Below the pieces are notes generated by a model. The model was given only the letters and a program-made list of their open reading frames with translations, ran no database searches and had not been told where the DNA came from. The position numbers were made by a program, and so were the translations under genes. This document shows positions 1 to 64,000 of a DNA stretch of 64,000 nucleotides, piece after piece (positions within the stretch are counted from its first letter, which is position 1; the number at the start of each line of letters is the position of its first letter). This DNA is from Haloterrigena salifodinae. Lineage in GTDB: Archaea; Halobacteriota; Halobacteria; Halobacteriales; Natrialbaceae. The DNA is taken from assembly GCF_003977755.1 (NCBI RefSeq), contig NZ_RQWN01000003.1:496001-560000 (forward strand). The letters are read 5' to 3'.

Positions 1-238
1 GAGTAGTCGCCGCCACACGCTCTGCAAACTGCACAGTGGTCAACGGGATCGACGCGCGGTGTTTCTGCGGCCGAACGGAACGCGCGTTTCTGAGACCGAA
101 CGAATCGCGACCGTCCGAGAGAAAGCGAACGACGAGCGCGATCGGCGACGCCTGCGGCCCGAGCGAGGAACCGATCGGCGACCGGTCTCGAGCGTACCGG
201 CGCTGTCGGTGTCGAATCGAGGGACAGTTGCGGACGGC
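1..238. other. Leading stretch with no supported gene
   Basis: No reading frame here looks like a real protein; the open frames are low-complexity arginine-rich readings of GC-rich DNA. A short imperfect direct repeat is visible (CGTTTCTG followed by a purine and CCGAACG, near 58-75 and 85-102). The stretch lies downstream of the flavoenzyme gene that ends at 239. Confidence 0.5.
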
Positions 239-1384
239 TCAGGCGTCGAATCGATCGAGTCGGAACATGTTAACTGGATAGTCGGTATCGCCGTCGACCG
301 CGAGATCGGCGAGGATCTCGCCGATGACGCTGGCGAACTTGAAGCCGTGACCCGAGAAGCCCGCGCCGACGGCCACCTGCGGGTGCTCGGGGAGCGTATC
401 GAGGATGAAGTGCTCATCGGGCGAGTTGGTGAACATGCAGGTCGCGAGCCGCATCGTCGGCCCGGCAGCATCGGTGAAATGGTTCTCGGTGACTTCGCGG
501 AGGAGCCGCTCGTCTTCGGGGTTTGGCTCCCTCTCGTAGTCGTCGGGATCGACCTGCTCGTCCCGGTGGTGGTACTTGCCGATCTTGAACCCCGGCACGT
601 CGTAGATCGGCAGCCCGTAGAAGCGGCCTTCGGGGACCTTGAGGTTCCAGACCGGGAAGTTCTCGGGTTCGAACGTCGACGGCCGATCGGGCTGGAACCA
701 GCCGAGTACCTGCCGCTCGGGGACCGCGAGTCCCTCGAGCGCGTCGGTGAACTTGTAGTTCCACGCCCCCGCGGCGAGCACCATGTTCCCGGCTTCGTAG
801 GTCCCGCGATCGGTCTCGACGCGGACGCCCTCGTCCGCCGTCGGCTCCCACTCGAGGACGCGCTCGCGGGCGCGCACCTCGGCGCCCGCCGCCTGGGCCG
901 TCTCGACGTAGCCGACGATCGCCTGTTCGGGAACCACGAACCCGCCGTCGGGCTGGTACAAGGCCTTGTACCCCGCGGGGAGGTCGTAACCGGGGAACCG
1001 CTCGGTGACCTCCGCGCTCGTGAGGACCTCGTGTGGAATGTCGTGTTCCTCGCAGGAGCGCAGCGACCCCTCGAAGACGACGTTATCCGGGGGACCGGCG
1101 TCGATCGATCCCGTCCGGTGGATCACGTCGCGGCCGGTCTCGTCCGCGAGGTCGTCCCAGAGCTCGTAGGCCCGTTCGATGAGCGGAATGTAGGAGGGTT
1201 GCTCGTAGTAGGCGCGCCGGATGATCCGGGTGATCCCGTGGGAAGAGCCCATCGAATGTGGCACGTCGTAGCGCTCGAGGCCGAGCACGTCGCAGCCGCG
1301 GTCGGCGAGGTGAGCGGCCGTCGCGCTACCCATCCCGCCGACGCCGATCACGATAACGTCGTATCGGGTTCCCGTTGCGTCCAT
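239..1384 (-). CDS. FAD-dependent amine oxidase, monomeric sarcosine / N-methyltryptophan oxidase type
   Basis: A 381-residue flavoprotein of the DAO superfamily that should oxidise a secondary N-methyl amino acid with release of hydrogen peroxide. The N-terminus has the dinucleotide fold VIGVGGMGSATAAHLA. A cysteine at residue 316 in TCMFTNSPDEHFILD matches the position of the cysteine that holds FAD covalently in monomeric sarcosine oxidase and N-methyltryptophan oxidase, and GFSGHGFKF near the C-terminus is also typical. The ATG at 1384 was chosen because the Rossmann fold begins about eight residues later; the open frame runs on to 1546 but the extra residues look like translated spacer. 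The substrate cannot be told apart from sequence. A peroxiredoxin-like gene is the next gene upstream, divergent, but no functional link is shown. Confidence 0.85.
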   Translation of the reverse strand: MDATGTRYDVIVIGVGGMGSATAAHLADRGCDVLGLERYDVPHSMGSSHGITRIIRRAYYEQPSYIPLIERAYELWDDLADETGRDVIHRTGSIDAGPPDNVVFEGSLRSCEEHDIPHEVLTSAEVTERFPGYDLPAGYKALYQPDGGFVVPEQAIVGYVETAQAAGAEVRARERVLEWEPTADEGVRVETDRGTYEAGNMVLAAGAWNYKFTDALEGLAVPERQVLGWFQPDRPSTFEPENFPVWNLKVPEGRFYGLPIYDVPGFKIGKYHHRDEQVDPDDYEREPNPEDERLLREVTENHFTDAAGPTMRLATCMFTNSPDEHFILDTLPEHPQVAVGAGFSGHGFKFASVIGEILADLAVDGDTDYPVNMFRLDRFDA

Positions 1385-1656
1385 ACTGTCAGTCGGTTCG
1401 TCGGGCACCCACTTGTTTGTTAGTCCGTCCCACACCACGCCTTTTTGAATAATCGGGGACGGCTCGAGGGGTCGCCGGCGGTCACCAGCACACGGAAGAC
1501 GTGGACGAGAGTGAAACCTGGAACAGGTATGAATCTTCGCGGGCACGCGTTACGGTCGGTCGGAACGGCTTGATCGCGTTCGGACAGCGGCGCCGGCGGT
1601 GCCCGCCTGACTGCTGAAAGCCGAGTCACTTTCCCGGCTGCCGCGGTACGCCACGT

Positions 1657-2193
1657 ATGACCGAATCTTCCCCCGAACTGACCTTCCCGAACGTCGGTCC
1701 TGGGCCGGATCCGCTCTCGCTGACCGACCTGACGGAGCCGGTCGCACCGGCCGATCCGACGACGACCGACGAGGCCGAACCGTCCCACGACGCGATCCTC
1801 CTGTTGCTCCACCGCGACCACCACGCCGGCCAGTGTCGTCGGCAGGTTCGGGCCGTCGCGGACCGCTACGAGGAGTTCCGCGACCGGGGCTGCCAGGTCG
1901 TCTCAGTCGTCCCCGAACCCCGCGAGCGGGTCAAGGAGTGGCAGGAGCGGTACGACCTGCCCTTCCCCCTCTGTGCGGATCCGGAGGCGACCGCGGGCGA
2001 GGCCTTCGACCAGCCCGTCCGCCTCGGGCCGGTCGGTCGCCACTTCGACCTCGTCGGGCGGATGCCCGCCGCCGTCGTCCTCGATATCCGCGACCCCGCC
2101 GCCCTCGAGGTCGTCACGACCTACCGCGGCCGGAGCAACATGGATCGACCCGAAATCGACGAGTTGTTGGCCACCGTCGACCGACGGACCTAA
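1657..2193 (+). CDS. Peroxiredoxin-like (AhpC/TSA, thioredoxin-fold) protein
   Basis: A 178-residue protein with a thioredoxin-like fold. After an acidic N-terminal segment, residues 46-52 form the first strand (AILLLLH), then a helix and the strand GCQVVSVVP, and LPFPLCADPE resembles the peroxiredoxin pattern in which the reduced partner strand precedes a PDP motif. The first-strand motif reads HRDHHAGQCRRQ: one Cys stands in the region where peroxidatic Cys or the CxxC of redoxins would be, but the classical PxxTxxC is absent. It may therefore be a diverged redoxin. The GNAT gene begins 3 bp after its stop, so the two are probably cotranscribed. Confidence 0.7.
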   Translation: MTESSPELTFPNVGPGPDPLSLTDLTEPVAPADPTTTDEAEPSHDAILLLLHRDHHAGQCRRQVRAVADRYEEFRDRGCQVVSVVPEPRERVKEWQERYDLPFPLCADPEATAGEAFDQPVRLGPVGRHFDLVGRMPAAVVLDIRDPAALEVVTTYRGRSNMDRPEIDELLATVDRRT

Positions 2194-2196
2194 CGA

Positions 2197-2694
2197 ATGG
2201 ACGACCCCGACGAGACGGGACCGGGCGCCTCCGACGAGGCGGTCGGGTACGTCCGCACCGCGACCGACGACGACGCCCTCGAAGTCCGGCGCATCCTCGA
2301 CGCGGCGATGCTCGAGCCGGGGGACGTCGAGAGCCGGATCGCAGCGGGGAACGTCCTGGTCGCCGGCGACGAGCGCGGCGGGACGACGGGGACCGCCGAA
2401 CGGATTCTCGGGACGGTCGTGCTCGAGCCCCTCGAGGAAGGCGAAGAAGGCGACGGAAACGGAAGCGGCGACCGCGGGGCCCACGTCTCGGCGATCGGCG
2501 TTCGCCGACGGCACCGCGGGCGCGGCATCGGCACGGCGCTGATCGACCGCGCCGTAGAGCGGGAAGGACGGCTGACGGCGCGGTTCGACGACGGCGTTCG
2601 CCCGTTCTACGAGCGGCTGGGCTTTTCGATCGAACCGATCGACGAGCAGCGACACCGCGGCGCCAAAGTCGGTCGCGGGCTCGAGTTCGACTGA
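2197..2694 (+). CDS. GNAT-family N-acetyltransferase
   Basis: A 165-residue acetyltransferase. The family core is visible: the start VGYVRTATDDDALEVRRILD, the strand RILGTVVLEPL, and motif A (VSAIGVRRRHRGRGIGTALI) with the R/Q-x-x-G-x-G/A pattern that binds the acetyl-CoA pyrophosphate, followed by FYERLGF near the C-terminus. The acceptor substrate is unknown. It starts 3 bp after the redoxin stop codon, which suggests one transcript and translational coupling. A 27-residue acidic and glycine-rich loop (roughly residues 77-96) precedes motif A, common in haloarchaeal members. Confidence 0.85.
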   Translation: MDDPDETGPGASDEAVGYVRTATDDDALEVRRILDAAMLEPGDVESRIAAGNVLVAGDERGGTTGTAERILGTVVLEPLEEGEEGDGNGSGDRGAHVSAIGVRRRHRGRGIGTALIDRAVEREGRLTARFDDGVRPFYERLGFSIEPIDEQRHRGAKVGRGLEFD

Positions 2695-2771
2695 AACGCG
2701 TCGCCCGGCGGCGGGCGACCCGTCGCCTGCCGGCGGAACTTTATCCGAGAGAACGTGGTAGCCACCGCCGC

Positions 2772-3140
2772 ATGGCACTCAAAGGGTTACTCAACGGCAA
2801 GCCGTCGCGAAACGCCAAGCTCTACATTGGGATCGGTCTCATCTCGCTGGTCAAGGCGGTCGCGGTCCGCAACGACCGAAACCGGTTCCGCCGGGAACTG
2901 ACCGACGCCGCCATGTTCATCGGCGTCGGCCTCGCGTTGCGGCAGTACAGCACTCTCAAAGCCGAGAAACGACGGGAGATCGAATCGCAGGTCCCCGACT
3001 GGGCGATCGATCTCGCGACCTCCGAACAGGCCCAGCGGGGCGTCCGCAGCCTCGCGAAGCAGCGACTGGGACGCCAGCCCGAACCGCAAGCGGAGTCGAG
3101 CCTGAAGGATCGGGCCCAGCGCGTGCTGTCGAGTCGCTGA
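2772..3140 (+). CDS. Conserved haloarchaeal hypothetical protein with one or two hydrophobic segments
   Basis: A 122-residue protein I cannot assign to a function. The start ATG at 2772 follows a TATA-like element (actttatc, about 2739-2746), fitting a leaderless message. It has short hydrophobic stretches (YIGIGLISLVKAVAV, residues 17-31, and AAMFIGVGLALRQY around 52-65) and a basic C-terminal third (SLAKQRLGRQ). It could be a small membrane-associated protein. It follows the GNAT gene by 77 bp on the same strand but with its own promoter. Confidence 0.65.
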   Translation: MALKGLLNGKPSRNAKLYIGIGLISLVKAVAVRNDRNRFRRELTDAAMFIGVGLALRQYSTLKAEKRREIESQVPDWAIDLATSEQAQRGVRSLAKQRLGRQPEPQAESSLKDRAQRVLSSR

Positions 3141-3326
3141 TCGCGCGGTTCAGCGGGCGTCTCGAGCAGTCGCTCAGGTTATTCACACTGGTCTGAAACT
3201 GAGTCGGATCGTTCGCTACGTACGTGTGCTTATCGACCACCAGACCCACCATTATCCATAATATCTCATGTTAGACGTATGGGATACATGGAGGATACAT
3301 CGATTCTGAACACCGGGTGAACGGCA

Positions 3327-4397
3327 TCAGCTGTGGGTTTCGATGTGCCGGCCGACCCGCTCGAGACCCTCCTCAAGCTCGTCGGTATGGAGACCGAACC
3401 CGATTCGGAACCGGTTCGGATAGCCGAAGACATCGCCGGGTGCGAGGACGACGCTCTCGGCCTCGGACAGCGACCGACAGAACTCCGTTCCGTTCTCAAA
3501 GCCGTCGGGGATCGTCGGAAAGCCGTTGACGCCGGTCGGTTCGTACCACTCGAGATCGTAGCGGTTGACGAACTCGGCGACACGGTCTCGGTTCGACTTT
3601 GCGTGGGCACGGTTCGCCTCGAGAATATCGGCCTCTTGTTCGCCGAGCGCCTGTCGAGCGATGTGTTGCCCGATTATCGGCGGCGAAATCGTCGTGTAGT
3701 CTTTCCATTTCCGCACCGTGTCGGCGAGTTCCCCGTCTGCGACAACCCAGCCAAGACGCGCGCCGGCAAGACCGTATGACTTCGAGACGCCAGCGGTCGA
3801 AATCGCTCGCTGCCCGAGCGATGCGGCCGGGGCGTGCGGGTCGTCGGCCAACATTCGGTACACCTCGTCGATGAGGAGGTACGCGTCGTTCGCCTCCGCG
3901 AGGTCGTACAGCGCTTGCATCGTCTTCGGTCCGAGGTACTTGCCCGTCGGGTTGCTCGGATTCGTGAGGACGATGACCCGAGTCTCTGGACGCATCGCCT
4001 CCGCGACGGCATCGACGGAAAGCTCCCATTCCGGGGGTTCGGTTCGGACTTCGGTCACGTCGCCGATAGCGGCGGGTACGCTCGCAAGTGACTGATAGGT
4101 CGGTGAGACGACGACGCTGTGATCCCCCTCGTTCAGGAGCGCCATGAACGTGAGGTAGTCGGCCTCTTGTGTCCCACACGTGAGAACCACCTCTTCGGGG
4201 TCGCGTCCGTAGCGCTCGGCAATCGCAGCGCGGAACTCTGGAGCCCCATCGGTCGGAATGACGTAGCCGAGTTCACCCACGTCGAGATCGAACCGGTCTG
4301 CGGGAAGACTTCGGACGCCGCTTTCAGCGAGCATCAGGTCAGCGTCCGGTTCGTATTCGTCGAGCCACCGTTCCAGTTCGAAAGGGGGCAACTCCAT
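3327..4397 (-). CDS. PLP-dependent aminotransferase, class I/II
   Basis: A 356-residue fold-type I aminotransferase. Visible landmarks are the N-terminal MELPPFELERW, the NPSNPTGKY loop (residues 147-155) that contacts the cofactor ring, the aspartate in LLIDEVYRM (D177), and the Schiff-base lysine in SKSYGLAGARLGW (K206), with the carboxylate-binding arginine in PNRFRIGFG near the C-terminus. All key residues are present, so it should be active; the amino donor is not evident. An in-frame ATG at 4424 would add nine residues, but 4397 matches the usual start of related proteins. It lies about 150 bp downstream of tryptophanase on the same strand, which hints at amino-acid catabolism together. 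Confidence 0.82.
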   Translation of the reverse strand: MELPPFELERWLDEYEPDADLMLAESGVRSLPADRFDLDVGELGYVIPTDGAPEFRAAIAERYGRDPEEVVLTCGTQEADYLTFMALLNEGDHSVVVSPTYQSLASVPAAIGDVTEVRTEPPEWELSVDAVAEAMRPETRVIVLTNPSNPTGKYLGPKTMQALYDLAEANDAYLLIDEVYRMLADDPHAPAASLGQRAISTAGVSKSYGLAGARLGWVVADGELADTVRKWKDYTTISPPIIGQHIARQALGEQEADILEANRAHAKSNRDRVAEFVNRYDLEWYEPTGVNGFPTIPDGFENGTEFCRSLSEAESVVLAPGDVFGYPNRFRIGFGLHTDELEEGLERVGRHIETHS

Positions 4398-4549
4398 ATT
4401 CAGGTATTCTCGTAGACAGATCATATGCCCTCCGTATTCAGCGGATCAATCTTGACAACGGCCAACGGCAGAGGAGCAGAGTCCTGCCCTGATAACTGTA
4501 TTATTGAACCGGGCTTTTACGGACTATTCCGGGTACCGATGCCGTATTA

Positions 4550-5908
4550 CTACTGTGAGGGCGAAACCGGCTCGAGGTCAGCCGTGAAGTGACGTAACTC
4601 GCGATTTTCGGGTTCGGACGTGATCTCGAGCCCGGCGACCGACTCGCGCTTCTCGATGACCGTCGCGGCAGTCTCCGCGACGTGTTCGAAGTGTTCGGTG
4701 TGATAGGTGCGACGGGGCACTGCGAGGCGGACCAGTTCCGGCCGGTCCGTATCGGGGAACGCGAAGCTCCCGAGTTCGACCCCGCGGACGCCGCCTTCTC
4801 GGTACAGTTCGCAGACCAGCGCCTGGCCCGGGAACTCGTCGGAATCGAGGTGGGGCAGCGCCGCGCCCGCGTCGAGGTAGACGGCGTGGCCCCCCGGCGG
4901 CGTGTAAATCGGCACGCCGGCGTCCTCGAGCAGGTCCGCGAACGCGCGGACGCCGTCGATGCGGTCGGCGACGTAGGCCTCCTCGACGGCCTCTCGGAGG
5001 CCGACAGCCAGCGCAGCCACGTCCCGCCCGGACATCCCGCCGTACGTGGGAAAGCCCTCGTAGAGGATCGCGCGCTGCTTGCACCGCTCGAACAGCGCCT
5101 CGTCGTCAGTCGCGACGAAGCCGCCGGCGTTGGCCAGCCCGTCCTTCTTGCCGCTCATGACGATCGCGTCGGCGTAGCCGAGCTGTTCGCGGGCGATCTC
5201 GTCGATATCGGCGTCCGTGAACTCGTCCTCGCGGCGCCGGACGAAGCCGGCGTTCTCGGCGAATCGACAGGCGTCGATGACGAACGTCGCCCCGATCTCG
5301 TCGGCGAAGTCGCGGACACGGCGGGTGTTCTCGACGGAGACCGGCTGACCCGCCGTCGAGTTGTTCGTGATCGTCGAGATCACCAGCGGCACGCGCTCGG
5401 CGCCCACCTCGTCGACGACCGAGCGGGCGCGCTCGAGTGAGAAGTTCCCCTTAAATGGCTCGTCCGACTCGAGGTCGCGGGCCCCCTCGACGGGGCAGTC
5501 GACCGGGTCAGCCCCCTGGTTCGCGACGTGGGCCCGCGTCGTATCGAAGTGGGTGTTGTTGAGCGCGACGTCGCCCTCCGAGAGCAGCGTCCCGTAGAGG
5601 ACGTTCTCCGCACCCCGACCCTGATGGGTCGGGACGACACGCGAGAAGCCCATCACATCCCGGACGGCGGACTCGAGTTCGTCGAAGCTACGCGAGCCGG
5701 CGTAGGACTCGTCGCCGCGCATGACGGCCGCCCACTGGGCGTCGCTCATCGCGCCGGTGCCGCTGTCGGTCAGGAGATCGACGAAGACGTCCTCGGCGTC
5801 GAGATTGAAGACGTTGTACCCCGCCTCGGCCAGCGCCCGTTCGCGCCGGTCTCGAGAGGGGAGGTGGATCCGTTCTGCTACTTTCGTCTTGTACGCGACC
5901 ATACGCAT
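4550..5908 (-). CDS. tnaA: Tryptophanase (tryptophan indole-lyase)
   Basis: A 452-residue PLP enzyme that splits L-tryptophan to indole, pyruvate and ammonia. It aligns by eye with the tryptophanase/tyrosine phenol-lyase family along its full length: the N-terminal AGYNVFNLDAEDVFVDLLTD, the SGTGAMSDAQWAAVMRGDES segment, PTHQGRGAENVL, the NNSTAGQPVS loop, the cofactor aspartate in FVIDACRFAENAGF, and the PLP lysine in VMSGKKDGLANAGGF. Tryptophanase is favoured over tyrosine phenol-lyase from general resemblance only. An alternative ATG lies two codons in (5902). Several haloarchaea are indole-positive, which fits. The aminotransferase gene follows on the same strand. Confidence 0.88.
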   Translation of the reverse strand: MRMVAYKTKVAERIHLPSRDRRERALAEAGYNVFNLDAEDVFVDLLTDSGTGAMSDAQWAAVMRGDESYAGSRSFDELESAVRDVMGFSRVVPTHQGRGAENVLYGTLLSEGDVALNNTHFDTTRAHVANQGADPVDCPVEGARDLESDEPFKGNFSLERARSVVDEVGAERVPLVISTITNNSTAGQPVSVENTRRVRDFADEIGATFVIDACRFAENAGFVRRREDEFTDADIDEIAREQLGYADAIVMSGKKDGLANAGGFVATDDEALFERCKQRAILYEGFPTYGGMSGRDVAALAVGLREAVEEAYVADRIDGVRAFADLLEDAGVPIYTPPGGHAVYLDAGAALPHLDSDEFPGQALVCELYREGGVRGVELGSFAFPDTDRPELVRLAVPRRTYHTEHFEHVAETAATVIEKRESVAGLEITSEPENRELRHFTADLEPVSPSQ

Positions 5909-6105
5909 TCGACGCCGTCGCGCGTGTTCAGTCTAGTTGAGAGTTCGTGTTCATCGATGAGTCGAACCGTTCGTTCCGGACCGAATCGGCGCATCGACGG
6001 GCGGACATCGCGGCGTCCCGTCGCGACCGACTCTGACTTGCCCGCGACTGACCGCAACTCGCCCGCGATCGACCGACGCCGGCGTCTCCGACGGGGCCGC
6101 CGGGA

Positions 6106-6798
6106 TCAGCACTCGTCCGCGCCGGCACAGCCGAAGACGTCGCTCTCGACTCGCGTCGTCGTCGGCTCACCGACGAGTTCCATCCCGTCCGTTGCCTGAG
6201 AGAAGGTGAGCGTCCGGTCGGAACCGGAAACGTCGCTTCGAGCGGCGTCTCGAGCGTCCGTCACCGGTCCGCTGTCGCCCTCGTCCGTAGCAGTCGATTC
6301 CTCGGAACCGGTCGCAGTCGGCGTTTCGGCCTCGGTTATCAGTTCGGACTCGAGCGGCGCCTCGGCCTCATCATCAGTGGGCGTCTCGTCAGACCTGAAT
6401 ACGCGCTCAGCGACGGCGTTGAGTTCGGCGGCCGTCGACTCGACGAGCCCCTCGTCCTCGCGGCCGGCGACCGTCGCATCGCCGACGAAGGCCGCCTCGA
6501 ACTCCTCGAATTCGGGCGGAGACTCCCCGTCGGTCACCTCGACCGGCACATCGATCGCGTCGTCGTCGGGGTTCCATTCCTCGAGTGCTCGAGTCTCGGT
6601 GGCCTGACCCTCGAGGTCGTCGAACAGTTCGGCGGCCGTCGTATCGTCGACGTCAATTTCGTCGTCGGTAGTGGGATCGTGTGCGCCGCCGTCGGCGACG
6701 AGCTCCTCGGGAGAGTCCACGCCGAACTCGGCCAGCACCGCGTCGGGATCGGGGTCGATCTCTTCGAACACGTCCGCGTCCGTCTGCTCTGTGCTCAT
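6106..6798 (-). CDS. Very acidic hypothetical protein
   Basis: A 230-residue protein with no recognised domain. It is dominated by Asp, Glu, Thr and Ser and is probably largely disordered in its middle (residues 120-185). The N-terminal third contains a repeat-like pattern (DPDAVLAEFGVDSPEELVADG) that could be a short helical unit, and the C-terminus ends with FGCAGADEC, two cysteines that might bind metal or be modified. No signal peptide or membrane segment is visible. Acidic composition and codon use match the neighbours, so it looks native and real. Function unknown. Confidence 0.6.
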   Translation of the reverse strand: MSTEQTDADVFEEIDPDPDAVLAEFGVDSPEELVADGGAHDPTTDDEIDVDDTTAAELFDDLEGQATETRALEEWNPDDDAIDVPVEVTDGESPPEFEEFEAAFVGDATVAGREDEGLVESTAAELNAVAERVFRSDETPTDDEAEAPLESELITEAETPTATGSEESTATDEGDSGPVTDARDAARSDVSGSDRTLTFSQATDGMELVGEPTTTRVESDVFGCAGADEC

Positions 6799-6954
6799 GG
6801 CAGTGACTCTCGTACCATCCCCCTTCGTTACGACCCCGTTACCGAGATTTCGAGCGGCTAATCAACGACTAAAATACTGTCTCTCTCGGGAGAATATCGC
6901 CGCAAAATCGACCGACTGAATCGGTTCGACCCCGACTCGAGGCGCTCGCGGCGT

Positions 6955-8133
6955 CTAGAAGAGGTCCTGGGTCAACTCGAGGGTCTCCTCGCGGTCGTCC
7001 CAGTCGACGAACAGCGCGACGCTGGTCGCGCTGGTGATGATGTCGTTGAGGTGGATCCGCGCCTCGGTCAGCGGGTTGACGATCTCGCTGATGATCCCGG
7101 GCTGGTTGGGGAGTTCGCCGCCGGTGACGCGGACGACCGCGACCGGCGAGTCGACGGTGACGGAGGAGAGTTCGTCACGGGCGATGACCTCGCGGTGGAG
7201 AATGTTCTCGGCGCGTTCGGCCTCCTCCTCGTCGATGTAGAAGGTGACGGTGTCCATTCCGCTGGCGACGGCGTCGACGTTGATGTCGCTCTCGGCCAGC
7301 GCCTCGGAGAGGTGGTTGAAGATGCCCGGTTCGTTCCGGATCGCGCGGCCGGCGACGGTCAGACAGGCCAGCGGTCGCTCGCGCAGGTCGACGAGGTTCT
7401 TGAACTCGCCCTCGATGCTCGTCCCGCCGGAGAGCAGGTCGCCGTGCTGGTAGTGGACGACGCGGACGTCGAGTTCGCCGTCCTTGTAGGAGAGCGCAGA
7501 GGGGGCGACGACTTCGGCTCCGCGGAACGAGAGGTTCCGCAGTTCGTCGACCGAGATCTCGCCGACGTTCCGGGCCCCTTCGACGACGTGGGGGTCGCCG
7601 GTCATGACGCCCTCGACGTCGGTGACGATGACGACCTCGTCGGCGTCCATGTACTTGCCCATCATGACCGCCGTGGTGTCGCTGCCGCCCCGGCCCAACG
7701 TCGTGATCGAGCCGTCGGGGCCCTCGGCGAGGAAGCCGGTGATGACTGGGACCGTCGCGTCCATCTCGTCGGCGACCTCGAGGGCGCGCTTTTTCGTCTC
7801 CTCGACGTTGACCTCGCCGTACTCGTCGGTGACGACCGGCCAGTCGTCGCTGCCGGGCTCTAGGAAGGTCGCGTCGATACCGCGGGCGGAGAGCGCGGCC
7901 TTGAGCATCCGCACCGAGGTTCGCTCGCCCATGCTGACGATCTGGGCGCGGTCCTCCTCGTCGGTCTCGAACGTGATCTCGTCGAGCAGGTCGTCGGTGG
8001 TCGACCCCATCGCGCTGGCGACGACGGCGATTTCGTGGCCGCCCTCGACGGCGGCGGCGACCGAATCGGCAGCGCGGTTGATCCGATCCCCGCTACCGAG
8101 GCTCGTTCCGCCGAACTTGGCGACTACGCGCAT
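6955..8133 (-). CDS. lysC: Aspartate kinase
   Basis: A 392-residue kinase that phosphorylates L-aspartate in the first step towards lysine, threonine and methionine. The start MRVVAKFGGTSLGSGDRI contains the KFGGTS motif of the amino-acid kinase fold, and TTLGRGGSDTTAVMMG is the typical ATP/aspartate-binding segment. The C-terminal 130 residues hold two ACT domains (VAGRAIRNEPGIFNHLSEAL and VTGGELPNQPGIISEIVNPL), which usually give feedback control by lysine or threonine. The ATG at 8133 places the kinase motif at the very start; the longer open frame to 8184 would add 17 residues not found in the family. Confidence 0.93.
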   Translation of the reverse strand: MRVVAKFGGTSLGSGDRINRAADSVAAAVEGGHEIAVVASAMGSTTDDLLDEITFETDEEDRAQIVSMGERTSVRMLKAALSARGIDATFLEPGSDDWPVVTDEYGEVNVEETKKRALEVADEMDATVPVITGFLAEGPDGSITTLGRGGSDTTAVMMGKYMDADEVVIVTDVEGVMTGDPHVVEGARNVGEISVDELRNLSFRGAEVVAPSALSYKDGELDVRVVHYQHGDLLSGGTSIEGEFKNLVDLRERPLACLTVAGRAIRNEPGIFNHLSEALAESDINVDAVASGMDTVTFYIDEEEAERAENILHREVIARDELSSVTVDSPVAVVRVTGGELPNQPGIISEIVNPLTEARIHLNDIITSATSVALFVDWDDREETLELTQDLF

Positions 8134-8359
8134 GCTGACACCTCGTCCGCGGCTCGCGTGACGATAACTTCGCTCATATGGCACACCGTTACCAGAGCGA
8201 GCAGATAACTGTGTCCCATCGCCCGCGTTTTTACCGCGAGCGATCGAACGTCCACATGTCAGCGCCGACGAGAGTCCCCGACGGCGGCCGGTCGCAGCGG
8301 GTCGCCGCCCCGCCGTCGCAGCCGGGATTTATATTTGTGGGTGGCATTACCACACGTTG

Positions 8360-8797
8360 ATGAACGTACGGGACGCACTCGAAGCCGACGCGGACGCGCT
8401 GGCGTCGATCGCCGACTCGCCGACCGACGTGATGCGGAATCTGGTTCACGACCGAACCGTCCGCGTCGCCGAGGACGGCACGCACGACCCCAACGCCGAC
8501 GTGTCGGACTCGCAGTTCGACGGCTCCGATCCGGAGGATCTGCTGGGCTTCATCAGTTTCGACGCCCGCGAGGACACCGTTCACGTCACCCAACTCGACG
8601 GCACGAGCGAGGCGTGCAAGCAACTCCTCGGCGAACCGGTTCGCTTCGCGAAACGCGAATCGATGGCCGTCGAACTCCTGGTTTCGCCCGACTCGGAGGT
8701 CATCGAAGACGCCGCCGAGGAACTCGGGTTCGAACGGCGCGGGCGCGGCCCGCGATTCGACGGCGCGCCGACGACCCGATTCCGACTCGAGCCCTAG
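8360..8797 (+). CDS. GNAT-like acetyltransferase-related protein
   Basis: A 145-residue acidic protein. The opening MNVRDALEADADALASIAD is typical of GNAT proteins, and the C-terminus (DAAEELGFERRGRGPRF) resembles their last helix and strand, but the acetyl-CoA motif A is degenerate (EPVRFAKRESMAVELLVSPD), so catalytic activity is uncertain. A TATA element (ATTTATAT, 8327-8334) sits about 28 bp before the ATG at 8360, which supports a leaderless transcript and this start. It is divergent from lysC. Confidence 0.65.
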   Translation: MNVRDALEADADALASIADSPTDVMRNLVHDRTVRVAEDGTHDPNADVSDSQFDGSDPEDLLGFISFDAREDTVHVTQLDGTSEACKQLLGEPVRFAKRESMAVELLVSPDSEVIEDAAEELGFERRGRGPRFDGAPTTRFRLEP

Positions 8798-9106
8798 CGA
8801 CGGCTACCAGACGCAGGCTCGCGTTGCGAACCAAGTCGAAGGCGCGAGCGACGGCGGTTGGACGCGTCGTTGCGCCAGCCGAAGCGACTCGAATTTCGGT
8901 TGGGTCAGTCGCAGTGACTCGAGCGGCGTCTCGTCGACTAGGGTCTCAGACGCCGCCTCGAGTCAAGTGCTCCGCTCGCGTCCAGTGCAAACAGCGGTCA
9001 GTATGCACCAAGACCCGTCTCTTTTGTGCGCCGCACGAAACTGAGACGGGGATCGAACGACAGCCAGTGAAATCGGAGAGCGCCACTCGAGTACGCCCGA
9101 CGGTGC
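8798..9106. other. Intergenic region between convergent genes
   Basis: This 309-bp gap separates the ends of a plus-strand and a minus-strand gene. It holds a strong hairpin at 9014-9050 (listed separately) and otherwise no convincing coding sequence or RNA gene. Confidence 0.5.
9014..9050. terminator. Long hairpin between convergent genes
   Basis: CCCGTCTC pairs with GAGACGGG, and inside it TTTTGTGC pairs with GCACGAAA (one G-T pair) across a three-base GCC loop; a two-base bulge separates the two stems. The position between convergent 3-prime ends suits a bidirectional terminator or transcript-end structure. Termination itself is inferred. Confidence 0.4.
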
Positions 9107-10039
9107 CTACTGCACGTCGGAACTCGAGGCGCTGTTCAGGAAGTGGACGGCGACGGCCCCCAGCACGAGGTCCAGCGCACCGAGCACCGCCAGCGCGGGG
9201 ACGAGGGTGTTCCACATGCCGCCGAACGCCGACACCTCGAGGACCGTCATGACGTCTTGGCCGAACATCAGGGCGCGGGCGGCGTCGACGCCGTAGGTGA
9301 TCGGGTTGAGCGCGGCGATCGTCTGGACCCACTCCGGGAGCGCCTCGATCGGGACGAACGCGCTCGAGAGGAACAAGAGGGGGAACTGCAACACGTTCAC
9401 GGCGATGATCGTCGACTCCTGATCGCGGGTGATCAGCGCCACCACGTTCGAGATGGCGGTGAACCAGATCGAGAACAGGATGGCGACGAGGACGATCCCG
9501 ACGGCGCCGAGGAACCCGGTCTGGACGTACTCGCCGGGCGAGGCGCCCGTGTCCAGATAGAGGAGCACGTAGCCGAGCGCGAGAATGATCGAGACCTGCG
9601 CGACGATCCGGATGATCTCCGAGAGGGACTTTCCGAGGAACACCGCGCCGCGGTGCATCGGGGAGACGAGCATCTTCTCGAACATGCCGTTCTCGATGTC
9701 GTCGACCTGCCCGATACCGGAGGTCGTCGCGGCGATCAGCGCCGTCTGGATCGCGATCGCCGGCACCAGATAGGTGACGTAGCTCGCCTCCGTGCCGAGG
9801 CTCTGGCTGACGGTCCCCTGCGTGATGCCGCCGAACACCTCCGTGAACAGGACGAGGAAGACGATCGGGTTCAACAGCGAGGAGGTCATCACGAACGGGT
9901 TCCGGACGGTCTTGATCAGCCACCGCTTCAGGACGATCCAGGTGTCCCTGGCGAACCCGTTGCCGCTCGTCTTCCGGCCGCCGGCGGCTCCGGTGCCGGC
10001 GGGTTCGGTTCCGGTTTCGCTCCCCGTTTCGGCGCTCAT
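9107..10039 (-). CDS. ABC-2 type transporter permease
   Basis: A 310-residue integral membrane subunit of a drug-exporter-like ABC transporter. The cytoplasmic N-terminus (WIVLKRWLIKTVRNPFVM) is followed by about six membrane helices, with the ABC-2 signature region around EKMLVSPMHRGAVFLGKSLS and the late pattern FLSSAFVPIEALPEWVQTIA (residues about 215-235) that marks DrrB/NodJ-type permeases. Its start overlaps the stop of the ATPase gene in an ATGA, so the two subunits are translationally coupled. The pair is likely repressed by the divergent TetR protein. Substrate unknown; export of a hydrophobic compound is the usual role. Confidence 0.88.
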   Translation of the reverse strand: MSAETGSETGTEPAGTGAAGGRKTSGNGFARDTWIVLKRWLIKTVRNPFVMTSSLLNPIVFLVLFTEVFGGITQGTVSQSLGTEASYVTYLVPAIAIQTALIAATTSGIGQVDDIENGMFEKMLVSPMHRGAVFLGKSLSEIIRIVAQVSIILALGYVLLYLDTGASPGEYVQTGFLGAVGIVLVAILFSIWFTAISNVVALITRDQESTIIAVNVLQFPLLFLSSAFVPIEALPEWVQTIAALNPITYGVDAARALMFGQDVMTVLEVSAFGGMWNTLVPALAVLGALDLVLGAVAVHFLNSASSSDVQ

Positions 10040-11064
10040 CGGCCCACCTCCGCGGCCGCCGATGCGTCGTCCGGCTCGCCGGTCTCATCCGTCGGCTCGG
10101 TCGCCGCCTCCTCGTCGTCGAGTCCCTCTCCCGTGATCGCGAGGAAGACGTCGTCGAGCGTCGGATCGCGAACGTTGAATCCCGTGACAGGAACGTCCGC
10201 CTCCTTCAGCGCGACGAGCAGCTCCGGCCCCCGCTGCCGGGCCGCCGTCGACCGGACGCTGAGCCCCTCGTCGGTGACCTCGATCGCCGTCTCGTCGAAG
10301 ACGTCGGCCTCGAGGGCGACCTCCAGGGCCCGCTCGCGCGTCTCGTCGTCGGAGTCGCCGAGTTCGACCTCGAGGACGGCGCCGCCGACCCGGTCCTTGA
10401 GTTCGGCGGGTGACCCCGAGGCGACGATTTCACCGTCGCGAATGACGCCGATCCGGTCGCAGAGTTGGTCGGCCTCCTCCAAGTACTGCGTCGTCAGGAA
10501 GATCGTCGTGCCCCGGTCGTTGATCCGCTCGAAGTAGTCCCAGAGGCGGTTGCGGGCCTTCGGGTCGAGGCCGGTGGTCGGCTCGTCCAAAAAGACGATC
10601 GGCGGTTCGTGAACCAGTGCCGTGGCGGCGTCGAGACGCTTTTTCATCCCACCGGAGAACCCCTTGGCCTGCTTGTCCGCGACGTCGGCTAGGTCGACGA
10701 GGTCGAGCAGGTCGTCGATCCGCTCGTCGCGGTCGGCGCCCGAGACGCCGTAGGCCTCGCAGGCGAAGCGGATGTTCTCGCGGGCCGTGAGTTCCGGGTC
10801 GATGCTGGTCTCCTGGGCCATGTAGCCGATCGACTCGCGGACCGACCGCGATTCGGTCTCGACGTCGTACCCGTTGACGGTGACGGTGCCGCCGGTCGGC
10901 ACGAGCAGCGTCGTCAGGACCTTGATCGTCGTCGTCTTCCCGGCGCCGTTCGCGCCGAGGAAGCCGAAGAACTCGCCCTCCGGAACCTCGAGCACGAGGT
11001 CGGTGACGGCCTCCGTTCCGTCCGCGTACGTCAGTTCGACGTGCTGGGCGTCGATTGCGTTCAT
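10036..11064 (-). CDS. ABC transporter ATP-binding protein, DrrA type
   Basis: A 342-residue ATPase that drives the adjacent ABC-2 permease. It shows Walker A GANGAGKTT, a Q-loop in YMAQETSIDPELTARENI, the signature FSGGMKKRLDAA, Walker B IVFLDEPTTGLDP and the switch histidine region FLTTQYLEEADQLCD (the usual His is Gln here, as in many daunorubicin-resistance-type ATPases). The C-terminal 100 residues carry the DrrA-specific domain ending in DPTLDDVFLAITG. A GTG at 11073 would add three residues; the ATG at 11064 is preferred. The promoter region faces the TetR gene and its palindrome. Confidence 0.9.
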   Translation of the reverse strand: MNAIDAQHVELTYADGTEAVTDLVLEVPEGEFFGFLGANGAGKTTTIKVLTTLLVPTGGTVTVNGYDVETESRSVRESIGYMAQETSIDPELTARENIRFACEAYGVSGADRDERIDDLLDLVDLADVADKQAKGFSGGMKKRLDAATALVHEPPIVFLDEPTTGLDPKARNRLWDYFERINDRGTTIFLTTQYLEEADQLCDRIGVIRDGEIVASGSPAELKDRVGGAVLEVELGDSDDETRERALEVALEADVFDETAIEVTDEGLSVRSTAARQRGPELLVALKEADVPVTGFNVRDPTLDDVFLAITGEGLDDEEAATEPTDETGEPDDASAAAEVGR

Positions 11065-11108
11065 CTCGCTCACACGTTATCGGAGGAAGTGACAAGGCAT
11101 ATAGCTTG

Positions 11109-11126
11109 TGAATGAATATTCATTCA
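11109..11126. promoter_or_regulatory. Perfect 18-bp palindrome, probable TetR operator
   Basis: TGAATGAATATTCATTCA is perfectly self-complementary. It ends one base before the ATG of the TetR gene and lies 45 bp from the ATG of the divergent ABC ATPase gene. TetR repressors commonly bind such palindromes in the shared promoter of the exporter they control. A repressor bound here would cover the transcription start of its own, probably leaderless, gene. Confidence 0.7.
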
Positions 11127-11127
11127 T

Positions 11128-11751
11128 ATGGGCGCACCCGATCCATTCGAGTCCTCCCCCGACGAGACCCGCGGCGAGATGATGCGAGCGACCTACGAGG
11201 CGCTCCGGAAACACGGCTACTCGGACCTGACGATCCAGCGCATCGGCGACGAGTTCCCCAAGAGCAAGTCGCTCATCTACCAGCACTACGACGGCAAGGA
11301 CGACCTGCTCGTGGCCTTCCTCGAGTTCCTCCTCGAGCGGTTCAAGATGGACGTGCCGTCGGGCGACGACTTCGAGGACGCCCGCGACCACCTCTTGACG
11401 CTCGTCGAGCAACCCTTGACGGAACCGGACGACGAGCACGTCGACTTCCTCGGCGCGATGGCCGCGCTCCGCGGGCAGGCGCCGTTCGACGAGGCCTACC
11501 GCGAGCAGTTCGCGGACACCGACGCGTTCTTCCGCGAGCACGTCGCCGACATCGTCCGCGGCGGGATCGAGCAGGGAGTCTTCCGGGAGGTCGATCCGGA
11601 GCGGACGGCCGCGTTCATCTCGGCGACGATCGACGGCGCGCAGTCCCAGTACGTGACGACCGGCAACGAAGCGGCGGTCGACGACGCGCGCCACGAACTG
11701 ACCGAGTACGTCCGCCGGCGACTGGTCGTCGACGGCGAGGACGGTTCGTAA
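11128..11751 (+). CDS. TetR/AcrR family transcriptional regulator
   Basis: A 207-residue repressor. Residues 12-60 form the TetR helix-turn-helix: GEMMRATYEALRKHGYSDLT, then IQRIGDEFPKSKSLIYQHYD, with the recognition helix ending in the characteristic YxHYxxKxDLL. The C-terminal half is a ligand-binding helical domain with a typical Phe/Asp-rich haloarchaeal sequence (PFDEAYREQFADTDAFFREH). It is divergent from the ABC exporter genes and its ATG abuts the 18-bp palindrome, so autoregulation and control of the exporter are likely. The ligand is unknown. Confidence 0.9.
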   Translation: MGAPDPFESSPDETRGEMMRATYEALRKHGYSDLTIQRIGDEFPKSKSLIYQHYDGKDDLLVAFLEFLLERFKMDVPSGDDFEDARDHLLTLVEQPLTEPDDEHVDFLGAMAALRGQAPFDEAYREQFADTDAFFREHVADIVRGGIEQGVFREVDPERTAAFISATIDGAQSQYVTTGNEAAVDDARHELTEYVRRRLVVDGEDGS

Positions 11752-11842
11752 GAAACGGCTGCGCCACCGACGGTTTTCATCGGATTTTATACCCACGTAA
11801 TAATGCGTAGCAATTATTGCCGAAAGCGGTGGCGATCGTGGT

Positions 11843-13525
11843 ATGGTACCAGAACACAATATGCCCGACTACGAGCAGCTGCGAGACGGCTTCGCCTGGG
11901 AGGACATCGAGGAGGCGGCCGACTGGGACACGCCCGGGGAACTGAACGTCGCCCACGAGGTCTGTGACCGCCACGCCGAGAACAAGGAAAAAGTCGCGCT
12001 CTATCAGGTGAGCGAGGACGGCGAGTTGACCACGACGACCTTCTGGGAACTCGCCGAGGCGACGAACCGATTCGCGAACGTCCTCGAGGACCTCGGGATC
12101 GAGCGGGGCGACCGCGTCTTCTCGTATATGCCGCGGATCCCCGAACACTACGTCGCGCTGATCGGGACGCTCAAGCGCGGGGCCGTCTTCGGCGGGATCA
12201 ACGAGCGGTTCGGCCCCGACGGCATCTCCTATCGGTTGTCGGACTGCGACGCGACGGCGATCGTGACGACCGCCGATAATCGGGACACCGTCGCGGACGC
12301 GCTCGAGGACGCACCCTCGGTCGAGCACGTCATCGTCGTCAGCGACGACGGGCGAGGAATCCGGCGGGGCGACGTCAGCTACCGCGCGGCGATGGAGACC
12401 GCGAGCCGCGAGTACGAACCGGCCGACACCGGCGCCGAGGACGACGCGCTGCTGTACTACACCAGCGGGACGACCGGACTGGCCAAGGGCGTCCTGCACA
12501 AACACCGGTGGGTGCTGGGCGTCGCGGCCACCCAGAAGTACGCCGTCGACCTGCAGGAGGGCGACTGCTACTGGTCGACGGGCGATCTGGGCTGGTTGAC
12601 CGGCCCGATCAACACGCTCGGCGCCTGGTTCTGGGGGACCGCCCTGTTCACCTACGAGGGCGAGTTCGACCCCGAGGCGTGGGCCGACCTGCTCGACACC
12701 TATCCAATCACCGTGCTGTTCTCCGTGCCGACCGCCTACCGCATGCTCCGGGAACACGAGGACATCCTCGAGGACGTCTCGCTGGACCTGCGCCACGCGC
12801 TCTCGATCGGGGAACCGCTCTCGGCCGGCGTCGTCGAGTGGGGCGAGGAGACGCTGGGCGTCACCGTCCACGACACCTACGGCCAGACAGAGACTGGCAA
12901 CATGATCATCAACAACTACCCGACGATGGAGGTCCGGCCGGGTTCGATGGGGAAACCGCTGCCCGGCATCGAGGCCGCCGTCGTGGACCCGGAGACGGGC
13001 GAGGTGCTCGGTCCCGGCGAAACGGGCGAGATCGCCCAGCGCGGGGACTACCCCTGCTTCTTCGCGGAGTACTGGGAGAAGCCCGACAAGACCGCGGACT
13101 GCTTCGTCGACGGGCCGGATGGTGAATGGTATCTCTCGGGCGACCTGGCTCATCTGGACGAGGACGGCTACTTCTGGTTTGAGGGCCGGGCCGACGACGT
13201 CATCCTCTCGTCGGGCTACCGGATCGGCCCCTTCGAGGTCGAGAGCTCGCTCGGCGAACACGAGGCCGTCGCCGAGGCGGCCGTCGTCCCGAAACCCCAC
13301 CGGGAGCGGGGCAACATCGTGAAGGCCTACATCGTCCCCAGCGAGGGTGCGACCCCCTCCGAGGAGCTGAAGGAGGACATCCGGAATCACGTCAAAGAGG
13401 AGCTCTCGGCCCACGAGTACCCCCGCGAGATCGAGTTCCGCAATGAACTGCCGAAGACGGTCACCGGGAAGATCCGCCGGACGGAGCTACAGGACGAGGT
13501 CGAGGAGGAGGCCGAGATGGCCTGA
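11843..13525 (+). CDS. Acyl-CoA synthetase (AMP-forming), medium-chain/acetyl type
   Basis: A 560-residue adenylate-forming ligase that activates a carboxylic acid to its CoA thioester. The P-loop-like motif YYTSGTTGLAKGVLHKH, the adenylation motif DTYGQTETGN, the hinge YLSGDLAHLDEDGYFWFEGR and the C-terminal catalytic lysine in LPKTVTGKIRRTEL are all present. The order and length match the acetyl-/medium-chain CoA synthetase group. A second in-frame ATG (11861) starts at MPDYEQL and could be the true start. It opens a block of acyl-CoA metabolism genes on the same strand, so it probably supplies the thioester used by them. Confidence 0.9.
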   Translation: MVPEHNMPDYEQLRDGFAWEDIEEAADWDTPGELNVAHEVCDRHAENKEKVALYQVSEDGELTTTTFWELAEATNRFANVLEDLGIERGDRVFSYMPRIPEHYVALIGTLKRGAVFGGINERFGPDGISYRLSDCDATAIVTTADNRDTVADALEDAPSVEHVIVVSDDGRGIRRGDVSYRAAMETASREYEPADTGAEDDALLYYTSGTTGLAKGVLHKHRWVLGVAATQKYAVDLQEGDCYWSTGDLGWLTGPINTLGAWFWGTALFTYEGEFDPEAWADLLDTYPITVLFSVPTAYRMLREHEDILEDVSLDLRHALSIGEPLSAGVVEWGEETLGVTVHDTYGQTETGNMIINNYPTMEVRPGSMGKPLPGIEAAVVDPETGEVLGPGETGEIAQRGDYPCFFAEYWEKPDKTADCFVDGPDGEWYLSGDLAHLDEDGYFWFEGRADDVILSSGYRIGPFEVESSLGEHEAVAEAAVVPKPHRERGNIVKAYIVPSEGATPSEELKEDIRNHVKEELSAHEYPREIEFRNELPKTVTGKIRRTELQDEVEEEAEMA

Positions 13526-13613
13526 GGCCGTGCTCGAGAGAGCGTGCGGAGTAACCGAGCGATTCGAACGTGATTCCGGACGACAGAGACCCGGAGTCGA
13601 GATGTGACAAACC

Positions 13614-14780
13614 ATGAACTTCGAAGACACGCAAGAACGCAAACTGATCCGACAGACAGCGACCGAAATCGCTGACCGATACGGACCGGAGCACTGGCGC
13701 GAGAAGGAGGAAGCCGGCGAGTTCTCGACCGAGTTCTGGGACGAGCTCGGCGAGGCGGGCTTTCACGGCCTGCTGGTCCCCGAGGAGTACGACGGCGCGG
13801 GGATGGGGATGGAAGAGATGGGGCTGGCGATGGAGACTCTCTGCGCCGAGGGCTGTGGCATGGCCGGCACGTGGTACCTGGTGCTGACCGCCGGTATGGC
13901 CGCGGTCGGGCTCCGGGAGCACGGCACCGACGAGCAGAAGGAGCGGTACCTGACCGATATCGCGACGGGAGCGCGCAACTTCTCGATCGGCATCACCGAA
14001 CCCGAAGCGGGGACGAACACGTTGAACGTCGCGACTCGAGCCGAAAAGGACGGCGACGAGTACGTCCTCAACGGGAAGAAGGCCTGGATCACGTTCGCCG
14101 ACCGCGCGGACAACATGATCCTCGTGACGCGGACGACCCCTCGCGACGACGTCGAGCGCGGCACCGACGGCATCAGCCTCTTCGTCGTCGACATGGACGA
14201 CCCGAACATCGACGTCTCGCCGATCCCCAAACACGCGATAAACTACTCGAAGTCCTGTGAGGTCTTTCTCGAGGACGTCCGCGTTCCCGCGGCAAACCTG
14301 CTGGGCGACGAGGACGACGGCTGGTGGGTGCTCGTGGACATGCTCAATCCCGAGCGCATCGGCTTCGCGGCCGCGGGCACCGGAATCGGCAAACTCGCCG
14401 CGAACGCCGCGATCGAGTACAGCAACGACCGCGAGATCTTCGGCGCGCCGATCGGCACCCATCAGGCCGTCTCGTTCCCGATCACCGAGGCCTACGCGAA
14501 GATGGAGACTGCCGCACTCATGCGCGAGAAGGCCGCGTGGCTCTACGATCGAGGCGAAGACTGTGGCTACGAGACCAACGTCGCGAAGGCAACGGCCGTC
14601 GACGCCGGAATCGAGGCCGTCAAGCATGCGATGCAGGCCTTCGGCGGCTGGGGGTACGCGAAAGAGTACGACGTCGAACGCTGGTGGCGCGAGATCAACC
14701 TCACCCGACTCGCGCCCGTCTCCCAGCAGATGGCCTACAACCACATCGGTCAGCAACTCGGCTTCCCGAGATCGTACTGA
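13614..14780 (+). CDS. Acyl-CoA dehydrogenase
   Basis: A 388-residue FAD enzyme that introduces an alpha-beta double bond into an acyl-CoA. The family pattern is clear: the helical N-terminal domain, the substrate/flavin motif FSIGITEPEAGTNTLNVATR, the beta-domain with KKAWITFADRADNMILVTRT, RIGFAAAGTGIG, and the C-terminal QAFGGWGYAKEYDVERWWRE. It lies 88 bp after the acyl-CoA synthetase and 108 bp before the carboxyltransferase on the same strand. The combination resembles branched-chain or isoprenoid acid degradation, but the substrate is not fixed by sequence. Confidence 0.93.
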   Translation: MNFEDTQERKLIRQTATEIADRYGPEHWREKEEAGEFSTEFWDELGEAGFHGLLVPEEYDGAGMGMEEMGLAMETLCAEGCGMAGTWYLVLTAGMAAVGLREHGTDEQKERYLTDIATGARNFSIGITEPEAGTNTLNVATRAEKDGDEYVLNGKKAWITFADRADNMILVTRTTPRDDVERGTDGISLFVVDMDDPNIDVSPIPKHAINYSKSCEVFLEDVRVPAANLLGDEDDGWWVLVDMLNPERIGFAAAGTGIGKLAANAAIEYSNDREIFGAPIGTHQAVSFPITEAYAKMETAALMREKAAWLYDRGEDCGYETNVAKATAVDAGIEAVKHAMQAFGGWGYAKEYDVERWWREINLTRLAPVSQQMAYNHIGQQLGFPRSY

Positions 14781-14888
14781 TGATGCTCGAGATCGAATCC
14801 GGCCGCCGGCCGGCGGCGAGTCAGGTGGCAACAATCGCCACAGCCGATAAGAACGCCCCCGTTGTAGGATCGACCTAACGGAACCCGT

Positions 14889-16709
14889 ATGGAACTCAGA
14901 GTCAACACCGCCGCGACGGATCAGGAGGCACAGGCGATCGCGAAGGCGCTGGCGTCCCACTTCGGGGAGGAGGTGGAACTCTACCCGAAGCGGGGCGACG
15001 AGCTCCTCGCGACGGCCGCGCCGGACGAGAGCGCGATCCCCGCCGACGCGAGCGAGGCGGCTGCGGAAGCGCTTGAGGCCGCGACTGGCGACGGCGGAAC
15101 CGAAAACGCCGCGTCGTCCGGCGACGGCCTCGGGCCGACCGACCGCGAGGAACGGCTTCGCGAAGAGATCGACGACATCCTCGAGGGCGGCCCCGAGAAG
15201 TACCGCGAGCGGCTCTCCGAGCAGGGGAAGCTGTTCGTCCGGGACCGACTGGACCTTTGGTTCGGAGAGAACGGCCTGCAGTTCGAGGACGGCAAGTTCG
15301 CCAACTTCGATTCGTGGCATCCCAGCGGACGAGAGGGCGAGGCGGAGTCGGGAGACCGACTGCCGGCGGACGGCCTCATTACCGGCGCCGCGGAGTTCGA
15401 GGGTCGGGACGTTCACTTCATGGCCAACGACTTCACCGTCAAGGCGGGCTCGATGGCCGAGAAGGGCGTCGAGAAGTTCCTCCGGATGCAACAGCGCGCG
15501 CTGAAGACCGGCCGTCCCGTCCTCTACCTGATGGACTCCTCGGGCGGCCGGATCGACCAGCAGACGGGCTTCTTCGCCAACCGCGAGGGCATCGGGAAGT
15601 ACTACTACAACCACTCGATGCTCTCCGGCCGCGTGCCTCAGATCTGCGTGCTCTACGGGCCCTGTATCGCGGGAGCCGCCTACACGCCGGTCTTCGCCGA
15701 CTTCACCGTCATGGTCCGGGATATGTCCGCGATGGCCATCGCCTCCCCGCGGATGGTCGAGATGGTCACTGGCGAGGACATCGACTTGGACGAGTTAGGG
15801 GGGCCGGACGTCCATGCCCGCCACTCCGGCAGCGCGGACCTCATCGCTGAGGACGAGGAGCACGCCCGCGAACTCGTCGCGAAGCTGATCAGCTACCTGC
15901 CGGACAACGCGGACGAGAAACCGCCACAGACCGAGGGGCGGGCGCCCGAACGCTCGCCCGCCGGAATCGACTCCGTCGTGCCGCAGGCGCCGAACCGCGG
16001 CTACGACATGTTCGACGTCATCGAGCGCGTCGTCGACGCCGACTCGGTGCTTGAGCTCCGCCCCGAGTACGGTTCCGAGATCATCACCGCCTTCGCCCGC
16101 ATCGACGGCCGACCGGTCGGCATCGTCGCCAACCAGCCGAAACAGCGCGCGGGGGCGATCTTCCCCGACGCTGCAGAGAAGGCCGCGCAGTTCATCTGGA
16201 CCTGCGACGCCTACGACGTGCCGCTGCTCTATCTGTGTGACACGCCCGGCTTCATGGCCGGCTCCGGAGTCGAGAAGGAGGGGATCCTCGAGCAGGGCAA
16301 GCGGATGATCTACGCGACGTCGTCGGCGACGGTGCCCAAGCAGTCCGTGGTCGTCCGGAAGGCCTACGGCGCGGGGATCTACGCGATGTCCGGCCCCGCC
16401 TACGATCCCGAGAGCGTGCTCGGGCTACCCAGCGGCGAGATCGCCATCATGGGCCCCGAGGCGGCGATCAACGCCGTCTACGCGAACAAGCTGGCCGCGA
16501 TCGACGATCCCGAGGAGCGCGCCGAAAAAGAACGAGAGCTCCGCGAGGAGTACCGCGAGGACATCGACGTCCACCGGATGGCCAGCGAGGTCGTCATCGA
16601 CGAGATCGTGCCGCCAAGCGAGCTTCGAGACGAACTCGAGGCCCGCTTCGCGTTCTACGAGACCGTCGAGAAGGACCTGCCGGACAAGAAACACGGAACG
16701 ATCCTCTGA
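14889..16709 (+). CDS. Acyl-CoA carboxylase, carboxyltransferase (beta) subunit
   Basis: A 606-residue biotin-dependent carboxyltransferase that moves CO2 from carboxybiotin to an acyl-CoA. The core has crotonase-fold oxyanion motifs: YLMDSSGGRIDQQTGFFANR and QICVLYGPCIAGAAYTPVFAD in the N-half, and PLLYLCDTPGFMAGSGVEK with AYGAGIYAMSGPAYDPE in the C-half. Family members are normally about 510-540 residues; this one has an extra N-terminal region of about 90 residues, including a small compact-looking segment (1-45) and an acidic linker. No biotin carboxylase or biotin carrier gene lies in the window. MaoC hydratase begins 3 bp after the stop. Methylcrotonyl- or geranyl-CoA-like substrates are possible by context. 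Confidence 0.9.
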   Translation: MELRVNTAATDQEAQAIAKALASHFGEEVELYPKRGDELLATAAPDESAIPADASEAAAEALEAATGDGGTENAASSGDGLGPTDREERLREEIDDILEGGPEKYRERLSEQGKLFVRDRLDLWFGENGLQFEDGKFANFDSWHPSGREGEAESGDRLPADGLITGAAEFEGRDVHFMANDFTVKAGSMAEKGVEKFLRMQQRALKTGRPVLYLMDSSGGRIDQQTGFFANREGIGKYYYNHSMLSGRVPQICVLYGPCIAGAAYTPVFADFTVMVRDMSAMAIASPRMVEMVTGEDIDLDELGGPDVHARHSGSADLIAEDEEHARELVAKLISYLPDNADEKPPQTEGRAPERSPAGIDSVVPQAPNRGYDMFDVIERVVDADSVLELRPEYGSEIITAFARIDGRPVGIVANQPKQRAGAIFPDAAEKAAQFIWTCDAYDVPLLYLCDTPGFMAGSGVEKEGILEQGKRMIYATSSATVPKQSVVVRKAYGAGIYAMSGPAYDPESVLGLPSGEIAIMGPEAAINAVYANKLAAIDDPEERAEKERELREEYREDIDVHRMASEVVIDEIVPPSELRDELEARFAFYETVEKDLPDKKHGTIL

Positions 16710-16712
16710 ACG

Positions 16713-17180
16713 ATGACAGGACGCTACTACGAGGAGTTCGAGGTCGACGAGACCATCGAACACGAACGACGGCGCACGATCACGGAGAGCGACAACCAGC
16801 GCTTTTGCGACATGACGATGAACCAGCAGCCGCTGCATCTGGACGCCGACTTCGCCGCGGACACTGACTTCGGCGAACGGCTGGTCAACGGGCTCTACAC
16901 GATGAGCCTCGCGGTCGGGATCACCATCCCCGAGACGACCGACGGGACCATCGTCGCCAACCTCTCCTACAACAACGTCGAGCACCCCGAGCCGGTGTTC
17001 CACGGCGACACGATTCGGGTGCAGTCGACGGTGACGGACAAGCGCGAGACCAGCGACGGCGAGCGCGGTATCGTGACCATGCACGTCGAGGTGTTCAAGG
17101 TCAACGAGCCCGACGAACCGCTGGTCTGCGAGTTCGATCGGACCGCGCTCTCGCTGAAACGCGAGCACGCCGAGGAGTGA
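16713..17180 (+). CDS. MaoC-like hot-dog dehydratase/hydratase
   Basis: A 155-residue hot-dog protein likely to hydrate an enoyl-CoA-type substrate. The motif FCDMTMNQQPLHLDADFA with the catalytic-region histidine, then GERLVNGLYTMSLAVG, matches the hydratase-2 signature, and NNVEHPEPVFHGDTI follows as in mesaconyl-CoA/MaoC hydratases. It starts 3 bp downstream of the carboxyltransferase and is surely cotranscribed. It would act on the unsaturated acyl-CoA product of the pathway. A second, shorter MaoC protein is encoded at 18636. Confidence 0.85.
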   Translation: MTGRYYEEFEVDETIEHERRRTITESDNQRFCDMTMNQQPLHLDADFAADTDFGERLVNGLYTMSLAVGITIPETTDGTIVANLSYNNVEHPEPVFHGDTIRVQSTVTDKRETSDGERGIVTMHVEVFKVNEPDEPLVCEFDRTALSLKREHAEE

Positions 17181-17235
17181 GACGGAGCAGCGATTCAACA
17201 CAACGATACCAACGGACTGACCGACCGCCGTGCGC

Positions 17236-17380
17236 TGGCGCGCGCTGTTCCGCGGCGAGCGGATAGCGAGCCGTGGTACGATTACGTGCGAGGGATGAGT
17301 GAGTGAACGGAGTAAACGAGCGAATCGGTTGGGGAGGATGTGGCAATCCCTAGCCGCCAGCAGTAGTAGACGACTTCTTT
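17236..17380 (+). repeat. Dispersed intergenic repeat, copy A
   Basis: It begins with TGGCGCGCGCTGTT, continues through GTGCGAGGGATGAGTGAG, the shared core AATCGGTTGGGGAGG (17323-17337) and a TGTGGCAATCCC tail whose downstream partner is degenerate. It forms an inverted pair with copy B. It lies between the ends of convergent genes. Confidence 0.7.
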
Positions 17381-17419
17381 CCGTCCATAGTTCGATTTGT
17401 ACGCCTCATCGCTATATCT

Positions 17420-17555
17420 CTGCTACTCCAGACACCAATGATCTCCACACCCTCTCCAACCGATTCGCTCGCTCCCTGCGGTCGCTCACTCATCCTTCGC
17501 ACGACGTTGATGACTGTCCTCGCATTTGCTCGGACGGACGACAGCGCGCGCCACC
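17420..17555 (-). repeat. Dispersed intergenic repeat, copy B (inverted)
   Basis: Read on the minus strand it has the GGCGCGCGCTGT start, GTGCGAAGGATGAGTGAGCG and a core of AATCGGTTGGAGAGG, then a weakly conserved tail. Its distance of about 40 bp from copy A, in opposite orientation, means transcripts through both could fold into a long imperfect hairpin. Confidence 0.65.
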
Positions 17556-17593
17556 GGACGCCGGTTCACCGGATCACCGAAGATAACACGGCG

Positions 17594-18496
17594 TCAGTTT
17601 TGATTCAGCATAGCGTCGTCCTCGAGGCCCAGATACTCGCGTGCAGTCCGGTAGAAGATATCTCGCGCGGTCTCCTGGGGTAGGTCCCGCTCGAGCAACC
17701 CAGCTCGCTCGTTCCGATAGGGGTACGGAATATTCGGGAAGTCGGAGCCGTACATGATCGACTCGGAGAGTTCGACGAGCGTCGCGTCCGAAATCGAGGA
17801 CGGATCGAACCCCATCGTTTCCGGTGCGGACGTCGACATCGCGAACGTCGTGTCGAGGTAGACGCCGTCGTACTCGCGGGCGAACGCGAGGAACCGATCG
17901 GTTTCGTAGGTGCCCATGTGGGCACAGCAGACCCGAAGTCCTGGGTAGGACTCGAGCAACTCCTCGAAGACGTCCGCACCCACGTACGGACTCCCCTCGT
18001 ACATCGGCGCCGTCCCGCCGTGGTAGGTGATCGGCCGGTCGTACTCCGTGGCGACCTCGAGTGCGGGCTCGAGCCTGGAGTCGGCGGGCCGACACTCCTG
18101 GACGGGGCAGTGGATCTTCAGGCCTCGCGCGCCCGCCTCGAAGGCGTCCCGAACGACGGCCGCCGGGTCCTCGTCGTCGGGATGGACCGTCGCGAACGGG
18201 ACGAGGAACGCGGAGTCGTCGGCCCGCTCGAGGAGCCAGTCGTTCAGGTCGCTCGCGAGACCCGGCTCGTGGGCGTATGGAAGGGCGACGTAGGCCTCGA
18301 CGCCCACCGAGCGAAGGACGTCCTCGATTTCGTCTCGAGCCGTCGGCGTCGAGAACTCCCAGTCGGTTTCGGCGCTGAGCGTTCGCTGAATAGCGGCCGC
18401 CAACCGGTCGGGGAACAGGTGCGTGTGGGCGTCGATCGCCGGCCGAAAGGCGGTTTCGCGGTCGTCGGAATCCGTCGATTGGTCTGGCGGAGACAT
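17594..18496 (-). CDS. Amidohydrolase (ACMSD/uracil-thymine decarboxylase-like TIM barrel)
   Basis: A 300-residue metal-dependent hydrolase or decarboxylase of the amidohydrolase 2 family. The first strand has the metal motif DAHTHLFPD, GLKIHCPVQ follows, then ITYHGG and RVCCAHMGTYE with metal-binding histidines, YLDTTFAMS and the conserved late aspartate in MYGSDFPNIPYPY. The ATG at 18496 (MSPPDQS) places the DAHTH strand near residue 24, as expected; upstream sequence in the open frame is not protein-like. It is encoded opposite to the acyl-CoA genes that flank it. The substrate is unknown. Confidence 0.85.
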   Translation of the reverse strand: MSPPDQSTDSDDRETAFRPAIDAHTHLFPDRLAAAIQRTLSAETDWEFSTPTARDEIEDVLRSVGVEAYVALPYAHEPGLASDLNDWLLERADDSAFLVPFATVHPDDEDPAAVVRDAFEAGARGLKIHCPVQECRPADSRLEPALEVATEYDRPITYHGGTAPMYEGSPYVGADVFEELLESYPGLRVCCAHMGTYETDRFLAFAREYDGVYLDTTFAMSTSAPETMGFDPSSISDATLVELSESIMYGSDFPNIPYPYRNERAGLLERDLPQETARDIFYRTAREYLGLEDDAMLNQN

Positions 18497-18635
18497 CTGA
18501 ATCCGTACGCGTCGAGCGTTGCGAGTGCGTATCACGGGAACGGGTATAGACGTACTGCCGGCGGCAATCAGGCTCGCCGTCCCGCGGTCGAGGTAATTAT
18601 GGGCGCTCGAATAGAGGGGTTCGATAGAACACCGC

Positions 18636-19022
18636 ATGAGCCGGCCAGTCGAAGGCGAGACCCACACGTTCGAGCGGACGTTCACGACCGACGACGTCGA
18701 GCGGTTCGCGGAACTCTCCCGCGACAGACAGCCGATCCACACCGAGCCGGACGAGGACGGCCGTCTGATGGTCCACGGCCTGCTGACCGCGACGCTGCCG
18801 ACGAAGATCGGTGGTGACCTCGAGGTGCTCGCGCGGTCGATGGACCTCGAGTTCCGTCGGCCGGTCTACACCGGCCAGCGCATCGCCTGCATGTGGACGT
18901 TCGAGAGCGTCGATGAACGCGAAGATCGGTACGTGATCGGCGTCGAGGTGACCTGCGAACGAGCGGACGACGAACCCGTACTGACCGGGACGATCGAGGG
19001 GCTGATCTGGAAGGACGAATGA
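18636..19022 (+). CDS. MaoC-family hot-dog hydratase, short form
   Basis: A 128-residue single hot-dog domain. The opening GETHTFERTFTTDDVERFAELSRDRQPIH followed by GRLMVHGLLTATLPTKIGG matches the MaoC dehydratase pattern, with the histidine and the downstream VHGLL helix conserved. LEFRRPVYTGQRI corresponds to the family motif that forms the CoA tunnel. It is divergent from the amidohydrolase, 139 bp away. A role in hydrating an enoyl-CoA is inferred; some members are only thioester binding. Confidence 0.8.
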   Translation: MSRPVEGETHTFERTFTTDDVERFAELSRDRQPIHTEPDEDGRLMVHGLLTATLPTKIGGDLEVLARSMDLEFRRPVYTGQRIACMWTFESVDEREDRYVIGVEVTCERADDEPVLTGTIEGLIWKDE

Positions 19023-19084
19023 GATCCCTCGTCGCGCGATGAGGGATGAACGGAAATCGAGGCTCGAGAGGAATTCGAACGAAA

Positions 19085-19227
19085 ACAAACGCTCTGCTAC
19101 CGTGGCAACGGGGAATTGCCACACCCTCCCCAGCCGATTCATTCGCTCCTGATCGTCGCTCACTCATCCCTCGCACGATATTCTGATCGCCCTCGCAGTC
19201 GCTCGGACGATCAGCAGCGCGCGCCAC
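19085..19227 (-). repeat. Dispersed intergenic repeat, copy C
   Basis: On the minus strand it reads GGCGCGCGCTG, a GTGCGAGGGATGAGTGAGCG block, the core AATCGGCTGGGGAGGGTG, then a perfect hairpin in which GTGGCAA pairs with TTGCCAC around a seven-base loop, and GGTAGCAGAGCG. It lies between convergent genes. This copy has the best preserved hairpin. Confidence 0.75.
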
Positions 19228-19331
19228 TGCACTCGAACTGTCGTCTGGAGTGGACCGTACATCACCTGTATTTGCCCTGAGTATGAGAAGTATGGAACGG
19301 TGAGTCTGCGGAACCGGGTGTGACGAAATCC

Positions 19332-20909
19332 CTAGCTGAACTTCTGGACGGTCACGTCGAGCGTGTCGAGGTCGACGATAGGCGCGTAGCCGGCGTCGGG
19401 GTCGATGTTGACGCTCTTCTGGAAGTCCGTCTGGGCCTGCCAGCAGCCCGAGTTGATGGCGAGCACGTTGTGGTACTTGCCGAAGCCGAGCTTGTGGACG
19501 TGGCCGGTGTGGAAGATGTCGGGAACCTCCTCCATCACGAGGTAATCCTGCTCTTCGGGGGCGAGTCGGGTGTGACCCCCGAACTGCGGAGCGACGTGGC
19601 GCTTCTTCAGGAGCTGGTACATCGCCTTGTGCGGGTCGTCGTAGCTGGCCTTCTCCTCGGGAAGTTCCGCGATGACCTCGTCCAGACTGACGCCGTGGTA
19701 CATCAGGACGGAGACGCCCTCGAGGGTAACCGTCGAGGGGTTGCTCACGATCTGGGGGTCGTGGGCGGACATGATCTCCCGCAGTTCCTCGTCGAACCCG
19801 GGCTGGGGCTCCGCGAGGCGGACCGCGTCGTGGTTGCCCGGGATCATCACGATCTCGATGTCGTCGGGGACCTTCTTCAGATGCTCGTTAAACGCTTCGT
19901 ACTGCTCGTAGATGTCGACGATCTCGAGTTCCTCGTCCTGATCGGGATAGACGCCGACGCCCTCGACCATGTCGCCGCCGATCAGGAGGTACTCGACGTG
20001 CTGGGCCTGCTCGGTGTGCAGCCAGTCGGCGAAGCGGTTCCAGGCGCCTTCCATGAACTCGTCGCTGCCGACGTGGACGTCGCTGATCAGCGCCGCCTGC
20101 ACGTGGCGGTCCGCGGTCGACGGCTCGTGGGTTCGGGGAATGTCGGGGAAATACATCGAGTCGACGAAGGCGATCCCCGAGTCGTCCGCCAGCGTTCCCT
20201 CCATCGCCAGCACCTCGTCGCAGAGCAGTTCGTCGACCAGATCGACGTACTCTCGATCCTTCATCACGAGCCAGGGGAAGGTCCCGGTCGCGTCCTCGAG
20301 TTCGATCAGCCAGTGGCCGCTGGCCGTCGATCGGATGTCGTTGACCAGCCCGACCATCGCGACGTCGCTGCCGCCGGGCATGTCCTGAATGGCCGACGCC
20401 GGGCGGTGGTTGACCCGCCCGCGGAGTTTCGATCCCAGTCGCTCGAGTCGGTCCCGGAAGACGGCGACGAAATCCTCATACTCGCCGGTCCCGGTGCTCT
20501 GGCCGGTCATATCCCCGGCGATCTCCAACGATCGAAGCTCGGGATCGACCGACCGGTCGGCGGCTCCGCCCCCCTTCGTTTCAACTGGACCGTCCCCGTC
20601 CGCGGCCGTGGGATCGGGTACAGCGTCTCCAGTCGAAACCGAGGGGTCAGTCCGTGAACCGGGAGCTGAGTCGGCGTCCGGTCCTGTCGATCCTCCCGGC
20701 GAATCGGGCGTCGCGTCCGCCCGCGAGAGGGTCGCGTCGACGTGGTCGGTTCGGACGACCAGCGCGTCTTCGGGGAGTTCGTCGACGACGCGCTCGAGGG
20801 CCGCCTGCGGATTCTCGGCCGACGCGAGTTTGGTCACGGCCTCGCGCTCGGCGTTGTAGCCGCGGCTGGTGAGTTCGCTGACGATTCGGGCCGGCGCCTC
20901 GAGTGGCAC
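19332..20909 (-). CDS. polD1: DNA polymerase D (PolII) small subunit, DP1
   Basis: A 525-residue small subunit of the archaeal replicative polymerase D. Residues 1-60 form the N-terminal domain, 65-125 a flexible acidic linker, 180-260 an OB-fold, and 270-525 a calcineurin-like phosphodiesterase with the full set of metal motifs: ISDVHVGSDEF (D277/H279), IGGDMVEG (D313), IPGNHDAVR, MYHGVSLDE and HTGHVHKLGFG. These suggest a working 3'-5' exonuclease as in other euryarchaeal DP1 proteins. The start MPLEAPARIV is at the expected place. The large subunit is not in this window. Confidence 0.95.
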   Translation of the reverse strand: MPLEAPARIVSELTSRGYNAEREAVTKLASAENPQAALERVVDELPEDALVVRTDHVDATLSRADATPDSPGGSTGPDADSAPGSRTDPSVSTGDAVPDPTAADGDGPVETKGGGAADRSVDPELRSLEIAGDMTGQSTGTGEYEDFVAVFRDRLERLGSKLRGRVNHRPASAIQDMPGGSDVAMVGLVNDIRSTASGHWLIELEDATGTFPWLVMKDREYVDLVDELLCDEVLAMEGTLADDSGIAFVDSMYFPDIPRTHEPSTADRHVQAALISDVHVGSDEFMEGAWNRFADWLHTEQAQHVEYLLIGGDMVEGVGVYPDQDEELEIVDIYEQYEAFNEHLKKVPDDIEIVMIPGNHDAVRLAEPQPGFDEELREIMSAHDPQIVSNPSTVTLEGVSVLMYHGVSLDEVIAELPEEKASYDDPHKAMYQLLKKRHVAPQFGGHTRLAPEEQDYLVMEEVPDIFHTGHVHKLGFGKYHNVLAINSGCWQAQTDFQKSVNIDPDAGYAPIVDLDTLDVTVQKFS

Positions 20910-21212
20910 ACGCGTCGCATTCGCGAGCGACGAGAAAAGGGTACCGTAATCGGCGTCCCCGATCGGGGGACACCGCGACGGGGAGCGGGGAGGCCACCAC
21001 CAGTACCATTATTTCCGAGACCGACAATTCACGCACGATGGCAGGACACAGTGGGCTCGTTCCGCGAGCGGGGACGGGATACGGTACCCGGTCGCTACGG
21101 CGCCTACGACGCGGTAGCGAGAGCGGGTGTGATGAGGCGTCGGAATCGATCGGATTCGACGCCACACGCCGGAGCAGAAAATTGATTGGACGGCCCGGCG
21201 AAACGGGTGACG
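20910..21212. other. Divergent promoter region between polD1 and signal peptidase
   Basis: This 303-bp gap separates two divergent genes and should hold both promoters. The last 45 bp before 21213 (AGAAAATTGATTGG through GGCGAAACGGGTGAC) are nearly repeated upstream of the second signal peptidase gene at 22410, so the promoter was duplicated together with the gene. No convincing small gene is seen. Confidence 0.55.
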
Positions 21213-22178
21213 ATGAGCGGTTCTAGCCCCGGTGACGTATCCGACGACCCCGACGATACTCCCGATTCCAACCGCCCCGACGATCGGGAGCGACATCGCG
21301 GGGAGCGAGACGCAGCCGCCAACCCCGATTCGGGACGGGACGGCTCGGCTGCAACAGCGCCGGCGTCCGACGACGGCGTGACGATCGAGGACGACGGCGT
21401 CGTACGCTGGTTTCTCCGATCAGACGACGAGAACGTGCTCTTCGTCCGCGACGTGCTGAGCAGCGTCGCGATCGTCGCCGTCATCGGACTGATCCTGTTC
21501 GGCGTCAGCGGCGTCTGGCCGCCGCTGGTCGCCGTCGAGAGCGGAAGCATGGATCCGAACATGCAGAAAGGGGACCTCATCTTCGTCGCCGAGGACGAGC
21601 GGTTCGTGGGCGACGGCGCCGTCGCCGGGACCGGCGTGGTCACCCTCGAGAGCGGACAGGAAAGCGGTTACGAGAAGTTCAACAATCCCGGCGACGTGAT
21701 CGTCTTCCAGCCCGACGGAAACGAGCGGCGGACGCCGATCATCCACCGCGCCCACTTCAGGGTCGAGAAGGGCGAGAAGTGGGTCAATACCAAGGCCGAC
21801 GAAGATATCGCCGGCGACATCACCTGCGCGGACGTCACCACCTGTCCGGCACCGCACGACGGGTTCATCACGAAGGGCGACGCGAACCCCAACTACGATC
21901 AGATCGCAGGGGGCGCGGATACGACCGTCGTCAAATCCGAGTGGGTCACCGGCAAGGCGATGTTCCGGATCCCGTGGCTCGGCAACATCCGCCTGACCTT
22001 CGACAAACTCCTCGGCGGCATGGTCGCCCCGTCGCCTGAACCGACCTCGACCGTCACCAGTGTACCGGACGCCTCGACTCCGGGTGCACCGGTTACCCCG
22101 GCCGGTCTCGCCGGCACAACCGGACTTGCAGCCCTCGGCGGCGGTGCCGTCACCGCCATCGGACGGAGACGGTACTGA
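21213..22178 (+). CDS. Signal peptidase I (archaeal Sec11 type), copy 1
   Basis: A 321-residue membrane protease that removes Sec signal peptides outside the cytoplasmic membrane. After a 60-residue acidic disordered N-terminus, TM1 spans about 82-105, then come the catalytic serine S112 in VESGSMDPNM, the general-base histidine H178 in PIIHRAHF (histidine rather than lysine, as in archaeal and ER enzymes) and aspartates D223/D229 in TKGDANPNYD. A second hydrophobic helix near 295-315 ends in GRRRY. The ATG at 21213 was chosen because the same MSG start is shared with the tandem copy. It is followed by a close paralogue at 22410. Confidence 0.92.
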   Translation: MSGSSPGDVSDDPDDTPDSNRPDDRERHRGERDAAANPDSGRDGSAATAPASDDGVTIEDDGVVRWFLRSDDENVLFVRDVLSSVAIVAVIGLILFGVSGVWPPLVAVESGSMDPNMQKGDLIFVAEDERFVGDGAVAGTGVVTLESGQESGYEKFNNPGDVIVFQPDGNERRTPIIHRAHFRVEKGEKWVNTKADEDIAGDITCADVTTCPAPHDGFITKGDANPNYDQIAGGADTTVVKSEWVTGKAMFRIPWLGNIRLTFDKLLGGMVAPSPEPTSTVTSVPDASTPGAPVTPAGLAGTTGLAALGGGAVTAIGRRRY

Positions 22179-22409
22179 CGGATCGACGGAGTTCGCGGAA
22201 CTACCGCTTCTCGTTTCCATCGGATGTGATCACGACTCGAGCATCTCGAGCAGTTCTCGGGCTCGTTCCGAAATACCGGTCGTTATCGAGGTATGCAGAC
22301 GTTCGCTCGCTTGCGATCGCACCGTCCGTTTCCGACGACCAGGAGTTTTGTTTCAATACTATCCTCCGTAACAGAAAGTTGATTAAGAGGCGCGGCGAAA
22401 CGGGTGACA

Positions 22410-23363
22410 ATGAGTGGTGGCCCCACGGATACCTCCAGTGGCTCGAGTGACGACGGCGTCTCGGACGGGACAGCCCAAGATGGGGCCGATTCGCCTTCAC
22501 GCGGAGGGCCGTCAAACACGTCCAGAACGAAGTCGGGCGACGAAGAGACGGTCCCCGTCACGATCGAGGACGACGGCGTCGTGCGCTGGTTTCTCCGATC
22601 GGACGACGAGAACGTGCTCTTCGCTCGCGACGTGCTGAGCAGCGTCGCGGTCGTCGCCGTCATCGGACTGATCCTGTTCGGCGTCAGCGGCGTCTGGCCG
22701 CCACTGGTCGCGGTCGAAAGTCCTAGCATGGACCCGAACATGAAGACCGGCGATCTCATCTTCGTCGCCGAGAACGAGCGGTTCGTCGGCGATGGCTCCG
22801 TCGCCGGGACCGGCGTGGTCACCCTCGAGAACGGACAGGAAAGCGGTTACGAGAAGTTCAACAATCCCGGCGACGTGATCGTCTTCCAGCCGAATGGAAA
22901 CGAGCAGAAGACGCCGATCATCCACCGGGCCCACTTCTGGGTCGAAGAGGACGAGAACTGGGTCGAAACCAAGGCCGACGAGGATATCATCGGTGGTATC
23001 ACCTGTGCTGACATCGACAACGAAATCTGCCCGGCAGATCATGCCGGGTTCATCACAAAGGGTGACGCGAATTCCAACTACGATCAGGTTGGGAGGGGAA
23101 GCGGTGCGAAGACGACCGTCGTCAAGTCCGAGTGGGTCACCGGCAAGGCGATGTTCCGGATCCCGTGGCTCGGTAACATCCGACTGACCTTCGACAAACT
23201 CCTCGGCGGCATGCTCGCCCCATCGCCGGGGCCGGCCATCGACAGCGCCTCGAGTCCCGCCGCTCCGGGCGCGACCGTCAGTCCGCCCGGACTCGCCGGC
23301 GTGACCGGGCTCGCAGCCTGCGGAGGCGGTGCCGTTACCGCAATCGGTCGACGGCGAAACTGA
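22410..23363 (+). CDS. Signal peptidase I (archaeal Sec11 type), copy 2
   Basis: A 317-residue tandem paralogue of the preceding gene. From VTIEDDGVVRWFLRSDDENV onward the two proteins are nearly the same; the N-terminal 48 residues and the C-terminal linker differ most. Catalytic residues are intact: S106 in VESPSMDPNM (Gly to Pro before Ser compared with copy 1), H172 in PIIHRAHF and the aspartate in TKGDANSNYD. An in-frame GTG at 22404 is possible but the ATG matches copy 1. The two enzymes may have separate substrates or expression; that is inference. Confidence 0.92.
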   Translation: MSGGPTDTSSGSSDDGVSDGTAQDGADSPSRGGPSNTSRTKSGDEETVPVTIEDDGVVRWFLRSDDENVLFARDVLSSVAVVAVIGLILFGVSGVWPPLVAVESPSMDPNMKTGDLIFVAENERFVGDGSVAGTGVVTLENGQESGYEKFNNPGDVIVFQPNGNEQKTPIIHRAHFWVEEDENWVETKADEDIIGGITCADIDNEICPADHAGFITKGDANSNYDQVGRGSGAKTTVVKSEWVTGKAMFRIPWLGNIRLTFDKLLGGMLAPSPGPAIDSASSPAAPGATVSPPGLAGVTGLAACGGGAVTAIGRRRN

Positions 23364-23419
23364 TCCGGTCCGCAATTTCTCCGATTACTGACGGTGTGTA
23401 CGACCGGAGTGCAGAATAC

Positions 23420-23884
23420 TCACTCGTCACTCGCGTCCGCATCCGTCGTGATCTCGAGTCGAAGCTCGTCGCCGTCGTCGACCACGTACTCGGTCGGATC
23501 GACCGGGTCGTCATCGACGAGGAAGGTCAGTTCCGTCCTCGGCTCACGTCCGTCGTACGCCGTGCCGTCGACGGTCACGACGTGGTCGCCGTCGCGTTGC
23601 GCGTACGCGAAGTGGGGGAGTAAATCGATCCCCTCGGCGAACGTGACCGGCTCCTTGCCCTCCATGAACCAGTCGTCGGTGTCCTCGTGGAGGTGGAACT
23701 TGATCGAGTCGTTCTCGACGTTTTCGGACTGGAATCGTTCCGCGGAGAGGTTGATCGGCTCGCCGTCGACGACGACCGCGATGTCGCCCCGATCGGCTTC
23801 GACCGTGCCGTCGACGAAGATGCAGCCGGCGAATGTGAGAAGAGTCGCCGATCCGGCCCCGGCGATGACCGCCCGTCGGTTCAT
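23420..23884 (-). CDS. Tat-type lipoprotein, unknown function
   Basis: A 154-residue exported protein. The N-terminus MNRRAVIAGAGSATLLTFAGC has a twin arginine and a lipobox-like TFAGC, so it is probably exported by Tat and anchored through a lipid on Cys21. The mature part is a small beta-rich acidic domain (IAVVVDGEPINLSAERFQ, then ITTDADASDE at the end) of no family I recognise; the pattern VVDGEPINL...VTVDGTAYDG suggests a repeated beta unit. It is convergent with the second signal peptidase gene. The ATG at 23884 was chosen because it places the signal at the start. Confidence 0.75.
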   Translation of the reverse strand: MNRRAVIAGAGSATLLTFAGCIFVDGTVEADRGDIAVVVDGEPINLSAERFQSENVENDSIKFHLHEDTDDWFMEGKEPVTFAEGIDLLPHFAYAQRDGDHVVTVDGTAYDGREPRTELTFLVDDDPVDPTEYVVDDGDELRLEITTDADASDE

Positions 23885-24043
23885 GTGGAGGGGAAGTGAC
23901 TCGAGGTATATCGGTTCGTCGTTGCTTCCCGGCGCCGTCTCGAACATTCTCGCGTCGCTCGACCCGATAGGGGTCGGTTTCGACTCGAGAACCGATCTCG
24001 GCGAATTTCGACGTAATCGGCGAGACCCGACGCGAGGACGCGG

Positions 24044-25900
24044 TCAATTCTCGAACCGCGCCTGCACGAACGGCTGGACGTCGTCGATATCGGAAAGTCG
24101 GGAGTCCGAGAGGAGGACGGCCTCCGTCTCTTCGAGTGGAACGGAGAGACTGATCTCCTTGGTGCGGCCGTACCGCCCCTTCGAGACGACGACAGCGTTG
24201 ACGATCCCGAGCATGTCGAGTTCGCTGATGAGGTCCGTTACCCGGCGCTGGGTGAGGACATCGGCGTCGATCTCCTCACAGAGGCGCTTGTAGATGTTGA
24301 ACACCTCGCCCGTGTTGATGCTGTGGACGCCGTTCTTCTCGAGGAGGATGATCGCGAAGAGGACGAGTTTCGATTGCGTGGGAAGGGTGCGAACGACCTC
24401 GACGACGCGGTCGAGTTCGATCTTGTCCTGGGCCTCGCGGACGTGTTCCTCGACGATCGTCTCGGCCTGGGAGCGTTCGGCGAGTTCGCCTGCGGTCCGA
24501 AGGAGGTCCAGCGCGCGACGTGCGTCGCCGTGTTCCTGTGCCGCGAAGGCCGCACACAGCGGGATCACGTCCTCGGAGAGTGCGCCGCCTTTGAACGCGA
24601 CCTCCGAGCGGTGCTCCAAGATATCCCGCAGCTGGTTGGCGTCGTAGGGCGGGAAGACGATCTCCTCCTCGCCCAGCGAGGACTTGACTCGCGGATCGAG
24701 GAAGTCGGTGAATTTCAGGTCGTTCGAGATGCCGATGATCGACACGCGCGAGTTCTCGAGTTCGGAGTTCATCCGCGAGAGATTGTAGAGCGTATCGTCG
24801 CCGCTCTTCTCGACGAGCTTGTCGATCTCGTCCAGCATGATGACGACGACCCGCTCGTCGTAGTCGACGGCGTCGAAGAAGACGCTGTAGACGCGGTCGG
24901 TCGGCCAGCCGGTCATCGGCACCTCCTCGAACGACTCCTTGTCTTCCTCGAGGGACTCGATTTCGTCCTCGATGCCCGCCCGGGAATCGAACGGCGTCGA
25001 GTCGAGGGGGTGGTTCGGCGGGACGTCATCGGATCGGTCGTCGCTCGGGCCGGCGCCGCTTAGCTCGAGATCGGTGGCCTCGCGGTTGGAGTCGCCGTCA
25101 GAACGTTGTTCGTCCCCGTCGGCCGGCAGCCGATTCGGGTTGTTCTGACCGGCCGGGTTCGAGTCGTCGATAGCCCCGTCCGAAGAACCGTCTGCTCCGT
25201 TCGAAGACCCCTCTGTTTCGAGTGGAGATTCGCTCGAGGGCGATCCGGTTTCTTCTCCAGTCGAAGCGACTTCATCGTCGTTCGGAAGTGCTGATTCGAA
25301 CGGATCGTCCTCGTCGAAGAGGTCGTTCTCGGTTTCGGGTCGAACGGCGGCGTCCGCGTCCGCGCCGGCAGCCTCGTACTCGTCGAGGGTCTCGAGCAGC
25401 GATTCGAGTTCGTCGATCCGATCGTCGATCCGGGCTTCGTTTTTCTCGATGAACTTGTTGGCCAGTTGCGCGAGCACGCGGTACTGAGTGTCGGTGACCT
25501 CGCAGTTGATGTACTCGACGTCACACGGGACGCTGTACTTCTGGGACGTGCTCTCGAGTTCCTTGCTGACGAACTTCGCGCTGGCGGTCTTCCCCGTCCC
25601 GGTCTTGCCGTAGATGAGGATGTTCGACGGCGTTTCGCCGCGGAGCGCAGCGACGAGGATCGTCGCCATCTTGTTGATCTGATCGCTCCGGTGGGGGAGT
25701 TCGTGTGGCGTGTAGGACGGTCGCAGAACCTCCTTGTTCTCGAAGATCGGTTCGCCGCTGAGCAGGTCGTCGAACAGCCCCTGGCTCGGCTCCTCGTCGG
25801 CGAGTTCGGACCCGTCGAAACTCGAGAACCCGCCGGTCTCGTCAGTATCTACCTGCTCGACCTCCTCCGCTCTCGTCCGTTCTGAATCGTCGTCTGACAT
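24044..25900 (-). CDS. orc1: Orc1/Cdc6 family replication initiator
   Basis: A 618-residue AAA+ initiator that should bind the ORB elements of the adjacent origin and load the MCM helicase. Walker A is GKTGTGKTASAKF (residues 98-110), Walker B VVVIMLDEIDKL (352-362), sensor 1 lies in SIIGISNDLKF, and the C-terminal winged helix runs through LTQRRVTDLISELDMLGIVN. Residues about 175-310 are a long acidic Ser/Gly/Asp-rich insertion between Walker A and B that is absent from most archaeal Orc1 proteins of about 400 residues. The ATG at 25900 gives the acidic N-terminus usual in haloarchaea. A partial ORB sits 15-34 bp upstream, so autoregulation is likely. Confidence 0.95.
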   Translation of the reverse strand: MSDDDSERTRAEEVEQVDTDETGGFSSFDGSELADEEPSQGLFDDLLSGEPIFENKEVLRPSYTPHELPHRSDQINKMATILVAALRGETPSNILIYGKTGTGKTASAKFVSKELESTSQKYSVPCDVEYINCEVTDTQYRVLAQLANKFIEKNEARIDDRIDELESLLETLDEYEAAGADADAAVRPETENDLFDEDDPFESALPNDDEVASTGEETGSPSSESPLETEGSSNGADGSSDGAIDDSNPAGQNNPNRLPADGDEQRSDGDSNREATDLELSGAGPSDDRSDDVPPNHPLDSTPFDSRAGIEDEIESLEEDKESFEEVPMTGWPTDRVYSVFFDAVDYDERVVVIMLDEIDKLVEKSGDDTLYNLSRMNSELENSRVSIIGISNDLKFTDFLDPRVKSSLGEEEIVFPPYDANQLRDILEHRSEVAFKGGALSEDVIPLCAAFAAQEHGDARRALDLLRTAGELAERSQAETIVEEHVREAQDKIELDRVVEVVRTLPTQSKLVLFAIILLEKNGVHSINTGEVFNIYKRLCEEIDADVLTQRRVTDLISELDMLGIVNAVVVSKGRYGRTKEISLSVPLEETEAVLLSDSRLSDIDDVQPFVQARFEN

Positions 25901-25914
25901 CCGTCGTACACATA

Positions 25915-25934
25915 CCCCCTCGTTTCGAGTGGAA
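25915..25934 (+). promoter_or_regulatory. Partial ORB in the orc1 leader region
   Basis: CCCCCTCGTTTCGAGTGGAA shares TCGTTTCGAGTGGAA with the origin ORB at 26472 but has a shorter C-tract. It starts 15 bp upstream of the orc1 ATG. Orc1 bound here could repress its own gene. Confidence 0.65.
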
Positions 25935-26471
25935 TTCGGACCCGAAAGCAGGAATATCACGCAGTAGATGGGGCGAATAGGGTCTCCCACTCGTTCGCCT
26001 CCCTGGTCCGAGTCCAGTTGATGCAAACGAAACAGAGGAAAACCACGGTATTAAATTCTTCCCTTCCCTCCACAAGGATCTGGTTCGATCCACGGTATCG
26101 GCCGTCTGACGGCCTATTCGAGCGGGTACAGCGCCCCTCGAGACACGCCACCGATGATGACGGTGGAAGAGACGTCCGTTTCGGGTCGATAAGTGATGTT
26201 TGCGCGCGCTCGCGATACGCGTTGGCTTGGAGCTACCCGCTGCTCGTACCCACCTGCTGTTGTCGTTCGATTACTCGACCTCGATTTGGTATGGGCTGTT
26301 GCTGGAGGGCACCACTGACAGAGATAGATGTTCTGATACCAGGTACTGAGGTGGAGATCTCGATTTTCACAGGGAACGTTTCTCGAGATCAAATTGTGTT
26401 ATGAGTCAACAAGCGGTTGGAGATGTGTCAAGATAATAGGGGACGAGGTGAGAAGGATGAGATCACCCTAG

Positions 26472-26533
26472 CCCCCCACCCCTTCGTTTCGAGTGGAACG
26501 CTACGAAGGAGGGGGCGGGGGGAGGGGTGTCTC
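26472..26533 (+). promoter_or_regulatory. Extended ORB with G-string, left arm of origin
   Basis: The element starts with a C-tract followed by CACCCCTTCGTTTCGAGTGGAA (26472-26498) and continues into the G-string AGGGGGCGGGGGGAGGGG (about 26509-26527). The same two-part arrangement is found in inverted orientation at 26767-26821. These are the features of haloarchaeal ORB elements bound by Orc1. Confidence 0.85.
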
Positions 26534-26766
26534 TAGGACGGGAACCTTTATGTCTATAGGCCAAAAACACGGTCCGTAGCACTAGCAAAGCTAGATTTTT
26601 ACTAGATGTATTGGTATTAGTTGTTAGTTCCTACTAGAACGGCAGCTCTAAGCGACTCGAGTTACTAGAGTCATCGTTGAACCCGAAATCATCCGGTTTA
26701 CGGTCCGTACTGTCCTTCTACACGGGATCTCGGGATCGCTACAGAGTCTTTCCACCCGAACAGTAC

Positions 26767-26821
26767 CGCTCCCCCTCCCCCACTATCGTGACTCTCCACT
26801 CGAAACGAAGGGGTGGGGGGC
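26767..26821 (-). promoter_or_regulatory. Extended ORB with G-string, right arm of origin
   Basis: On the minus strand it reads the same C-tract and CCCCTTCGTTTCGAGTGGA core as the left arm (one base differs at the end, 26794-26821), followed by a G-rich string (complement of CTCCCCCTCCCCCAC, 26769-26783). It faces the left arm across the AT-rich segment. Confidence 0.85.
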
Positions 26822-27046
26822 TTCTGTCAGACCCAGACGCATTCCTAGTGTGTCGTTTGATCCCATACTAGTACACCTTTCTAAAGTGCTTCTCTCGTAG
26901 TGGCATCTAGTACCAAATAACACATCTTTTCGGTGGCATGCTCTCTCATTGTGCAGTGCTGTACTACGGTACCTCATTCTACGATACCACACTCCGGTCC
27001 TCGAGTCTCCGATAGATCAATCCGTAGTCAGGGCCTCGAATCCAAT

Positions 27047-27066
27047 TGCCCCCCGTTTCGACTCGA
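27047..27066 (+). promoter_or_regulatory. Degenerate ORB-like site
   Basis: TGCCCCCCGTTTCGACTCGA keeps the C-tract and CGTTTCGA but has ACTCGA in place of AGTGGAA. It lies between the right ORB arm and oapA. It may be a weak Orc1 site; the short resemblance could also be chance in C-rich DNA. Confidence 0.4.
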
Positions 27067-27181
27067 GGTAGTCATCCGTCGTCGGGGTGGCCGTTCATCA
27101 GATCCTAGTACGACCTCTTTCCCAGTCAGTATCTCTCCGTATAACTCCGTATCGTTGAATAGTCTACACGTCTGACGTAGG

Positions 27182-27238
27182 CTTAAGTGGATTCGGTTTG
27201 TAGTACGCGCAGATGCACCACCCCGCGGTGCTGGAGGG
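27182..27238 (+). promoter_or_regulatory. oapA promoter and leader with Shine-Dalgarno
   Basis: CTTAAG at 27182 resembles a haloarchaeal TATA element and would start transcription near 27210. GGAGG at 27233-27237 stands nine bases before the oapA ATG, a good Shine-Dalgarno. An ATG at 27213 opens a 20-codon frame that overlaps the oapA start out of frame. This is one of few leadered genes apparent here. Confidence 0.5.
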
Positions 27239-27246
27239 CCCCACAG

Positions 27247-27885
27247 ATGGGACTGTTCACAGAACTCAAAGATAGTATCTCTCGGGTTACGGATCGCCTC
27301 TTCTCGGAAGAGGAACCCAAACGAATCGGTATCTACGGTCCGCCGAACGCAGGAAAGACGACGCTTGCCAACCGAATCGCCCGCGACTGGACGGGTGACG
27401 CCGTCGGTGCGGAGAGCCACATTCCACACGAAACGCGACGCGCGCGTCGGAAGGAAGGCGTCGAGATCGAACGCAACAGCAAGTCGGTCGAGATCGACAT
27501 CGTCGACACGCCGGGCGTGACGACGAAAGTCGACTACGAGGAGTTTACCGACGAGATGGAGGAAGACGACGCCATCCGCCGCTCCCGCGAAGCGACCGAA
27601 GGGGTCGCCGAAGCCATGCACTGGCTCCGCGAGGACGTCGACGGCGTTATCTACGTCCTCGACAGCGCGGAAGATCCGATCACGCAGGTCAACACGATGC
27701 TGATCGGCATCATTGAGTCTCGCGATCTCCCGGTTCTTATCTTCGCGAACAAGATCGACCTCGACGATGCCAGCGTCAAGCGCATCGAGGATGCCTTCCC
27801 GCAGCACGAGACGATTCCCCTCTCCGCGAAAGAAGGCGAAAACATGGACGAAGTCTACGAAAACATCGCGGAGTACTTCGGGTGA
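27247..27885 (+). CDS. oapA: Origin-associated GTPase (Era/TrmE-like), OapA
   Basis: A 212-residue small GTPase found beside oriC1 in haloarchaea. All G motifs are present: G1 GPPNAGKTTLANR, G3 DTPGV, G4 FANKIDLDD and G5 LSAKEGENMD. The N-terminus MGLFTELKDSISRVTDRLFS is an amphipathic helix. Its role is not settled; GTPases of this type act in ribosome or membrane processes, and the constant place by the origin suggests a link to replication or to growth control. The ATG at 27247 has a Shine-Dalgarno; an in-frame GTG at 27187 would precede the promoter and is rejected. oapB begins 7 bp downstream. Confidence 0.9.
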   Translation: MGLFTELKDSISRVTDRLFSEEEPKRIGIYGPPNAGKTTLANRIARDWTGDAVGAESHIPHETRRARRKEGVEIERNSKSVEIDIVDTPGVTTKVDYEEFTDEMEEDDAIRRSREATEGVAEAMHWLREDVDGVIYVLDSAEDPITQVNTMLIGIIESRDLPVLIFANKIDLDDASVKRIEDAFPQHETIPLSAKEGENMDEVYENIAEYFG

Positions 27886-27891
27886 GTATCG

Positions 27892-28293
27892 ATGCCAAAA
27901 GCAACTAACACGGACGACCCGGAGGGTCCCGACGGCGTCCAGATCGACCTGATCAGCGGCGAACGGATGGAGAACATGGCCACCATGGAGAAAATCCGGA
28001 TGATCCTGGACGGCGTCCATGACGGCAACATCGTCATCCTCGAAGAGGGGCTGACTCCCGACGAGGAGAGCCGACTCATCGAGGTGACGATGTCCGAGAT
28101 CAGTCCCGACGAGTTCAACGGGATCGAGATCGAGACCTATCCGAAATCCAAGACGAACGACTCGTCGCTGCTCGGCCGGATCATGGGCGGCGAGGAGTCC
28201 ACGGCGAAGCTGACGGTTATCGGACCGGCCAACCAGATCGAGACGCTCCATAAGGACGAAACGCTGATCAGCGCGCTCGTTTCCCGAGACTAA
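27892..28293 (+). CDS. oapB: Origin-associated protein OapB (DUF2073)
   Basis: A 133-residue conserved archaeal protein of the DUF2073 family. It has an alpha/beta pattern: VQIDLISGERMENMATMEKI, a hydrophobic strand NIVILEEG, then SRLIEVTMSEISPDEFNGIE and ANQIETLHKDETLISALVSR. No catalytic motif is known. It sits between the GTPase and the zinc-ribbon gene; its stop TAA overlaps the next ATG (TAATG), so the three are one translationally coupled operon. The constant linkage with the GTPase suggests that the two proteins work together. Confidence 0.9.
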   Translation: MPKATNTDDPEGPDGVQIDLISGERMENMATMEKIRMILDGVHDGNIVILEEGLTPDEESRLIEVTMSEISPDEFNGIEIETYPKSKTNDSSLLGRIMGGEESTAKLTVIGPANQIETLHKDETLISALVSRD

Positions 28294-29333
28294 TGCCACA
28301 CGAATGCACGAACTGCGGCCGGACGTTCCCCGACGGCTCCAAGGAGATGCTGTCGGGCTGTCCCGACTGTGGCGGGAACAAGTTCCAGTTTGCACCCGCC
28401 GCGCGGGCCGCGACCGACTCGAGCGAGTCGGCCGCCACGCAAGCGTCCGATTCGACCGGGAGTTCCGGCGGGAACGCGGCCGGAACGGCTGACGACGCCG
28501 GGACGGTCGAACGCGCCGCAGAGACCGTTCGTGACTGGGTTTCGTCGGGGACGAACCGATCGGCCGACGCGTCGGCGACCGACGCTGATGATTCGACAGT
28601 TAGCGGTGACGACTCGACGGCCGTCAGCAGCGATCCAGCTTCGGCCGCCGCGGCCGCCGGATCGACGCCGGCCGACGGGACGCGACGCGACCGGTCGGCC
28701 GACGATCGAGCGGAGCGTTCCTGGCCCGCGAGCGACGAACCGGCCAATGGCGCGGAGGCGACGCCTGCCGGCGAGTTCGAGGAGTGGCCGGAGACGGCTC
28801 GTCGACCCGAGGATCGCTCGCCGTCTGAGACGGATTCGCCCTCGACATCGGAAACGGACGCATCCTCAGCATCAGCATCGCCATCGCCATCGGCATCGAC
28901 GATGGACGCGTCCTCGACGGCCTCGAGTGCGACCTCGGCGGCCGAGCCCGCCGACTCGCCGAGCGAGTCGATCATGGCCGACAGCGAGAACGATGCGCAG
29001 GCCGACGCTCGAAGCGAGGTCGTCTCGACGAACGATCTTCCCGACAGCCCGCCCCAGCACGATCGGGGCCCGGACGCCGCGGCCACCCCGGACGAGAAGA
29101 CCCCGCCGAGCGACGGTCGGGTCGTCAGCGAACCGTCGGGGGAGCAACCCTCGATCGAGGAGCTTCGCGAGGAGCTTAACGAGCAGTTCGAGAGCATCAA
29201 GATCGTCAGTCCGGGTCAGTACGAACTCAACCTGATGGAACTCTACAATCGCGAAGAGTACATCATCTCCCTGCAGGAGGACGGTCGGTACGTCATCGAC
29301 GTCCCGGATTCGTGGCGGGACGGCGAGGAGTAA
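28293..29333 (+). CDS. oapC: Origin-associated zinc-ribbon protein OapC
   Basis: A 346-residue protein with an N-terminal zinc ribbon (CTNCGRTFPDG...CPDCGGNKF, cysteines at about 4, 7, 22 and 25), a long disordered Ser/Thr/Asp/Ala-rich middle (about 35-265) and a conserved C-terminal domain of about 70 residues (SIEELREELNEQFESIKIVS, then LNLMELYNREEYIISLQEDG). The archaeal family is named for the ribbon. The disordered linker is unusually long but in phase and codon-typical, so it is likely real. It ends the oapABC operon. The function is not known; DNA or RNA binding by the ribbon is inferred. Confidence 0.88.
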   Translation: MPHECTNCGRTFPDGSKEMLSGCPDCGGNKFQFAPAARAATDSSESAATQASDSTGSSGGNAAGTADDAGTVERAAETVRDWVSSGTNRSADASATDADDSTVSGDDSTAVSSDPASAAAAAGSTPADGTRRDRSADDRAERSWPASDEPANGAEATPAGEFEEWPETARRPEDRSPSETDSPSTSETDASSASASPSPSASTMDASSTASSATSAAEPADSPSESIMADSENDAQADARSEVVSTNDLPDSPPQHDRGPDAAATPDEKTPPSDGRVVSEPSGEQPSIEELREELNEQFESIKIVSPGQYELNLMELYNREEYIISLQEDGRYVIDVPDSWRDGEE

Positions 29334-29363
29334 GGACCGGTGCCGTCACGACTGATTTCTCTG

Positions 29364-29385
29364 CACCCCACTCTTTCGAGTGCAA
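29364..29385 (+). promoter_or_regulatory. Degenerate ORB-like sequence downstream of oapC
   Basis: ACCCCACTCTTTCGAGTGCAA keeps CCCC-CTTTCGAGTG-AA of the ORB consensus. It stands 30 bp after oapC. It may mark a secondary Orc1 site or be a decayed one; the support is only motif resemblance. Confidence 0.3.
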
Positions 29386-29598
29386 CCCGCGGCGTACCAC
29401 CTGTCTTTGGATATGACACTGGTATTTCGGTTCCACATGAAATGATGGTCTAGCAACCCGATAGCGGAACAAGAATAATCTCGAATGGTTACCGAGGATA
29501 CTCGAGTACTGTCGCCGACGGCGGCGAAACGCCTCGATAGCGGTCTGTTGCCGGGAGAGAAAGATGGATTTAAGCGACGCGCTCGAGTTGGCTTTCGT

Positions 29599-29688
29599 AT
29601 GAGCACCCCAACCAAGATCGTTCTCACTACGATCGCTGCATCGGCACTGCTGGCGCTGCTGGTCGTTGCCCAGACCACCCTCGCCTGA
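29599..29688 (+). CDS. 29-residue single-pass membrane peptide
   Basis: The frame encodes MSTPTKIVLTTIAASALLAL followed by nine more residues, a short peptide made almost wholly of one transmembrane helix. A TATA-like element (GATTTAAG, about 29567-29574) is about 28 bp before the ATG, which fits a leaderless message starting here. Its TGA overlaps the ATG of the next gene (TGATG at 29686-29690), a typical coupling. A longer in-frame start at 29485 would precede the promoter. It is probably a real small protein acting with, or setting expression of, the downstream gene; function unknown. Confidence 0.6.
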   Translation: MSTPTKIVLTTIAASALLALLVVAQTTLA

Positions 29689-30470
29689 TGTTTGCGGCTC
29701 GCGACCTCTCGAGTCCCGTCGAAGCGGTTCGCGACGAGTACGCACCGGACGTGCGGATCGTCGACTGCGAGCGCGATTTCGAGACATTGCCGCCCGCTCA
29801 GGCGGAGGAACTGGGACTGTTCGCCGACGCCCTCGAGCCGGCGAGCTACCCCGCCGACTGGCTGCCGGCGGACGCCCCGAAGCTACTCGCCCGGTACGCG
29901 AGTTCGGATTTCACCGTCGGGATGCCGGGCGACGGCAGCGTCGTCTGGACCCGCCAGACCGATCCACCGACGGTCATCGTCAAACCGCGCGTCGAGGGGT
30001 CGCCCGAGTCGTTCATCGACTTCCTGCTCGCCGAGGCGCTCGTCGAACTCGACCTCGAGGTCCCGGAACACTTCATCGGCTTCTTCGAGGAGACGTATCC
30101 GGACCTAAACCGAGCGGTCCCGCTCGACTCGAACGGTACCTACCAGGTGGCCGCCGCGTTGTACGGCGGCTGGGTCGGACTCCAGACCTGCGAGGTCTTC
30201 GCCGATTGGCACGGCGACCATCCAGAGCTAGCCGACGCGTGGCAGGACGCGGGCACGCGACTCGAGGACCGCGTCTCGGGACTGCCGCGGGCGGTCGCCC
30301 GCGGCGAGACGGAGTTTGCCGACGCGACAGAACTGGCGTGTGCGGCGATCAAACACGCCATCGAGCTACCGGCGCCGTTCGCAGCGCTGGATACCGACGC
30401 TTACCGAGATCACGGCCCCGAGTACGCGATTCGCTGGGCCGAGAAGACGTTCGACTCGCTCGCTGACTGA
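29688..30470 (+). CDS. Conserved haloarchaeal hypothetical protein
   Basis: A 260-residue soluble acidic protein with no domain I recognise. It is mainly alpha-helical in the C-terminal half, with Trp/Tyr-rich segments (YQVAAALYGGWVGLQTCEVF at about 148-167, and YAIRWAEKTFDSLAD at the end). No signal peptide. The start overlaps the stop of the 29-residue membrane peptide by one base, so the two genes form one transcript. A link to the neighbouring origin genes is not shown. Confidence 0.75.
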   Translation: MFAARDLSSPVEAVRDEYAPDVRIVDCERDFETLPPAQAEELGLFADALEPASYPADWLPADAPKLLARYASSDFTVGMPGDGSVVWTRQTDPPTVIVKPRVEGSPESFIDFLLAEALVELDLEVPEHFIGFFEETYPDLNRAVPLDSNGTYQVAAALYGGWVGLQTCEVFADWHGDHPELADAWQDAGTRLEDRVSGLPRAVARGETEFADATELACAAIKHAIELPAPFAALDTDAYRDHGPEYAIRWAEKTFDSLAD

Positions 30471-30828
30471 GCGTCGCACCCCGTTCATCGTCTCGCCTCG
30501 CCTCGTTCTCTCCGATAACATCCATTTCGCCGCTTCCCGCGTCTGAACTCTCGAACCCGTTTTGCTCTGTCGGACGCTCGTTACTACTTCTAGCGTGGTA
30601 TATAATGGCACAAAACACACCACACCGGCACGACCGGACACGAGGCGAGCGTGAAACGTCCGGACCGCCGACTCGAGTGACGCCGAGGGCCCGCTTTCGA
30701 CTCGAGTGACGTTAACGGGCCGTCCTCGACTCGAGTCGCTCTCGACGGTCGCCCGAGGAGCGGATCGAGAGACGGAAACGGCCGGGGCCGTCTCGGCCGT
30801 CACTGCATCGCGACCGAGCAGCGCGCTC
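30471..30828. other. Intergenic region between convergent genes
   Basis: A 358-bp gap. It contains three copies of a CGACTCGAGT motif at short spacing (near 30670, 30698 and 30728), and a 34-codon frame at 30605 that opens directly after TATATA but lacks any other support. No RNA gene or protein-coding signal is convincing. Confidence 0.45.
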
Positions 30829-31263
30829 TCAGGTGTGTTCGTACGGCGGGATCTCGGCTTCGACGACATCGCCGAGCAGTTTCAGCTCTCGACCGAGGAG
30901 CACGACGAAGTCGTCGAACGCGACGATTCCGGCGAGGTTCCCGTTCGCGTCCGTAGCGGGTATCCGCCGAACGTTCGCGTCCTCCATGGTCCGGAGGACG
31001 TCGAAAATTCCGCTGTCGATGTCGACGGTCGCGAGATCCTCGCTCATCACGTCGGCGGCGGTCACCGAGGTGGGATCTTCCCCGCGGGAGACCGCCTCGA
31101 TCGTGATATCGCGGTCCGTGACGATCCCCTGTGGCTGCTCTTCCTCGACGATAACGACGCTGCCGACGTCCTCATCGTCCATGAGATCGGCTAACTCGGT
31201 GAGCGACGCGTCCGGAGACGCGCTCACAACCTGTTCGCGGACGATCGATTTGATTTCGGGCAT
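30829..31263 (-). CDS. CBS-domain pair protein
   Basis: A 144-residue protein made of two CBS motifs that together form one Bateman module. The first covers REQVVSASPDASLTELADLM through GIVTDRDITIE and the second ADVMSEDLATVDIDSGIFDV through LAGIVAFDDFVVLL. Such stand-alone pairs bind adenosine nucleotides and sense energy charge or regulate partners, which are unknown here. The ATG at 31263 (MPEIKSI) is preferred over one three codons upstream. It is convergent with the hypothetical gene ending at 30470. Confidence 0.88.
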   Translation of the reverse strand: MPEIKSIVREQVVSASPDASLTELADLMDDEDVGSVVIVEEEQPQGIVTDRDITIEAVSRGEDPTSVTAADVMSEDLATVDIDSGIFDVLRTMEDANVRRIPATDANGNLAGIVAFDDFVVLLGRELKLLGDVVEAEIPPYEHT

Positions 31264-31506
31264 TGTTTTCACCGTTCCGTCGCCGCGATGGGACTCACAG
31301 CGACAGGCGCGCCTTCACCGAACGGTGTGATAAACCTCTATTGCCATTGATCCGTCGTTCACGATGGTTAACATCGGTGCTCCGTGACGGGCGCGCCCGG
31401 AACCGTGACGACCAGGGGCCCAGTTCTCAGCGAGGCACAGACCGATGTCTCTCGAGACATCCAGTGGCGACACTCACGAACCGGTTCGAGAAAATCCCGC
31501 GACCGC

Positions 31507-32085
31507 TCAGAACTCGGCGTCGACGCTGCCGTCCTCGTCCAAATCGATGACGCCGTCGAAGCGCTCGCGGAACTGCTCGACGAGTTCCTCGTCGTGGGGT
31601 TCCTCAGAGACATGGAAGAGACCGATGGCGTCGTACTCCTCGAGTAGGTCGAGGATGCGCTCGACGGCCTCGAGTGCGGCCTCGTCGCCGGCGTAGTAGG
31701 CCAGTTCGGTCACGGAGTCGAAACTGAGGCGGAGTTTCCCGTCGTGGGCCTTGAGGAAGCCGTCGATGTGCTCGACGATGCCGTCGATATCGTCGGGGGC
31801 GGCAACGTAGTGGACGGTGTCGCTCTTGCGCCGCGAGTAGCCGTGTTCGATGCTCAGCGTGTCGAGAATCTCGGCGCGGTCCTCGTCGACGTCGTAGTAC
31901 TCAAGTTTCTGTTTGACTTCACGCGCGGTCGTTCGCGTAGAGACGACGAGGAAATGGTCGGTATCAGTCTTGAGAAATTCGGTGTCGATGCGGTCGGTTT
32001 CACCGGTGCTGGGATGGAGAAGGAGCACGCCGGTGCCGCCTTGTACCGTCTCCGGGGTGCCGTCTATCTCAAGCGTATACTCCAT
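31507..32085 (-). CDS. Haloarchaeal RecA/KaiC-like fold protein without P-loop
   Basis: A 192-residue protein. The strand-helix pattern (GGTGVLLLHPSTGETDRIDT, then HFLVVSTRTTAREVKQKLEY, a central LRLSFDSVTELAYYA and IGLFHVSEEPHDEELVEQFR) resembles the RecA-like ATPase core used by KaiC-type sensors, with the FDSVTEL strand in the Walker B place, but no Walker A is present. It is therefore likely a regulatory or degenerate member. A TATA-like CTATTAAG (32112-32119 on the minus strand) about 30 bp upstream supports the ATG at 32085. A palindromic iron-box-like site lies 155 bp upstream in the region shared with the methyltransferase. Confidence 0.65.
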   Translation of the reverse strand: MEYTLEIDGTPETVQGGTGVLLLHPSTGETDRIDTEFLKTDTDHFLVVSTRTTAREVKQKLEYYDVDEDRAEILDTLSIEHGYSRRKSDTVHYVAAPDDIDGIVEHIDGFLKAHDGKLRLSFDSVTELAYYAGDEAALEAVERILDLLEEYDAIGLFHVSEEPHDEELVEQFRERFDGVIDLDEDGSVDAEF

Positions 32086-32239
32086 ATTGCCGTGAACAAC
32101 TTCCGGCACCGACTTAATAGTGCGGATGTTTGCGGGGCGTTCGCTCGCCGCGCGAAAAGACGACCCACGGAAGGGTTCGCTCGGCCACGATCCGATGCCC
32201 ACGGATTTCGGCCGACCTAAACCTCTCCGTTCATTTCTA

Positions 32240-32255
32240 TTTAGGCTAGCCTAAA
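32240..32255. promoter_or_regulatory. Palindrome resembling a DtxR/IdeR-type iron box
   Basis: TTTAGGCTAGCCTAAA is a perfect 16-bp palindrome. TTAGGnnnnCCTAA is the core recognised by DtxR-family metalloregulators, including haloarchaeal Idr/SirR-like proteins. It lies in the divergent promoter region between genes at 32085 (-) and 32384 (+). It also contains one of the rare CTAG tetranucleotides. Binding is inferred from the motif only. Confidence 0.5.
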
Positions 32256-32383
32256 AAGCCTGTCGGTCGATCCGTCGCCATCGGTTCGACTCGAACCACC
32301 GTCTTTCCAAGTCGACGCCGATCCGGCGCGGGTCGCGATGCCGAGTCGAACACGTTTTCCTCGCCCGGCGTGAGAACTCGCGT

Positions 32384-33064
32384 ATGAGCGTTCGCGAGGA
32401 GTTCGACGAATGGGCCGCGAGCGGCCGGGACAGAGGCATGGAAGACCGCCACTGGCACACCGCCAAGCACGCGCTCGCGCGGATGCCGGTCGAGTCGGGT
32501 GACGTCGTTCTCGATCTGGGCTGTGGCAGCGGCTACGCCGGCCGCGCGCTGCGGGACACGAAGGGCGCGGGCCGCGTCTACGGCCTCGACGGCGCGCCGG
32601 AGATGGCCCGCAACGCCGCGGAGTACACCGAGGATCCGACGGTCGGATTCCTCGTCGGCGACTTCGACGAACTGCCGTTCGCCGACGACTCGATTGACCA
32701 CGTCTGGTCCATGGAGTCGTTCTACTACGCCGCGGATCCAGAGCACACCCTCGAGGAGATCGCCCGCGTCCTCCGGCCCGGCGGTACCTTCTACTGTGCC
32801 GTCAACTACTACGACGAGAACGTCCACTCCCACGAGTGGCAGGAGTTCATCTCGATCGAGATGACCCGCTGGGACCGCGACCGGTACCGCGAGGCCTTCC
32901 GCGAGGCGGGGCTACACGTCGCCGAGCAGGACAACATCCCCGACCGCGAGATCACGATCCCCACAGAGGCCGAGTTCCCGACCGACGACTGGGACACCCG
33001 CGAGGAGATGGTCGAACGCTACCGGGAGTTCGGCACGCTGCTGACCGTCGGCGTCGCTCCCTGA
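32384..33064 (+). CDS. SAM-dependent methyltransferase (class I, UbiE/MT-11 type)
   Basis: A 226-residue methyltransferase. Motif I is VLDLGCGSGYAGRAL (residues about 43-57), motif II the acidic YGLDGAPEMA, motif III GDFDELPFADDSIDHVWSME and motif IV ARVLRPGGTFYCAVNYYDEN; these are the AdoMet-binding elements of the class I fold. It lacks a clear acceptor motif, so the substrate is open. It is divergent from the KaiC-like gene, with an iron-box-like palindrome 130 bp upstream. The C-terminus is highly acidic. Confidence 0.88.
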   Translation: MSVREEFDEWAASGRDRGMEDRHWHTAKHALARMPVESGDVVLDLGCGSGYAGRALRDTKGAGRVYGLDGAPEMARNAAEYTEDPTVGFLVGDFDELPFADDSIDHVWSMESFYYAADPEHTLEEIARVLRPGGTFYCAVNYYDENVHSHEWQEFISIEMTRWDRDRYREAFREAGLHVAEQDNIPDREITIPTEAEFPTDDWDTREEMVERYREFGTLLTVGVAP

Positions 33065-33150
33065 CACCCCGTCGGTAGTGACTGTTACTGTTCGGTATCG
33101 GGGTCTACGGACCGCTCGTACGAAACGCTCGAGAGGACCGCTCGGAAAGT

Positions 33151-33306
33151 AGTGGCGCGCGCTGTGCCGCGACGAGTGAAAACGAGTCGGGGCACAAAAG
33201 CGTGCGAGGGATGAGGACCGCAGCGACCAGCAGGAGTGAGGACCGCAATCGGTTGGGGAGGGCGAGGCGATTCCCCGTTGCCACGATAGCAGGGCGCTTC
33301 TGTTAG
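33151..33306 (+). repeat. Dispersed intergenic repeat, copy D
   Basis: Starts AGTGGCGCGCGCTGTG, has GTGCGAGGGATGAGG and the core AATCGGTTGGGGAGGG (33247-33262), and ends CGATTCCCCGTTGCCACGATA-like tail with AGCAGGGCGCTTCTGTT. It lies between convergent genes. The stem half GTGGCAA is changed to GAGGCGA here, which weakens the hairpin. Confidence 0.7.
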
Positions 33307-33392
33307 TCTCCGTCGACTATCCCGCTTCATCTGCTATCGCCGTTTCGTCCGCTATCAGCACAGTTCTCGAAAACCGTTACTCGGTTCTGTAC

Positions 33393-33411
33393 GCCCCCGT
33401 TTCGACTCGAG
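33393..33411 (+). promoter_or_regulatory. Degenerate ORB-like motif
   Basis: GCCCCCGTTTCGACTCGAG is nearly the same as the degenerate ORB-like site at 27047, and ACCCCTTCGCTTCGACTCGA follows 36 bp later (33429-33448). Both fall in the 474-bp gap 33065-33538, which otherwise contains only repeat copy D. Function unknown. Confidence 0.25.
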
Positions 33412-33538
33412 CTATCTGCCGTTTGACAACCCCTTCGCTTCGACTCGAGACGCGGCGCCCGCTATCGGTTTTCGAACTGTAACTCGACCCGAAACTGTCC
33501 GTGGGAAACGAGGTCACACAGCAGCCGGAGACACGCCG

Positions 33539-34114
33539 TTACTCGAACCGCTCGCCGGCCGGAATCGCCACCTCGAGCCAGTTCTCCTCGGGCGGCAGCG
33601 GGCAATCGAAGGTGTCGCTGTAGGCGCAAAACGGAGTGTACGCGAGGTTGAAGTCGACGACGATCTCGTCGCCGGTTTCCAGGTCGCGGTCCGGGGCCAG
33701 TTCCATGTACCGGCCGCCCTGGTAGCTCTGCTGACCCGTCGTCTTGTCCCGGAAGGGGACGAACAGCGGCTCTTCTTCGGGGCTCTCAATCTGGTAAGCG
33801 TTGAGTTCGAACGCGCCATCTTCGAGGTCCTCGTCGTCGCGCTCGAGGTCGAACTCGAGGGTCGCCACGCGAAGATATCGCATCTCTCGACCCGCGGTCG
33901 TCTCCATCAGGACGATCTCGGGGTCGTCGTGCACCGTCACGGTCGCGGCGACGTGGTAGTCCGGATCGGGATCGAAGTAGTCCAAGCCGTCGAACGAGTC
34001 GCGCTCTTCGGGCGGGATCGGCGACTGCGGGTGGTCCGTGAAGAACTCGTCTTTCTCGTCGCGTTTCGACTCGAGCTCCTCGCGCCACTGATCGACGTCG
34101 TCGAGAGTGCTCAT
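33539..34114 (-). CDS. DUF1684 domain protein
   Basis: A 191-residue protein of the DUF1684 family. The family hallmarks are FVPFRDKTTGQQSYQGGRYM and the C-terminal DFNLAYTPFCAYSDTFDCPL then PENWLEVAIPAGER. The family is widespread in bacteria and haloarchaea, without a known activity; conserved Asn, Tyr, Cys and Pro residues near the C-terminus suggest an enzyme or ligand pocket. The first 60 residues are a charged helix typical of the family. The ATG at 34114 (MSTLDD) was chosen; the open frame upstream is not protein-like. Confidence 0.85.
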   Translation of the reverse strand: MSTLDDVDQWREELESKRDEKDEFFTDHPQSPIPPEERDSFDGLDYFDPDPDYHVAATVTVHDDPEIVLMETTAGREMRYLRVATLEFDLERDDEDLEDGAFELNAYQIESPEEEPLFVPFRDKTTGQQSYQGGRYMELAPDRDLETGDEIVVDFNLAYTPFCAYSDTFDCPLPPEENWLEVAIPAGERFE

Positions 34115-34163
34115 AGCGTTCGTTGGGCGTCGCGACTGGAGTGCGTTGCGTTTGTCGACGGGG

Positions 34164-34367
34164 TTAGCCACGACTGAGCAACAGCGCGACACCGGTCAGA
34201 AGCGGCAGCCAGAGCGCCGTCGTGAGAATGAGGCCGGCGACGCGGCGGGTCACGTTGCCGGTTCCGTCTCCGACGTAGAGAAATCCCGCAGCGAGCGTCA
34301 CGAGGATCAGCCCGAGGAGCGCGTTTGTCGTCCGTCTCTCGTCGACCGGGCGACTCGACTCCGACAT
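34164..34367 (-). CDS. Small two-helix membrane protein
   Basis: A 67-residue protein with a polar, arginine-rich start (MSESSRPVDERRTTN) and two hydrophobic helices (ALLGLILVTLAAGFLYVG, about 16-33, and VAGLILTTALWLPLLTGVAL, about 43-62). No family recognised. It lies 49 bp upstream of the DUF1684 gene on the same strand and may be cotranscribed with it. Composition and helices make a real gene likely. Confidence 0.6.
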   Translation of the reverse strand: MSESSRPVDERRTTNALLGLILVTLAAGFLYVGDGTGNVTRRVAGLILTTALWLPLLTGVALLLSRG

Positions 34368-34456
34368 CGACCGCTACTAGTTTACCAACTGATGAATAAG
34401 TTGCTGTAGCAGATGGAGACGAGACATGCGGACTGTCTCCGCTCGAGTCGTCGTCG

Positions 34457-34696
34457 CTACTCTTCGATCGTCAGGACGCCGTTCTTCGCGGAGACGTCGC
34501 TGGCCTCTGGCGGGAGTTCGAACTCGAACTGGTCGCCGTCGGCGACGATGATCGCGGTCGAGCCGAGAACGTCCATTTCGAGGTCCGCGGCGGCGTTCCC
34601 GAAGTCGACGGCGATGACGCTGCCGTCGTCGTACTCGAACGTGCGGATGACCGCATCGTCTCGCTCGACGTTTTTGAGGGAATTGGGGACCTTCAT
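34457..34696 (-). CDS. Small Hsp20-like beta-sandwich protein
   Basis: A 79-residue acidic protein. The C-terminal half, FEFELPPEASDVSAKNGVLT, closely resembles the end of alpha-crystallin domains, in which LP...KNGVLT is the typical signature. The N-terminal part (VERDDAVIRTFEYDDGSVIA) fits the beginning of the same beta-sandwich. It is shorter than usual small heat-shock proteins, so oligomer-forming tails may be missing. Assignment as Hsp20-like is inference from the motif; a chaperone role is not shown. Confidence 0.65.
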   Translation of the reverse strand: MKVPNSLKNVERDDAVIRTFEYDDGSVIAVDFGNAAADLEMDVLGSTAIIVADGDQFEFELPPEASDVSAKNGVLTIEE

Positions 34697-34921
34697 TGTC
34701 TACCCGTGCGTAGGAGCCGAGCGGATTAAAGGGGCACGCCGGCAGCGTCCGGCGACCCGACGTCGACGTAACGCTTATCGAAATTCCGGCGAACGACCCA
34801 GTATGTCACGGCGTTCGCGCCGGCCGCGACGATTTCGACGATCGCGGCGGGTTCGACGGCCTCGAGCGGAAACGGGAACGGAACCGAAACCGAGGACGAG
34901 CGCGGAGGCGGGCCGACGGCG

Positions 34922-35881
34922 ATGACGGACCGCCGTCCCCCTCTCGTCTTCCTCGGCTCGCTAGCGGCGCTCTCGGCCAGCGTCGTTGCGCTCTCACGAC
35001 TGACCGGCGTCGGCATGGTCGTGCTCGCGCCGCTGTACATGTTTACGCCGATGCTCGCGGGGATCGCGACCTGCCTCGTCGGTCCGCCGTCGTTCGAACG
35101 GGCCGGACTCCGCGTCGGCTGGGGACGGCTCCGCTGGCTCGCGGTCGCCGCGGTCGTCCCCATCGCGCTCGTGTTGCTCGGGACCGCCATCTCGCTCGCC
35201 CTGCCGGGCGTCGAGTTCGTTCCCGACGCGAACCCGCTGACCGGCGAGGGGACGGATTTCGCACAGACCCAGGGCGGCGAACCCGTCGGGCCGTCGCTTC
35301 CCGGCTGGCCGCTCAACCTGCTCGCGACGATCGCCGTCGCGATCGGGGTCGGCGCGACGCTCAACGTGATCTTCGCCTTCGGCGAGGAGTTCGGCTGGCG
35401 CGGCGCGTTCCTCACCTCGCTCTCGCCCCTCGGCTTCTGGGGTGCGTCGGCCGTCACCGGACTGGTCTGGGGGCTGTGGCACACGCCGGTCGTCCTCGAG
35501 GGGTACAACTTCCCGAACGAACCCGTCCTCGGGGTTGGCGCCATAACCGTCGCCTGCCTCGCGATGTCGCCGGTCTACACCTACGTCACCCTCTCCGCGC
35601 GGTCGGTGCTGGCGCCGGCGATCTTCCACGGGACGTTCAACGCCTTCGCGACCACGCTGGTCGTCTTCGCGCAGGGAGGATCGGAACTCGTCGTCAACCC
35701 CGTCGGCCTGATGGGCGCGCTCGCGTTCGGGATCGCCGCGGCCCTCATCGCGCTCCGCGGGGCGCCGGAACTCACTGCCGACTGGGCCGTCGCCGGCGAG
35801 AACGACGCGGGCTCCGACGCTGGAGACGGTGATTCCGGCGGCGAGGCAGGAACGCTCGAGTCGTCGACCGGCGAGGCGTAA
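34922..35881 (+). CDS. CPBP-family intramembrane metalloprotease (Abi/CaaX protease type)
   Basis: A 319-residue polytopic protein of the CPBP family. The three catalytic motifs are visible: EEFGWRGAFL (EExxxR), the histidine of GLVWGLWHTPVV, and IFHGTFNAF with the late histidine and asparagine. About eight membrane helices can be counted. Family members cut prenylated or membrane proteins, confer bacteriocin self-immunity or have unknown roles. The C-terminal 45 residues are an acidic tail. It is 105 bp upstream of the helicase gene on the same strand. Confidence 0.88.
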   Translation: MTDRRPPLVFLGSLAALSASVVALSRLTGVGMVVLAPLYMFTPMLAGIATCLVGPPSFERAGLRVGWGRLRWLAVAAVVPIALVLLGTAISLALPGVEFVPDANPLTGEGTDFAQTQGGEPVGPSLPGWPLNLLATIAVAIGVGATLNVIFAFGEEFGWRGAFLTSLSPLGFWGASAVTGLVWGLWHTPVVLEGYNFPNEPVLGVGAITVACLAMSPVYTYVTLSARSVLAPAIFHGTFNAFATTLVVFAQGGSELVVNPVGLMGALAFGIAAALIALRGAPELTADWAVAGENDAGSDAGDGDSGGEAGTLESSTGEA

Positions 35882-35986
35882 GCGCCGGTGTTCTCACACC
35901 CGCCGGTCGACCCGACGTTTATGGCGGAAGCCGCGGCCACTGTACTCCGTCAGGGATATGCACCACCGTCACCGAGTAGGCGAAGA

Positions 35987-38407
35987 ATGACCGACTGGCG
36001 CTCGATCTTCGGCCACAAACGTCCCTACGACGAGCAGGTCGACGGCATCGAGACCGCGATCGACGCTGCTCGAGACGGCGGCTACTCCGTCGTCGAGGGC
36101 GCCTGTGGCACCGGAAAGACGATGATCGCGCTGACCGCGGGGGTCGACCTCGTGCGCGATCCCGACACCGACTACGAGCGCGTGTTCGTGCTCACGAGCG
36201 TCAAACAGCAACTCCACCAGTTCGAGGAAGACCTCGAGACGATCAACGAGAACCTCCCCGACGACTGGAACCCCGTTTCGGGGCTCACCCTCGTCGGAAA
36301 GGCCGACGTCTGCCCGTACAACCGCGCCGGCGCCGGCGGGATCGACGACGGCAACGTCTACGACCGCTGTGAGACCCTGCGGGATCGCACCCGCGACCTC
36401 ACCGGCGAGGGCGGCGACACGACCGCCGGGAGCCTGACCGCACAGGCCCGCAGCCAGCAGATAGGACTGGCGGACAGCGGCAGGCAGGGCGGCGGGCCGC
36501 GCCTTCTCCAGACGGCCGGCGAGACCGCGCCGTACTCGCCCGGCATCCCGGAGTACAGCGACGGCGGCCCCGTCGACGTCTCGACGGAGTACTGCCCGTT
36601 CTACGCCCAGTATCTCGAGGACCTGCCGGAGGAGGGCAGCGACGGCGATGCAGTGGAAGCGGTCCCCTACGACTTCACCGAGGCGGGGATGATCACCCCA
36701 AAGGATCTCGTCGCCCGCTCGGTCGCCCACGGCACCTGTCCGCACTCGGTGATGGGCGCCGTGCTCGGCCACGTCGAGGTCGTCATCGGGAACTACTACC
36801 ACGCGTTCGATCCCCGGACGACCGGCTCCTTTACCGGCGCCCTGCTCGACGACTCCACGTTCGTCGTCTGCGACGAGGCCCACATGTTAGAGCCTCGCGT
36901 CCGTGATCTGGTCAGCGACGGGGTCGCTGATCGGACCCTTCGGGACGCCGAGACCGAACTCTCGCGAGTCATCCAACCGATCAAGTTCGAGCGCGAGGGA
37001 CGGCGCGCCGAGGGCGGCTCCAAGACGGCCGACGCCGACCTCGTCCGCGCGGAACTCAACGACAGCGATGTCTCCTACGACGAACTCGAGCAGACCCTCG
37101 AGTTCGTTCGCGACCTCCGGAGCGAGCTCGACCGCCGGGTCACGGCGCACCTCGACCGGAAACACAGGGGGTGGCAGTCGAACCTCACCGACCTCTCGGA
37201 CGACGAGATTCCGCTGCGCGACCCCGCGGAACCGGCAGAGGACGAACTCACGGCCTGGGCCCGCGAGGCGGGGTACGGCGACGCCGACTGGGTCCGCGCC
37301 GAGGCCGTCGGCGCCGTCGTCGAGCGCGTTCTGAACGAAGCCGAGGACGAGGACCGCACCCGCGCCGCACCCGCCGTCGGCCGCGTCTTGGGCGAGTGGT
37401 ACCGGCGGGGCCACACCGACTACTTCCGCGAGATCGAACTCGAGCGCACCTGGGACGACACCGAACCCGCCGACTCGTGGCGCCGAGCCTACAACGCTCG
37501 CATGGCCCTGCACAACTGCGTCCCCAGCGACGCCATCGGCGAGCGCCTCGGCATGTTCGGCGGCGGCATCCTCATGAGCGCGACCTTGGAGCCCATGGAC
37601 GCGTTCACCGAGGTGACCGGACTGGACTACCTCGAGCGCGAGGAAGACCGGCCGGTCGTCGAACGCCGCTACGGCCTGCACTTCCCCGAGGAGAACCGCG
37701 AGAGCTTCGCGGTCGCGGCGCCGAAATACACCTACGATAACCGCGGCCGTCCGGGAGAGGAGAGCGAGGCACAACGCGCCTCGAGTGGAGCGGGCGATAG
37801 CCCGCTGAACCCCACGCGTCGACAGTACGTCGACGCCGTCGCCAAGGTCGGCCGACTGCCGGGCAACGTCCTCGTCGGGATGCCGAGCTACGCCGAGGCC
37901 GACTGGCTCGCCGGCGTCCTGGAGGAGCGACTCGAGAAACCCGTCCTGCTCGACGCCGCCAGCGACGACGAGACGACGCAGGCGCTCAAACGCGAGTTCT
38001 TCGACGGCGAGGGGAAGGTTCTCGTGACTAGCCTCCGCGGAACCCTGACCGAGGGTGTCGACTACAGCGGCGACCGACTCGCGGCCGCGGTGGTCTGTGG
38101 CGTCCCCATCGTCAACACCTCGAGTCCGCGCACGAAGGCCGTCCGCCGAGCCTACGACGACGAGTTCGGCGACGGCTTCACCTACGCGCTGACGATCCCC
38201 GCGGTCCGGAAGGCTCGGCAGGCCATCGGCCGCGTCATTCGGAGCCCCGAGGACGTTGGCGTCCGCGTGCTCTTGGACGAGCGCTACGCTCGCGATAGCT
38301 GGGACTCCGTGCGTCCGTACCTGCCCGACGACGGCGAGTTCCAGCCCGTCAGTCCGGACATGCTCGACGTCGGCCTCGATCGGTTCAAGAGTCGACTCGA
38401 ACAGTAG
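35987..38407 (+). CDS. XPD/Rad3-DinG family ATP-dependent DNA helicase
   Basis: An 806-residue superfamily 2 helicase. Walker A is GACGTGKTMIAL (residues 38-49), the DEAH box CDEAHM is near 295-300, and the motif V/VI segment with GVDYSGD and AIGRVIRSPEDVGVRVLLDER is near the C-terminus. Four cysteines in the expected iron-sulfur region (C109, C128, C203, C251) could hold a 4Fe-4S cluster as in XPD, though the spacing is wide. A C-terminal conserved tail lacks known repair-partner motifs. The start MTDWRSIF at 35987 is preferred over an upstream in-frame ATG at 35888 because family proteins begin near the GHKRPYDEQV segment. A role in DNA repair is likely. Confidence 0.88.
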   Translation: MTDWRSIFGHKRPYDEQVDGIETAIDAARDGGYSVVEGACGTGKTMIALTAGVDLVRDPDTDYERVFVLTSVKQQLHQFEEDLETINENLPDDWNPVSGLTLVGKADVCPYNRAGAGGIDDGNVYDRCETLRDRTRDLTGEGGDTTAGSLTAQARSQQIGLADSGRQGGGPRLLQTAGETAPYSPGIPEYSDGGPVDVSTEYCPFYAQYLEDLPEEGSDGDAVEAVPYDFTEAGMITPKDLVARSVAHGTCPHSVMGAVLGHVEVVIGNYYHAFDPRTTGSFTGALLDDSTFVVCDEAHMLEPRVRDLVSDGVADRTLRDAETELSRVIQPIKFEREGRRAEGGSKTADADLVRAELNDSDVSYDELEQTLEFVRDLRSELDRRVTAHLDRKHRGWQSNLTDLSDDEIPLRDPAEPAEDELTAWAREAGYGDADWVRAEAVGAVVERVLNEAEDEDRTRAAPAVGRVLGEWYRRGHTDYFREIELERTWDDTEPADSWRRAYNARMALHNCVPSDAIGERLGMFGGGILMSATLEPMDAFTEVTGLDYLEREEDRPVVERRYGLHFPEENRESFAVAAPKYTYDNRGRPGEESEAQRASSGAGDSPLNPTRRQYVDAVAKVGRLPGNVLVGMPSYAEADWLAGVLEERLEKPVLLDAASDDETTQALKREFFDGEGKVLVTSLRGTLTEGVDYSGDRLAAAVVCGVPIVNTSSPRTKAVRRAYDDEFGDGFTYALTIPAVRKARQAIGRVIRSPEDVGVRVLLDERYARDSWDSVRPYLPDDGEFQPVSPDMLDVGLDRFKSRLEQ

Positions 38408-38432
38408 CCGGACCGACGCTCGACTCGCGGCC

Positions 38433-38816
38433 TCACTCCGACTCGGAGTCCGAGCGGGGGTCGGACGCGTTGGAGTCGAACTCGAGATCGGACTCGGAGC
38501 CGGATCCGGACCGATCCAGCGTGATCGTCGTCGTTGTCGTCGTCGTCTCGGCGTACAGCGAGTACAGGAGAATCGTGAAGCCCGCGGCGATGCAACTGCT
38601 CTGGATTGCGACGCCGAGCGCGACGTTGTCGGCGCCGACGTGGGCGAGCGCGCCGCCGATCGAGCCGGCGACGATGACGCTAAAGCCGATGGCAACCGCT
38701 CGTAACGCTGCCGACCCCGTTCGTCGAAAGGCACGGTAGGCCAGCGCGGCGACGGCGCCGCCGGTGACGAACGTCGCCGTGTTCGCGGCCGCGATGAGGA
38801 GCGTGTATTCGTCCAT
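38433..38816 (-). CDS. Small polytopic membrane protein, haloarchaeal
   Basis: A 127-residue protein with three membrane helices (about 5-28, 36-56 and 66-87) and a Ser/Asp/Glu-rich C-terminal tail with a run of threonines (residues 90-97). The region before position 38817 in the open frame is not protein-like, so the ATG at 38816 (MDEYTLLIAAANTATFV) is chosen. Similar three-helix proteins are widespread in haloarchaea but have no known function. It is convergent with the helicase gene and divergent from the AI-2E permease. Confidence 0.65.
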   Translation of the reverse strand: MDEYTLLIAAANTATFVTGGAVAALAYRAFRRTGSAALRAVAIGFSVIVAGSIGGALAHVGADNVALGVAIQSSCIAAGFTILLYSLYAETTTTTTTITLDRSGSGSESDLEFDSNASDPRSDSESE

Positions 38817-39094
38817 AGCTACGTGCAAGCACTCGGCGTCCTCGAAACGATTGCGATCGTCGCCGTTCCGTCGATCGCTCCGAGCGACTCGGTAGTACGG
38901 TGTCCGCGGCTCTTGTACTTCAGTGACGCCGCCTATTCTCACTCGGAAAGAACGGTGCGAAGACGTTCGGTGAATTGCGTCGGTGCCGATCGCTCGAGGT
39001 CGACCGCTGCTGGCGACGCGTCGGTCGCGGCCCCGTCCGTTTTCGACGTTACGCTAATCCGAAAGATTTTGTCACACCGGTGAGAGTCACGGCT

Positions 39095-40207
39095 GTGACA
39101 GCGAACGCGACTGCGGACGACCGACGGTACGTGCTCGCGGGTATCGTCGCGCTACTCGGCCTCGTTACCGGTGCGATTCTGCTCGACGTCCTCGGGACGA
39201 TCATGTTTGCGCTGACGGTCGCCTACGTCCTGTTGCCCGTCCAGGGCTGGCTCCACCGGCGGGGCCTCTCGGAGTGGCTGTCGGCCGTCGCGGCGACCCT
39301 GCTCGGCTTCCTCGGAACCGTCGCCGTCTTCGCGCCGCTGGTCGTGGCGCTCTACGTCCGCTTCGACCAGATCCAGACCGTCCTCGAAGAGATTCCCGAC
39401 GAGTTTCCCGTCGCGGTCGCGGACTACACCTACACCGTCGACGTCGCCGAAGTCAGTTCGCTCGCGCTCAACTTTTTGAGCGACACGGCCGTCTCCTTCG
39501 CCGCGGCGCTGCCCGTGCTGGGGATCAAGTTCGCGCTGTTCGTCATTCTGCTGTTCGCACTGTTGCTCGAGGCCGACGCCGCCGGTCGCGCGGCCATCGC
39601 GCCGGTTCCCCACGGCTACCGCGACATCGTCTACGCGCTCGCGATGCGGGCCCGCGAGACGCTGTACGCGATCTACGTCCTGCAGTTCGCGACCTCGGTG
39701 GCGACGCTCGTCATCGCCTACCCGCTGTTCTGGCTGCTGGGCTACGACGCGGCGTTCACGATCGCCTTCTTCGCGGCGATACTGCAGTTCATCCCGATGA
39801 TCGGCCCCAGTCTGCTAATCGCGCCGATCGCGCTCTACCACGTCGCCGTCGGCGAACTCGTCGCCGGTCTCCTCGTCGGCGTCCTCGGAATGGCCCTCAT
39901 CGCCTGGCTTCCCGACATCGTCGTCCGACCGCGACTGGCCCGCCGTTCGGCCGGCCTCCCCGGGAGCCTCTACTTCGTCGGCTTCACCGGCGGACTGTTC
40001 ACGCTGGGCGCCATCGGCGTCGTCGTCGGGCCGCTGATCGTCGCCGTCTTCGTCGAGGCCGTCGACCTGCTGGCCGACGAGGTCAACGGCGACGCGACGC
40101 TCGCTGACCTTCTCGAGGACGACCTCGATGAGTCGTCGCCGACGGCGTCCGAGGCGGATGCGGAGACCAGTTTCGACGAATCGAAGACGCGGACCGCCGA
40201 CGACTGA
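39095..40207 (+). CDS. AI-2E family transporter (PerM/UPF0118 permease)
   Basis: A 370-residue polytopic protein with about eight membrane helices. The pattern of N-terminal helix pair (YVLAGIVALLGLVTGAILLD), the large central loop and the C-terminal block FIPMIGPSLLIAPIALYHVA followed by LPDIVVRPRLARRSAGLPGS and TLGAIGVVVGPLIVAVFVEA matches the AI-2E transporter family. The start is a GTG at 39095; another GTG at 39080 is also possible. The substrate is unknown (family members move quorum signals, sodium or other solutes). It ends 124 bp before the convergent halocin gene. Confidence 0.85.
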   Translation: MTANATADDRRYVLAGIVALLGLVTGAILLDVLGTIMFALTVAYVLLPVQGWLHRRGLSEWLSAVAATLLGFLGTVAVFAPLVVALYVRFDQIQTVLEEIPDEFPVAVADYTYTVDVAEVSSLALNFLSDTAVSFAAALPVLGIKFALFVILLFALLLEADAAGRAAIAPVPHGYRDIVYALAMRARETLYAIYVLQFATSVATLVIAYPLFWLLGYDAAFTIAFFAAILQFIPMIGPSLLIAPIALYHVAVGELVAGLLVGVLGMALIAWLPDIVVRPRLARRSAGLPGSLYFVGFTGGLFTLGAIGVVVGPLIVAVFVEAVDLLADEVNGDATLADLLEDDLDESSPTASEADAETSFDESKTRTADD

Positions 40208-40331
40208 TCGAACCGACTGGCCTGGTTCGTCTCGCTACCGGACGGCCGTTGACGTCGCGTCGTCCGCCCCGGAAGGGAGCGGTGATTTCGCTCGCTTCGG
40301 TTCCGGACTCGTTCTCACTGTCGCGAACCGT

Positions 40332-41183
40332 CTAACAGAGTCCCGCTCGGTCACAGGCCTCTTCAGCGACCGCGTCACCGCAGCCGCTGTATTCGTCGGC
40401 GACGGTGCAGACGATTTCGACGAAGCCCAGACAGCTGAGTCCCGCAACGGGAATCGTGATACCGAGGAATCCGCAGATGAATCCGCCGGCGGCACTACAC
40501 CCGATGGTACAGATTTGACCTGCGGCGTACTGACAGGCGCTACAGCTCGTAACTTCGATATCCGCTGGAGTGACAGCAGTGCCCGCGGAGCTGATCTGAT
40601 CCGGGTCGAGTTCACTATTGCGTGCTTCTCGGATCGCGTCCGTATCGACGGAAATGACCGTCGCTCCGTCGGACGTGGCCGCAGGCTGTGGCCCGTTGGC
40701 TTCCCCTCCGCTCGTGGGCTCGAACCGGTGAACTTCGTTGAGGACACCATCGTCGGTTTTGTAGTAGTAATCGAGACTGGCGACTTCGATCTCACCGGTA
40801 TCGGGATTGCGACCCACGACGATGCTGCCCTCGTCGGCGTCCGCCGGGTTCTCGAGATCGTACTGGACGACTTCTCGAGCGAAGTCCTCGCCTCGGGCGT
40901 AGCCGGCGACGACGCCATCGGCGTCGGTACGGACCTGTGCGCTGTCGGATCGAGCGCGCTGTGCGAGTTCGCGGAACGCGGGCGTCGCTGCGAGCTTGCG
41001 AGCGAGATCCCGTTTCTCAGCGCCGGTTAGCAGTTTCGCTTCCTCAGCCTGTGAGAGGTCACCTGCCGCGGCAGCCATTCCCGTCGACCCGGCAGCGAAT
41101 AACCCGGCGGCACCGACGGTTTTGAGAACGTTTCGACGGTTAATTCCATCGCTTCCATCCAGTTTGTTATTATCTTCTTTCAT
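40332..41183 (-). CDS. halC8: Halocin C8-like preproprotein (bacteriocin plus immunity domain)
   Basis: A 283-residue secreted peptide antibiotic precursor. Residues 16-40 have a twin-arginine signal (RRNVLKTVGAAGLFAAG). The last 76 residues (208-283; nucleotides 40562-40335) begin DIEVTSC and contain ten cysteines (positions 7, 10, 18, 22, 30, 44, 52, 61, 70 and 76 of this part), separated by hydrophobic GITIPVAG-type stretches. Length, Tat signal, cleavage position and cysteine pattern match halocin C8 of Natrinema sp. AS7092, where the same 283-residue ProC8 releases halocin and the N-terminal part HalI gives immunity. Cleavage here would be after VTPA. Residue differences from the published peptide, as I recall it, are few. 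A TATA-like element supports the start. Confidence 0.93.
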   Translation of the reverse strand: MKEDNNKLDGSDGINRRNVLKTVGAAGLFAAGSTGMAAAAGDLSQAEEAKLLTGAEKRDLARKLAATPAFRELAQRARSDSAQVRTDADGVVAGYARGEDFAREVVQYDLENPADADEGSIVVGRNPDTGEIEVASLDYYYKTDDGVLNEVHRFEPTSGGEANGPQPAATSDGATVISVDTDAIREARNSELDPDQISSAGTAVTPADIEVTSCSACQYAAGQICTIGCSAAGGFICGFLGITIPVAGLSCLGFVEIVCTVADEYSGCGDAVAEEACDRAGLC

Positions 41184-41196
41184 CGCTACAATACAC

Positions 41197-41206
41197 GGTA
41201 TAATGG
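41197..41206 (-). promoter_or_regulatory. TATA element of the halocin gene
   Basis: Read on the minus strand, CCATTATACC is an archaeal TATA element with its centre about 20 bp before the ATG at 41183. An A/T-rich stretch lies just upstream. This spacing suggests a short-leader or leaderless message. Confidence 0.55.
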
Positions 41207-41403
41207 ATGAAATATTGATAGTAACTTCTGCTCACAAAGCGTCGTTCGCTGTCCGTGCAGTCGATCCTCGTCGTGCAGCGGGTGGCCACTGTGTGCTCCG
41301 TCGGAGAATAGCGACCGCGGTACAGTCGTACCGCACCTCTTTCGAGAACCTCGTTCGTCGACGATCAGATACTTGTCTGTCGATCGGATGTGGACATCGA
41401 GAA

Positions 41404-42213
41404 TCAGTCCGTTTTGATCCTGTTTTCCGCTCGCTTGAACGACGCGTACTTTTCTTTCATCCACCGTTCGATACCGGGTACCGGATCGTCGAATCGCACG
41501 ACACCGTAGATCCCGCTTCCGTCGTTGTATGCGATAATCATGTATTTGTTCTCACTGAAACAAATTCCGTACGACGGATACTCGTCAACAACGATCATCT
41601 GTACCGTCTCCGACCGCTGTAACGCGTCGAACTCGGCCGGTTCTGCCTGCCCTATCGTTTCGAAACATTCTGCAGGACCGACGATTTCGCTATCCGTAGT
41701 CGACGCTCGTTGCGCGAGTACGGACGCGTATTTCGGGTTGATCGCCGGAGCGCATAGCCGCAGTCGATCGGCGTTTTCGATGAACGCAGTAAACTCGTTG
41801 ACGGCTTCGAACGGCACATCGAATCCGTTTACCGCGATTTCGCCCGATGACAGAGCGTCTACGTCGACCGAAAATTTTCGGGGTACTTTCGAGAGAAACG
41901 ATCCGATTTTCGCCGCGGATTCGATGTCCTCTAACAGGTCAGTGAAACTCGACAGAACGAACCGGCCTACTGGCGTAATCTCGTATACCTTTCCGCTTCG
42001 TTCTGTGACCCAGTCCCGTTCCTGTAACTCACGGAGATTGCGTCTGAGCGTCGTTCGATGAACATCTACCTTCTTTTCTAACTCGGACTGTGCGTGCGGT
42101 GATTCCGAGAGCACCTGGAGGATTCGAAGTCGGTCCTGTGTTCCAGTCAGGAATTGTACGTCTCTGTACCCGTTGTTCTCGACTCCGTGTTTGTGTTCGT
42201 TTTCTGATTTCAT
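41404..42213 (-). CDS. Winged-helix transcriptional regulator, possible halocin regulator
   Basis: A 269-residue regulator. Residues 20-85 form a winged helix (TGTQDRLRILQVLSESPHAQ, then VDVHRTTLRRNLRELQERDW, and VTPVGRF-type wing), followed by a 180-residue effector domain with a pattern known from archaeal methanogen-type regulators (FilR1/DUF1724-like): VDVDALSSGEIAVNG, RLRLCAPAINPKY and VQMIVVDEYPSYGICFSENK. It lies 220 bp upstream of the halocin gene on the same strand and is codon- and base-wise less GC-rich than the housekeeping genes. Control of halocin production is inferred from place alone. Confidence 0.82.
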   Translation of the reverse strand: MKSENEHKHGVENNGYRDVQFLTGTQDRLRILQVLSESPHAQSELEKKVDVHRTTLRRNLRELQERDWVTERSGKVYEITPVGRFVLSSFTDLLEDIESAAKIGSFLSKVPRKFSVDVDALSSGEIAVNGFDVPFEAVNEFTAFIENADRLRLCAPAINPKYASVLAQRASTTDSEIVGPAECFETIGQAEPAEFDALQRSETVQMIVVDEYPSYGICFSENKYMIIAYNDGSGIYGVVRFDDPVPGIERWMKEKYASFKRAENRIKTD

Positions 42214-42461
42214 GCGCGACGATTACGGTCATTGTATTTGCTCCGTCACCGATTCTCTATTATCTATCCAGTCCGGTTCCGGTGACTGTCACGATCTAAC
42301 TTGTCCGCATAGTTTTAATACACTATCAGATGTTATAGTTCTTTCCCGGGTAATAATAGAGCAAAAAAGTATGCCACGTGGCCAACGGTCGTTCTCGTTC
42401 CGATCGCCGTCACGTGATCAGTGCGACTGAAATGAAGGAGTGGAAATACCATTAAATTAAT

Positions 42462-42476
42462 AACTTATAGCAACGG
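42462..42476 (+). promoter_or_regulatory. TATA element of the 70-residue membrane protein gene
   Basis: AATAACTTATAGC (around 42460-42472) lies about 20 bp before the ATG at 42487, with an A-rich run just before it. It gives a leaderless or short-leader start. The surrounding 130 bp are AT-rich for this genome. Confidence 0.45.
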
Positions 42477-42486
42477 AAATACAAAT

Positions 42487-42699
42487 ATGAATCGTCGAAC
42501 GTCGCTTCCGGTTGCGATTCTCGTTACTAGTGTCGCCGTCCTCTGTATGCTAGTGCTTGCGACCGGATTTCTCGACCCCGACTGGATGCTCGACACGATC
42601 GGACTCATACCGTATCTCGGCGCGATAGTCGTGATGTTCGTCTGTTTCATTCTGTCGTTCTATTTTGACATGGTCGGTACGCTTCGTCGAGAACTGTAA
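42487..42699 (+). CDS. Small two-helix membrane protein in halocin region
   Basis: A 70-residue protein with two hydrophobic helices (LPVAILVTSVAVLCMLVLAT, about 7-26, and IGLIPYLGAIVVMFVCFILS, about 38-57). MNRRT at the start is basic; the end is charged (LRREL). No family recognised. It lies between the regulator and the ABC-2-like protein, and ends 8 bp before the convergent end of the latter. Its location hints at a part in halocin export, folding or protection, without direct evidence. Confidence 0.6.
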   Translation: MNRRTSLPVAILVTSVAVLCMLVLATGFLDPDWMLDTIGLIPYLGAIVVMFVCFILSFYFDMVGTLRREL

Positions 42700-42706
42700 T
42701 CGCCGC

Positions 42707-44311
42707 TCACTCGAGCGTGTACTGGTTGAACCGTCGCATCGCTGCCCGATAACAGCCGTAGCCGACGCCGCCCTCTAGAGCGAGCCAGACTAGTACGGAC
42801 GCGGCCCAACCGATGGTCGATACCGCACTGTCGCCTAACAGTAGCCGTGAACCGACGACGGCGCCGCTCCCGAGCGTCCCGAGCGACAGCACGACCATCG
42901 AGTAGATCGCAATCGCCGACAGACTCGGTGGAACCACGTTCCGCCGACGGCTGACTCGTATCGCGCCGAATCGGGGAAACTGCATACCGAGGGCGAGCGC
43001 GATCCCAATCGCAGCCGAACCGTGGACGCCGGCCCAGAGCGCCAGTCCGACTGCGATCGGCAGCGCGTATGTCGCGGCGCTGACCGCGCCGACGGTCGCG
43101 ACGAGCAGCGGGACGCCGACGATCGCGCTCATCAGCGCCGTGCCACCCACGAACTGGTGTCCGTCGACCGGCGACGCCACCGTCGCCGGTAGCGCCGCCC
43201 CGTCGTCGCCGAGCGGGTTCAGCGTCAGGCAGCCGCCGACGAACCACGAGCCGAGGAGACCGACGGCAATCGGCAGCAGCGAGCGTCCGGCCGACGTCTG
43301 TGCCAGATCGACCACCAGCCACACGCCGACGAGCAGCGGGAGGCCGAGATGCGAGACGCGCGTCAGGTCGCGTTTCGCTCGTTGTACCGATCGCCACGCG
43401 ACGTACCGCGTCGGTCGGTCGATCCGTCCTCGCAGTCGGGCGAACGGACGCGGTTGCTCACTCGTGGCCGGCGACCGTCGAACATCACCGTCCATCCCCA
43501 CGCCGTCGGTCCAGAGCTGCATCGCGAACCGCTCGGTCACCGATCCGCCTGCGAGGGCGACCACGAGTGTTCCGAGCACTGCTCCGACGACCCGATACGG
43601 GGACGCCGCGATCGGCGTCCCGACGACGAAGAGATCGGCGTACCAACTCGTCGGCAGTCTCGCGGCGAGTTCCAGGGTTGTGCTCAGTTTTGCCATCACA
43701 CCGGCGGCGGCGATCGCTCCGAGAAGGCCGAGTCCGCCGGCCACGTGCGCCGTCTTCCAGCGGGCACGGCGACTCAAGACGGCGACCACGGCGCCGACCG
43801 CGTAGCCACAGCAGACGCTGCTCGTCAGAAACAGGACGGTGGCGACCGGAACCGTCGCAATCGGAACGGCCGTGTCGGCACCGGTGACGAATCCGACACC
43901 GAGGATCCCGACGGGGAGGGCGGCGAACGCCAGCGCGCGGAGTTCTTCCGCGACGAGGACGCCGATCGTCACCGCTGACGGTCGCACGCTCGTCAGTAAC
44001 AGCGCCGGATTGTCGATATCTACGGTCCGTATCGCCGCTCGCTGCCCGAATAGCGCGGTACTCGACAGCCAGAGCAGCGTCACGAGCAGTCCGACGATCG
44101 GCGGCAGTGACGGATCGGCTCGAGCCGCGAGTTCGGCCGTTCGGCTCTGGACGACCAGCGTCATCAGTCCGAGATATAGCGTCCCGAAGAGCCCGGCTCC
44201 CGCGAGCAACGCGAGTCGAATCCGATCCCGTTTGAACGTCCGCCAATCTCGACGCACTTCGGTCCGGCCGATCCGTAGTCCGTGGGCGAGCGTCCGAAGC
44301 CGTCGTATCAT
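42707..44311 (-). CDS. Polytopic ABC-2-like membrane protein
   Basis: A 534-residue protein with at least ten hydrophobic helices. The beginning (LRIGRTEVRRDWRTFKRDRI, a basic stretch and then a helix) and the pattern of two halves with long connecting loop (about 260-310) resemble archaeal ABC-2 type permeases of export systems. There is no ATP-binding domain and no ATPase gene next to it, so either the partner is encoded elsewhere or the protein works on its own. It starts one base after the stop of the 74-residue gene. Location beside halocin C8 suggests an exporter or immunity component; this is inference. Confidence 0.75.
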   Translation of the reverse strand: MIRRLRTLAHGLRIGRTEVRRDWRTFKRDRIRLALLAGAGLFGTLYLGLMTLVVQSRTAELAARADPSLPPIVGLLVTLLWLSSTALFGQRAAIRTVDIDNPALLLTSVRPSAVTIGVLVAEELRALAFAALPVGILGVGFVTGADTAVPIATVPVATVLFLTSSVCCGYAVGAVVAVLSRRARWKTAHVAGGLGLLGAIAAAGVMAKLSTTLELAARLPTSWYADLFVVGTPIAASPYRVVGAVLGTLVVALAGGSVTERFAMQLWTDGVGMDGDVRRSPATSEQPRPFARLRGRIDRPTRYVAWRSVQRAKRDLTRVSHLGLPLLVGVWLVVDLAQTSAGRSLLPIAVGLLGSWFVGGCLTLNPLGDDGAALPATVASPVDGHQFVGGTALMSAIVGVPLLVATVGAVSAATYALPIAVGLALWAGVHGSAAIGIALALGMQFPRFGAIRVSRRRNVVPPSLSAIAIYSMVVLSLGTLGSGAVVGSRLLLGDSAVSTIGWAASVLVWLALEGGVGYGCYRAAMRRFNQYTLE

Positions 44312-44312
44312 C

Positions 44313-44537
44313 TCAGTCGGACTCGTTCGCCGAATCGTTGTACTTCAGTCCTCCGTAATAAATTGCGCCTAACACAATACTAGTACCGATCGCTTCGAGA
44401 AAGGCGGGCTCTGACCCCGTATACAGGTCGTACGCGATACTTACTGCGAAGAGGACGACTACCGCGGCAATCGCGTGTAATATGTGGTTCTCTTTCAGTT
44501 GTTGATTCAATCGTTCGAACGCGGATGCGTCTGTCAT
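44313..44537 (-). CDS. 74-residue two-helix membrane protein
   Basis: A small protein with a polar N-terminus (MTDASAFERLNQQLKENHIL), two hydrophobic helices (HAIAAVVVLFAVSIAYDLYT and LEAIGTSIVLGAIYYGGLKY) and an acidic end. Its TGA is separated by one base from the ATG of the polytopic protein, so the two are coupled in one message. A short peptide before a membrane transporter may aid assembly. No family recognised. Confidence 0.6.
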   Translation of the reverse strand: MTDASAFERLNQQLKENHILHAIAAVVVLFAVSIAYDLYTGSEPAFLEAIGTSIVLGAIYYGGLKYNDSANESD

Positions 44538-44954
44538 ATTGTTCGATGGATAGTCCGCCGTCTTCTGTCTCTCAGCCGTTGGACGGTCGACGATCTCGCT
44601 TCGGCTGGTCTCGAGAGGCGATACGACGCTTGGAGGGCGACGTTCCGCCAGCCGGTTTCGCACCTCAATCTAAAATTCACTTCTATCCCAACATATACTT
44701 TTTGTCGATCAATACAGAACGAACGTTCCGAAGTAGGGATCGAATCGGGCGAACGAACTTCTTTTCTTGGGTTTTACTACTCGTAGGCGGGTCGTTCGTC
44801 CTGCGTTCCGAGTCCGCCGAACGGTGCTCTATCGTTTCCCACCGGGCCGCTTTTCCGGGTCACCATCGTCGAAATTGTCCCTTACAGTCGCGTCCGAACG
44901 TGGCAACTCCGGACGACCTCCCCATCTTTTTACGCTGGTCGTCGTCCGTTCCCT
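44538..44954. other. Intergenic region upstream of the halocin-associated operon
   Basis: The 417-bp gap separates divergent genes. It has an AT-rich patch (about 44670-44720) and a TATA element with four T's (CATCTTTTTACG, around 44922-44933) for the gene at 44955. I see no convincing coding frame or known RNA. A lost exporter ATPase gene is not evident. Confidence 0.45.
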
Positions 44955-45608
44955 ATGACTTCCGGCCGAACGCTCGCCAACGCGATCGTCGGCGCCATCG
45001 TCGGCGTCGTGCTTTCATTCATCCCGCTCTCGCCCGTTATCGGCGGCGGTACCGCGGGTTTTCTCGAGGGATCGAACGCCAGACAGGGAGCGGTCGCCGG
45101 CGCGCTCGCGGGGGCGATCGCGTTCCTCCCGGTCGCCGGCTTCGCGATGCTCGGACTCGGAGTCCTCGGGTTCGGAATGGGGGTCGTCGCGGCGCCGATC
45201 GAGGGCTTCGCGATCGCGGCGCTGGCGATCGTCGGGTTCGGACTGATCCTGTTCCTCTACACCGTCGGCCTGTCGCTGCTCGGCGGCTACCTCGGCGCGC
45301 TGCTCGCCCGCGAGTATCCCGATCAACGGCGCCAGGCCCAGGAGACGATCGGCCTCTCCTCGGACCGTTCAGAGCGATCCCGCTCGCTCGGCGCAACCGG
45401 CTCGCGAGGCACTCGACCGGACGTGAGGGTGGATAGCGACCGCGGCCGGCGCGATCACGAACGCGACCGCGAACGCGGACGGTTCGGAACACGCGAGTCC
45501 GCGTCGGAGGCAGGGACGGAGACGAGCCCAGAAGCTGACTCCGACCTCGACTCCGACTCGAGTGCGTCGTCCGACGGTGACCGGGATACCGAATCCGAGC
45601 GGTTCTGA
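44955..45608 (+). CDS. DUF5518 membrane protein
   Basis: A 217-residue protein. Residues 1-120 form about four membrane helices rich in glycine and alanine (ANAIVGAIVGVVLSFIPLSP, GGTAGFLEG...QGAVAGALAGAIAFLPV and later LGGYLGALLARE), which is the DUF5518 pattern common in haloarchaea. The C-terminal 85 residues are a charged, disordered tail with Asp/Ser/Arg repeats. The function is unknown. A TATA element (about 44922-44933) is 27 bp before the ATG, which fits a leaderless start. Confidence 0.82.
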   Translation: MTSGRTLANAIVGAIVGVVLSFIPLSPVIGGGTAGFLEGSNARQGAVAGALAGAIAFLPVAGFAMLGLGVLGFGMGVVAAPIEGFAIAALAIVGFGLILFLYTVGLSLLGGYLGALLAREYPDQRRQAQETIGLSSDRSERSRSLGATGSRGTRPDVRVDSDRGRRDHERDRERGRFGTRESASEAGTETSPEADSDLDSDSSASSDGDRDTESERF

Positions 45609-45712
45609 CGGAGCGGACTCGAGAACGCGGTACAGCCGGCGAGGGTGCCGAGCCCCGCTCCGGCCGTCGCCGCGAGGACCTGGCGGCGTCACTCTTTCCC
45701 GTTCCCGACCGG

Positions 45713-47035
45713 TCACTCGTAGCGGAGCGCGTCGATCGGATCCGTCCGCGCCGCCCGCCAGGCCGGGTACAGGCCCGCGAAGATCCCGACGAGCACGCCG
45801 ACGACGATCGCCAGCACGACGTACTCGAGGGGGTAGACCAGCGGGAGGTCGATATACCACGCGCCCAGGTAGCCCGCGACGAGGCCCAACAGCGTGCCGA
45901 GGATCGCGCCGATGACGCCTAAAATCACCGCTTCGGCCAGAAACAGCCCCAGGATCTCCCGGTTCTGGGCCCCGACGGCTTTCATGATCCCGATCTCGCG
46001 GGTCCGTTCGGTCACCGAGACTAGCATGATGTTCGCGATGCCGACCGAGCCCACGACCAGCGAAATCGCCGCGATGCCGACGATGAAGTTCTGGAGCAGG
46101 TTCAATACGTCCTCGAGTTGCTGAAGTAACTCCGCGCTCGTCTGCAGTCGCACCTCGAGGCCGTCGTCGAGCAACGCGCTGGCGTCTGACTCCTCGCTCT
46201 CGAGGTAGCTCCGCGCGCTCTCTTTCGCCTGCTCGATCGCTGCGTCGTCGGTCGACTCCGCCTCGACGACGATCGCGAGGAACAGCGCGTCGTTCGCGTC
46301 GCTCGAGTTCCCGTCGGTCTCGGTTTCGTTCCCGTCGCTGCCGTTGTTCGCCCCGCCGGAGTCGCCGCCCGGGAACGCCGCGGCGGCGTCCTCCGTGTAG
46401 AAGGGGTCGGTCGGGACATAGACCCGCGGTGACGGCTCGAACCCTTCGAACGGGCTCAGTCCCTCGGAGCTCTCGGTGATGCCGACGACGGTGACGGTCG
46501 TCCGCTGGCCGCCCTGCAGAGCGACGGTCAACTCATCGCCGACCGAGACGTCCTCCTCGAACTGGCCGGCGACGGCCGGGTTGATGACGGCCTCGCGCTC
46601 GCCCTGTTCGAACTGCCGGCCCTCCGCGAGCCTGTTCTCCCGGATATACGACGGCCCGGCGGCTACGAGAGCGTCGCTCTGCGGCGATATCTCGCCCTCG
46701 TAGGCGAGGGCCTGCGTGGATAACGGCATGTAGCCGTAGGCCGCCTCGACCCCCTCTCGCTGTTCGATTTCGTCGAGATCGTCCTCGCTGAAGACGGGTT
46801 GGGCGCCCGCGAGCGGGCCGCCCTCGGTCTCGGGCTCGGCGGCCCAGCCGTAGACGTTGCGACGGTCGTCGGGGCTGACGTCTCCGAGTACCCCCTCCTG
46901 CAAGCTCGCGCCGAGCGTGACGAAGGCGATCACCGCCGCGATGCCGATCACGATGCCCAGCGTCGTCAGCGACGACCGCAGTTTGTGACCGCGGATCGAC
47001 CGCCACGCCAGGCGCAGACTCTCGATCGCCCGCAT
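45713..47035 (-). CDS. MacB/FtsX-type ABC transporter permease
   Basis: A 440-residue protein of the MacB-like fold with four membrane helices: one near residue 20-45 (SSLTTLGIVIGIAAVIAFVT), then a large extracytoplasmic domain (residues 50-310), and three close together at about 315-435 (FIVGIAAISLVVGSVGIANI, LGVIGAILGTLLGLVAGYLG and YVVLAIVVGVLVGIFAGLYP). It ends PAWRAARTDPIDALRYE, a conserved family tail. The extracellular domain contains an acidic, Asn/Asp-rich loop (about 220-250). The start overlaps the stop of the ATPase gene by one base. The cargo is not known; such systems export peptides, macrolides or lipoproteins, or signal through their outer domain. Confidence 0.9.
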   Translation of the reverse strand: MRAIESLRLAWRSIRGHKLRSSLTTLGIVIGIAAVIAFVTLGASLQEGVLGDVSPDDRRNVYGWAAEPETEGGPLAGAQPVFSEDDLDEIEQREGVEAAYGYMPLSTQALAYEGEISPQSDALVAAGPSYIRENRLAEGRQFEQGEREAVINPAVAGQFEEDVSVGDELTVALQGGQRTTVTVVGITESSEGLSPFEGFEPSPRVYVPTDPFYTEDAAAAFPGGDSGGANNGSDGNETETDGNSSDANDALFLAIVVEAESTDDAAIEQAKESARSYLESEESDASALLDDGLEVRLQTSAELLQQLEDVLNLLQNFIVGIAAISLVVGSVGIANIMLVSVTERTREIGIMKAVGAQNREILGLFLAEAVILGVIGAILGTLLGLVAGYLGAWYIDLPLVYPLEYVVLAIVVGVLVGIFAGLYPAWRAARTDPIDALRYE

Positions 47036-47838
47036 CAGTCGTCCGCTCCAGAATCGGTTCGGTCCCGACTCGAGGGGTCGTCCGCCTGCTGGCCCTCGCT
47101 CTCGTCGAGGATCTCGATCCGTTCGATCTTCCCGTCGAGCAGGTGGACGATCCGCTCGGCGCGTTCGGCGACGTGGCGTTCGTGGGTGACGACGATCATC
47201 GTCGTTCCGGCCTCGTGGAACTCCCCGAAGAGGTCGAGGATGTCGGCCTCCGTGTCGGTGTCTAAGTTGCCCGAGGGTTCGTCGGCCAGCACGATGGCCG
47301 GATCGTTGACCAGCGCCCGCGCGAGCGCGACCCGCTGGCGCTGCCCGCCGGAGAGTTCGTTCGGGAGGTGATCGGTCCGATCCGCGAGGCCGACCCGCTC
47401 GAGGAGTTCGCGGGCCCGCTCGCAGCGCCGTTCGCGATCGACGTTCTGGAACAGCTGCGGGAGCGCGACGTTCTCCGTGGCGGTCAGCCGAGGCATGAGG
47501 TTGAACGTCTGGAAGACGAAGCCGACTGTGGTTCCCCTGAGGGTCGTCCGTTCGCGGTCGGTCAGCGCCGCTACGTCCTCGCCGTCGACGACGACGGTGC
47601 CGGCCGTCGGCGTGTCCAGACAGCCCACGAGGTTCATTAGCGTCGACTTCCCCGAGCCGCTCGGTCCCATGATCGCGGTGTAGGACCCGCGCGGAATCTC
47701 GAGGGAGACGCCGTCTAACGCGTGGACCGGCTCACCGAGCTGGTAGGTCTTACGGACGTCCTCGAGGGCCACCGCCGTGCCGGCGTCGGCGTTGGTGGCG
47801 TCAGCGCCGGCGGCGCCCCCGGTTCCCGATGTCGCCAT
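47035..47838 (-). CDS. ABC transporter ATP-binding protein, LolD/MacB type
   Basis: A 267-residue ATPase partner of the permease downstream. It has Walker A GPSGSGKSTLMNLVG, the Q-loop within TVGFVFQTFNLMPRLTATEN, signature LSGGQRQRVALARAL, Walker B AIVLADEPSGNLD and the H-loop in IVVTHERHVAERAERIVHLL. The first 25 residues are an acidic haloarchaeal extension. The LolD family usually couples to FtsX-like permeases as found here. The stop overlaps the permease start (TGATG). Confidence 0.93.
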   Translation of the reverse strand: MATSGTGGAAGADATNADAGTAVALEDVRKTYQLGEPVHALDGVSLEIPRGSYTAIMGPSGSGKSTLMNLVGCLDTPTAGTVVVDGEDVAALTDRERTTLRGTTVGFVFQTFNLMPRLTATENVALPQLFQNVDRERRCERARELLERVGLADRTDHLPNELSGGQRQRVALARALVNDPAIVLADEPSGNLDTDTEADILDLFGEFHEAGTTMIVVTHERHVAERAERIVHLLDGKIERIEILDESEGQQADDPSSRDRTDSGADD

Positions 47839-47874
47839 AGGCGGTCGACCACGGCCCGACCGAAAAAGCTAGTA

Positions 47875-48282
47875 CTAGCGGCGGATTGCGTCCACGAACT
47901 CGAGCCAGCGCTCGTGATCGTCCAGCGTCGCCGAGCGGGCCTCGGCGCCGAACCGCTCGCGTCGGAGGCTCTTGAGGGCGTTTCGTGCGCGGTCGATCCC
48001 GACGATCGTCTCGACGAGCTCCTCGCCTTCCTCGCGATCGATGGGGGCCGACTCGAGGCGCTCGACGAGGCGTTTCCGCTCGGCTGCCAGCTCCCGCTCG
48101 GTCTCCTGGACCAGCGGCTTCGCGTCGTCGGGGATGCCTTCGACTTTCCGGGTCTCGATGAGGAACTCCTCGAGGGGAAGGTCGTCGTCGCCAACGGTGA
48201 TCGTCTCGGGGAGTTCTTGCCCGATCGTCGCGCTCTGGCGATTGACGCGCTCGATGAGGTCGCGTCGTTCAGCGGCGTTCAT
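47875..48282 (-). CDS. Conserved haloarchaeal helical protein (DUF5788-like)
   Basis: A 135-residue highly charged and mainly helical protein. The start NAAERRDLIERVNRQSATIG followed by PETITVGDDDLPLEEFLIET resembles the DUF5788 family of haloarchaea, whose function is unknown. A conserved ERLESAPIDREEGEELVETI segment and a C-terminal ARSATLDDHERWLEFVDAI follow. No membrane segment. It is 36 bp upstream of the LolD-like ATPase gene on the same strand. Confidence 0.65.
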   Translation of the reverse strand: MNAAERRDLIERVNRQSATIGQELPETITVGDDDLPLEEFLIETRKVEGIPDDAKPLVQETERELAAERKRLVERLESAPIDREEGEELVETIVGIDRARNALKSLRRERFGAEARSATLDDHERWLEFVDAIRR

Positions 48283-48343
48283 GATGGTGCGTTATTCTTG
48301 TAATATTGGTGAAATCACGATCAGCGTCCCGATCCGTCCGTTG

Positions 48344-48670
48344 CTACCAGTCGTCGCCTGTCGTCTCGTCTGACGATCCCCAATTGTCGCCTGTCGTCTC
48401 GGCTGTCCTCGACTCCTCCTCGATCACGTCGCCACGAATGATGATGTACGCAATGAGGGCGATGAGCCCGATCGGAAAGAGCAGAGCCAGCAACGCCCCG
48501 ACACCGATCGCCCAGAGCAATTCGTTGTTTCCGCGCTTCGAAGCGTCCTTGTAAACCCAGTAACCGACCCCGAGTCCGATGAGTAGTGCGATGACCCTTC
48601 CGATGAGCACGTACTCCATGCCCGGTATCTCTCCGCCGGCCTGTAAGGGCACGAGCGCGAGATCGATCAT
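48344..48670 (-). CDS. Small membrane protein with two helices and repeated acidic tail
   Basis: A 108-residue protein. It has two or three hydrophobic helices (YVLIGRVIALLIGLGVGYWV at about 19-38, and LLWAIGVGALLALLFPIGLI at about 51-70), separated by the motif YKDASKRGNNE, which is found in PLDc_N/superinfection-type small proteins. The C-terminus contains a short repeat (ETTGDNWGSSDETTGDDW). Function unknown. The ATG at 48670 is chosen (MIDLALVPLQAGG); an upstream frame adds no homology. Confidence 0.65.
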   Translation of the reverse strand: MIDLALVPLQAGGEIPGMEYVLIGRVIALLIGLGVGYWVYKDASKRGNNELLWAIGVGALLALLFPIGLIALIAYIIIRGDVIEEESRTAETTGDNWGSSDETTGDDW

Positions 48671-48837
48671 GCCACCACCTCCACTCCGAAATTCGCTCGA
48701 GCGTTGTGCCGCTGCTGGCGGCCGCAATCGTATCGATCAGTTGTTCGCGGGGATATCGTATCCATATTCGCTCTAACTGTAAGATCATAGACCGAAGATA
48801 TATTTCTTTCGTATATTACTATCTAAATAGATCGAAG

Positions 48838-48996
48838 ATGGCTATAGAATATAGTATTTGTGGGGCGCCCATGTCTGATTCTGGCGGAAATGATGGTACA
48901 AAAGCATTTGTCCGTTTTATCGGGATCTCTGTGATAGCGATCCTATTATACAAACAAAGTTTATATGTATTAAGTGAAAATAAATTAATATCGTGA
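48838..48996 (+). CDS. Candidate 52-residue membrane peptide coupled to the ABC ATPase
   Basis: Frame from ATG 48838 to TGA 48994-48996 encodes MAIEYSICGAPMSDSGGNDG followed by a hydrophobic helix (FIGISVIAILLYKQSLYVL). An AT-rich element (GTATATTACTATC, about 48811-48823) stands about 20 bp before the ATG. The stop overlaps the GTG start of the ATPase in GTGA, a typical coupled arrangement. The region is strikingly AT-rich compared with surrounding genes, so coding status is not certain; the helix and coupling favour it. Confidence 0.45.
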   Translation: MAIEYSICGAPMSDSGGNDGTKAFVRFIGISVIAILLYKQSLYVLSENKLIS

Positions 48997-49925
48997 CAAC
49001 AATCGAGCTCTCTAATGTAACGAAGCGGTACGGGTCGGAAACAGCCCTCGAGGGGCTGGATCTCACGGTCCAGTCCGGCGAGATCTACGGCTTCCTCGGC
49101 CCCAACGGCGCCGGGAAGTCGACGACGATCAATCTGATCCTGGACTTCATCCGCCCCACAACGGGCGAGGTGCGCGTCTTCGGCCTCGACGCTCGAGCGG
49201 AGACCCTCGAGATCCGCACTCGGACCGGCATCCTCCCCGAGGGCGTCGAGACTTACGACCGCCTGACCGGCCGCAAACACGTCGAGTTCGCCATCGAATC
49301 GAAAGGAGCCGACGACGACCCCGAGGCCCTGCTCGAGCGTGTCGGAATCGCCGACGCGGCCGATCGGAAGGCCGGCGGCTACTCGAAGGGGATGGCCCAG
49401 CGGCTCATGCTCGCGACAGCGCTGGTCGGCGAGCCCGACCTCCTCATTCTGGACGAGCCCTCGACGGGACTCGACCCCAACGCCGCCCGCGAGATGCGCG
49501 AGATCATCCGCGAGGAGAACCGCCGGGGCGCGACCGTCTTCTTCTCGTCGCACATCCTCGGGCAGGTCGAGGCGATCTGTGACCGCGTCGGCATCCTTCG
49601 AGACGGGCACCTCGTCGCCGAGGACACCATCGAGGGGCTCCGGGACTCGATGCCCGAACGGACTCGGCTTCGCGTCGAACTCGATCGGGTTCCCGACGAC
49701 ACGGCCGGGGCCCTCGAGGCGGTCCGGTCGGTCGACGGCGTCTCCGAGGTGTCGGCTGACGGCACGACGCTCGTCGTGACCTGCGAGAATCGGGCGAAGT
49801 CGGCCGTCCTCCGAGCGATCGAGGAGTGCGGCGTCACCGTCGACGACTTCGCGACCGACGAATCGTCGCTCGAGGAGCTGTTTATGGCGTACACCGAGGG
49901 CGACGCCCAGGGGGTGCGGCAATGA
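48993..49925 (+). CDS. ABC transporter ATP-binding protein
   Basis: A 310-residue ATPase of the CcmA/NatA type. Motifs: Walker A GPNGAGKSTTINLILDF, Q-loop in TRTGILPEGVETYDRLTGRK, signature YSKGMAQRLMLAT (SKG instead of SGG), Walker B LLILDEPSTGLDP and the H-loop FFSSHILGQVEAICDRVGIL. The start is a GTG at 48993, which overlaps the stop of a candidate small membrane peptide. A TATA-like element (TTTATATG, 48961-48968) lies about 25-30 bp upstream. It overlaps the permease start by four bases. Confidence 0.92.
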   Translation: MTTIELSNVTKRYGSETALEGLDLTVQSGEIYGFLGPNGAGKSTTINLILDFIRPTTGEVRVFGLDARAETLEIRTRTGILPEGVETYDRLTGRKHVEFAIESKGADDDPEALLERVGIADAADRKAGGYSKGMAQRLMLATALVGEPDLLILDEPSTGLDPNAAREMREIIREENRRGATVFFSSHILGQVEAICDRVGILRDGHLVAEDTIEGLRDSMPERTRLRVELDRVPDDTAGALEAVRSVDGVSEVSADGTTLVVTCENRAKSAVLRAIEECGVTVDDFATDESSLEELFMAYTEGDAQGVRQ

Positions 49926-50773
49926 GCGCGGTCACCGTCGCGAAAAAGGAGTTCGAGGACGCCGTCCGATCGCGCAAGCTGATGGTGATGACGGCGGTCT
50001 TCGCCCTGTTCACGCTCGGGGGCGCGTACCTCGGCGCGGAGTTCGGGGAGATGTTCGGCGCGGAACTCGGCGAAGGCGCGGAGACGACGATCCAACTGGT
50101 TCTCGCCCTGCAGACGCCCGCGAGCTTTCTCGTCCCGATTATCGCGCTGATGGTTAGTTACAAGGCGATCTGCGGCGAGCGCGAGAGCGGGAGCCTGAAG
50201 TTCCTGCTCGGCCTCCCGCACACGCGCAGCAACGTCGTGTTCGGGAAGGTGCTCGGCCGCTCGGCCGTCGTGGCCGCGTCGATTCTGATCGGGTTTGCCG
50301 TCGGGCTGGGCGGTCTCGTCGCCTTCGTCGGCTCCGTCTCGATCGTCGACTACCTCCTGTTTACGCTGATAACGATGCTGCTCGGCCTCGTCTACGTCTG
50401 TCTGGGGATCGGTATCTCCTCGTTGACGCGCTCGACGACCCGGGCGGCGGTCGGCGCGTTCGGACTGATCATATTCTTCTGGATCGTCTGGTCGTTCCTG
50501 CTACAGGCCCTATTGTACTACGTCGAGGGCACGCTCATTCCCGAACAGTATCCGAACTGGTACATCGGACTGGCCTCGATCTCGCCGGACGCCGCCTACG
50601 GCTCCGCGCTGGGCGCTGTCTTCGACGAATCCGCCCTTACGATGGCGAGCGCGTACGGTATTGAGGACCTCCCGATGATCGCTGAGCCGTGGTTCGGCTT
50701 CGTCTTGCTGGCGCTCTGGGCGCTCGTCCCGCTCGGACTCGGCGTCTGGCGGTTCAGTCGCACCGATCTCTGA
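49922..50773 (+). CDS. ABC-2 permease (NatB/NosY-like)
   Basis: A 283-residue membrane subunit. The cytoplasmic lead AVTVAKKEFEDAVRSRKLMV is typical of NosY/NatB-type permeases, and about six helices follow, with a hallmark CGERESGSLKFLLGLPHTRS segment (residues about 82-101) ahead of the next helices. Its start overlaps the ATPase stop in ATGA. The pair may export an unidentified compound or ion. Confidence 0.9.
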   Translation: MSAVTVAKKEFEDAVRSRKLMVMTAVFALFTLGGAYLGAEFGEMFGAELGEGAETTIQLVLALQTPASFLVPIIALMVSYKAICGERESGSLKFLLGLPHTRSNVVFGKVLGRSAVVAASILIGFAVGLGGLVAFVGSVSIVDYLLFTLITMLLGLVYVCLGIGISSLTRSTTRAAVGAFGLIIFFWIVWSFLLQALLYYVEGTLIPEQYPNWYIGLASISPDAAYGSALGAVFDESALTMASAYGIEDLPMIAEPWFGFVLLALWALVPLGLGVWRFSRTDL

Positions 50774-50838
50774 GGCGAACGACTACCGACCGACTCGAGA
50801 GTACAACGTTTTTGCCGTCGCCCCGCGCCGTAGTAGCC

Positions 50839-51546
50839 ATGAAGACGGCAGGCGGTTCCGACGCGGCGAAACGACGGGCCGGCGAACGCGCCGCCGAAGA
50901 CGTCGCGGACGGGTTCGTCGTCGGGCTCGGCACCGGTTCGACGACCGCGTACGCGATCGAGGCGCTCGGCCGGGCCGTCGACGACGGCCTCGAGATCCGG
51001 GGAATTCCGACCTCCTTCCAGTCGCGCCGACTGGCCCTCGAGGTCGGGATCGAACTGACGACGCTGGACGCGGTCGAGGGGGTCGACCTCGCGATCGACG
51101 GCGCCGATCAGGTGGCCGACGACCCCGCGGCCGACGGCTACGGCGCGCTGATCAAGGGCGGAGGCGCCGCGCACACGCGCGAGAAACTGGTCGATGCAGC
51201 GGCCGACCGATTCGTCGTCGTCGCCGACCCCTCGAAACTCGCGCCGACGCTCGAGCGATCGGTCCCGATCGAAGTCATCCCCGACGCCCACACGGTCGTC
51301 GCCGATCGCGTTCGCGATGTCGGCGGCGAGCCGACGCTCCGAGAGGCCGAGGGCAAGGACGGTCCGGTCGTGACCGATAACGGAAACCTCGTCCTCGACT
51401 GCGCGTTCGGGTCGATCGACGACCCCGAGACCCTGGCGACCCGGCTCTCGCGGCTTCCCGGCGTCGTCGAACACGGGCTGTTCGTCGGGCTGGCCGACGC
51501 GACCTACGTCGGGACGGACGACGGCGTCGAGGTTCGCGACTACTGA
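50839..51546 (+). CDS. rpiA: Ribose-5-phosphate isomerase A
   Basis: A 235-residue isomerase that converts ribose 5-phosphate and ribulose 5-phosphate. The active-site features are the phosphate-binding GLGTGSTTAYAIEAL, the conserved VDLAIDGADQVAD with catalytic aspartates, the LIKGGGAAHTREKLV lysine loop and the late VTDNGNLVLDCAFG. In haloarchaea it acts in the pentose pathway. The ATG at 50839 (MKTAGGSD) is the expected start. It converges with a membrane protein gene; the two overlap by seven bases at their ends. Confidence 0.95.
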   Translation: MKTAGGSDAAKRRAGERAAEDVADGFVVGLGTGSTTAYAIEALGRAVDDGLEIRGIPTSFQSRRLALEVGIELTTLDAVEGVDLAIDGADQVADDPAADGYGALIKGGGAAHTREKLVDAAADRFVVVADPSKLAPTLERSVPIEVIPDAHTVVADRVRDVGGEPTLREAEGKDGPVVTDNGNLVLDCAFGSIDDPETLATRLSRLPGVVEHGLFVGLADATYVGTDDGVEVRDY

Positions 51547-51983
51547 TCGGCGCTCGGCGACTCGCCGATAGCGGCTCGCTCGCGGCCGTCGTCTTTCGGC
51601 GCGGCTCCGCGACCCGCGAACAGTCCGGCGACCAGATAACACGCTCCAGCGAGTCGCGTCGCCGGAACCACCCACGGTTTCACCTCGAGTTCCGTCGGAT
51701 TCTCGTAGGCCGTTCGGAGGCCGAGTCGAAGCGCCGTTCGCGGTGCCAGCGCGAGGACGACGCCCAGCCCGGCGACGAGTGGTTCGAGAACGGTCGTCCC
51801 GTCGGATCGGCGACCGGCCAGCCAGGCAACCAGCAGGCCCTCGAGTCGGCCGATCGGGAGCGTCCACGGTCGCAGCCGGCCGGCGTGGGGGTTCTCGAAG
51901 GCGAGCCGTTCGGCGGACTCGACGATTCGCTCCGGAGCGAGAGCTATGAGCAGTCCGAGCCCAAAGGCGAGGGATCGTCGCAT
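51540..51983 (-). CDS. Membrane protein with internal repeat, copy 1
   Basis: A 147-residue polytopic protein built of two similar halves. AERLAFENPHAGRLRPWTLP in the first half and LRTAYENPTELEVKPWVVPA in the second share the pattern (A/L)..(A)(F/Y)ENP..L(R/E)(P/V)(K)PW(T/V). Each is followed by a hydrophobic helix. A paralogue with the same arrangement is encoded 80 bp upstream (52063). Family and function unknown. It overlaps the rpiA stop by seven bases. Confidence 0.7.
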   Translation of the reverse strand: MRRSLAFGLGLLIALAPERIVESAERLAFENPHAGRLRPWTLPIGRLEGLLVAWLAGRRSDGTTVLEPLVAGLGVVLALAPRTALRLGLRTAYENPTELEVKPWVVPATRLAGACYLVAGLFAGRGAAPKDDGRERAAIGESPSADQ

Positions 51984-52062
51984 ACGAACTCGTTCGCGCG
52001 CCGGTCACAAAACGGTTCGCGGGCGGTCCGCTGCGGACCGAATCAGGGAGTGTCGACGGTCG

Positions 52063-52500
52063 TTACGCCGTTGACTTCGATTCGATCTCGGGCAGTACCT
52101 CGTCGCTTTCGGTCGCCTCGGCGCTGCGCATCGACAGGACGACGACGAGCAGGTAGAGCGCACCGAGGGCTCGCGCCGCCGGCTCGATCCACGGCTTCAA
52201 CTCGAGGTCGTCCGTGTTCTCGTAGACGACGCGCTGGCTGAGTTCGATAACCGGCTGCGGGAGCAGTACCAAGACGGCGCCGGCCAGCCCGAGCAGTGCG
52301 CTGCCGGCCGTCGTTCCCTCCCGACCGCGGACCAGCAACCAGACGAACAGGAGCCCCTCGAGGCGCGCACCCCACAGTGCCTGCGGGCGTAGCTTCGCCT
52401 CGTCTGGGTTTTCCAGGCCGATCCGCTCGCACATGTCCATGACGGGTTCCGGTCTGACGATCTCGAAACAGCCGAAGCCGATCAACAGTTTCCGAAGCAT
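52063..52500 (-). CDS. Membrane protein with internal repeat, copy 2
   Basis: A 145-residue paralogue of the preceding gene. It also has two repeats: CERIGLENPDEAKLRPQALW and SQRVVYENTDDLELKPWIEP, and hydrophobic helices after each. Both copies are in tandem on the minus strand and appear to be two halves from an old duplication, each of which was further duplicated. Family unknown. Its arrangement suggests a membrane dimer-like fold; that is inference. Confidence 0.7.
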   Translation of the reverse strand: MLRKLLIGFGCFEIVRPEPVMDMCERIGLENPDEAKLRPQALWGARLEGLLFVWLLVRGREGTTAGSALLGLAGAVLVLLPQPVIELSQRVVYENTDDLELKPWIEPAARALGALYLLVVVLSMRSAEATESDEVLPEIESKSTA

Positions 52501-52625
52501 CCTCGATCAACTGCTACCAGTGCCAGCGTCAAAAAACTCGAGTCGGCAACGGCTCGCCGCTTGCAGATCGGGCGCCGTCGCTACTCGAAATTTATCGGCG
52601 ATAAAAAATACTTCTGTGGCGAACC

Positions 52626-52793
52626 TTACAGGTCGCGGGGCTGGACCGTCTTCCGGTCGTTCGCTTCGGCTCGTCGCGCAGCGTCCTCGAGAAGCTCGTC
52701 GACTTCCTCGTCGAGTGCTTCGTAGAAGTCCGAGGCGACGTTCTTGTCATCGAGCGCTTCCTTCACGGCGGCTTTGACGATAAGGTCTGCCAT
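52626..52793 (-). CDS. Short histone-fold-like protein (DUF1931)
   Basis: A 55-residue acidic protein. The sequence MADLIVKAAVKEALDDKNVA, with VDELLEDAARRAEANDRKTV and ending QPRDL, closely matches the DUF1931 family, which has a histone fold. Its C-terminal RKTVQPRDL resembles the loop-helix motif of archaeal histones (KTIKAEDI). It may bind DNA or regulate transcription; the short length is typical of haloarchaeal members. Confidence 0.8.
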   Translation of the reverse strand: MADLIVKAAVKEALDDKNVASDFYEALDEEVDELLEDAARRAEANDRKTVQPRDL

Positions 52794-53067
52794 ACGATTT
52801 ACCGCTTCCGCTTTACCCAATATAAATGCTCTGGTTGAAATCCGGAATACGGGGGTTGCAGCGGTTGCTATGCCTGTTTCGACACCCGACACCACCGGAA
52901 AATATATGTCTGATGAGTCACCGGCCGCGATTCGACCCTCGTCGAGGCGGCAAATACGACTCGCGCGCGCTGTGAGTCCGCTCGCGCGCGCTTTCGTTTG
53001 ATACGTGGGACCAAAACGCGTTCGAACGGGTCGACGCATTGGAGTACGTTCGCCCACGACTGGGCGT

Positions 53068-53841
53068 ATGCGCGAACTGCTCGAGGCCGTCGCTGACGGC
53101 TCGCTTTCGCCGTCAGCGGCAGAAGCACAACTCAGAGGATACGTCACCGGCGAGGCCGGACGATTCGACGCGGCTCGAAAGCAGCGCCGCGGCATTCCGG
53201 AGGCCATCCTCGCCGAGGGGAAGTCGGCTCCACAGGTCGTCGCACTCGCGGAAACCGCCCTCGAGACGACCGGACGAGCGCTCGTGACTCGCGCCGATGA
53301 CCGTCAGGTCGAGGCCCTCGAGGCGAGTCTCGAGGAGACGTTTCCCGACGCGACCCTCGAGCGCCGAGGGTCGACGGTTCGGGTGCTGGCGGCCGACTAC
53401 GAGCCGCCGTCGCTCGAGGCGACGGTCGGGATCGTGACGGCGGGGACCGTCGACGGCCCCGTCGCCGACGAGGCGGAGGTCGTCTGCGCCGACGCGGGAG
53501 CGACGATCGACCGGATCGACGACATCGGCGTCGCAGCGCTGAACCGGACGCTCGATCAGGTCGATCGGCTCTGCGAGGCGGACGTCCTGATCGTCGCTGC
53601 TGGCCGGGAAGGGGCGCTTCCGACGGTGATCGCCGGCCTCGTCGATACGCCGGTCATCGCCGTCCCCGTCTCGAGCGGCTACGGCCACGGGGGCGACGGC
53701 GAGGCCGCACTCGCGGGACTGCTCCAGTCGTGTACCGTCCTCTCGGTCGTCAACATCGACGCGGGCTTCGTCGCCGGCGCCCAGGCGACGCTGATCGCTC
53801 GCGCGATCAACGGCGCCCGCGACGACGGCCGATCTAACTAA
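53068..53841 (+). CDS. larB: LarB-type AIR carboxylase-like protein
   Basis: A 257-residue protein with a PurE-like catalytic domain. The C-terminal part contains GIVTAGTVDGPVADEAEVVC, then VLIVAAGREGALPTVIAGLV and VPVSSGYGHGGDGEAALAGL, which match LarB of the nickel-pincer nucleotide pathway. LarB carboxylates nicotinic acid adenine dinucleotide in synthesis of the lactate racemase cofactor. LarC and LarE are not visible in this window. The ATG at 53068 starts at MRELLEAVADGSLSPSAAEA, the usual N-terminus. Confidence 0.9.
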   Translation: MRELLEAVADGSLSPSAAEAQLRGYVTGEAGRFDAARKQRRGIPEAILAEGKSAPQVVALAETALETTGRALVTRADDRQVEALEASLEETFPDATLERRGSTVRVLAADYEPPSLEATVGIVTAGTVDGPVADEAEVVCADAGATIDRIDDIGVAALNRTLDQVDRLCEADVLIVAAGREGALPTVIAGLVDTPVIAVPVSSGYGHGGDGEAALAGLLQSCTVLSVVNIDAGFVAGAQATLIARAINGARDDGRSN

Positions 53842-53923
53842 CCTGCAAAAATATATCTCGATACCGGAAGGCCAAACGGTGTTTGGAGAAGGATATTTAC
53901 CTATGCACTGGGTAGCTTTGCAT

Positions 53924-53939
53924 ACCGGCTCTGGCCGGT
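53924..53939 (+). promoter_or_regulatory. Hairpin just before the small zinc-finger gene
   Basis: ACCGGCTCTGGCCGGT can fold with ACCGGC paired to GCCGGT around a short loop. It ends 14 bp before the ATG at 53954. It may affect initiation or belong to the 5-prime leader; function inferred. Confidence 0.3.
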
Positions 53940-53953
53940 GTGACCAGTATCCA

Positions 53954-54103
53954 ATGCCAACTTGTGACCATTGCGGCGCACACGTCTCCGAACGGTTCGC
54001 ACGCGTGTTCGCCGACGAAAACGGCGAGATCCGCGCCTGCGTGAGCTGTTCGGCCAACGCCGGGATCGAACAAGCCGCCAGAGAGCGCGCGCGCGGCGCC
54101 TGA
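53954..54103 (+). CDS. Small zinc-finger protein
   Basis: A 49-residue haloarchaeal protein with two CxxC pairs: [16 protein letters not shown] and [16 protein letters not shown]. The four cysteines can bind one zinc ion. Many haloarchaea encode one or more of these tiny zinc ribbons, several shown or thought to act in gene regulation, but this one is not assigned. ATG at 53954 was chosen by the metal motif close to the N-terminus. A hairpin is 14 bp upstream. Confidence 0.75.
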
Positions 54104-54182
54104 TCCCACGGAGCATCGCGATCGACGACCACGCGCCCCCTGCAGCGTGACGCTTTTTACGTTCCGTTTCGATCGATCGCCC

Positions 54183-54437
54183 ATGACCGAGGCCGACCAC
54201 GTCGTCTACGTCCTCGAGTGCGCCGACGGCTCGCTCTACACCGGTTACACGACGGACTTAGAGCGGCGGGTCGCCGAACACGACGCCGGCGAGGGCGCGA
54301 AGTACACGCGCGGCCGCGCGCCTGTCGAACTGCGCTACCACGAGCGCCACGAGTCGCGGTCGGCCGCGATGTCTCGAGAGTACGAGATCAAACAGCTCTC
54401 CCGCCGGGAGAAGGAACGTCTCGTCGGCCTCGAGTGA
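54183..54437 (+). CDS. GIY-YIG nuclease superfamily protein
   Basis: An 84-residue single-domain GIY-YIG protein of the UPF0213/YhbQ type. The first strands [20 protein letters not shown] carry the family GIY and YIG sites (here VYV and YTG), followed by R in LERRVAEH, and then [19 protein letters not shown] with the catalytic glutamate region. The ATG at 54183 has the family start. The role is not settled; these are thought to be structure-specific DNA endonucleases. Confidence 0.88.
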
Positions 54438-54583
54438 GAGGCTAATCTCGTCTACCTCGAGAGAGACAGAGAGTCTCAGACCCGCTGCCTCGAGGGGAAA
54501 GTGGGTCCGGACGCGTCCGCGTTAGTATTCTCCCGAGACATCCCGAAAAATAGATACTATCGGCGCCCCCTTGTGAGAACGAA

Positions 54584-55606
54584 ATGGATCTCGAAATCGT
54601 CGACGACCTCAAACAGCCGGAGTACACCGGCGAGAACCGGTGCGAGCCGTGTACGATACTGAATCTGGCTATCGCCGCCGTGGCCGGGTCGCTGATCGCG
54701 CGCAAATCCAGGCTCGGCGGCGCGCTCGCGGTCGGAGTATCGATCGCGCTCATCTACGTTCGGGGGTATCTCGTCCCCGGAACGCCGACGCTGACCAAGC
54801 GGTACCTCCCGTCGGAAGTGCTCCGCTGGTTCGGCAAGGAACCCGAACCGGAGATCGCCAGCGGGCTCGGCGCCGTCGACGGTACCGCGGGGACTGCGAC
54901 CGACCGATCTGACTCGCTGTCGTCCGACTCGGACGCCCGCTCCGGCAAGGACAACACGGACGTCGCGGAGACCGCCGCAAACGCCAGCACCACCGACGAC
55001 GACCAGTCCGCCGAGTCGAGCGCGGCCGCCGACGAATCGACCGCCGAAGCGGACGCGGTCGACTCCGCTGACGAACCCGTCGCCAACCTCGAGACGTACT
55101 TCCTCGACCACGAGGTCCTAGAGCCCTGCGCTGAGGAGGACGACCTCTGTCTCACCGACGCGTTCGAGTCCGCCTGGCTCGAGGCGATCGAGACCGTCGA
55201 GGAGTCGGGCCTCGAGGTCGCGGCCGCCGTCGACGCGTTCGGGTTCGACGCCGACGCCGACTCCGACGAGTTCGAACTCGACGTCCGCGAGGACGTCCGC
55301 GTCCTGCGATCCGAGCGGGGGATCGCCGGCCGCTGGCCGTCCCAGGCCGCGCTGCTCGCCGACGTCGGCGCCAGCCGCGCGCTCGCCGAGTGGACCGACG
55401 ACTGGGAAGTTCACGACCCCGAGCTGAAGGGTCAGATCCTCAACGGGCTCCGGATGTTTCTCGAGACGTGCCCGACCGGCGGCGAGATCAGCATGAGCGA
55501 GGAAACGGTCGAGTCCTGCTGTACCTCACACGAGGTCTTCGCCGTGACTTGCGACGAGACCGGCGAGCGGCTGTTCGAACAGCGACTCGACGCTGTCGAC
55601 GTCTGA
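54584..55606 (+). CDS. Haloarchaeal membrane-anchored hypothetical protein
   Basis: A 340-residue protein. The N-terminus MDLEIVDDLKQPEYTGENRC with CEPC is followed by one or two membrane helices (ILNLAIAAVAGSLIARKSRL and LAVGVSIALIYVRGYLV, about 26-65). Residues 95-160 are a disordered acidic linker. The C-terminal 180 residues are a soluble acidic domain with a cysteine pattern (EPCAEEDDLCL, ETCPTGGE and ESCCTSHEVFAVTCD), which may bind metal. No family recognised. Confidence 0.7.
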   Translation: MDLEIVDDLKQPEYTGENRCEPCTILNLAIAAVAGSLIARKSRLGGALAVGVSIALIYVRGYLVPGTPTLTKRYLPSEVLRWFGKEPEPEIASGLGAVDGTAGTATDRSDSLSSDSDARSGKDNTDVAETAANASTTDDDQSAESSAAADESTAEADAVDSADEPVANLETYFLDHEVLEPCAEEDDLCLTDAFESAWLEAIETVEESGLEVAAAVDAFGFDADADSDEFELDVREDVRVLRSERGIAGRWPSQAALLADVGASRALAEWTDDWEVHDPELKGQILNGLRMFLETCPTGGEISMSEETVESCCTSHEVFAVTCDETGERLFEQRLDAVDV

Positions 55607-55646
55607 AGGGGGCGTCGCGTCGTCCCTCGCGGGGTCGTCTTCAGTC

Positions 55647-56246
55647 TCAGTCGTCGCCCGCCGCGGACTGTGCCGACGTGACGCTGGGGTCGATGAAGGC
55701 GTACTCGACGAGGTTTCGACCGAGTTTTTCCACCCGATCCTGCAGGCTGGGATCGCGGAACCGGCGGCCGTCGATGGCCTCGGGATCGGCCTCGAACTTC
55801 CCCGAGGCGTTTCGGAGGCCGACCTGGTGGGGGAGGACCCACCCGTGGACGCCTCGAACCGTAATGCGGAGGTGATCGAGCGTCGAGCCGTAGCTGCCGC
55901 CGCCGGCGGTCGCCAGCAGGCCGACGGTCGTCTCCTCGTACTCATCGAACCCGCAGTAGTCGTGGAAGTTCTTCAGCGCCCCCGAGTAGGAGCCGTGGTA
56001 GACCGGCGTTCCGAGCGCGACGGCGTCGGCCTCGCGGACGAGTCGCGTCGCGGCCGCGGCGTCGCCCTGGTCCTCGAGGTCGCGGTCGGGGTCGTACACG
56101 GGCAGGTCCCGTTCTCGGAGGTCGAGCAGCGTCGTCTCGGCGCCCGCGTCGGCGGCGGCCCGTAACGCGTACTGCAGCGCAGTTCGAGTGTAGCTCTCGT
56201 CCCGGAGACTGCCGCTGACGGCGACGACGGAGGGCGTCTGGCTCAT
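55647..56246 (-). CDS. NAD(P)H-dependent FMN reductase (flavodoxin-like)
   Basis: A 199-residue flavoprotein of the SsuE/ArsH type. It starts VVAVSGSLRDESYTRTALQY, the loop that binds the FMN phosphate, and has ALGTPVYHGSYSGALKNFHD and TVGLLATAGGGSYGSTLDHL as the other FMN-contacting segments. It should pass electrons from NAD(P)H to FMN or quinone. It is divergent from glmM-like. Its end lies 40 bp after the convergent hypothetical gene's end. Confidence 0.88.
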   Translation of the reverse strand: MSQTPSVVAVSGSLRDESYTRTALQYALRAAADAGAETTLLDLRERDLPVYDPDRDLEDQGDAAAATRLVREADAVALGTPVYHGSYSGALKNFHDYCGFDEYEETTVGLLATAGGGSYGSTLDHLRITVRGVHGWVLPHQVGLRNASGKFEADPEAIDGRRFRDPSLQDRVEKLGRNLVEYAFIDPSVTSAQSAAGDD

Positions 56247-56392
56247 ATCGTCCCTACGATCGGCGGCGGGAAAACAGCAGTGCCGGAACCACCAGCCGCG
56301 AGTCGGTCCGATTGCGCCGGGGCCGGTCGTCCGCCCCGACCGCGTCCGCGGAATGGCGTCGCTTTTTTCGCCGCCGACGTAGACGCACGCAT

Positions 56393-57787
56393 ATGGAGTC
56401 GATCAGCTTCGGCACCGACGGCTGGCGGGCGACGCTCGACGAGTTCACGACGCCGCGGGTCCGGATGGTCGGACAGGCGGTCGCAACGTATCTGACCGAC
56501 GAGGGTCTCGAGGGGACGGTCGCGGTCGGATACGACGCCCGTGAGAGTTCCCGCGGATTCGCCGAAGAACTGGCGCGCGTGCTGTGTGTCAACGGATTCG
56601 ACGTCGTGATGCCCGAGCGCGACCGGCCGACGCCGCTGGTTGCCCACGCCATCGTCGAGCGCGATCTGATCGGCGGGTTCGCCATCACCGCCTCGCACAA
56701 CCCGCCGGAGTACAACGGCGTGAAGTTCATTCCGCAGGACGGCGCGCCGGCGCTCCCCGAAGTAACCGACGCCATCGCGGAGCGACTCGCCGAACCCGAG
56801 CCGCTCCCGGGGGCCGAGCACGGAACCGTCGAGGAGGTCGATCTCGTTACGCCCCACGCCGACGCCGCCCTCGAGCTCGTCGAATCGGTCACGGGCAGTA
56901 CCGACCTCTCGGGGCAGACCGTCGCCTACGACGCCATGCACGGCAGCGGCCGCGGGACGACCGACGCCCTCCTGGAGCGAGCCGGCGCATCGCTCGAGTG
57001 CCTGCGCTGCGAACGCGACCCCGAGTTCGGCGGCGGGGCACCCGAACCGGCTCCCGAGAACCTGGAGACGCTGATCGACCTGGTCACCGACGACGACGCC
57101 GGCCCCGACCTCGGCGTCGCCAACGACGGCGACGCCGATCGGATCGCCATCGTCACCCCTGAACGCGGTTATCTCGACGAGAACCTCTTCTTCGCCGCGC
57201 TCTACGACTACCTGCTCGAGAACGACGCGGGAGCGGTCGTCCGGACCGTCTCCACGACGTTCCTGATCGACCGCGTCGCCGAGGCCCATGACGAGACCGT
57301 CCACGAGGTGCCGGTCGGCTTCAAGTGGGTCGCCGACGCGATGGGCGAATACGACGCCCTCGTCGGCGGGGAGGAGTCAGGCGGCTTCACCGTCCGCGGC
57401 CACGTCCGCGAGAAGGACGGCGTTTTGATGGCCTTGCTCGCGGCCGCGATGCACGCCGACGAACCGCTGGACGACCGCGTCGACCGGCTCCTCTCCGAAC
57501 ACGGTACCGTCGTCCAGGACAAGATCAGCGTGGCCTGTCCCGACGAGGAGAAGGCCCGCGTGCTCGAGGACCTCGAGGCGGAGATTCCCGACGACGTGGC
57601 GGGAACCGCCGTCGACGGCGTCAACACCGCCGACGGCTTCAAACTCCAGCTCGCCGACGGCTCGTGGCTGCTGATCCGTCCCAGCGGAACCGAGCCCGTC
57701 CTTCGGGTCTACGCCGAGGCCGAGGACGAGCAGCGAGTCGCAGAACTGCTCGAGGCCGGCGAAGAACTGGTCGAACCGCTGGTCTGA
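56393..57787 (+). CDS. glmM: Phosphoglucosamine/phosphomannomutase family enzyme
   Basis: A 464-residue alpha-D-phosphohexomutase. The four catalytic segments are present: the active serine in FAITASHNPPEYNG, the metal-binding DGDADRIAIV, the sugar-binding GGEESGGF and the phosphate-binding RPSGTEPVLRVYAEAE. Family members interconvert glucosamine, glucose or mannose phosphates; the assignment to glmM is by resemblance and not certain. The ATG at 56393 (MESISFGTDGWRATLDEF) matches the family start. It is 146 bp from the divergent flavin reductase. Confidence 0.88.
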   Translation: MESISFGTDGWRATLDEFTTPRVRMVGQAVATYLTDEGLEGTVAVGYDARESSRGFAEELARVLCVNGFDVVMPERDRPTPLVAHAIVERDLIGGFAITASHNPPEYNGVKFIPQDGAPALPEVTDAIAERLAEPEPLPGAEHGTVEEVDLVTPHADAALELVESVTGSTDLSGQTVAYDAMHGSGRGTTDALLERAGASLECLRCERDPEFGGGAPEPAPENLETLIDLVTDDDAGPDLGVANDGDADRIAIVTPERGYLDENLFFAALYDYLLENDAGAVVRTVSTTFLIDRVAEAHDETVHEVPVGFKWVADAMGEYDALVGGEESGGFTVRGHVREKDGVLMALLAAAMHADEPLDDRVDRLLSEHGTVVQDKISVACPDEEKARVLEDLEAEIPDDVAGTAVDGVNTADGFKLQLADGSWLLIRPSGTEPVLRVYAEAEDEQRVAELLEAGEELVEPLV

Positions 57788-57881
57788 GCGTCGCTTCGAA
57801 CCGGTTCTCGATCCTCGAGCCGACGGCCGGGTTGCGACTTCCGGGCCCTTCTTTACCCGCGTCGGTCCGTTTTGTACGCCT

Positions 57882-58253
57882 ATGAGCCAACGCGATCACG
57901 AGGACGCCACGTACATGGAACTCACGCCCGACGCGTGGCACCAAAACGACGAGGGCAACTACTACATCGACTGCCCGGAGTGTGGCTCCGCGGCGTCGCT
58001 GATGAATATCGTCAAACACGGCCGCTGTAACGGTTACATGAACCAACAGGAAGACGAGACCGAACTCGACGAGGAGGCCTTCGACTGCACGGCGAAACTT
58101 CACCTCGAACTCGGCTACCGCTCCGCTCCCGACGAGACGTTAAGCGAGGAGGCGCCCGGCGAGTCCGCCAGCGACGCCGAGACCGAAGAGGGCGTTCCGT
58201 CGTCGGAGGAGCCGGCGGGCTCGGACGGCGTGGTAAGCGGCGATCAGCAGTAA
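57882..58253 (+). CDS. Zinc-ribbon-like conserved protein
   Basis: A 123-residue haloarchaeal protein. It has a CPECGSAASLMNIVKHGRCN motif (cysteines at about 31, 34, 49) and a later FDCTAKLHLEL cysteine, a likely zinc-binding site. The N-terminal YMELTPDAWHQNDEGNYYID and the ribbon are conserved in haloarchaea, while the C-terminal 35 residues are an acidic tail. No function known. Confidence 0.7.
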   Translation: MSQRDHEDATYMELTPDAWHQNDEGNYYIDCPECGSAASLMNIVKHGRCNGYMNQQEDETELDEEAFDCTAKLHLELGYRSAPDETLSEEAPGESASDAETEEGVPSSEEPAGSDGVVSGDQQ

Positions 58254-58304
58254 AAGTCGAACAGTTCGAGCGGTCCGCGCTCCGTTTTCCGTTCGCGACG
58301 TCGC

Positions 58305-58814
58305 TCAGTCGACGCGTTCCGCCGGGATGCCGGCGACCGTCGCGCCCGGTTCGACGTCGTCCGTGACGACCGATCCCGCGCCGATGGCCGCATCCTCGCC
58401 GATCGTGATATCGCCGAGCAGCGTCGCGTTCGCGCCGATTTGAACGCCGTCCTCGACGGTTGGATGGCGCTTGACCGGTTCGTTCGTATCGCCGCCGAGC
58501 GTGACGCCGTGGTACATGTGGACGTCGTCGCCGATATCGGCCGTCTGGCCGATTACGACGCCCATGCCGTGGTCGATCGTCACCCGCTTCCCGACCGTCG
58601 CGCCCGGGTGGATCTCGACGCCGGTCAGCAGTCGCACGACGTTGGACAACAGCCGCGCGGTGAGTTCGAAGCCGGCGTTCCAGAGCCGGTGGAGCAGCAG
58701 GTGCGCCCAGACGGCGTGGAGACCCGGATAACAGCAGAGGACCTCGAGTCGGCCCGTCGCCGCGGGGTCGCGGGCGGCCATCGCCTGGACGTCCTCACGA
58801 ATCCGCCGAAACAT
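58305..58814 (-). CDS. cysE: Serine O-acetyltransferase
   Basis: A 169-residue short-form serine acetyltransferase that makes O-acetylserine for cysteine synthesis. The left-handed beta-helix hexapeptides run from [20 protein letters not shown] to the end, and include the catalytic [20 protein letters not shown] and [20 protein letters not shown] loops. The N-terminal helical region ([20 protein letters not shown]) is that of the CysE/EpsC family. It is a short version without the longer N-domain of the E. coli enzyme. Confidence 0.92.
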
Positions 58815-59031
58815 CGCTCACCCGATTGTTCGCGGCCAGAGCGGTCCCAACGCGATGCTGGCGGCGCGATTTTCCGCGAAGACGCGGCCGACAGCAACAC
58901 CGGCCACTGTCGCGACGAGGATACTCCCTGTCGGTACGCCCGGTGTGGCCGGCAAATACCATATCTGGGCATACCGGCGAGGGAGCCTAAAAGGGTTCGT
59001 TTCCCCGCAGCCGGGTCCGACCGGCGCTCCA

Positions 59032-59700
59032 TTACTTCCCGCGGGCGAGTCGCTGACCGATCCGTTCGGGGAGCCCCGACTCCGTGACGGCCGCCTGCAC
59101 GGCCTCGATATCGTACTCGAGGCGGTGGGTCTCGACGGTCAGCGCGTCGAGGTCGACGACGGCGTAGCCCGCCCGCGGGTCGCCGTCGCGGGGCTGGCCG
59201 ACGCTGCCCGGGTTGACGACGATCCCCTCCGCGAACTTCTCGACGCCCTGGACGTGGGTGTGGCCGAGCACGAGGACGTCCTCGTCGCCGAGCAGCCGCG
59301 GCGAGAACTCGTCCGGATACGTATAGCGGGTGTATCGGTCAGGATCGTCCGGGTGACCGTGGACGAGTTTCACCCGCCCGTCGCACTCGAGGCGCTCGGC
59401 AGGCAGGGACTCGAGCCACGCCAACTGGTCGTCGCCGAGGCGCTTCTTCGCGTGTTCGACGCCCGCCTTTGCCATCCCGTTGAAGCGAAACGGGGTGGTC
59501 GCGGCGACCGCAGCATCGTGGTTGCCCATCACCGTCGGCACGTCCCGCTCGCGGAGTTCGTCGACGCACTCTGCGGGCCACGGGTTGTAGCCGACCACGT
59601 CGCCGGCACAGAGCAGTTCGTCGACGGGGGGCATATCCTCGAGGACGGCCTCGAGGGCGACCCGGTTGCTGTGGACGTCCGAGATGAGTCCGACTTCCAT
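59032..59700 (-). CDS. YfcE/MJ0936-type metallophosphoesterase
   Basis: A 222-residue phosphodiesterase. The metal motifs are LISDVHSNRVALEAVLEDM (DxH), LCAGDVVGYNPWP (GD), VMGNHDAAV (GNHD), HGHPDDPDRYTRYT and LVLGHTHVQG (GHTH), which together define the calcineurin-like fold. Family members act on cyclic or bis-phosphates; the substrate is not fixed. The ATG at 59700 (MEVGLISDVH) is the family start. Repeat copy E lies upstream of its start. Confidence 0.88.
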   Translation of the reverse strand: MEVGLISDVHSNRVALEAVLEDMPPVDELLCAGDVVGYNPWPAECVDELRERDVPTVMGNHDAAVAATTPFRFNGMAKAGVEHAKKRLGDDQLAWLESLPAERLECDGRVKLVHGHPDDPDRYTRYTYPDEFSPRLLGDEDVLVLGHTHVQGVEKFAEGIVVNPGSVGQPRDGDPRAGYAVVDLDALTVETHRLEYDIEAVQAAVTESGLPERIGQRLARGK

Positions 59701-59796
59701 GCTCGAAGCTAACCGGCGCGAGGGATTTGTAGGTTGGCCGAGCGCTCTGCGGTTGCCGGACGATCCTTGTTCCAACGAGAGTGGTCTCCTTTGTGC

Positions 59797-59993
59797 GGTG
59801 GCGCACGCTGGCGCCCGTCCGAGTGCTCTCGAGGACGGGTGCCGACACCGTGCGAGGTTTTCGCGAGTAGCACGAGCGAATGGCTTGGAAGATGTGAAGC
59901 GTCTTCCGGTGGATGAGCGAACGACTGTCAGGAGTGAGCGAATCGGTTGGGGAGGGAGTGGCTATTCCTCACTGCCACGATAGCAGAACGCTA
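59797..59993 (+). repeat. Dispersed intergenic repeat, copy E
   Basis: Starts GGTGGCGCACGCTGGCG, contains GTGCGAGG, a GAGCGAACGACTGTCAGGAG-type stretch, the core AATCGGTTGGGGAGGGAG (59941-59958) and a GTGGC/GCCAC hairpin followed by GATAGCAGAACGCT. It is longer than the other copies. It is upstream of a minus-strand gene start and downstream of purO, so unlike copies A-D it is not between convergent genes. Confidence 0.7.
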
Positions 59994-60091
59994 CCGATCG
60001 ACGCCGCTGCTTCCAGCTTCGATAACCAGTTCGCGTAGTGCCTCCACAACACCAGATCCAAACGAATCGATTCGGGGTCTCGAGGAACTGA

Positions 60092-60682
60092 TCAGTCGCC
60101 GTTCTCGATCGCCGTCTCGAAGCCGTCGTCGGTCCGGACGACGCCAGCCGCACAGACCGCGTGTTCGAACTCGAGGTCGTACGCTTCGCTCGCCGCTTCG
60201 GCCGCGCTCTCGGCCTCGAAGTCGATCGGCTCGGGAGCGTTCTTCTCGTAGGTCGCGACCAGCGTCGGCTCGTCGACGGTCTCGACAAGCAGCGCGTCCT
60301 TCCGAACCGTGCCGATCAGCGCCTCGCCGCCGTCGCCGATCGTCGCCGCGATGCGGGGCGTGTCGTAGTCGTCCTTTTCGTAGTCCAGCGCGAGCAGGCT
60401 CTCCGCGAGGGCGTCGCGGGCGGGGTAGCCCAACTCGAGTTTCTCCGCGATCGGATCGACGTGCGAGCCGTTGCCGAAGGCCGCCGTCTCGCCCGTCGGC
60501 GTCTCGACGACGCGCAGGCAGTTGTACGAGACGTAGGGATTGTCCGTCTCGGGGGCGTCCTCGGTGGGGCCCACGGTCAGGGCCTCGTCTCGAGCGGTGA
60601 GCTTGCGGTTCGGGAACGATCTCGAGGAGACGCGGTAGGCGCCACCCTCGGGGCCGACGACGACGAATCGTCCGACGTACAT
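60092..60682 (-). CDS. purO: IMP cyclohydrolase, archaeal PurO type
   Basis: A 196-residue enzyme that makes the last ring closure in purine synthesis, FAICAR to IMP. It starts [20 protein letters not shown] followed by RSFPNRK, the hallmark of archaeal PurO, then [15 protein letters not shown] and [20 protein letters not shown], which match the family. The ATG at 60682 places the hallmark at the very N-terminus, and the upstream open frame is noise. It lies downstream of the HNH pseudogene, divergently oriented. Confidence 0.92.
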
Positions 60683-60862
60683 ACTCGAGCGTGCGCGCGA
60701 CCGGGAAAAAGGAATACCGGTTTGGCTCGAGGCGCTGCGAGAGGCCGTCGAGCGCCTCGGTGAGTCGCCGACGAAAGCACACAGTACGAGGAGTTGGGAT
60801 TGACGCCGGCAGCCGCGACGATTATGGACGTCTTGGGCTGCTGAAACGCGGCGAAAGAGCAG

Positions 60863-61264
60863 GTGTGGTTGGAGACGTTCGATCTGTGTGCGACCGGTGA
60901 CCACCCCGTCCAGCCGAAACCGGACTGGGTCGAGATCCCTGATGACGGAGCGTGGGAGGAACTCACGGGCCAACAGCGCTGGTACTACAAGAACCGAAAA
61001 GCGCAAATCGAGCGAAAAGATCGCCGTCGGGCAGAAATCCGAAAGTAGCTCTACACGTACAAGGAACGACACTGCGAGTGCGACCGGTGTGGTGAAGGGA
61101 GACCACCGTGCTTGGATTTCCACCATCCGGGTGAGAAGGAACACGGAATCGCGACGATGGTGGTCAACGGCCACTCGAAAGTCAGTATTCGCGAGGAGAT
61201 CGAACGTTGCGTCGTCCTCTGTGCGAACTGCCACCGCGTCGAACATGCCGATCCGCCGTCGTGA
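60863..61264 (+). pseudogene. HNH endonuclease-like gene interrupted by an amber codon
   Basis: The frame codes for a protein that ends early at TAG 61046-61048, just after RRRAEIRK, then continues in the same frame for 71 codons. The second part holds a complete HNH-like zinc and metal domain: [20 protein letters not shown] and [13 protein letters not shown]. If the TAG were TGG (Trp), an intact HNH protein of about 133 residues would result. The start GTG at 60863 is uncertain; a longer N-terminal part might be missing. It is probably inactive, or a reading error or true amber readthrough; these cannot be told apart here. Confidence 0.6.
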
Positions 61265-61397
61265 AAATCGCGGTAAGGGATCGGAATGGACTGAGACGCG
61301 TTCTCATATCGAACCCGGTCGAGTTCGTAACACTCTAATATGAACCCCGACTACAAATGGGTACGTCGTCGGTAATCGAGACCGGCGAAACATGTAT

Positions 61398-61470
61398 AGT
61401 CCATTAGGGTAGTGGCCAATCCTGAAGCCTTCTGGGGGCTTCGACGCTGGTTCGAATCCAGCATGGACTA
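61398..61470 (+). tRNA. tRNA-Gln (anticodon CUG)
   Basis: A 73-base cloverleaf: acceptor stem AGTCCAT/ATGGACT with discriminator A, D arm around GGGTAGTGGCCAATCC, anticodon stem AAGCC/GGCTT with loop TTCTGGG and anticodon CTG at 61432-61434, and T arm GCTGGTTCGAATCCAGC. CCA is not encoded, as is common in archaea. No intron. CTG reads CAG, so this is glutamine. Confidence 0.93.
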
Positions 61471-61519
61471 CTCCTTCCGGTCTTTCGACTCGAGTACCTT
61501 CCTCGGTTACTGCTATCGA

Positions 61520-61541
61520 TTTCCACCCGAAACAAGGGGGT
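61520..61541 (-). promoter_or_regulatory. ORB-like motif next to tRNA-Gln
   Basis: Plus-strand TTTCCACCCGAAACAAGGGG (start) has the TTCCAC-CGAAAC-AGGGGGT form that the origin ORBs show on this strand, with CCC for CTC and AAGGGGGT for AAGGGGTG. It lies 50 bp after the tRNA. The match is the closest ORB-like site outside the origin region. Function unknown. Confidence 0.4.
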
Positions 61542-61600
61542 CCGACGAGTACCTTCCGTCACCAGAAGCCCTATCTCATCGTCCATGCTAGTGGTCGAAT

Positions 61601-62311
61601 ATGAACCGACGGACGTTCCTCGCCGTCAGCGGGACGACGACGGTGGGCGTAGTTGCGGGCTGTCTCAGTAACAATAGCGATGCGACCGCGGCCAACGAAT
61701 TCGACTACGAACTGTACTCCACGCCCAGCGGCGTCGACGTTCCGCTCGTTCCCGTCGACGACGCCTACAAGTGGTACAAAAACGACGAGGCGCGATTCGT
61801 AGATGCGCGCGGTCGGTCTCAGTACGACGAAATGCGAATCGAAAGCGCCGTCTTCTCGCCGGCAAAGGCGGCGGGCGATATCGATGACGATCCAGTCGAG
61901 GAATGGTCGAAAGACACCCGGATCGTCACCTACTGTGCGTGTCCACACCACCTGTCGTCCCAGCGCGCCGCCTCACTGATCGATTCGGGATACGAACACA
62001 CGTACGCGATCGACGAGGGACTCCGCGGGTGGAGAGACCGCGGCTACCCGCTCGAGGGGCCGAACGTCGACGCCGAATGGAAACTGTACGAGATCGACGG
62101 GACGACTGATTCCGAGTACGCAGGGCAGATGGTCGCTCTCAATCAAATCGATGCGAACCGCAGCGAAGTGGCGCCGATTCAAGATGACGGCTCGTACACG
62201 CTCCAGCTCCACTTCGCGGGGTCGACGGACTCGCAGTTCAGCGTCGAGGCGCCCGACTACACCGTCAAGGGAACCCTCGAGGAACTGACGAACGGAACCG
62301 TCTCCGGGTAA
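61601..62311 (+). CDS. Exported rhodanese-domain lipoprotein
   Basis: A 236-residue protein. The start MNRRTFLAVSGTTTVGVVAG with lipobox-like VAGC (Cys at about 21) suggests Tat export and lipid anchoring. A rhodanese domain covers about residues 50-155: VDDAYKWYKNDEARFVDARG, then the catalytic-type loop in VTYCACPHHLSSQRAASLID with cysteine at the active-site position. A C-terminal domain of about 80 residues (WKLYEIDGTTDSEYAGQMVA) is unrecognised. It may handle sulfur outside the membrane. Confidence 0.85.
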   Translation: MNRRTFLAVSGTTTVGVVAGCLSNNSDATAANEFDYELYSTPSGVDVPLVPVDDAYKWYKNDEARFVDARGRSQYDEMRIESAVFSPAKAAGDIDDDPVEEWSKDTRIVTYCACPHHLSSQRAASLIDSGYEHTYAIDEGLRGWRDRGYPLEGPNVDAEWKLYEIDGTTDSEYAGQMVALNQIDANRSEVAPIQDDGSYTLQLHFAGSTDSQFSVEAPDYTVKGTLEELTNGTVSG

Positions 62312-62312
62312 G

Positions 62313-63683
62313 TTACGATTCAGGCCGTTCGTACGCCCCCTCGCGCTCGAGTTCGCCCCGCGCTCGAAGCACGTCCGGCGTCCGACAGATGCCGGGGGCA
62401 CCCGTGACCTGCGGCACGGTACAGTTGTTACAGCTCTCACAGAGAACGCGCGTCCGTTCGTTCTTGTTGCCGCCAGTCCCGCTCTCGAGCAGCCGCGCCC
62501 CAAGCCGCGGTTCGGCGTAGAAGGGCCGGGCCATGCCGACCATATCGCAGACTGGTGTGTCAGGGTTGTCACTCTCGTTGTTCACACTTCCCAGTAGCTG
62601 GTCCATCTCTTCGCGCTCGCGAATCCCCCCCTCCGCCAGTACGGGGATCGACACCCGCTCGCGAACGCGCCGACAGAACTCTTCGTTCCACGTCGGCTCG
62701 AAGTCGTACTGTAGCGACTGAATTCGGTTGGCCAGCGAGACGAGTCGCTTTCGCGTCGCGCCGCCGAACGCGGCGTCGTACTCCGCTTGTAACCCCTCAT
62801 TGGTCCACGCCCGCTCCGGATACGCCCCGCGGACGATGCTCATGTCCCAGACGACCGACGTCTGAACCGGCACGACCGCGTCGTAGCCGATTTTCTCGAG
62901 TCGACGGGCGATCTCGATGCCGTCCTCGAGTGACAGCTTCCGGCGAACGACGGGCGCGGGCGGGGTGGGCGTCTCCGCGGGGACTTTGGTCATCAGCGGG
63001 ACGTCGCCGGCCCGCTCGCGGATCTCGTCGTGGACGACGGCGAGGAACTCGAGTCGCGCCTCCGGACTCCCCCCGAACTCGTCGTCCCGTTGGTTGTAAA
63101 AGGGCGACAGGAACTGCTGGACGATGCCCATGTTGGCCCCCGCAAGGTGAATACCGTCGTAGCCGGCGTCGACCGCAGACGCCGCCGCTCGTCCGAAATC
63201 GGCTGCCAGGTCGTACACCTCGTCGGTCGAGAGGACGTGCGGGTCGTAGGAGAGAAACCCGAGTCGGTCGAGCAGCCGCAGCTGCCACGGCGGTCGCGAG
63301 ACCGCGAGTTGCTCGAGGTCAGGATGCTCTCGGCGGTACTCGGCGTGCCAGGTCTCCATGCTCCGGAGGCCGCCGTGTTCGAGTTGCACGAAGATCCGGC
63401 TCCCGTGATCGTGGATCCGCTCCGTGAGTCGGGACAGTCGCTTCACGAAGTCGGGATCGTGGACGCGGGTCATCCCCGGCGCGGCGCAGCCGCCGTCGCC
63501 GCGGACGATCGTCGCGCCCTGACAGATCAGGCCGACGCCCGACTCGGCGGCCGGCTCGAGGTCGTCGATCAGGACGTCGACTGCGTCGGGCCCGTTGCCC
63601 GCACACTCGAGCAGCGGCGCGCGGTAGAGCCGGTTGGGGATCGTGACACCGCCGATCTCGATGGGGTCCTCGAGGGTGGCCAT
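62313..63683 (-). CDS. Old Yellow Enzyme / 2,4-dienoyl-CoA reductase-like NADH:flavin oxidoreductase
   Basis: A 456-residue flavoenzyme. The TIM-barrel N-terminal part has PIEIGGVTIPNRLYRAPLLE, GVGLICQGATIVRGDGG, FVQLEHGGLRS and YDGIHLAGANMGIVQQFLSP with SPFYNQRDDEFGGSPEARLE, all FMN-related sequences of the family. Near the C-terminus CESCNNCTVPQVTGAPGIC can hold a 4Fe-4S cluster as in 2,4-dienoyl-CoA reductase. The second half (FAD/NADH domain) of the full bacterial enzyme is absent, so electron supply must come from another protein. The ATG at 63683 begins MATLEDPIEIGGV. Confidence 0.88.
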   Translation of the reverse strand: MATLEDPIEIGGVTIPNRLYRAPLLECAGNGPDAVDVLIDDLEPAAESGVGLICQGATIVRGDGGCAAPGMTRVHDPDFVKRLSRLTERIHDHGSRIFVQLEHGGLRSMETWHAEYRREHPDLEQLAVSRPPWQLRLLDRLGFLSYDPHVLSTDEVYDLAADFGRAAASAVDAGYDGIHLAGANMGIVQQFLSPFYNQRDDEFGGSPEARLEFLAVVHDEIRERAGDVPLMTKVPAETPTPPAPVVRRKLSLEDGIEIARRLEKIGYDAVVPVQTSVVWDMSIVRGAYPERAWTNEGLQAEYDAAFGGATRKRLVSLANRIQSLQYDFEPTWNEEFCRRVRERVSIPVLAEGGIREREEMDQLLGSVNNESDNPDTPVCDMVGMARPFYAEPRLGARLLESGTGGNKNERTRVLCESCNNCTVPQVTGAPGICRTPDVLRARGELEREGAYERPES

Positions 63684-63850
63684 ATAGGGCGTATCAGGGG
63701 GCCCTACAAGAGCGTAGCGCCGATCGAGACGCGGTGGTGTCGGTCCCGAACGGTCGAGGGGCACCGGTTCGACGGCGATGGGGTTCGGCAGACAAACACG
63801 GACGCGAACGCCTATTGTATGTCTGGTGTTATCATAGAACAGTGGTGGTG

Positions 63851-64000
63851 ATGTCCGTCGAAAACGAGCCAGTTACGGAGCAACCCATCTATTCGCGGTG
63901 TAGAACCGAGATGAAGTTCCGGGGCGCGGGGAGCACGACGACCATTCCGATCGTCGGACAGGAGATCGAGTTCCGGCAGTACAGCTGTCCCGAGTGCGGG
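63851..64000 (+). CDS. Start of a zinc-ribbon protein (truncated by window end)
   Basis: The first 50 codons read MSVENEPVTEQPIYSRCRTE and continue to RQYSCPECG at the window edge. YSRCRTEMKF and CPECG look like a zinc-ribbon pair with the second half of the motif complete and the first CxxC changed to one visible Cys. The remainder lies outside. It is divergent from the OYE gene. Confidence 0.55.
   Translation, partial: MSVENEPVTEQPIYSRCRTEMKFRGAGSTTTIPIVGQEIEFRQYSCPECG

Follow-up and report, generated by a model that had tools for sequence, protein, structure and literature searches.

A predicted TetR operator in the divergent repressor-exporter promoter region of Haloterrigena salifodinae and its conservation among Halobacteria

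In the 64,000-nucleotide stretch of Haloterrigena salifodinae DNA analyzed here (the window), a gene for a TetR-family protein and the genes of an ABC exporter are read divergently from a short intergenic region, which raises the question of whether one small element could govern both. The original prediction placed a perfect 18-bp palindrome by the start codon of the regulator gene, and this description was exact: TGAATGAATATTCATTCA occupies positions 11109-11126, and a single base (11127) separates its end from the tetR ATG (11128). The other features of the locus are collected in Table 1. The regulator belongs to the TetR family by both of its domains, with Pfam scores of 30.5 bits for the N-terminal helix-turn-helix domain TetR_N (cut-off 24) and 51.3 bits for the ligand-type C-terminal domain TetR_C_6 (cut-off 27). 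The exporter ATPase passes the drrA model with 335.3 bits (cut-off 312.45), and the permease is related to drrB, scoring under the TIGR01247 cut-off (106.5 bits vs 223.05) and matching the ABC2_membrane domain. The nearest named relative found for TetR is that of Haloterrigena salina (96% identity), in keeping with a haloarchaeal setting. The nearest solved relative by sequence is 3crj (E 1.2e-37), a structural-genomics TetR-type regulator listed merely as "Transcription regulator"; the two proteins have the LTIQRI stretch of the DNA-binding domain in common but differ in the recognition helix, KSTAAVHYYYD in 3crj and KSKSLIYQHYD here.

Table 1. Coordinates of the features at the tetR-exporter locus (window positions)
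Feature	Position	Strand	Basis
Predicted TetR operator, perfect 18-bp palindrome TGAATGAATATTCATTCA	11109-11126		Conservation
TATA-like box CATATAG, probably for both directions	11098-11104		Geometry at 10/10 TetR/ABC loci
Purine-rich GGAAGTGACAAG, candidate BRE for tetR	11085-11096	+	Haloarchaeal BRE-like position, upstream of box (inference)
TetR-family repressor, 207 aa	11128-11751	+	TetR_N and TetR_C_6 above gathering scores
ABC exporter ATPase, DrrA type, GTG start at 11073	10036-11073	-	TIGR01188
ABC-2 type permease of the exporter	9107-10039	-	ABC2_membrane Pfam

The palindrome might be a functionless product of chance. About one perfect 18-bp palindrome is expected per window of this kind, and four were found: the mean in 100 first-order Markov sequences was 1.07, and 68 of these sequences held at least one. 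Such palindromes are thus not rare in the window, and the weight of the 11109-11126 site rests on its conservation. It is unusually AT-rich for DNA with 65% GC, and an AT content of at least 14/18, which it has, was reached by no palindrome from the 100 Markov sequences. It is also the sole match to TGAATGAATATTCATTCA in the window at up to three mismatches, and none of 100 shuffled sequences gave such a match. The remaining perfect 18-bp palindromes of the window (at 955, 21609 and 32847) are all GC-richer. Against chance stand the half-sites and position kept across genera and families and the backward controls with zero matches, described below, which leave this explanation with a negligible probability.

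The conservation was approached by pattern and from the protein side. Allowing up to one mismatch, the 18-mer was found at 18 sites in 17 of 292 genomes, and its backward control in none of them. A TetR homologue lay within 1.5 kb on either side at 16 of these 18 sites, the exceptions being L002 and L028, and an ABC, MATE or RND exporter or a CARDB gene adjoined 16 of the 18. Counting L026, assigned by ORF resemblance only, as the 17th exporter-type site, L002 is the exception among the 18. The degenerate consensus TGANTGAAYRTTCANTCA occurred in 104 of the 292 genomes and its backward control in 0/292. In the genus g46, multiple operator copies were observed at one tetR locus, as at L026 and L078, with three each in G058, G168 and G229 and two each in G086 and G110.

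The organism's own genome (4.96 Mb) contains exactly three TGANTGANNNNTCANTCA sites, including 11109-11126, and no match to the reversed control. The second is flanked by an MMPL/RND transporter and a TetR paralogue of 47% identity. The third (L002:1501-1518; G000:C7:88693-88710) has one mismatch and ends on the first letter of the ATG of an ORF that matches no Pfam family and, judged by eye, resembles alkaline phosphatases/sulfatases. In a comparison of such ORFs based on the plus-strand rows L066-L068, a site of this type is retained in two same-genus orthologues (L067, L068), and this operator copy may be a possible target in trans. At a locus with an RND gene (L003:1524-1654), a short ORF of about 43 codons was seen by eye directly after the operator, overlapping the RND start as ATGA.

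On the protein side, a search of named genomes that ignored the palindrome returned 13 TetR relatives. All eight relatives with at least 50% identity (L007-L014) had this site, or one nearly identical to it, 1-2 nt ahead of the ATG, and the site was found upstream of none of the five below 50%. Upstream of one 48%-identical Haloferax TetR (L015) there is a different inverted repeat, ACTGACTGACCAGTCAGT, about 20-40 nt before position 6001. A second search gave matches in 274 of 292 Halobacteria genomes. Among the 30 best loci used, one per genome, 28 had at least 11 of the 12 half-site letters TGAnTGA-n4-TCAnTCA within 320 nt upstream, and L051 and L053 had weak sites (9/12); some of these loci are probably from the same species as loci of the first search (for example L014 and L027/L047; L011 and L032/L042), which makes the two sets non-independent. 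Comparison with first-order Markov sequences, 200 for each locus, left 27 half-site scores out of 30 unattained; the score was attained once at L050, once at L053 and 12 times at L051. In an alignment of 26 TetR members, residues K45, S46, S48, L49, Y51 and H53 of the recognition-helix region were invariant.

The transporters beside the operator are of several types. The neighbours at the 30 best loci were DrrAB-type ABC (8), MATE (9), RND/MMPL (5) and CARDB (5), with none or an ATPase remnant at the other three; a CARDB gene followed by an RND gene was found in both loci checked (L078, L079). The exporter is non-divergent at L033, as is the ABC exporter at L041. At L028 (1501-1518; 2091-2846), the regulator near an ABC exporter with the same operator is of the IclR type, and no TetR occurs within 1.5 kb. 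In Natrialba (L008-L010), the operator and tetR are retained and the adjoining ABC exporter is absent or a remnant.

This diversity bears on whether the operator serves tetR alone, as a purely autoregulatory site, with the exporter transcribed from a separate, unregulated promoter. The gene closest to the operator is indeed tetR, and tetR persists with its operator at L039, L040 and L044/L080, where the adjoining exporter is missing or reduced to a remnant; control of an exporter is thus not universal. The distance from operator to ABC start, however, was 35-37 nt in 13 of 13 rows (L032 repeats L011), including L024 and L028, where TetR starts elsewhere; at L024 its start is about 130 bp off. 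At L021 and L022, read by eye, the distance was 36 and 35 nt. This fixed exporter spacing argues against autoregulation as the whole story. So does L078, which has separate promoters with one operator near each start, the second being near the divergent CARDB/RND gene; this arrangement fits the idea that a single operator suffices here owing to a shared core promoter. We therefore regard control of tetR only as improbable. The preferred reading is that the adjacent TetR-family repressor uses 11109-11126 as its operator and, bound there as a dimer, would repress both divergent genes; on the comparative sequence evidence we hold this to be very probable. This part of the earlier proposal, a TetR operator in a promoter common with the ABC exporter, is thus strongly supported by comparison. 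The proposal did not include the occurrence of this operator class at MATE and RND exporters in other genomes, nor the two features of the promoter described next, a box equally distant from both genes and a site on the BRE side of the exporter promoter.

How one operator could act on two genes is suggested by the geometry of the region. The start codons of tetR (ATG) and the ABC gene (GTG) are separated by 54 nt, and CATATAG is centred 27 nt from each. A single TATA-like box thus stands midway between two starts at archaeal distance, and both genes look leaderless from it. The distances were measured to start codons, not to mapped transcripts. Leaderless transcripts make up 72% of the protein-coding ones in Haloferax (PMC4983044), and the accessible text on haloarchaeal virus promoters places TATA at -26 and BRE at -33 to -37 (PMC8707807). 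At all ten TetR/ABC divergent loci examined (L001, L007, L011, L012, L020, L023, L030, L031, L034 and L050), one hexamer of the CATATA/TATATA/ATATAG type lies between the two genes, its centre 26-28 nt away from the start of tetR and 27-29 nt away from that of the ABC gene. These loci cover the genera g1, g2, g9, g47 and g70 plus Halocatena, L007 and L011 being placed in their genus by near-identity, and at least the families f1, f3 and f9. The distance from box to ABC gene is preserved at L011, L020, L023 and L050 although the ABC start codon differs.

A wider tetR-side sample comprised 29 rows in which the end of the operator falls 0-3 nt short of the start codon; the centre of an AT-box was 26-29 nt upstream of tetR in 22 rows by script, or 23 with L030 corrected, and a clear TATA box at that distance was missing in six. 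A one-sided count over the 323 called genes of contig C3 showed a modest rise at 26-28 nt (3, 4 and 3, vs 0-2 elsewhere), in agreement with a TATA position of -27. A midway box at such a distance was found in none of 79 other divergent pairs along 400 kb of the same contig, nor in any of 12 others in the window; since the genes were called by a crude home-made procedure, the search gives a lower bound on how general the single-TATA arrangement is. The tetR side of the box is purine-rich, and the exporter side is occupied by the operator and CAAG, where a second BRE is not evident as a motif.

The same spacing could arise from two separate, overlapping TATA boxes, the equal distances then reflecting back-to-back packing of leaderless promoters. 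The overlapping hexamers CATATA and ATATAG would both fit, and the spacing on the two sides differs by 1-2 nt at some loci; against this, just one AT-rich stretch is rightly spaced for both genes at the ten TetR/ABC loci, and two boxes would have to overlap almost completely. We consider this alternative rather unlikely. Bidirectional transcription from one TATA box, with starts 49 bp apart, has been described in vitro for Pyrococcus in the accessible part of PMC6640164, which makes a shared box physically plausible here.

From the sequence, family assignment, conservation and geometry observed, we infer a switch in which protein binding, start sites, repression of both genes and a ligand would be combined as follows. 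The near-symmetric TATA box would seat TBP for either direction, giving a leaderless tetR mRNA from about 11128 and a leaderless exporter mRNA from about 11073. The operator would then lie at about -19 to -2 of the tetR promoter, in the gap between TATA box and start, where a bound repressor may block polymerase loading and initiation. The TATA spacing thus favors the suggestion, made in the original prediction, that the repressor would cover its own transcription start. On the exporter side the operator would lie immediately upstream of the TATA box, begin at about -36 and overlap the expected BRE by a couple of bases, and the bound dimer would hinder TFB/BRE contacts and hence the entry of TFB. 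A ligand, probably an exporter substrate or a stress-linked small molecule, would free the repressor and lead to autoregulated induction of the exporter. The fuller proposal, in which one TBP site in a shared symmetric TATA box feeds two leaderless genes one direction at a time, and one asymmetric operator silences both (by start-site block on one side and TFB/BRE exclusion on the other) under a code kept across ABC, MATE and RND exporters in Halobacteria, is put forward tentatively, and we rate it at somewhat under even chances.

The genes behind tetR suggest another role for the protein, that of an acyl-CoA sensor of the FadR type, serving the genes for acyl-CoA synthetase and acyl-CoA dehydrogenase that lie downstream. 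The synthetase gene begins 92 nt after tetR, the operator of Bacillus FadR is similar to the palindrome here, and TetR gives a weak match (27.7 bits) to the bacterial FadR profile NF053878. That score is to be set against a cut-off of 200, and the BetI and ScbR models score higher; the synthetase linkage is found only in g1-type loci of the same genus (L007, L030, L031, L036-L038), and neither of the two remaining sites in the genome is at fatty-acid genes, one lying at an RND exporter and one at an unrelated ORF. Family score, gene linkage and genome-wide sites all being against it, a FadR-like regulator is not supported, and we judge this role highly improbable.

Systems in which a TetR repressor and its palindromic operator adjoin an exporter are of an already known kind. 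Divergent TetR-family repressor/exporter pairs include TetR-TetA, QacR-QacA, TtgR-TtgABC and MtrR-MtrCDE, and QacR, TtgR and MtrR chains were among the structure-sequence matches of the TetR studied here. The local repressor, the palindromic promoter operator and the neighbouring exporter are as in those pairs. What differs is the archaeal TBP/TFB promoter with apparently leaderless genes and one TATA-like box midway, and a single operator class beside ABC, MATE and RND exporters. Among archaeal systems, FadRSa of Sulfolobus acidocaldarius, as far as described in the portion of PMC6449355 accessible to us, is likewise a TetR-family protein with a dyad operator and an autoregulatory site at its own start; it responds to acyl-CoA and controls a lipid cluster of 30 kb in which most of its sites are over 130 bp away from promoters, whereas the sites here are at exporter core promoters. 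The Pyrococcus furiosus case (PMC6640164, partial text) also has one symmetric TATA element between two starts, but its output is mainly antisense noise, while here there are two protein-coding, apparently leaderless genes, the arrangement is kept across genera and an operator lies on one side.

In the literature searched, little was found on how haloarchaea switch on multidrug-type exporters and nothing relevant on the operator letters; in the accessible part of a paper on Halorubrum MATE no TetR regulator is discussed, the matches to "tetr" being to tetracycline. As far as this search goes, two points are new: a haloarchaeal operator code that extends across three transporter superfamilies, and a single box at equal distances from two coding genes that both look leaderless. 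The operator code is specific and widely conserved, comes with a predicted regulator and could be tested in a haloarchaeal host amenable to genetics. With its equal spacing, the TATA box would allow a clean test of whether one TBP site in an archaeon can feed two protein-coding genes, and of how a repressor acts on the two sides of the box.

Follow-up and report, generated by a model that had tools for sequence, protein, structure and literature searches.

An intact ortholog of proC8, the gene for the halocin C8 precursor, lies on the minus strand at positions 40332..41183 of the window (the whole 64,000-nucleotide stretch of Haloterrigena salifodinae DNA analyzed here). It encodes a 283-aa precursor that starts with ATG, and its stop codon occupies 40332-40334; the initial annotation had named no strand, and on the plus strand the same coordinates contain internal stops. 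We took a longer ORF on the plus strand, 40128-41030, to be a shadow ORF. The minus-strand ORF is not a chance ORF, because curated HMMs match both of its halves above cut-off. PF22862 (Hac8_like_N) matches the HalI-type immunity domain at residues 51-156 (40716..41033, minus strand) with an E value of 6e-41 and 139.8 bits, against a gathering score of 27, and the NCBIfam model TIGR04449 (halocin_C8_dom) matches residues 214-283 with an E value of 5.6e-15 and 56.1 bits, against a curated cut-off of 24. Residues 1-40 (41064..41183, minus strand) form a Tat-type signal region, assigned by its NRRNVLK motif. The mature halocin C8 part, assigned from the sequence and TIGR04449, spans residues 208-283 (40335..40562, minus strand) and contains ten cysteines; a candidate cleavage site falls between VTPA and DIEV, that is, between residues 207 and 208, and the 76-residue peptide has a calculated mass of 7521.5 Da with its cysteines reduced. 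A conserved upstream element, TTACTATCAATATT (41184..41224, minus strand), located ~27 to 41 nt before the ATG, is kept in the H. salina (L007) and Natrinema altunense (L008) loci and is promoter-like, with a putative TATA region. No Rfam elements were found in 38000-48000.

ProC8 has been described as a 283-aa Tat-exported precursor that gives a 76-aa peptide and HalI (PMC11509114); going by the titles of two references in that paper, halocin C8 production and immunity come from a single gene (ref. 16), and a helix-loop-helix at the HalI N terminus is essential for immunity (ref. 22). The size of HalI is given there as 243 aa, which disagrees with 283 minus 76 (207). A recent paper notes that the protease responsible for HalC8 cleavage has yet to be identified (PMC12893001). 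In the AlphaFold2 (AF2) model of the window protein, the HalI domain is predicted to open with a helix-loop-helix (residues 54-79; 40947..41024, minus strand), with helices at 54-65 and 68-79 and a mean pLDDT of ~80 to 90. It is followed by a five-stranded sheet (91-154), and block means of pLDDT are ~70 to 92 over most of the HalI part; confidence is low for the toxin core. A Foldseek comparison of the model with PDB folds gave no match below an E value of 0.3, and a sequence search of solved structures with the full precursor gave no match.

Orthologs at the same locus were found in H. salina JCM 13891 (L007, 95% identity), in a further genome of the same genus, G297 (L075, 94%), and in N. 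altunense AJ2 (L008, 81%), and a more distant relative occupies the same genomic place in G092 (L083, 61%). Besides the window genome, three intact genomes from two genera carry the gene in this position, as does a fourth that is more distant. The H. salina locus has the same gene order on both sides, and its ProC8 differs at 13 residues, mostly in the signal region and linker. Genes for halC8 encoding 283 aa have been listed from several Natrinema and Haloterrigena, and the N. altunense gene belongs to those with 90% similarity or more to P83716 (PMC11509114); we used N. altunense AJ2 as a stand-in for the published P83716. Compared in this way, the window protein and ProC8 of Natrinema sp. 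AS7092 (UniProt P83716) are alike in their 283-aa length, Tat signal, HalI domain, PTPA/VTPA-D cleavage context, and 76-aa peptide with ten cysteines at the same spacing; they are unlike in that overall identity to the stand-in is 81%, that 8/76 mature residues differ from it (D3E, I4V, G6S, K11Q, V17I, L32F, K67E, and N71D), and that the window peptide is more acidic. Against both H. salina and G297, a single mature residue of the 76 differs, G6S. The contrast between DIEVTSC and DIDITGC, to which the initial annotation had drawn attention, is real, because the N. altunense peptide has DIDITGC and D3E, I4V, and G6S are all found against it.

Substitution rates against N. altunense were lowest for the core (dN 0.048, dS 0.471; dN/dS 0.10), compared with the HalI domain (dN 0.098, dS 0.348) and the linker (dN 0.246, dS 0.545), so the mature peptide is the most conserved segment; these rates indicate strong purifying selection on it. 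In an alignment of 17 C8-like precursors, the ten core cysteines and both Tat arginines are invariant. The initial annotation had described a 283-residue protein with a Tat signal, and the minus-strand ORF and its NRRNVLK motif bear this out. The 76-residue, ten-cysteine C-terminal part and the VTPA site it reported are seen in the sequence, the latter as a candidate. Its reading of the gene as a halocin C8-type precursor fused to a HalI-type domain agrees with both HMMs, full-length orthology, synteny, the ten-cysteine scaffold, and the predicted helix-loop-helix; the C-terminal part has a significant TIGR04449 match, and alignment with homologues, which the annotation had suggested as a check, shows the cysteine spacing kept.

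The C8 family was reportedly expanded by a survey, Makarova 2019. Across 394 genomes of the class Halobacteria, TIGR04449 was found in 43 and PF22862 in 23, so the two models do not always recognize both core and N-terminal domain; the precursors at L072 and L078 match PF22862 only weakly. The TIGR04449 precursors at L072, L078, L088, L077, and L105 share with the window gene a Tat signal, a C-terminal cysteine-rich C8-like core, and an adjoining permease, and at the first three of these a helix-turn-helix (HTH) gene lies beside the C8-like gene, as in the window. Unlike the window gene, all five have a weak or absent PF22862 match and a different gene order, and those aligned share ~30% identity with it; the L077 core has 12 cysteines, against ten in the window.

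In the window, proC8 stands together with four further genes between an AI-2E-family transporter on the left (38975..40207, plus strand) and a DUF5518 protein on the right (44955..45608, plus strand). These four encode an HTH regulator, identified by matches to the HVO_A0261 N-terminal and FilR1 middle domains (41404..42213, minus strand); a 70-aa small membrane protein with two hydrophobic segments, tm70 (42487..42699, plus strand); a putative ABC-type efflux permease of 534 aa (42707..44311, minus strand), so named from its fold match and, by its phyletic linkage and adjacency to C8-like genes, a candidate second immunity or export component; and, directly upstream of the permease, a second small membrane protein of 74 aa counted from an internal ATG (44313..44537, minus strand). 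Empty sites were examined in 14 related genomes at the MacB locus. In 13/14, proC8, the HTH gene, and the permease are absent and the AI-2E gene lies near the DUF5518 gene, its usual neighbor at empty sites, or near MacB; the remaining genome (L209) yielded no AI-2E gene. In G182, 97 bp separate the AI-2E gene from the DUF5518 gene, and tm70 persists at the site in L200, L201, and L202. The MacB-type ABC pair at 45713-47838 was rejected as a halocin exporter, since its permease occurs in 119/125 family genomes regardless of halocin.

Within the family, HTH orthologs (at least 50% identity) are confined to the five genomes that have a full-length proC8, and permease orthologs (at least 58%) to exactly 7/125, the ones with proC8 or its remnant; joint loss of toxin, HTH gene, and permease from a single locus does not count as independent evidence. 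HTH homologues adjoin C8-like genes in L072, L073, L078, L088, L089, and L103, and tm70 homologues lie near C8-like genes in L085, L086, L116, L118, and L123, those in L116 and L118 being tm70-like genes of H. salina and G297 beside a C8-like precursor. A role for tm70 as a dedicated immunity protein was rejected as unproven, since across 195 genomes the majority of its homologues are not near a C8 core. The window genome itself has a second strong tm70-like gene at G000:C1:1526997-1527209, near which a C8-like gene was not found.

The 534-aa permease has no match in Pfam or NCBIfam. Its AF2 model is all-helical with a mean pLDDT of 61 (medium confidence), and the one significant PDB match of this medium-confidence model is a mycobacterial ABC efflux pump, 8k1n (E value 9e-4, probability 1.00, 18% identity), whose fold is alike at a TM-score of only 0.47. 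No ABC ATPase adjoins the permease within the window; an ABC ATPase lies within 1.5 kb of 18/23 background permease loci and beside the permease in L077 and L105. Permease homologues directly adjoin C8-like genes in L072, L073, L078, L088, L077, and L105, and many C8-like loci are without a nearby permease. In a maximum-likelihood permease tree, the halocin-adjacent members need 4 label changes, 3 of them forced by well-supported branches, and in a precursor-core tree the permease-adjacent cores need 5, with 4 forced; the exact counts are soft because some background permease rows are incomplete and the core tree has few columns. In the permease tree, homologues next to C8-like genes thus fall in three or more separate places. 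A permease profile finds ~2.4 copies per C8-positive genome, so that adjacency to a C8-like gene by chance should be rare, by our estimate <1% per locus, and a C8 core was found within 1.5 kb of 0/23 background permease loci.

Two relatives carry decayed versions of the locus. N. gari JCM 14663 (L009) has lost the HTH gene and the first 97 proC8 codons, and so lacks the helix-loop-helix of HalI; in G034:C41 (L107) the HTH gene is missing and proC8 is reduced to codons ~84 to 165. Both keep tm70 and a 534-codon permease free of stops and indels, with a permease dN/dS of 0.24 between the two and 0.33 to 0.39 against N. altunense. The window genome also holds a second C8-type remnant (G000:C2:554500-554703; L070:8486-8890, minus strand), which has lost its N-terminal half and has tryptophan in place of one core cysteine; a downstream gene for a 122-aa membrane protein is kept beside the broken toxin. 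With halocin genes decayed in two relatives and at a second locus of the same genome, halocin loss is frequent.

The observed domain content, orthology, selection, cysteine conservation, cassette structure, and linkage are best explained, very probably in our judgment, by an intact, vertically inherited Haloterrigena halocin C8 precursor that works by the published ProC8 mechanism. For the Haloterrigena strain we infer export, cleavage, killing, and immunity by analogy: ProC8 would leave the cell already folded, by the Tat route, and be cleaved between residues 207 and 208, freeing a disulfide-stapled 76-residue peptide that would kill related haloarchaea; the HalI domain at the N terminus, also exported, would shield the producer. 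The HTH protein may control proC8, and the 534-aa permease may clear peptide that reaches the producer's membrane, or aid its export, as a layer beside HalI; argued from genomic association, control by the HTH protein and a permease acting in a second immunity or export layer make a tentative proposal, at somewhat less than an even chance.

The initial annotation had gone further, to a diverged mature peptide and a candidate for a new variant whose target range might differ. Eight differences from the N. altunense peptide, with two lysines lost and a net charge of -8 versus -4, would suit a shifted range; the changes are mostly conservative, however, the core is the slowest-evolving part of the precursor, and the peptides of H. 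salina and G297 differ from that of the window at one residue only. The proposed variant is thus unsupported, and we consider a shifted range improbable. On sequence grounds the eight differences are ordinary ortholog divergence in an ordinary peptide: the annotation was right as a description and overstated the case for a variant. The window gene adds one ortholog of the known halocin C8, and such orthologs are already in public genomes. We think it just as unlikely that the locus is cryptic, its intact frame no longer expressed or its peptide weakened by the private G6S. Among close orthologs, only this genome has that substitution, which adjoins the first cysteine, and the decay of halocin genes in two relatives and at the second locus of this genome fits such a course, but the full reading frame, conserved upstream element, purifying selection, and intact regulator argue against a cryptic locus.

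Whether proC8 acts with its neighbors is a separate matter. The permease, small membrane proteins, and HTH regulator have about an even chance of being passengers of a variable insertion site, with proC8 alone making and resisting halocin. Published work assigns both functions to one gene (title of ref. 16 in PMC11509114), and the predominance of tm70-like genes away from halocins, the number of C8-like loci without a nearby permease, and the commonness of the permease superfamily also favor the passenger reading; against it stand the repeated pairing of permease and halocin genes, seen in three or more branches, and the survival of an intact, constrained permease where the toxin has been lost. 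It is possible, if doubtful, that halocin C8 is not a one-gene system and belongs to a cassette that is mobile or has been lost repeatedly; within it, the HTH protein would control the toxin and a repeatedly recruited permease would form a second immunity or export layer, kept as resistance after toxin loss. The cassette matters more than the peptide, which is one more ortholog of the best-known archaeal bacteriocin. A cassette would predict partner genes for production and resistance and would explain why neighboring species differ in toxin carriage; toxin-free strains may still resist, which would alter the single-gene picture of halocin C8 immunity.

Other C8-like loci held further architectures. 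A stand-alone HalI-like protein of ~146 aa, which lacks both a signal peptide and a toxin part, is encoded at G148:C2:186731-187006 (L067 ORF 1435-1899), ~14 kb from a C8-like gene on the same contig, and is possibly an orphan immunity gene. Two large Tat-type proteins of ~670 to 700 aa (L066 ORF 424-2445, G093:C86; L060 ORF 394-2517, G128:C1) combine a HalI-like domain with a C8-like cysteine-rich C terminus, an extended precursor type. A membrane-protein family of ~125 aa starts within ~100 bp downstream of C8-like genes at five loci (L072:8859-9242, L073:9336-9719, L078:8554-8937, L088:8553-8918, and L070:8015-8383) and is a candidate immunity protein. Another small membrane protein, with two helices, lies close downstream of C8-like genes in L086 (8721-8930), L094 (5944-6159), L115 (11177-11380), L116 (8103-8384), and L118 (7881-8138), beginning 6 bp past the stop codon in L094 and 17 bp past it in L086.
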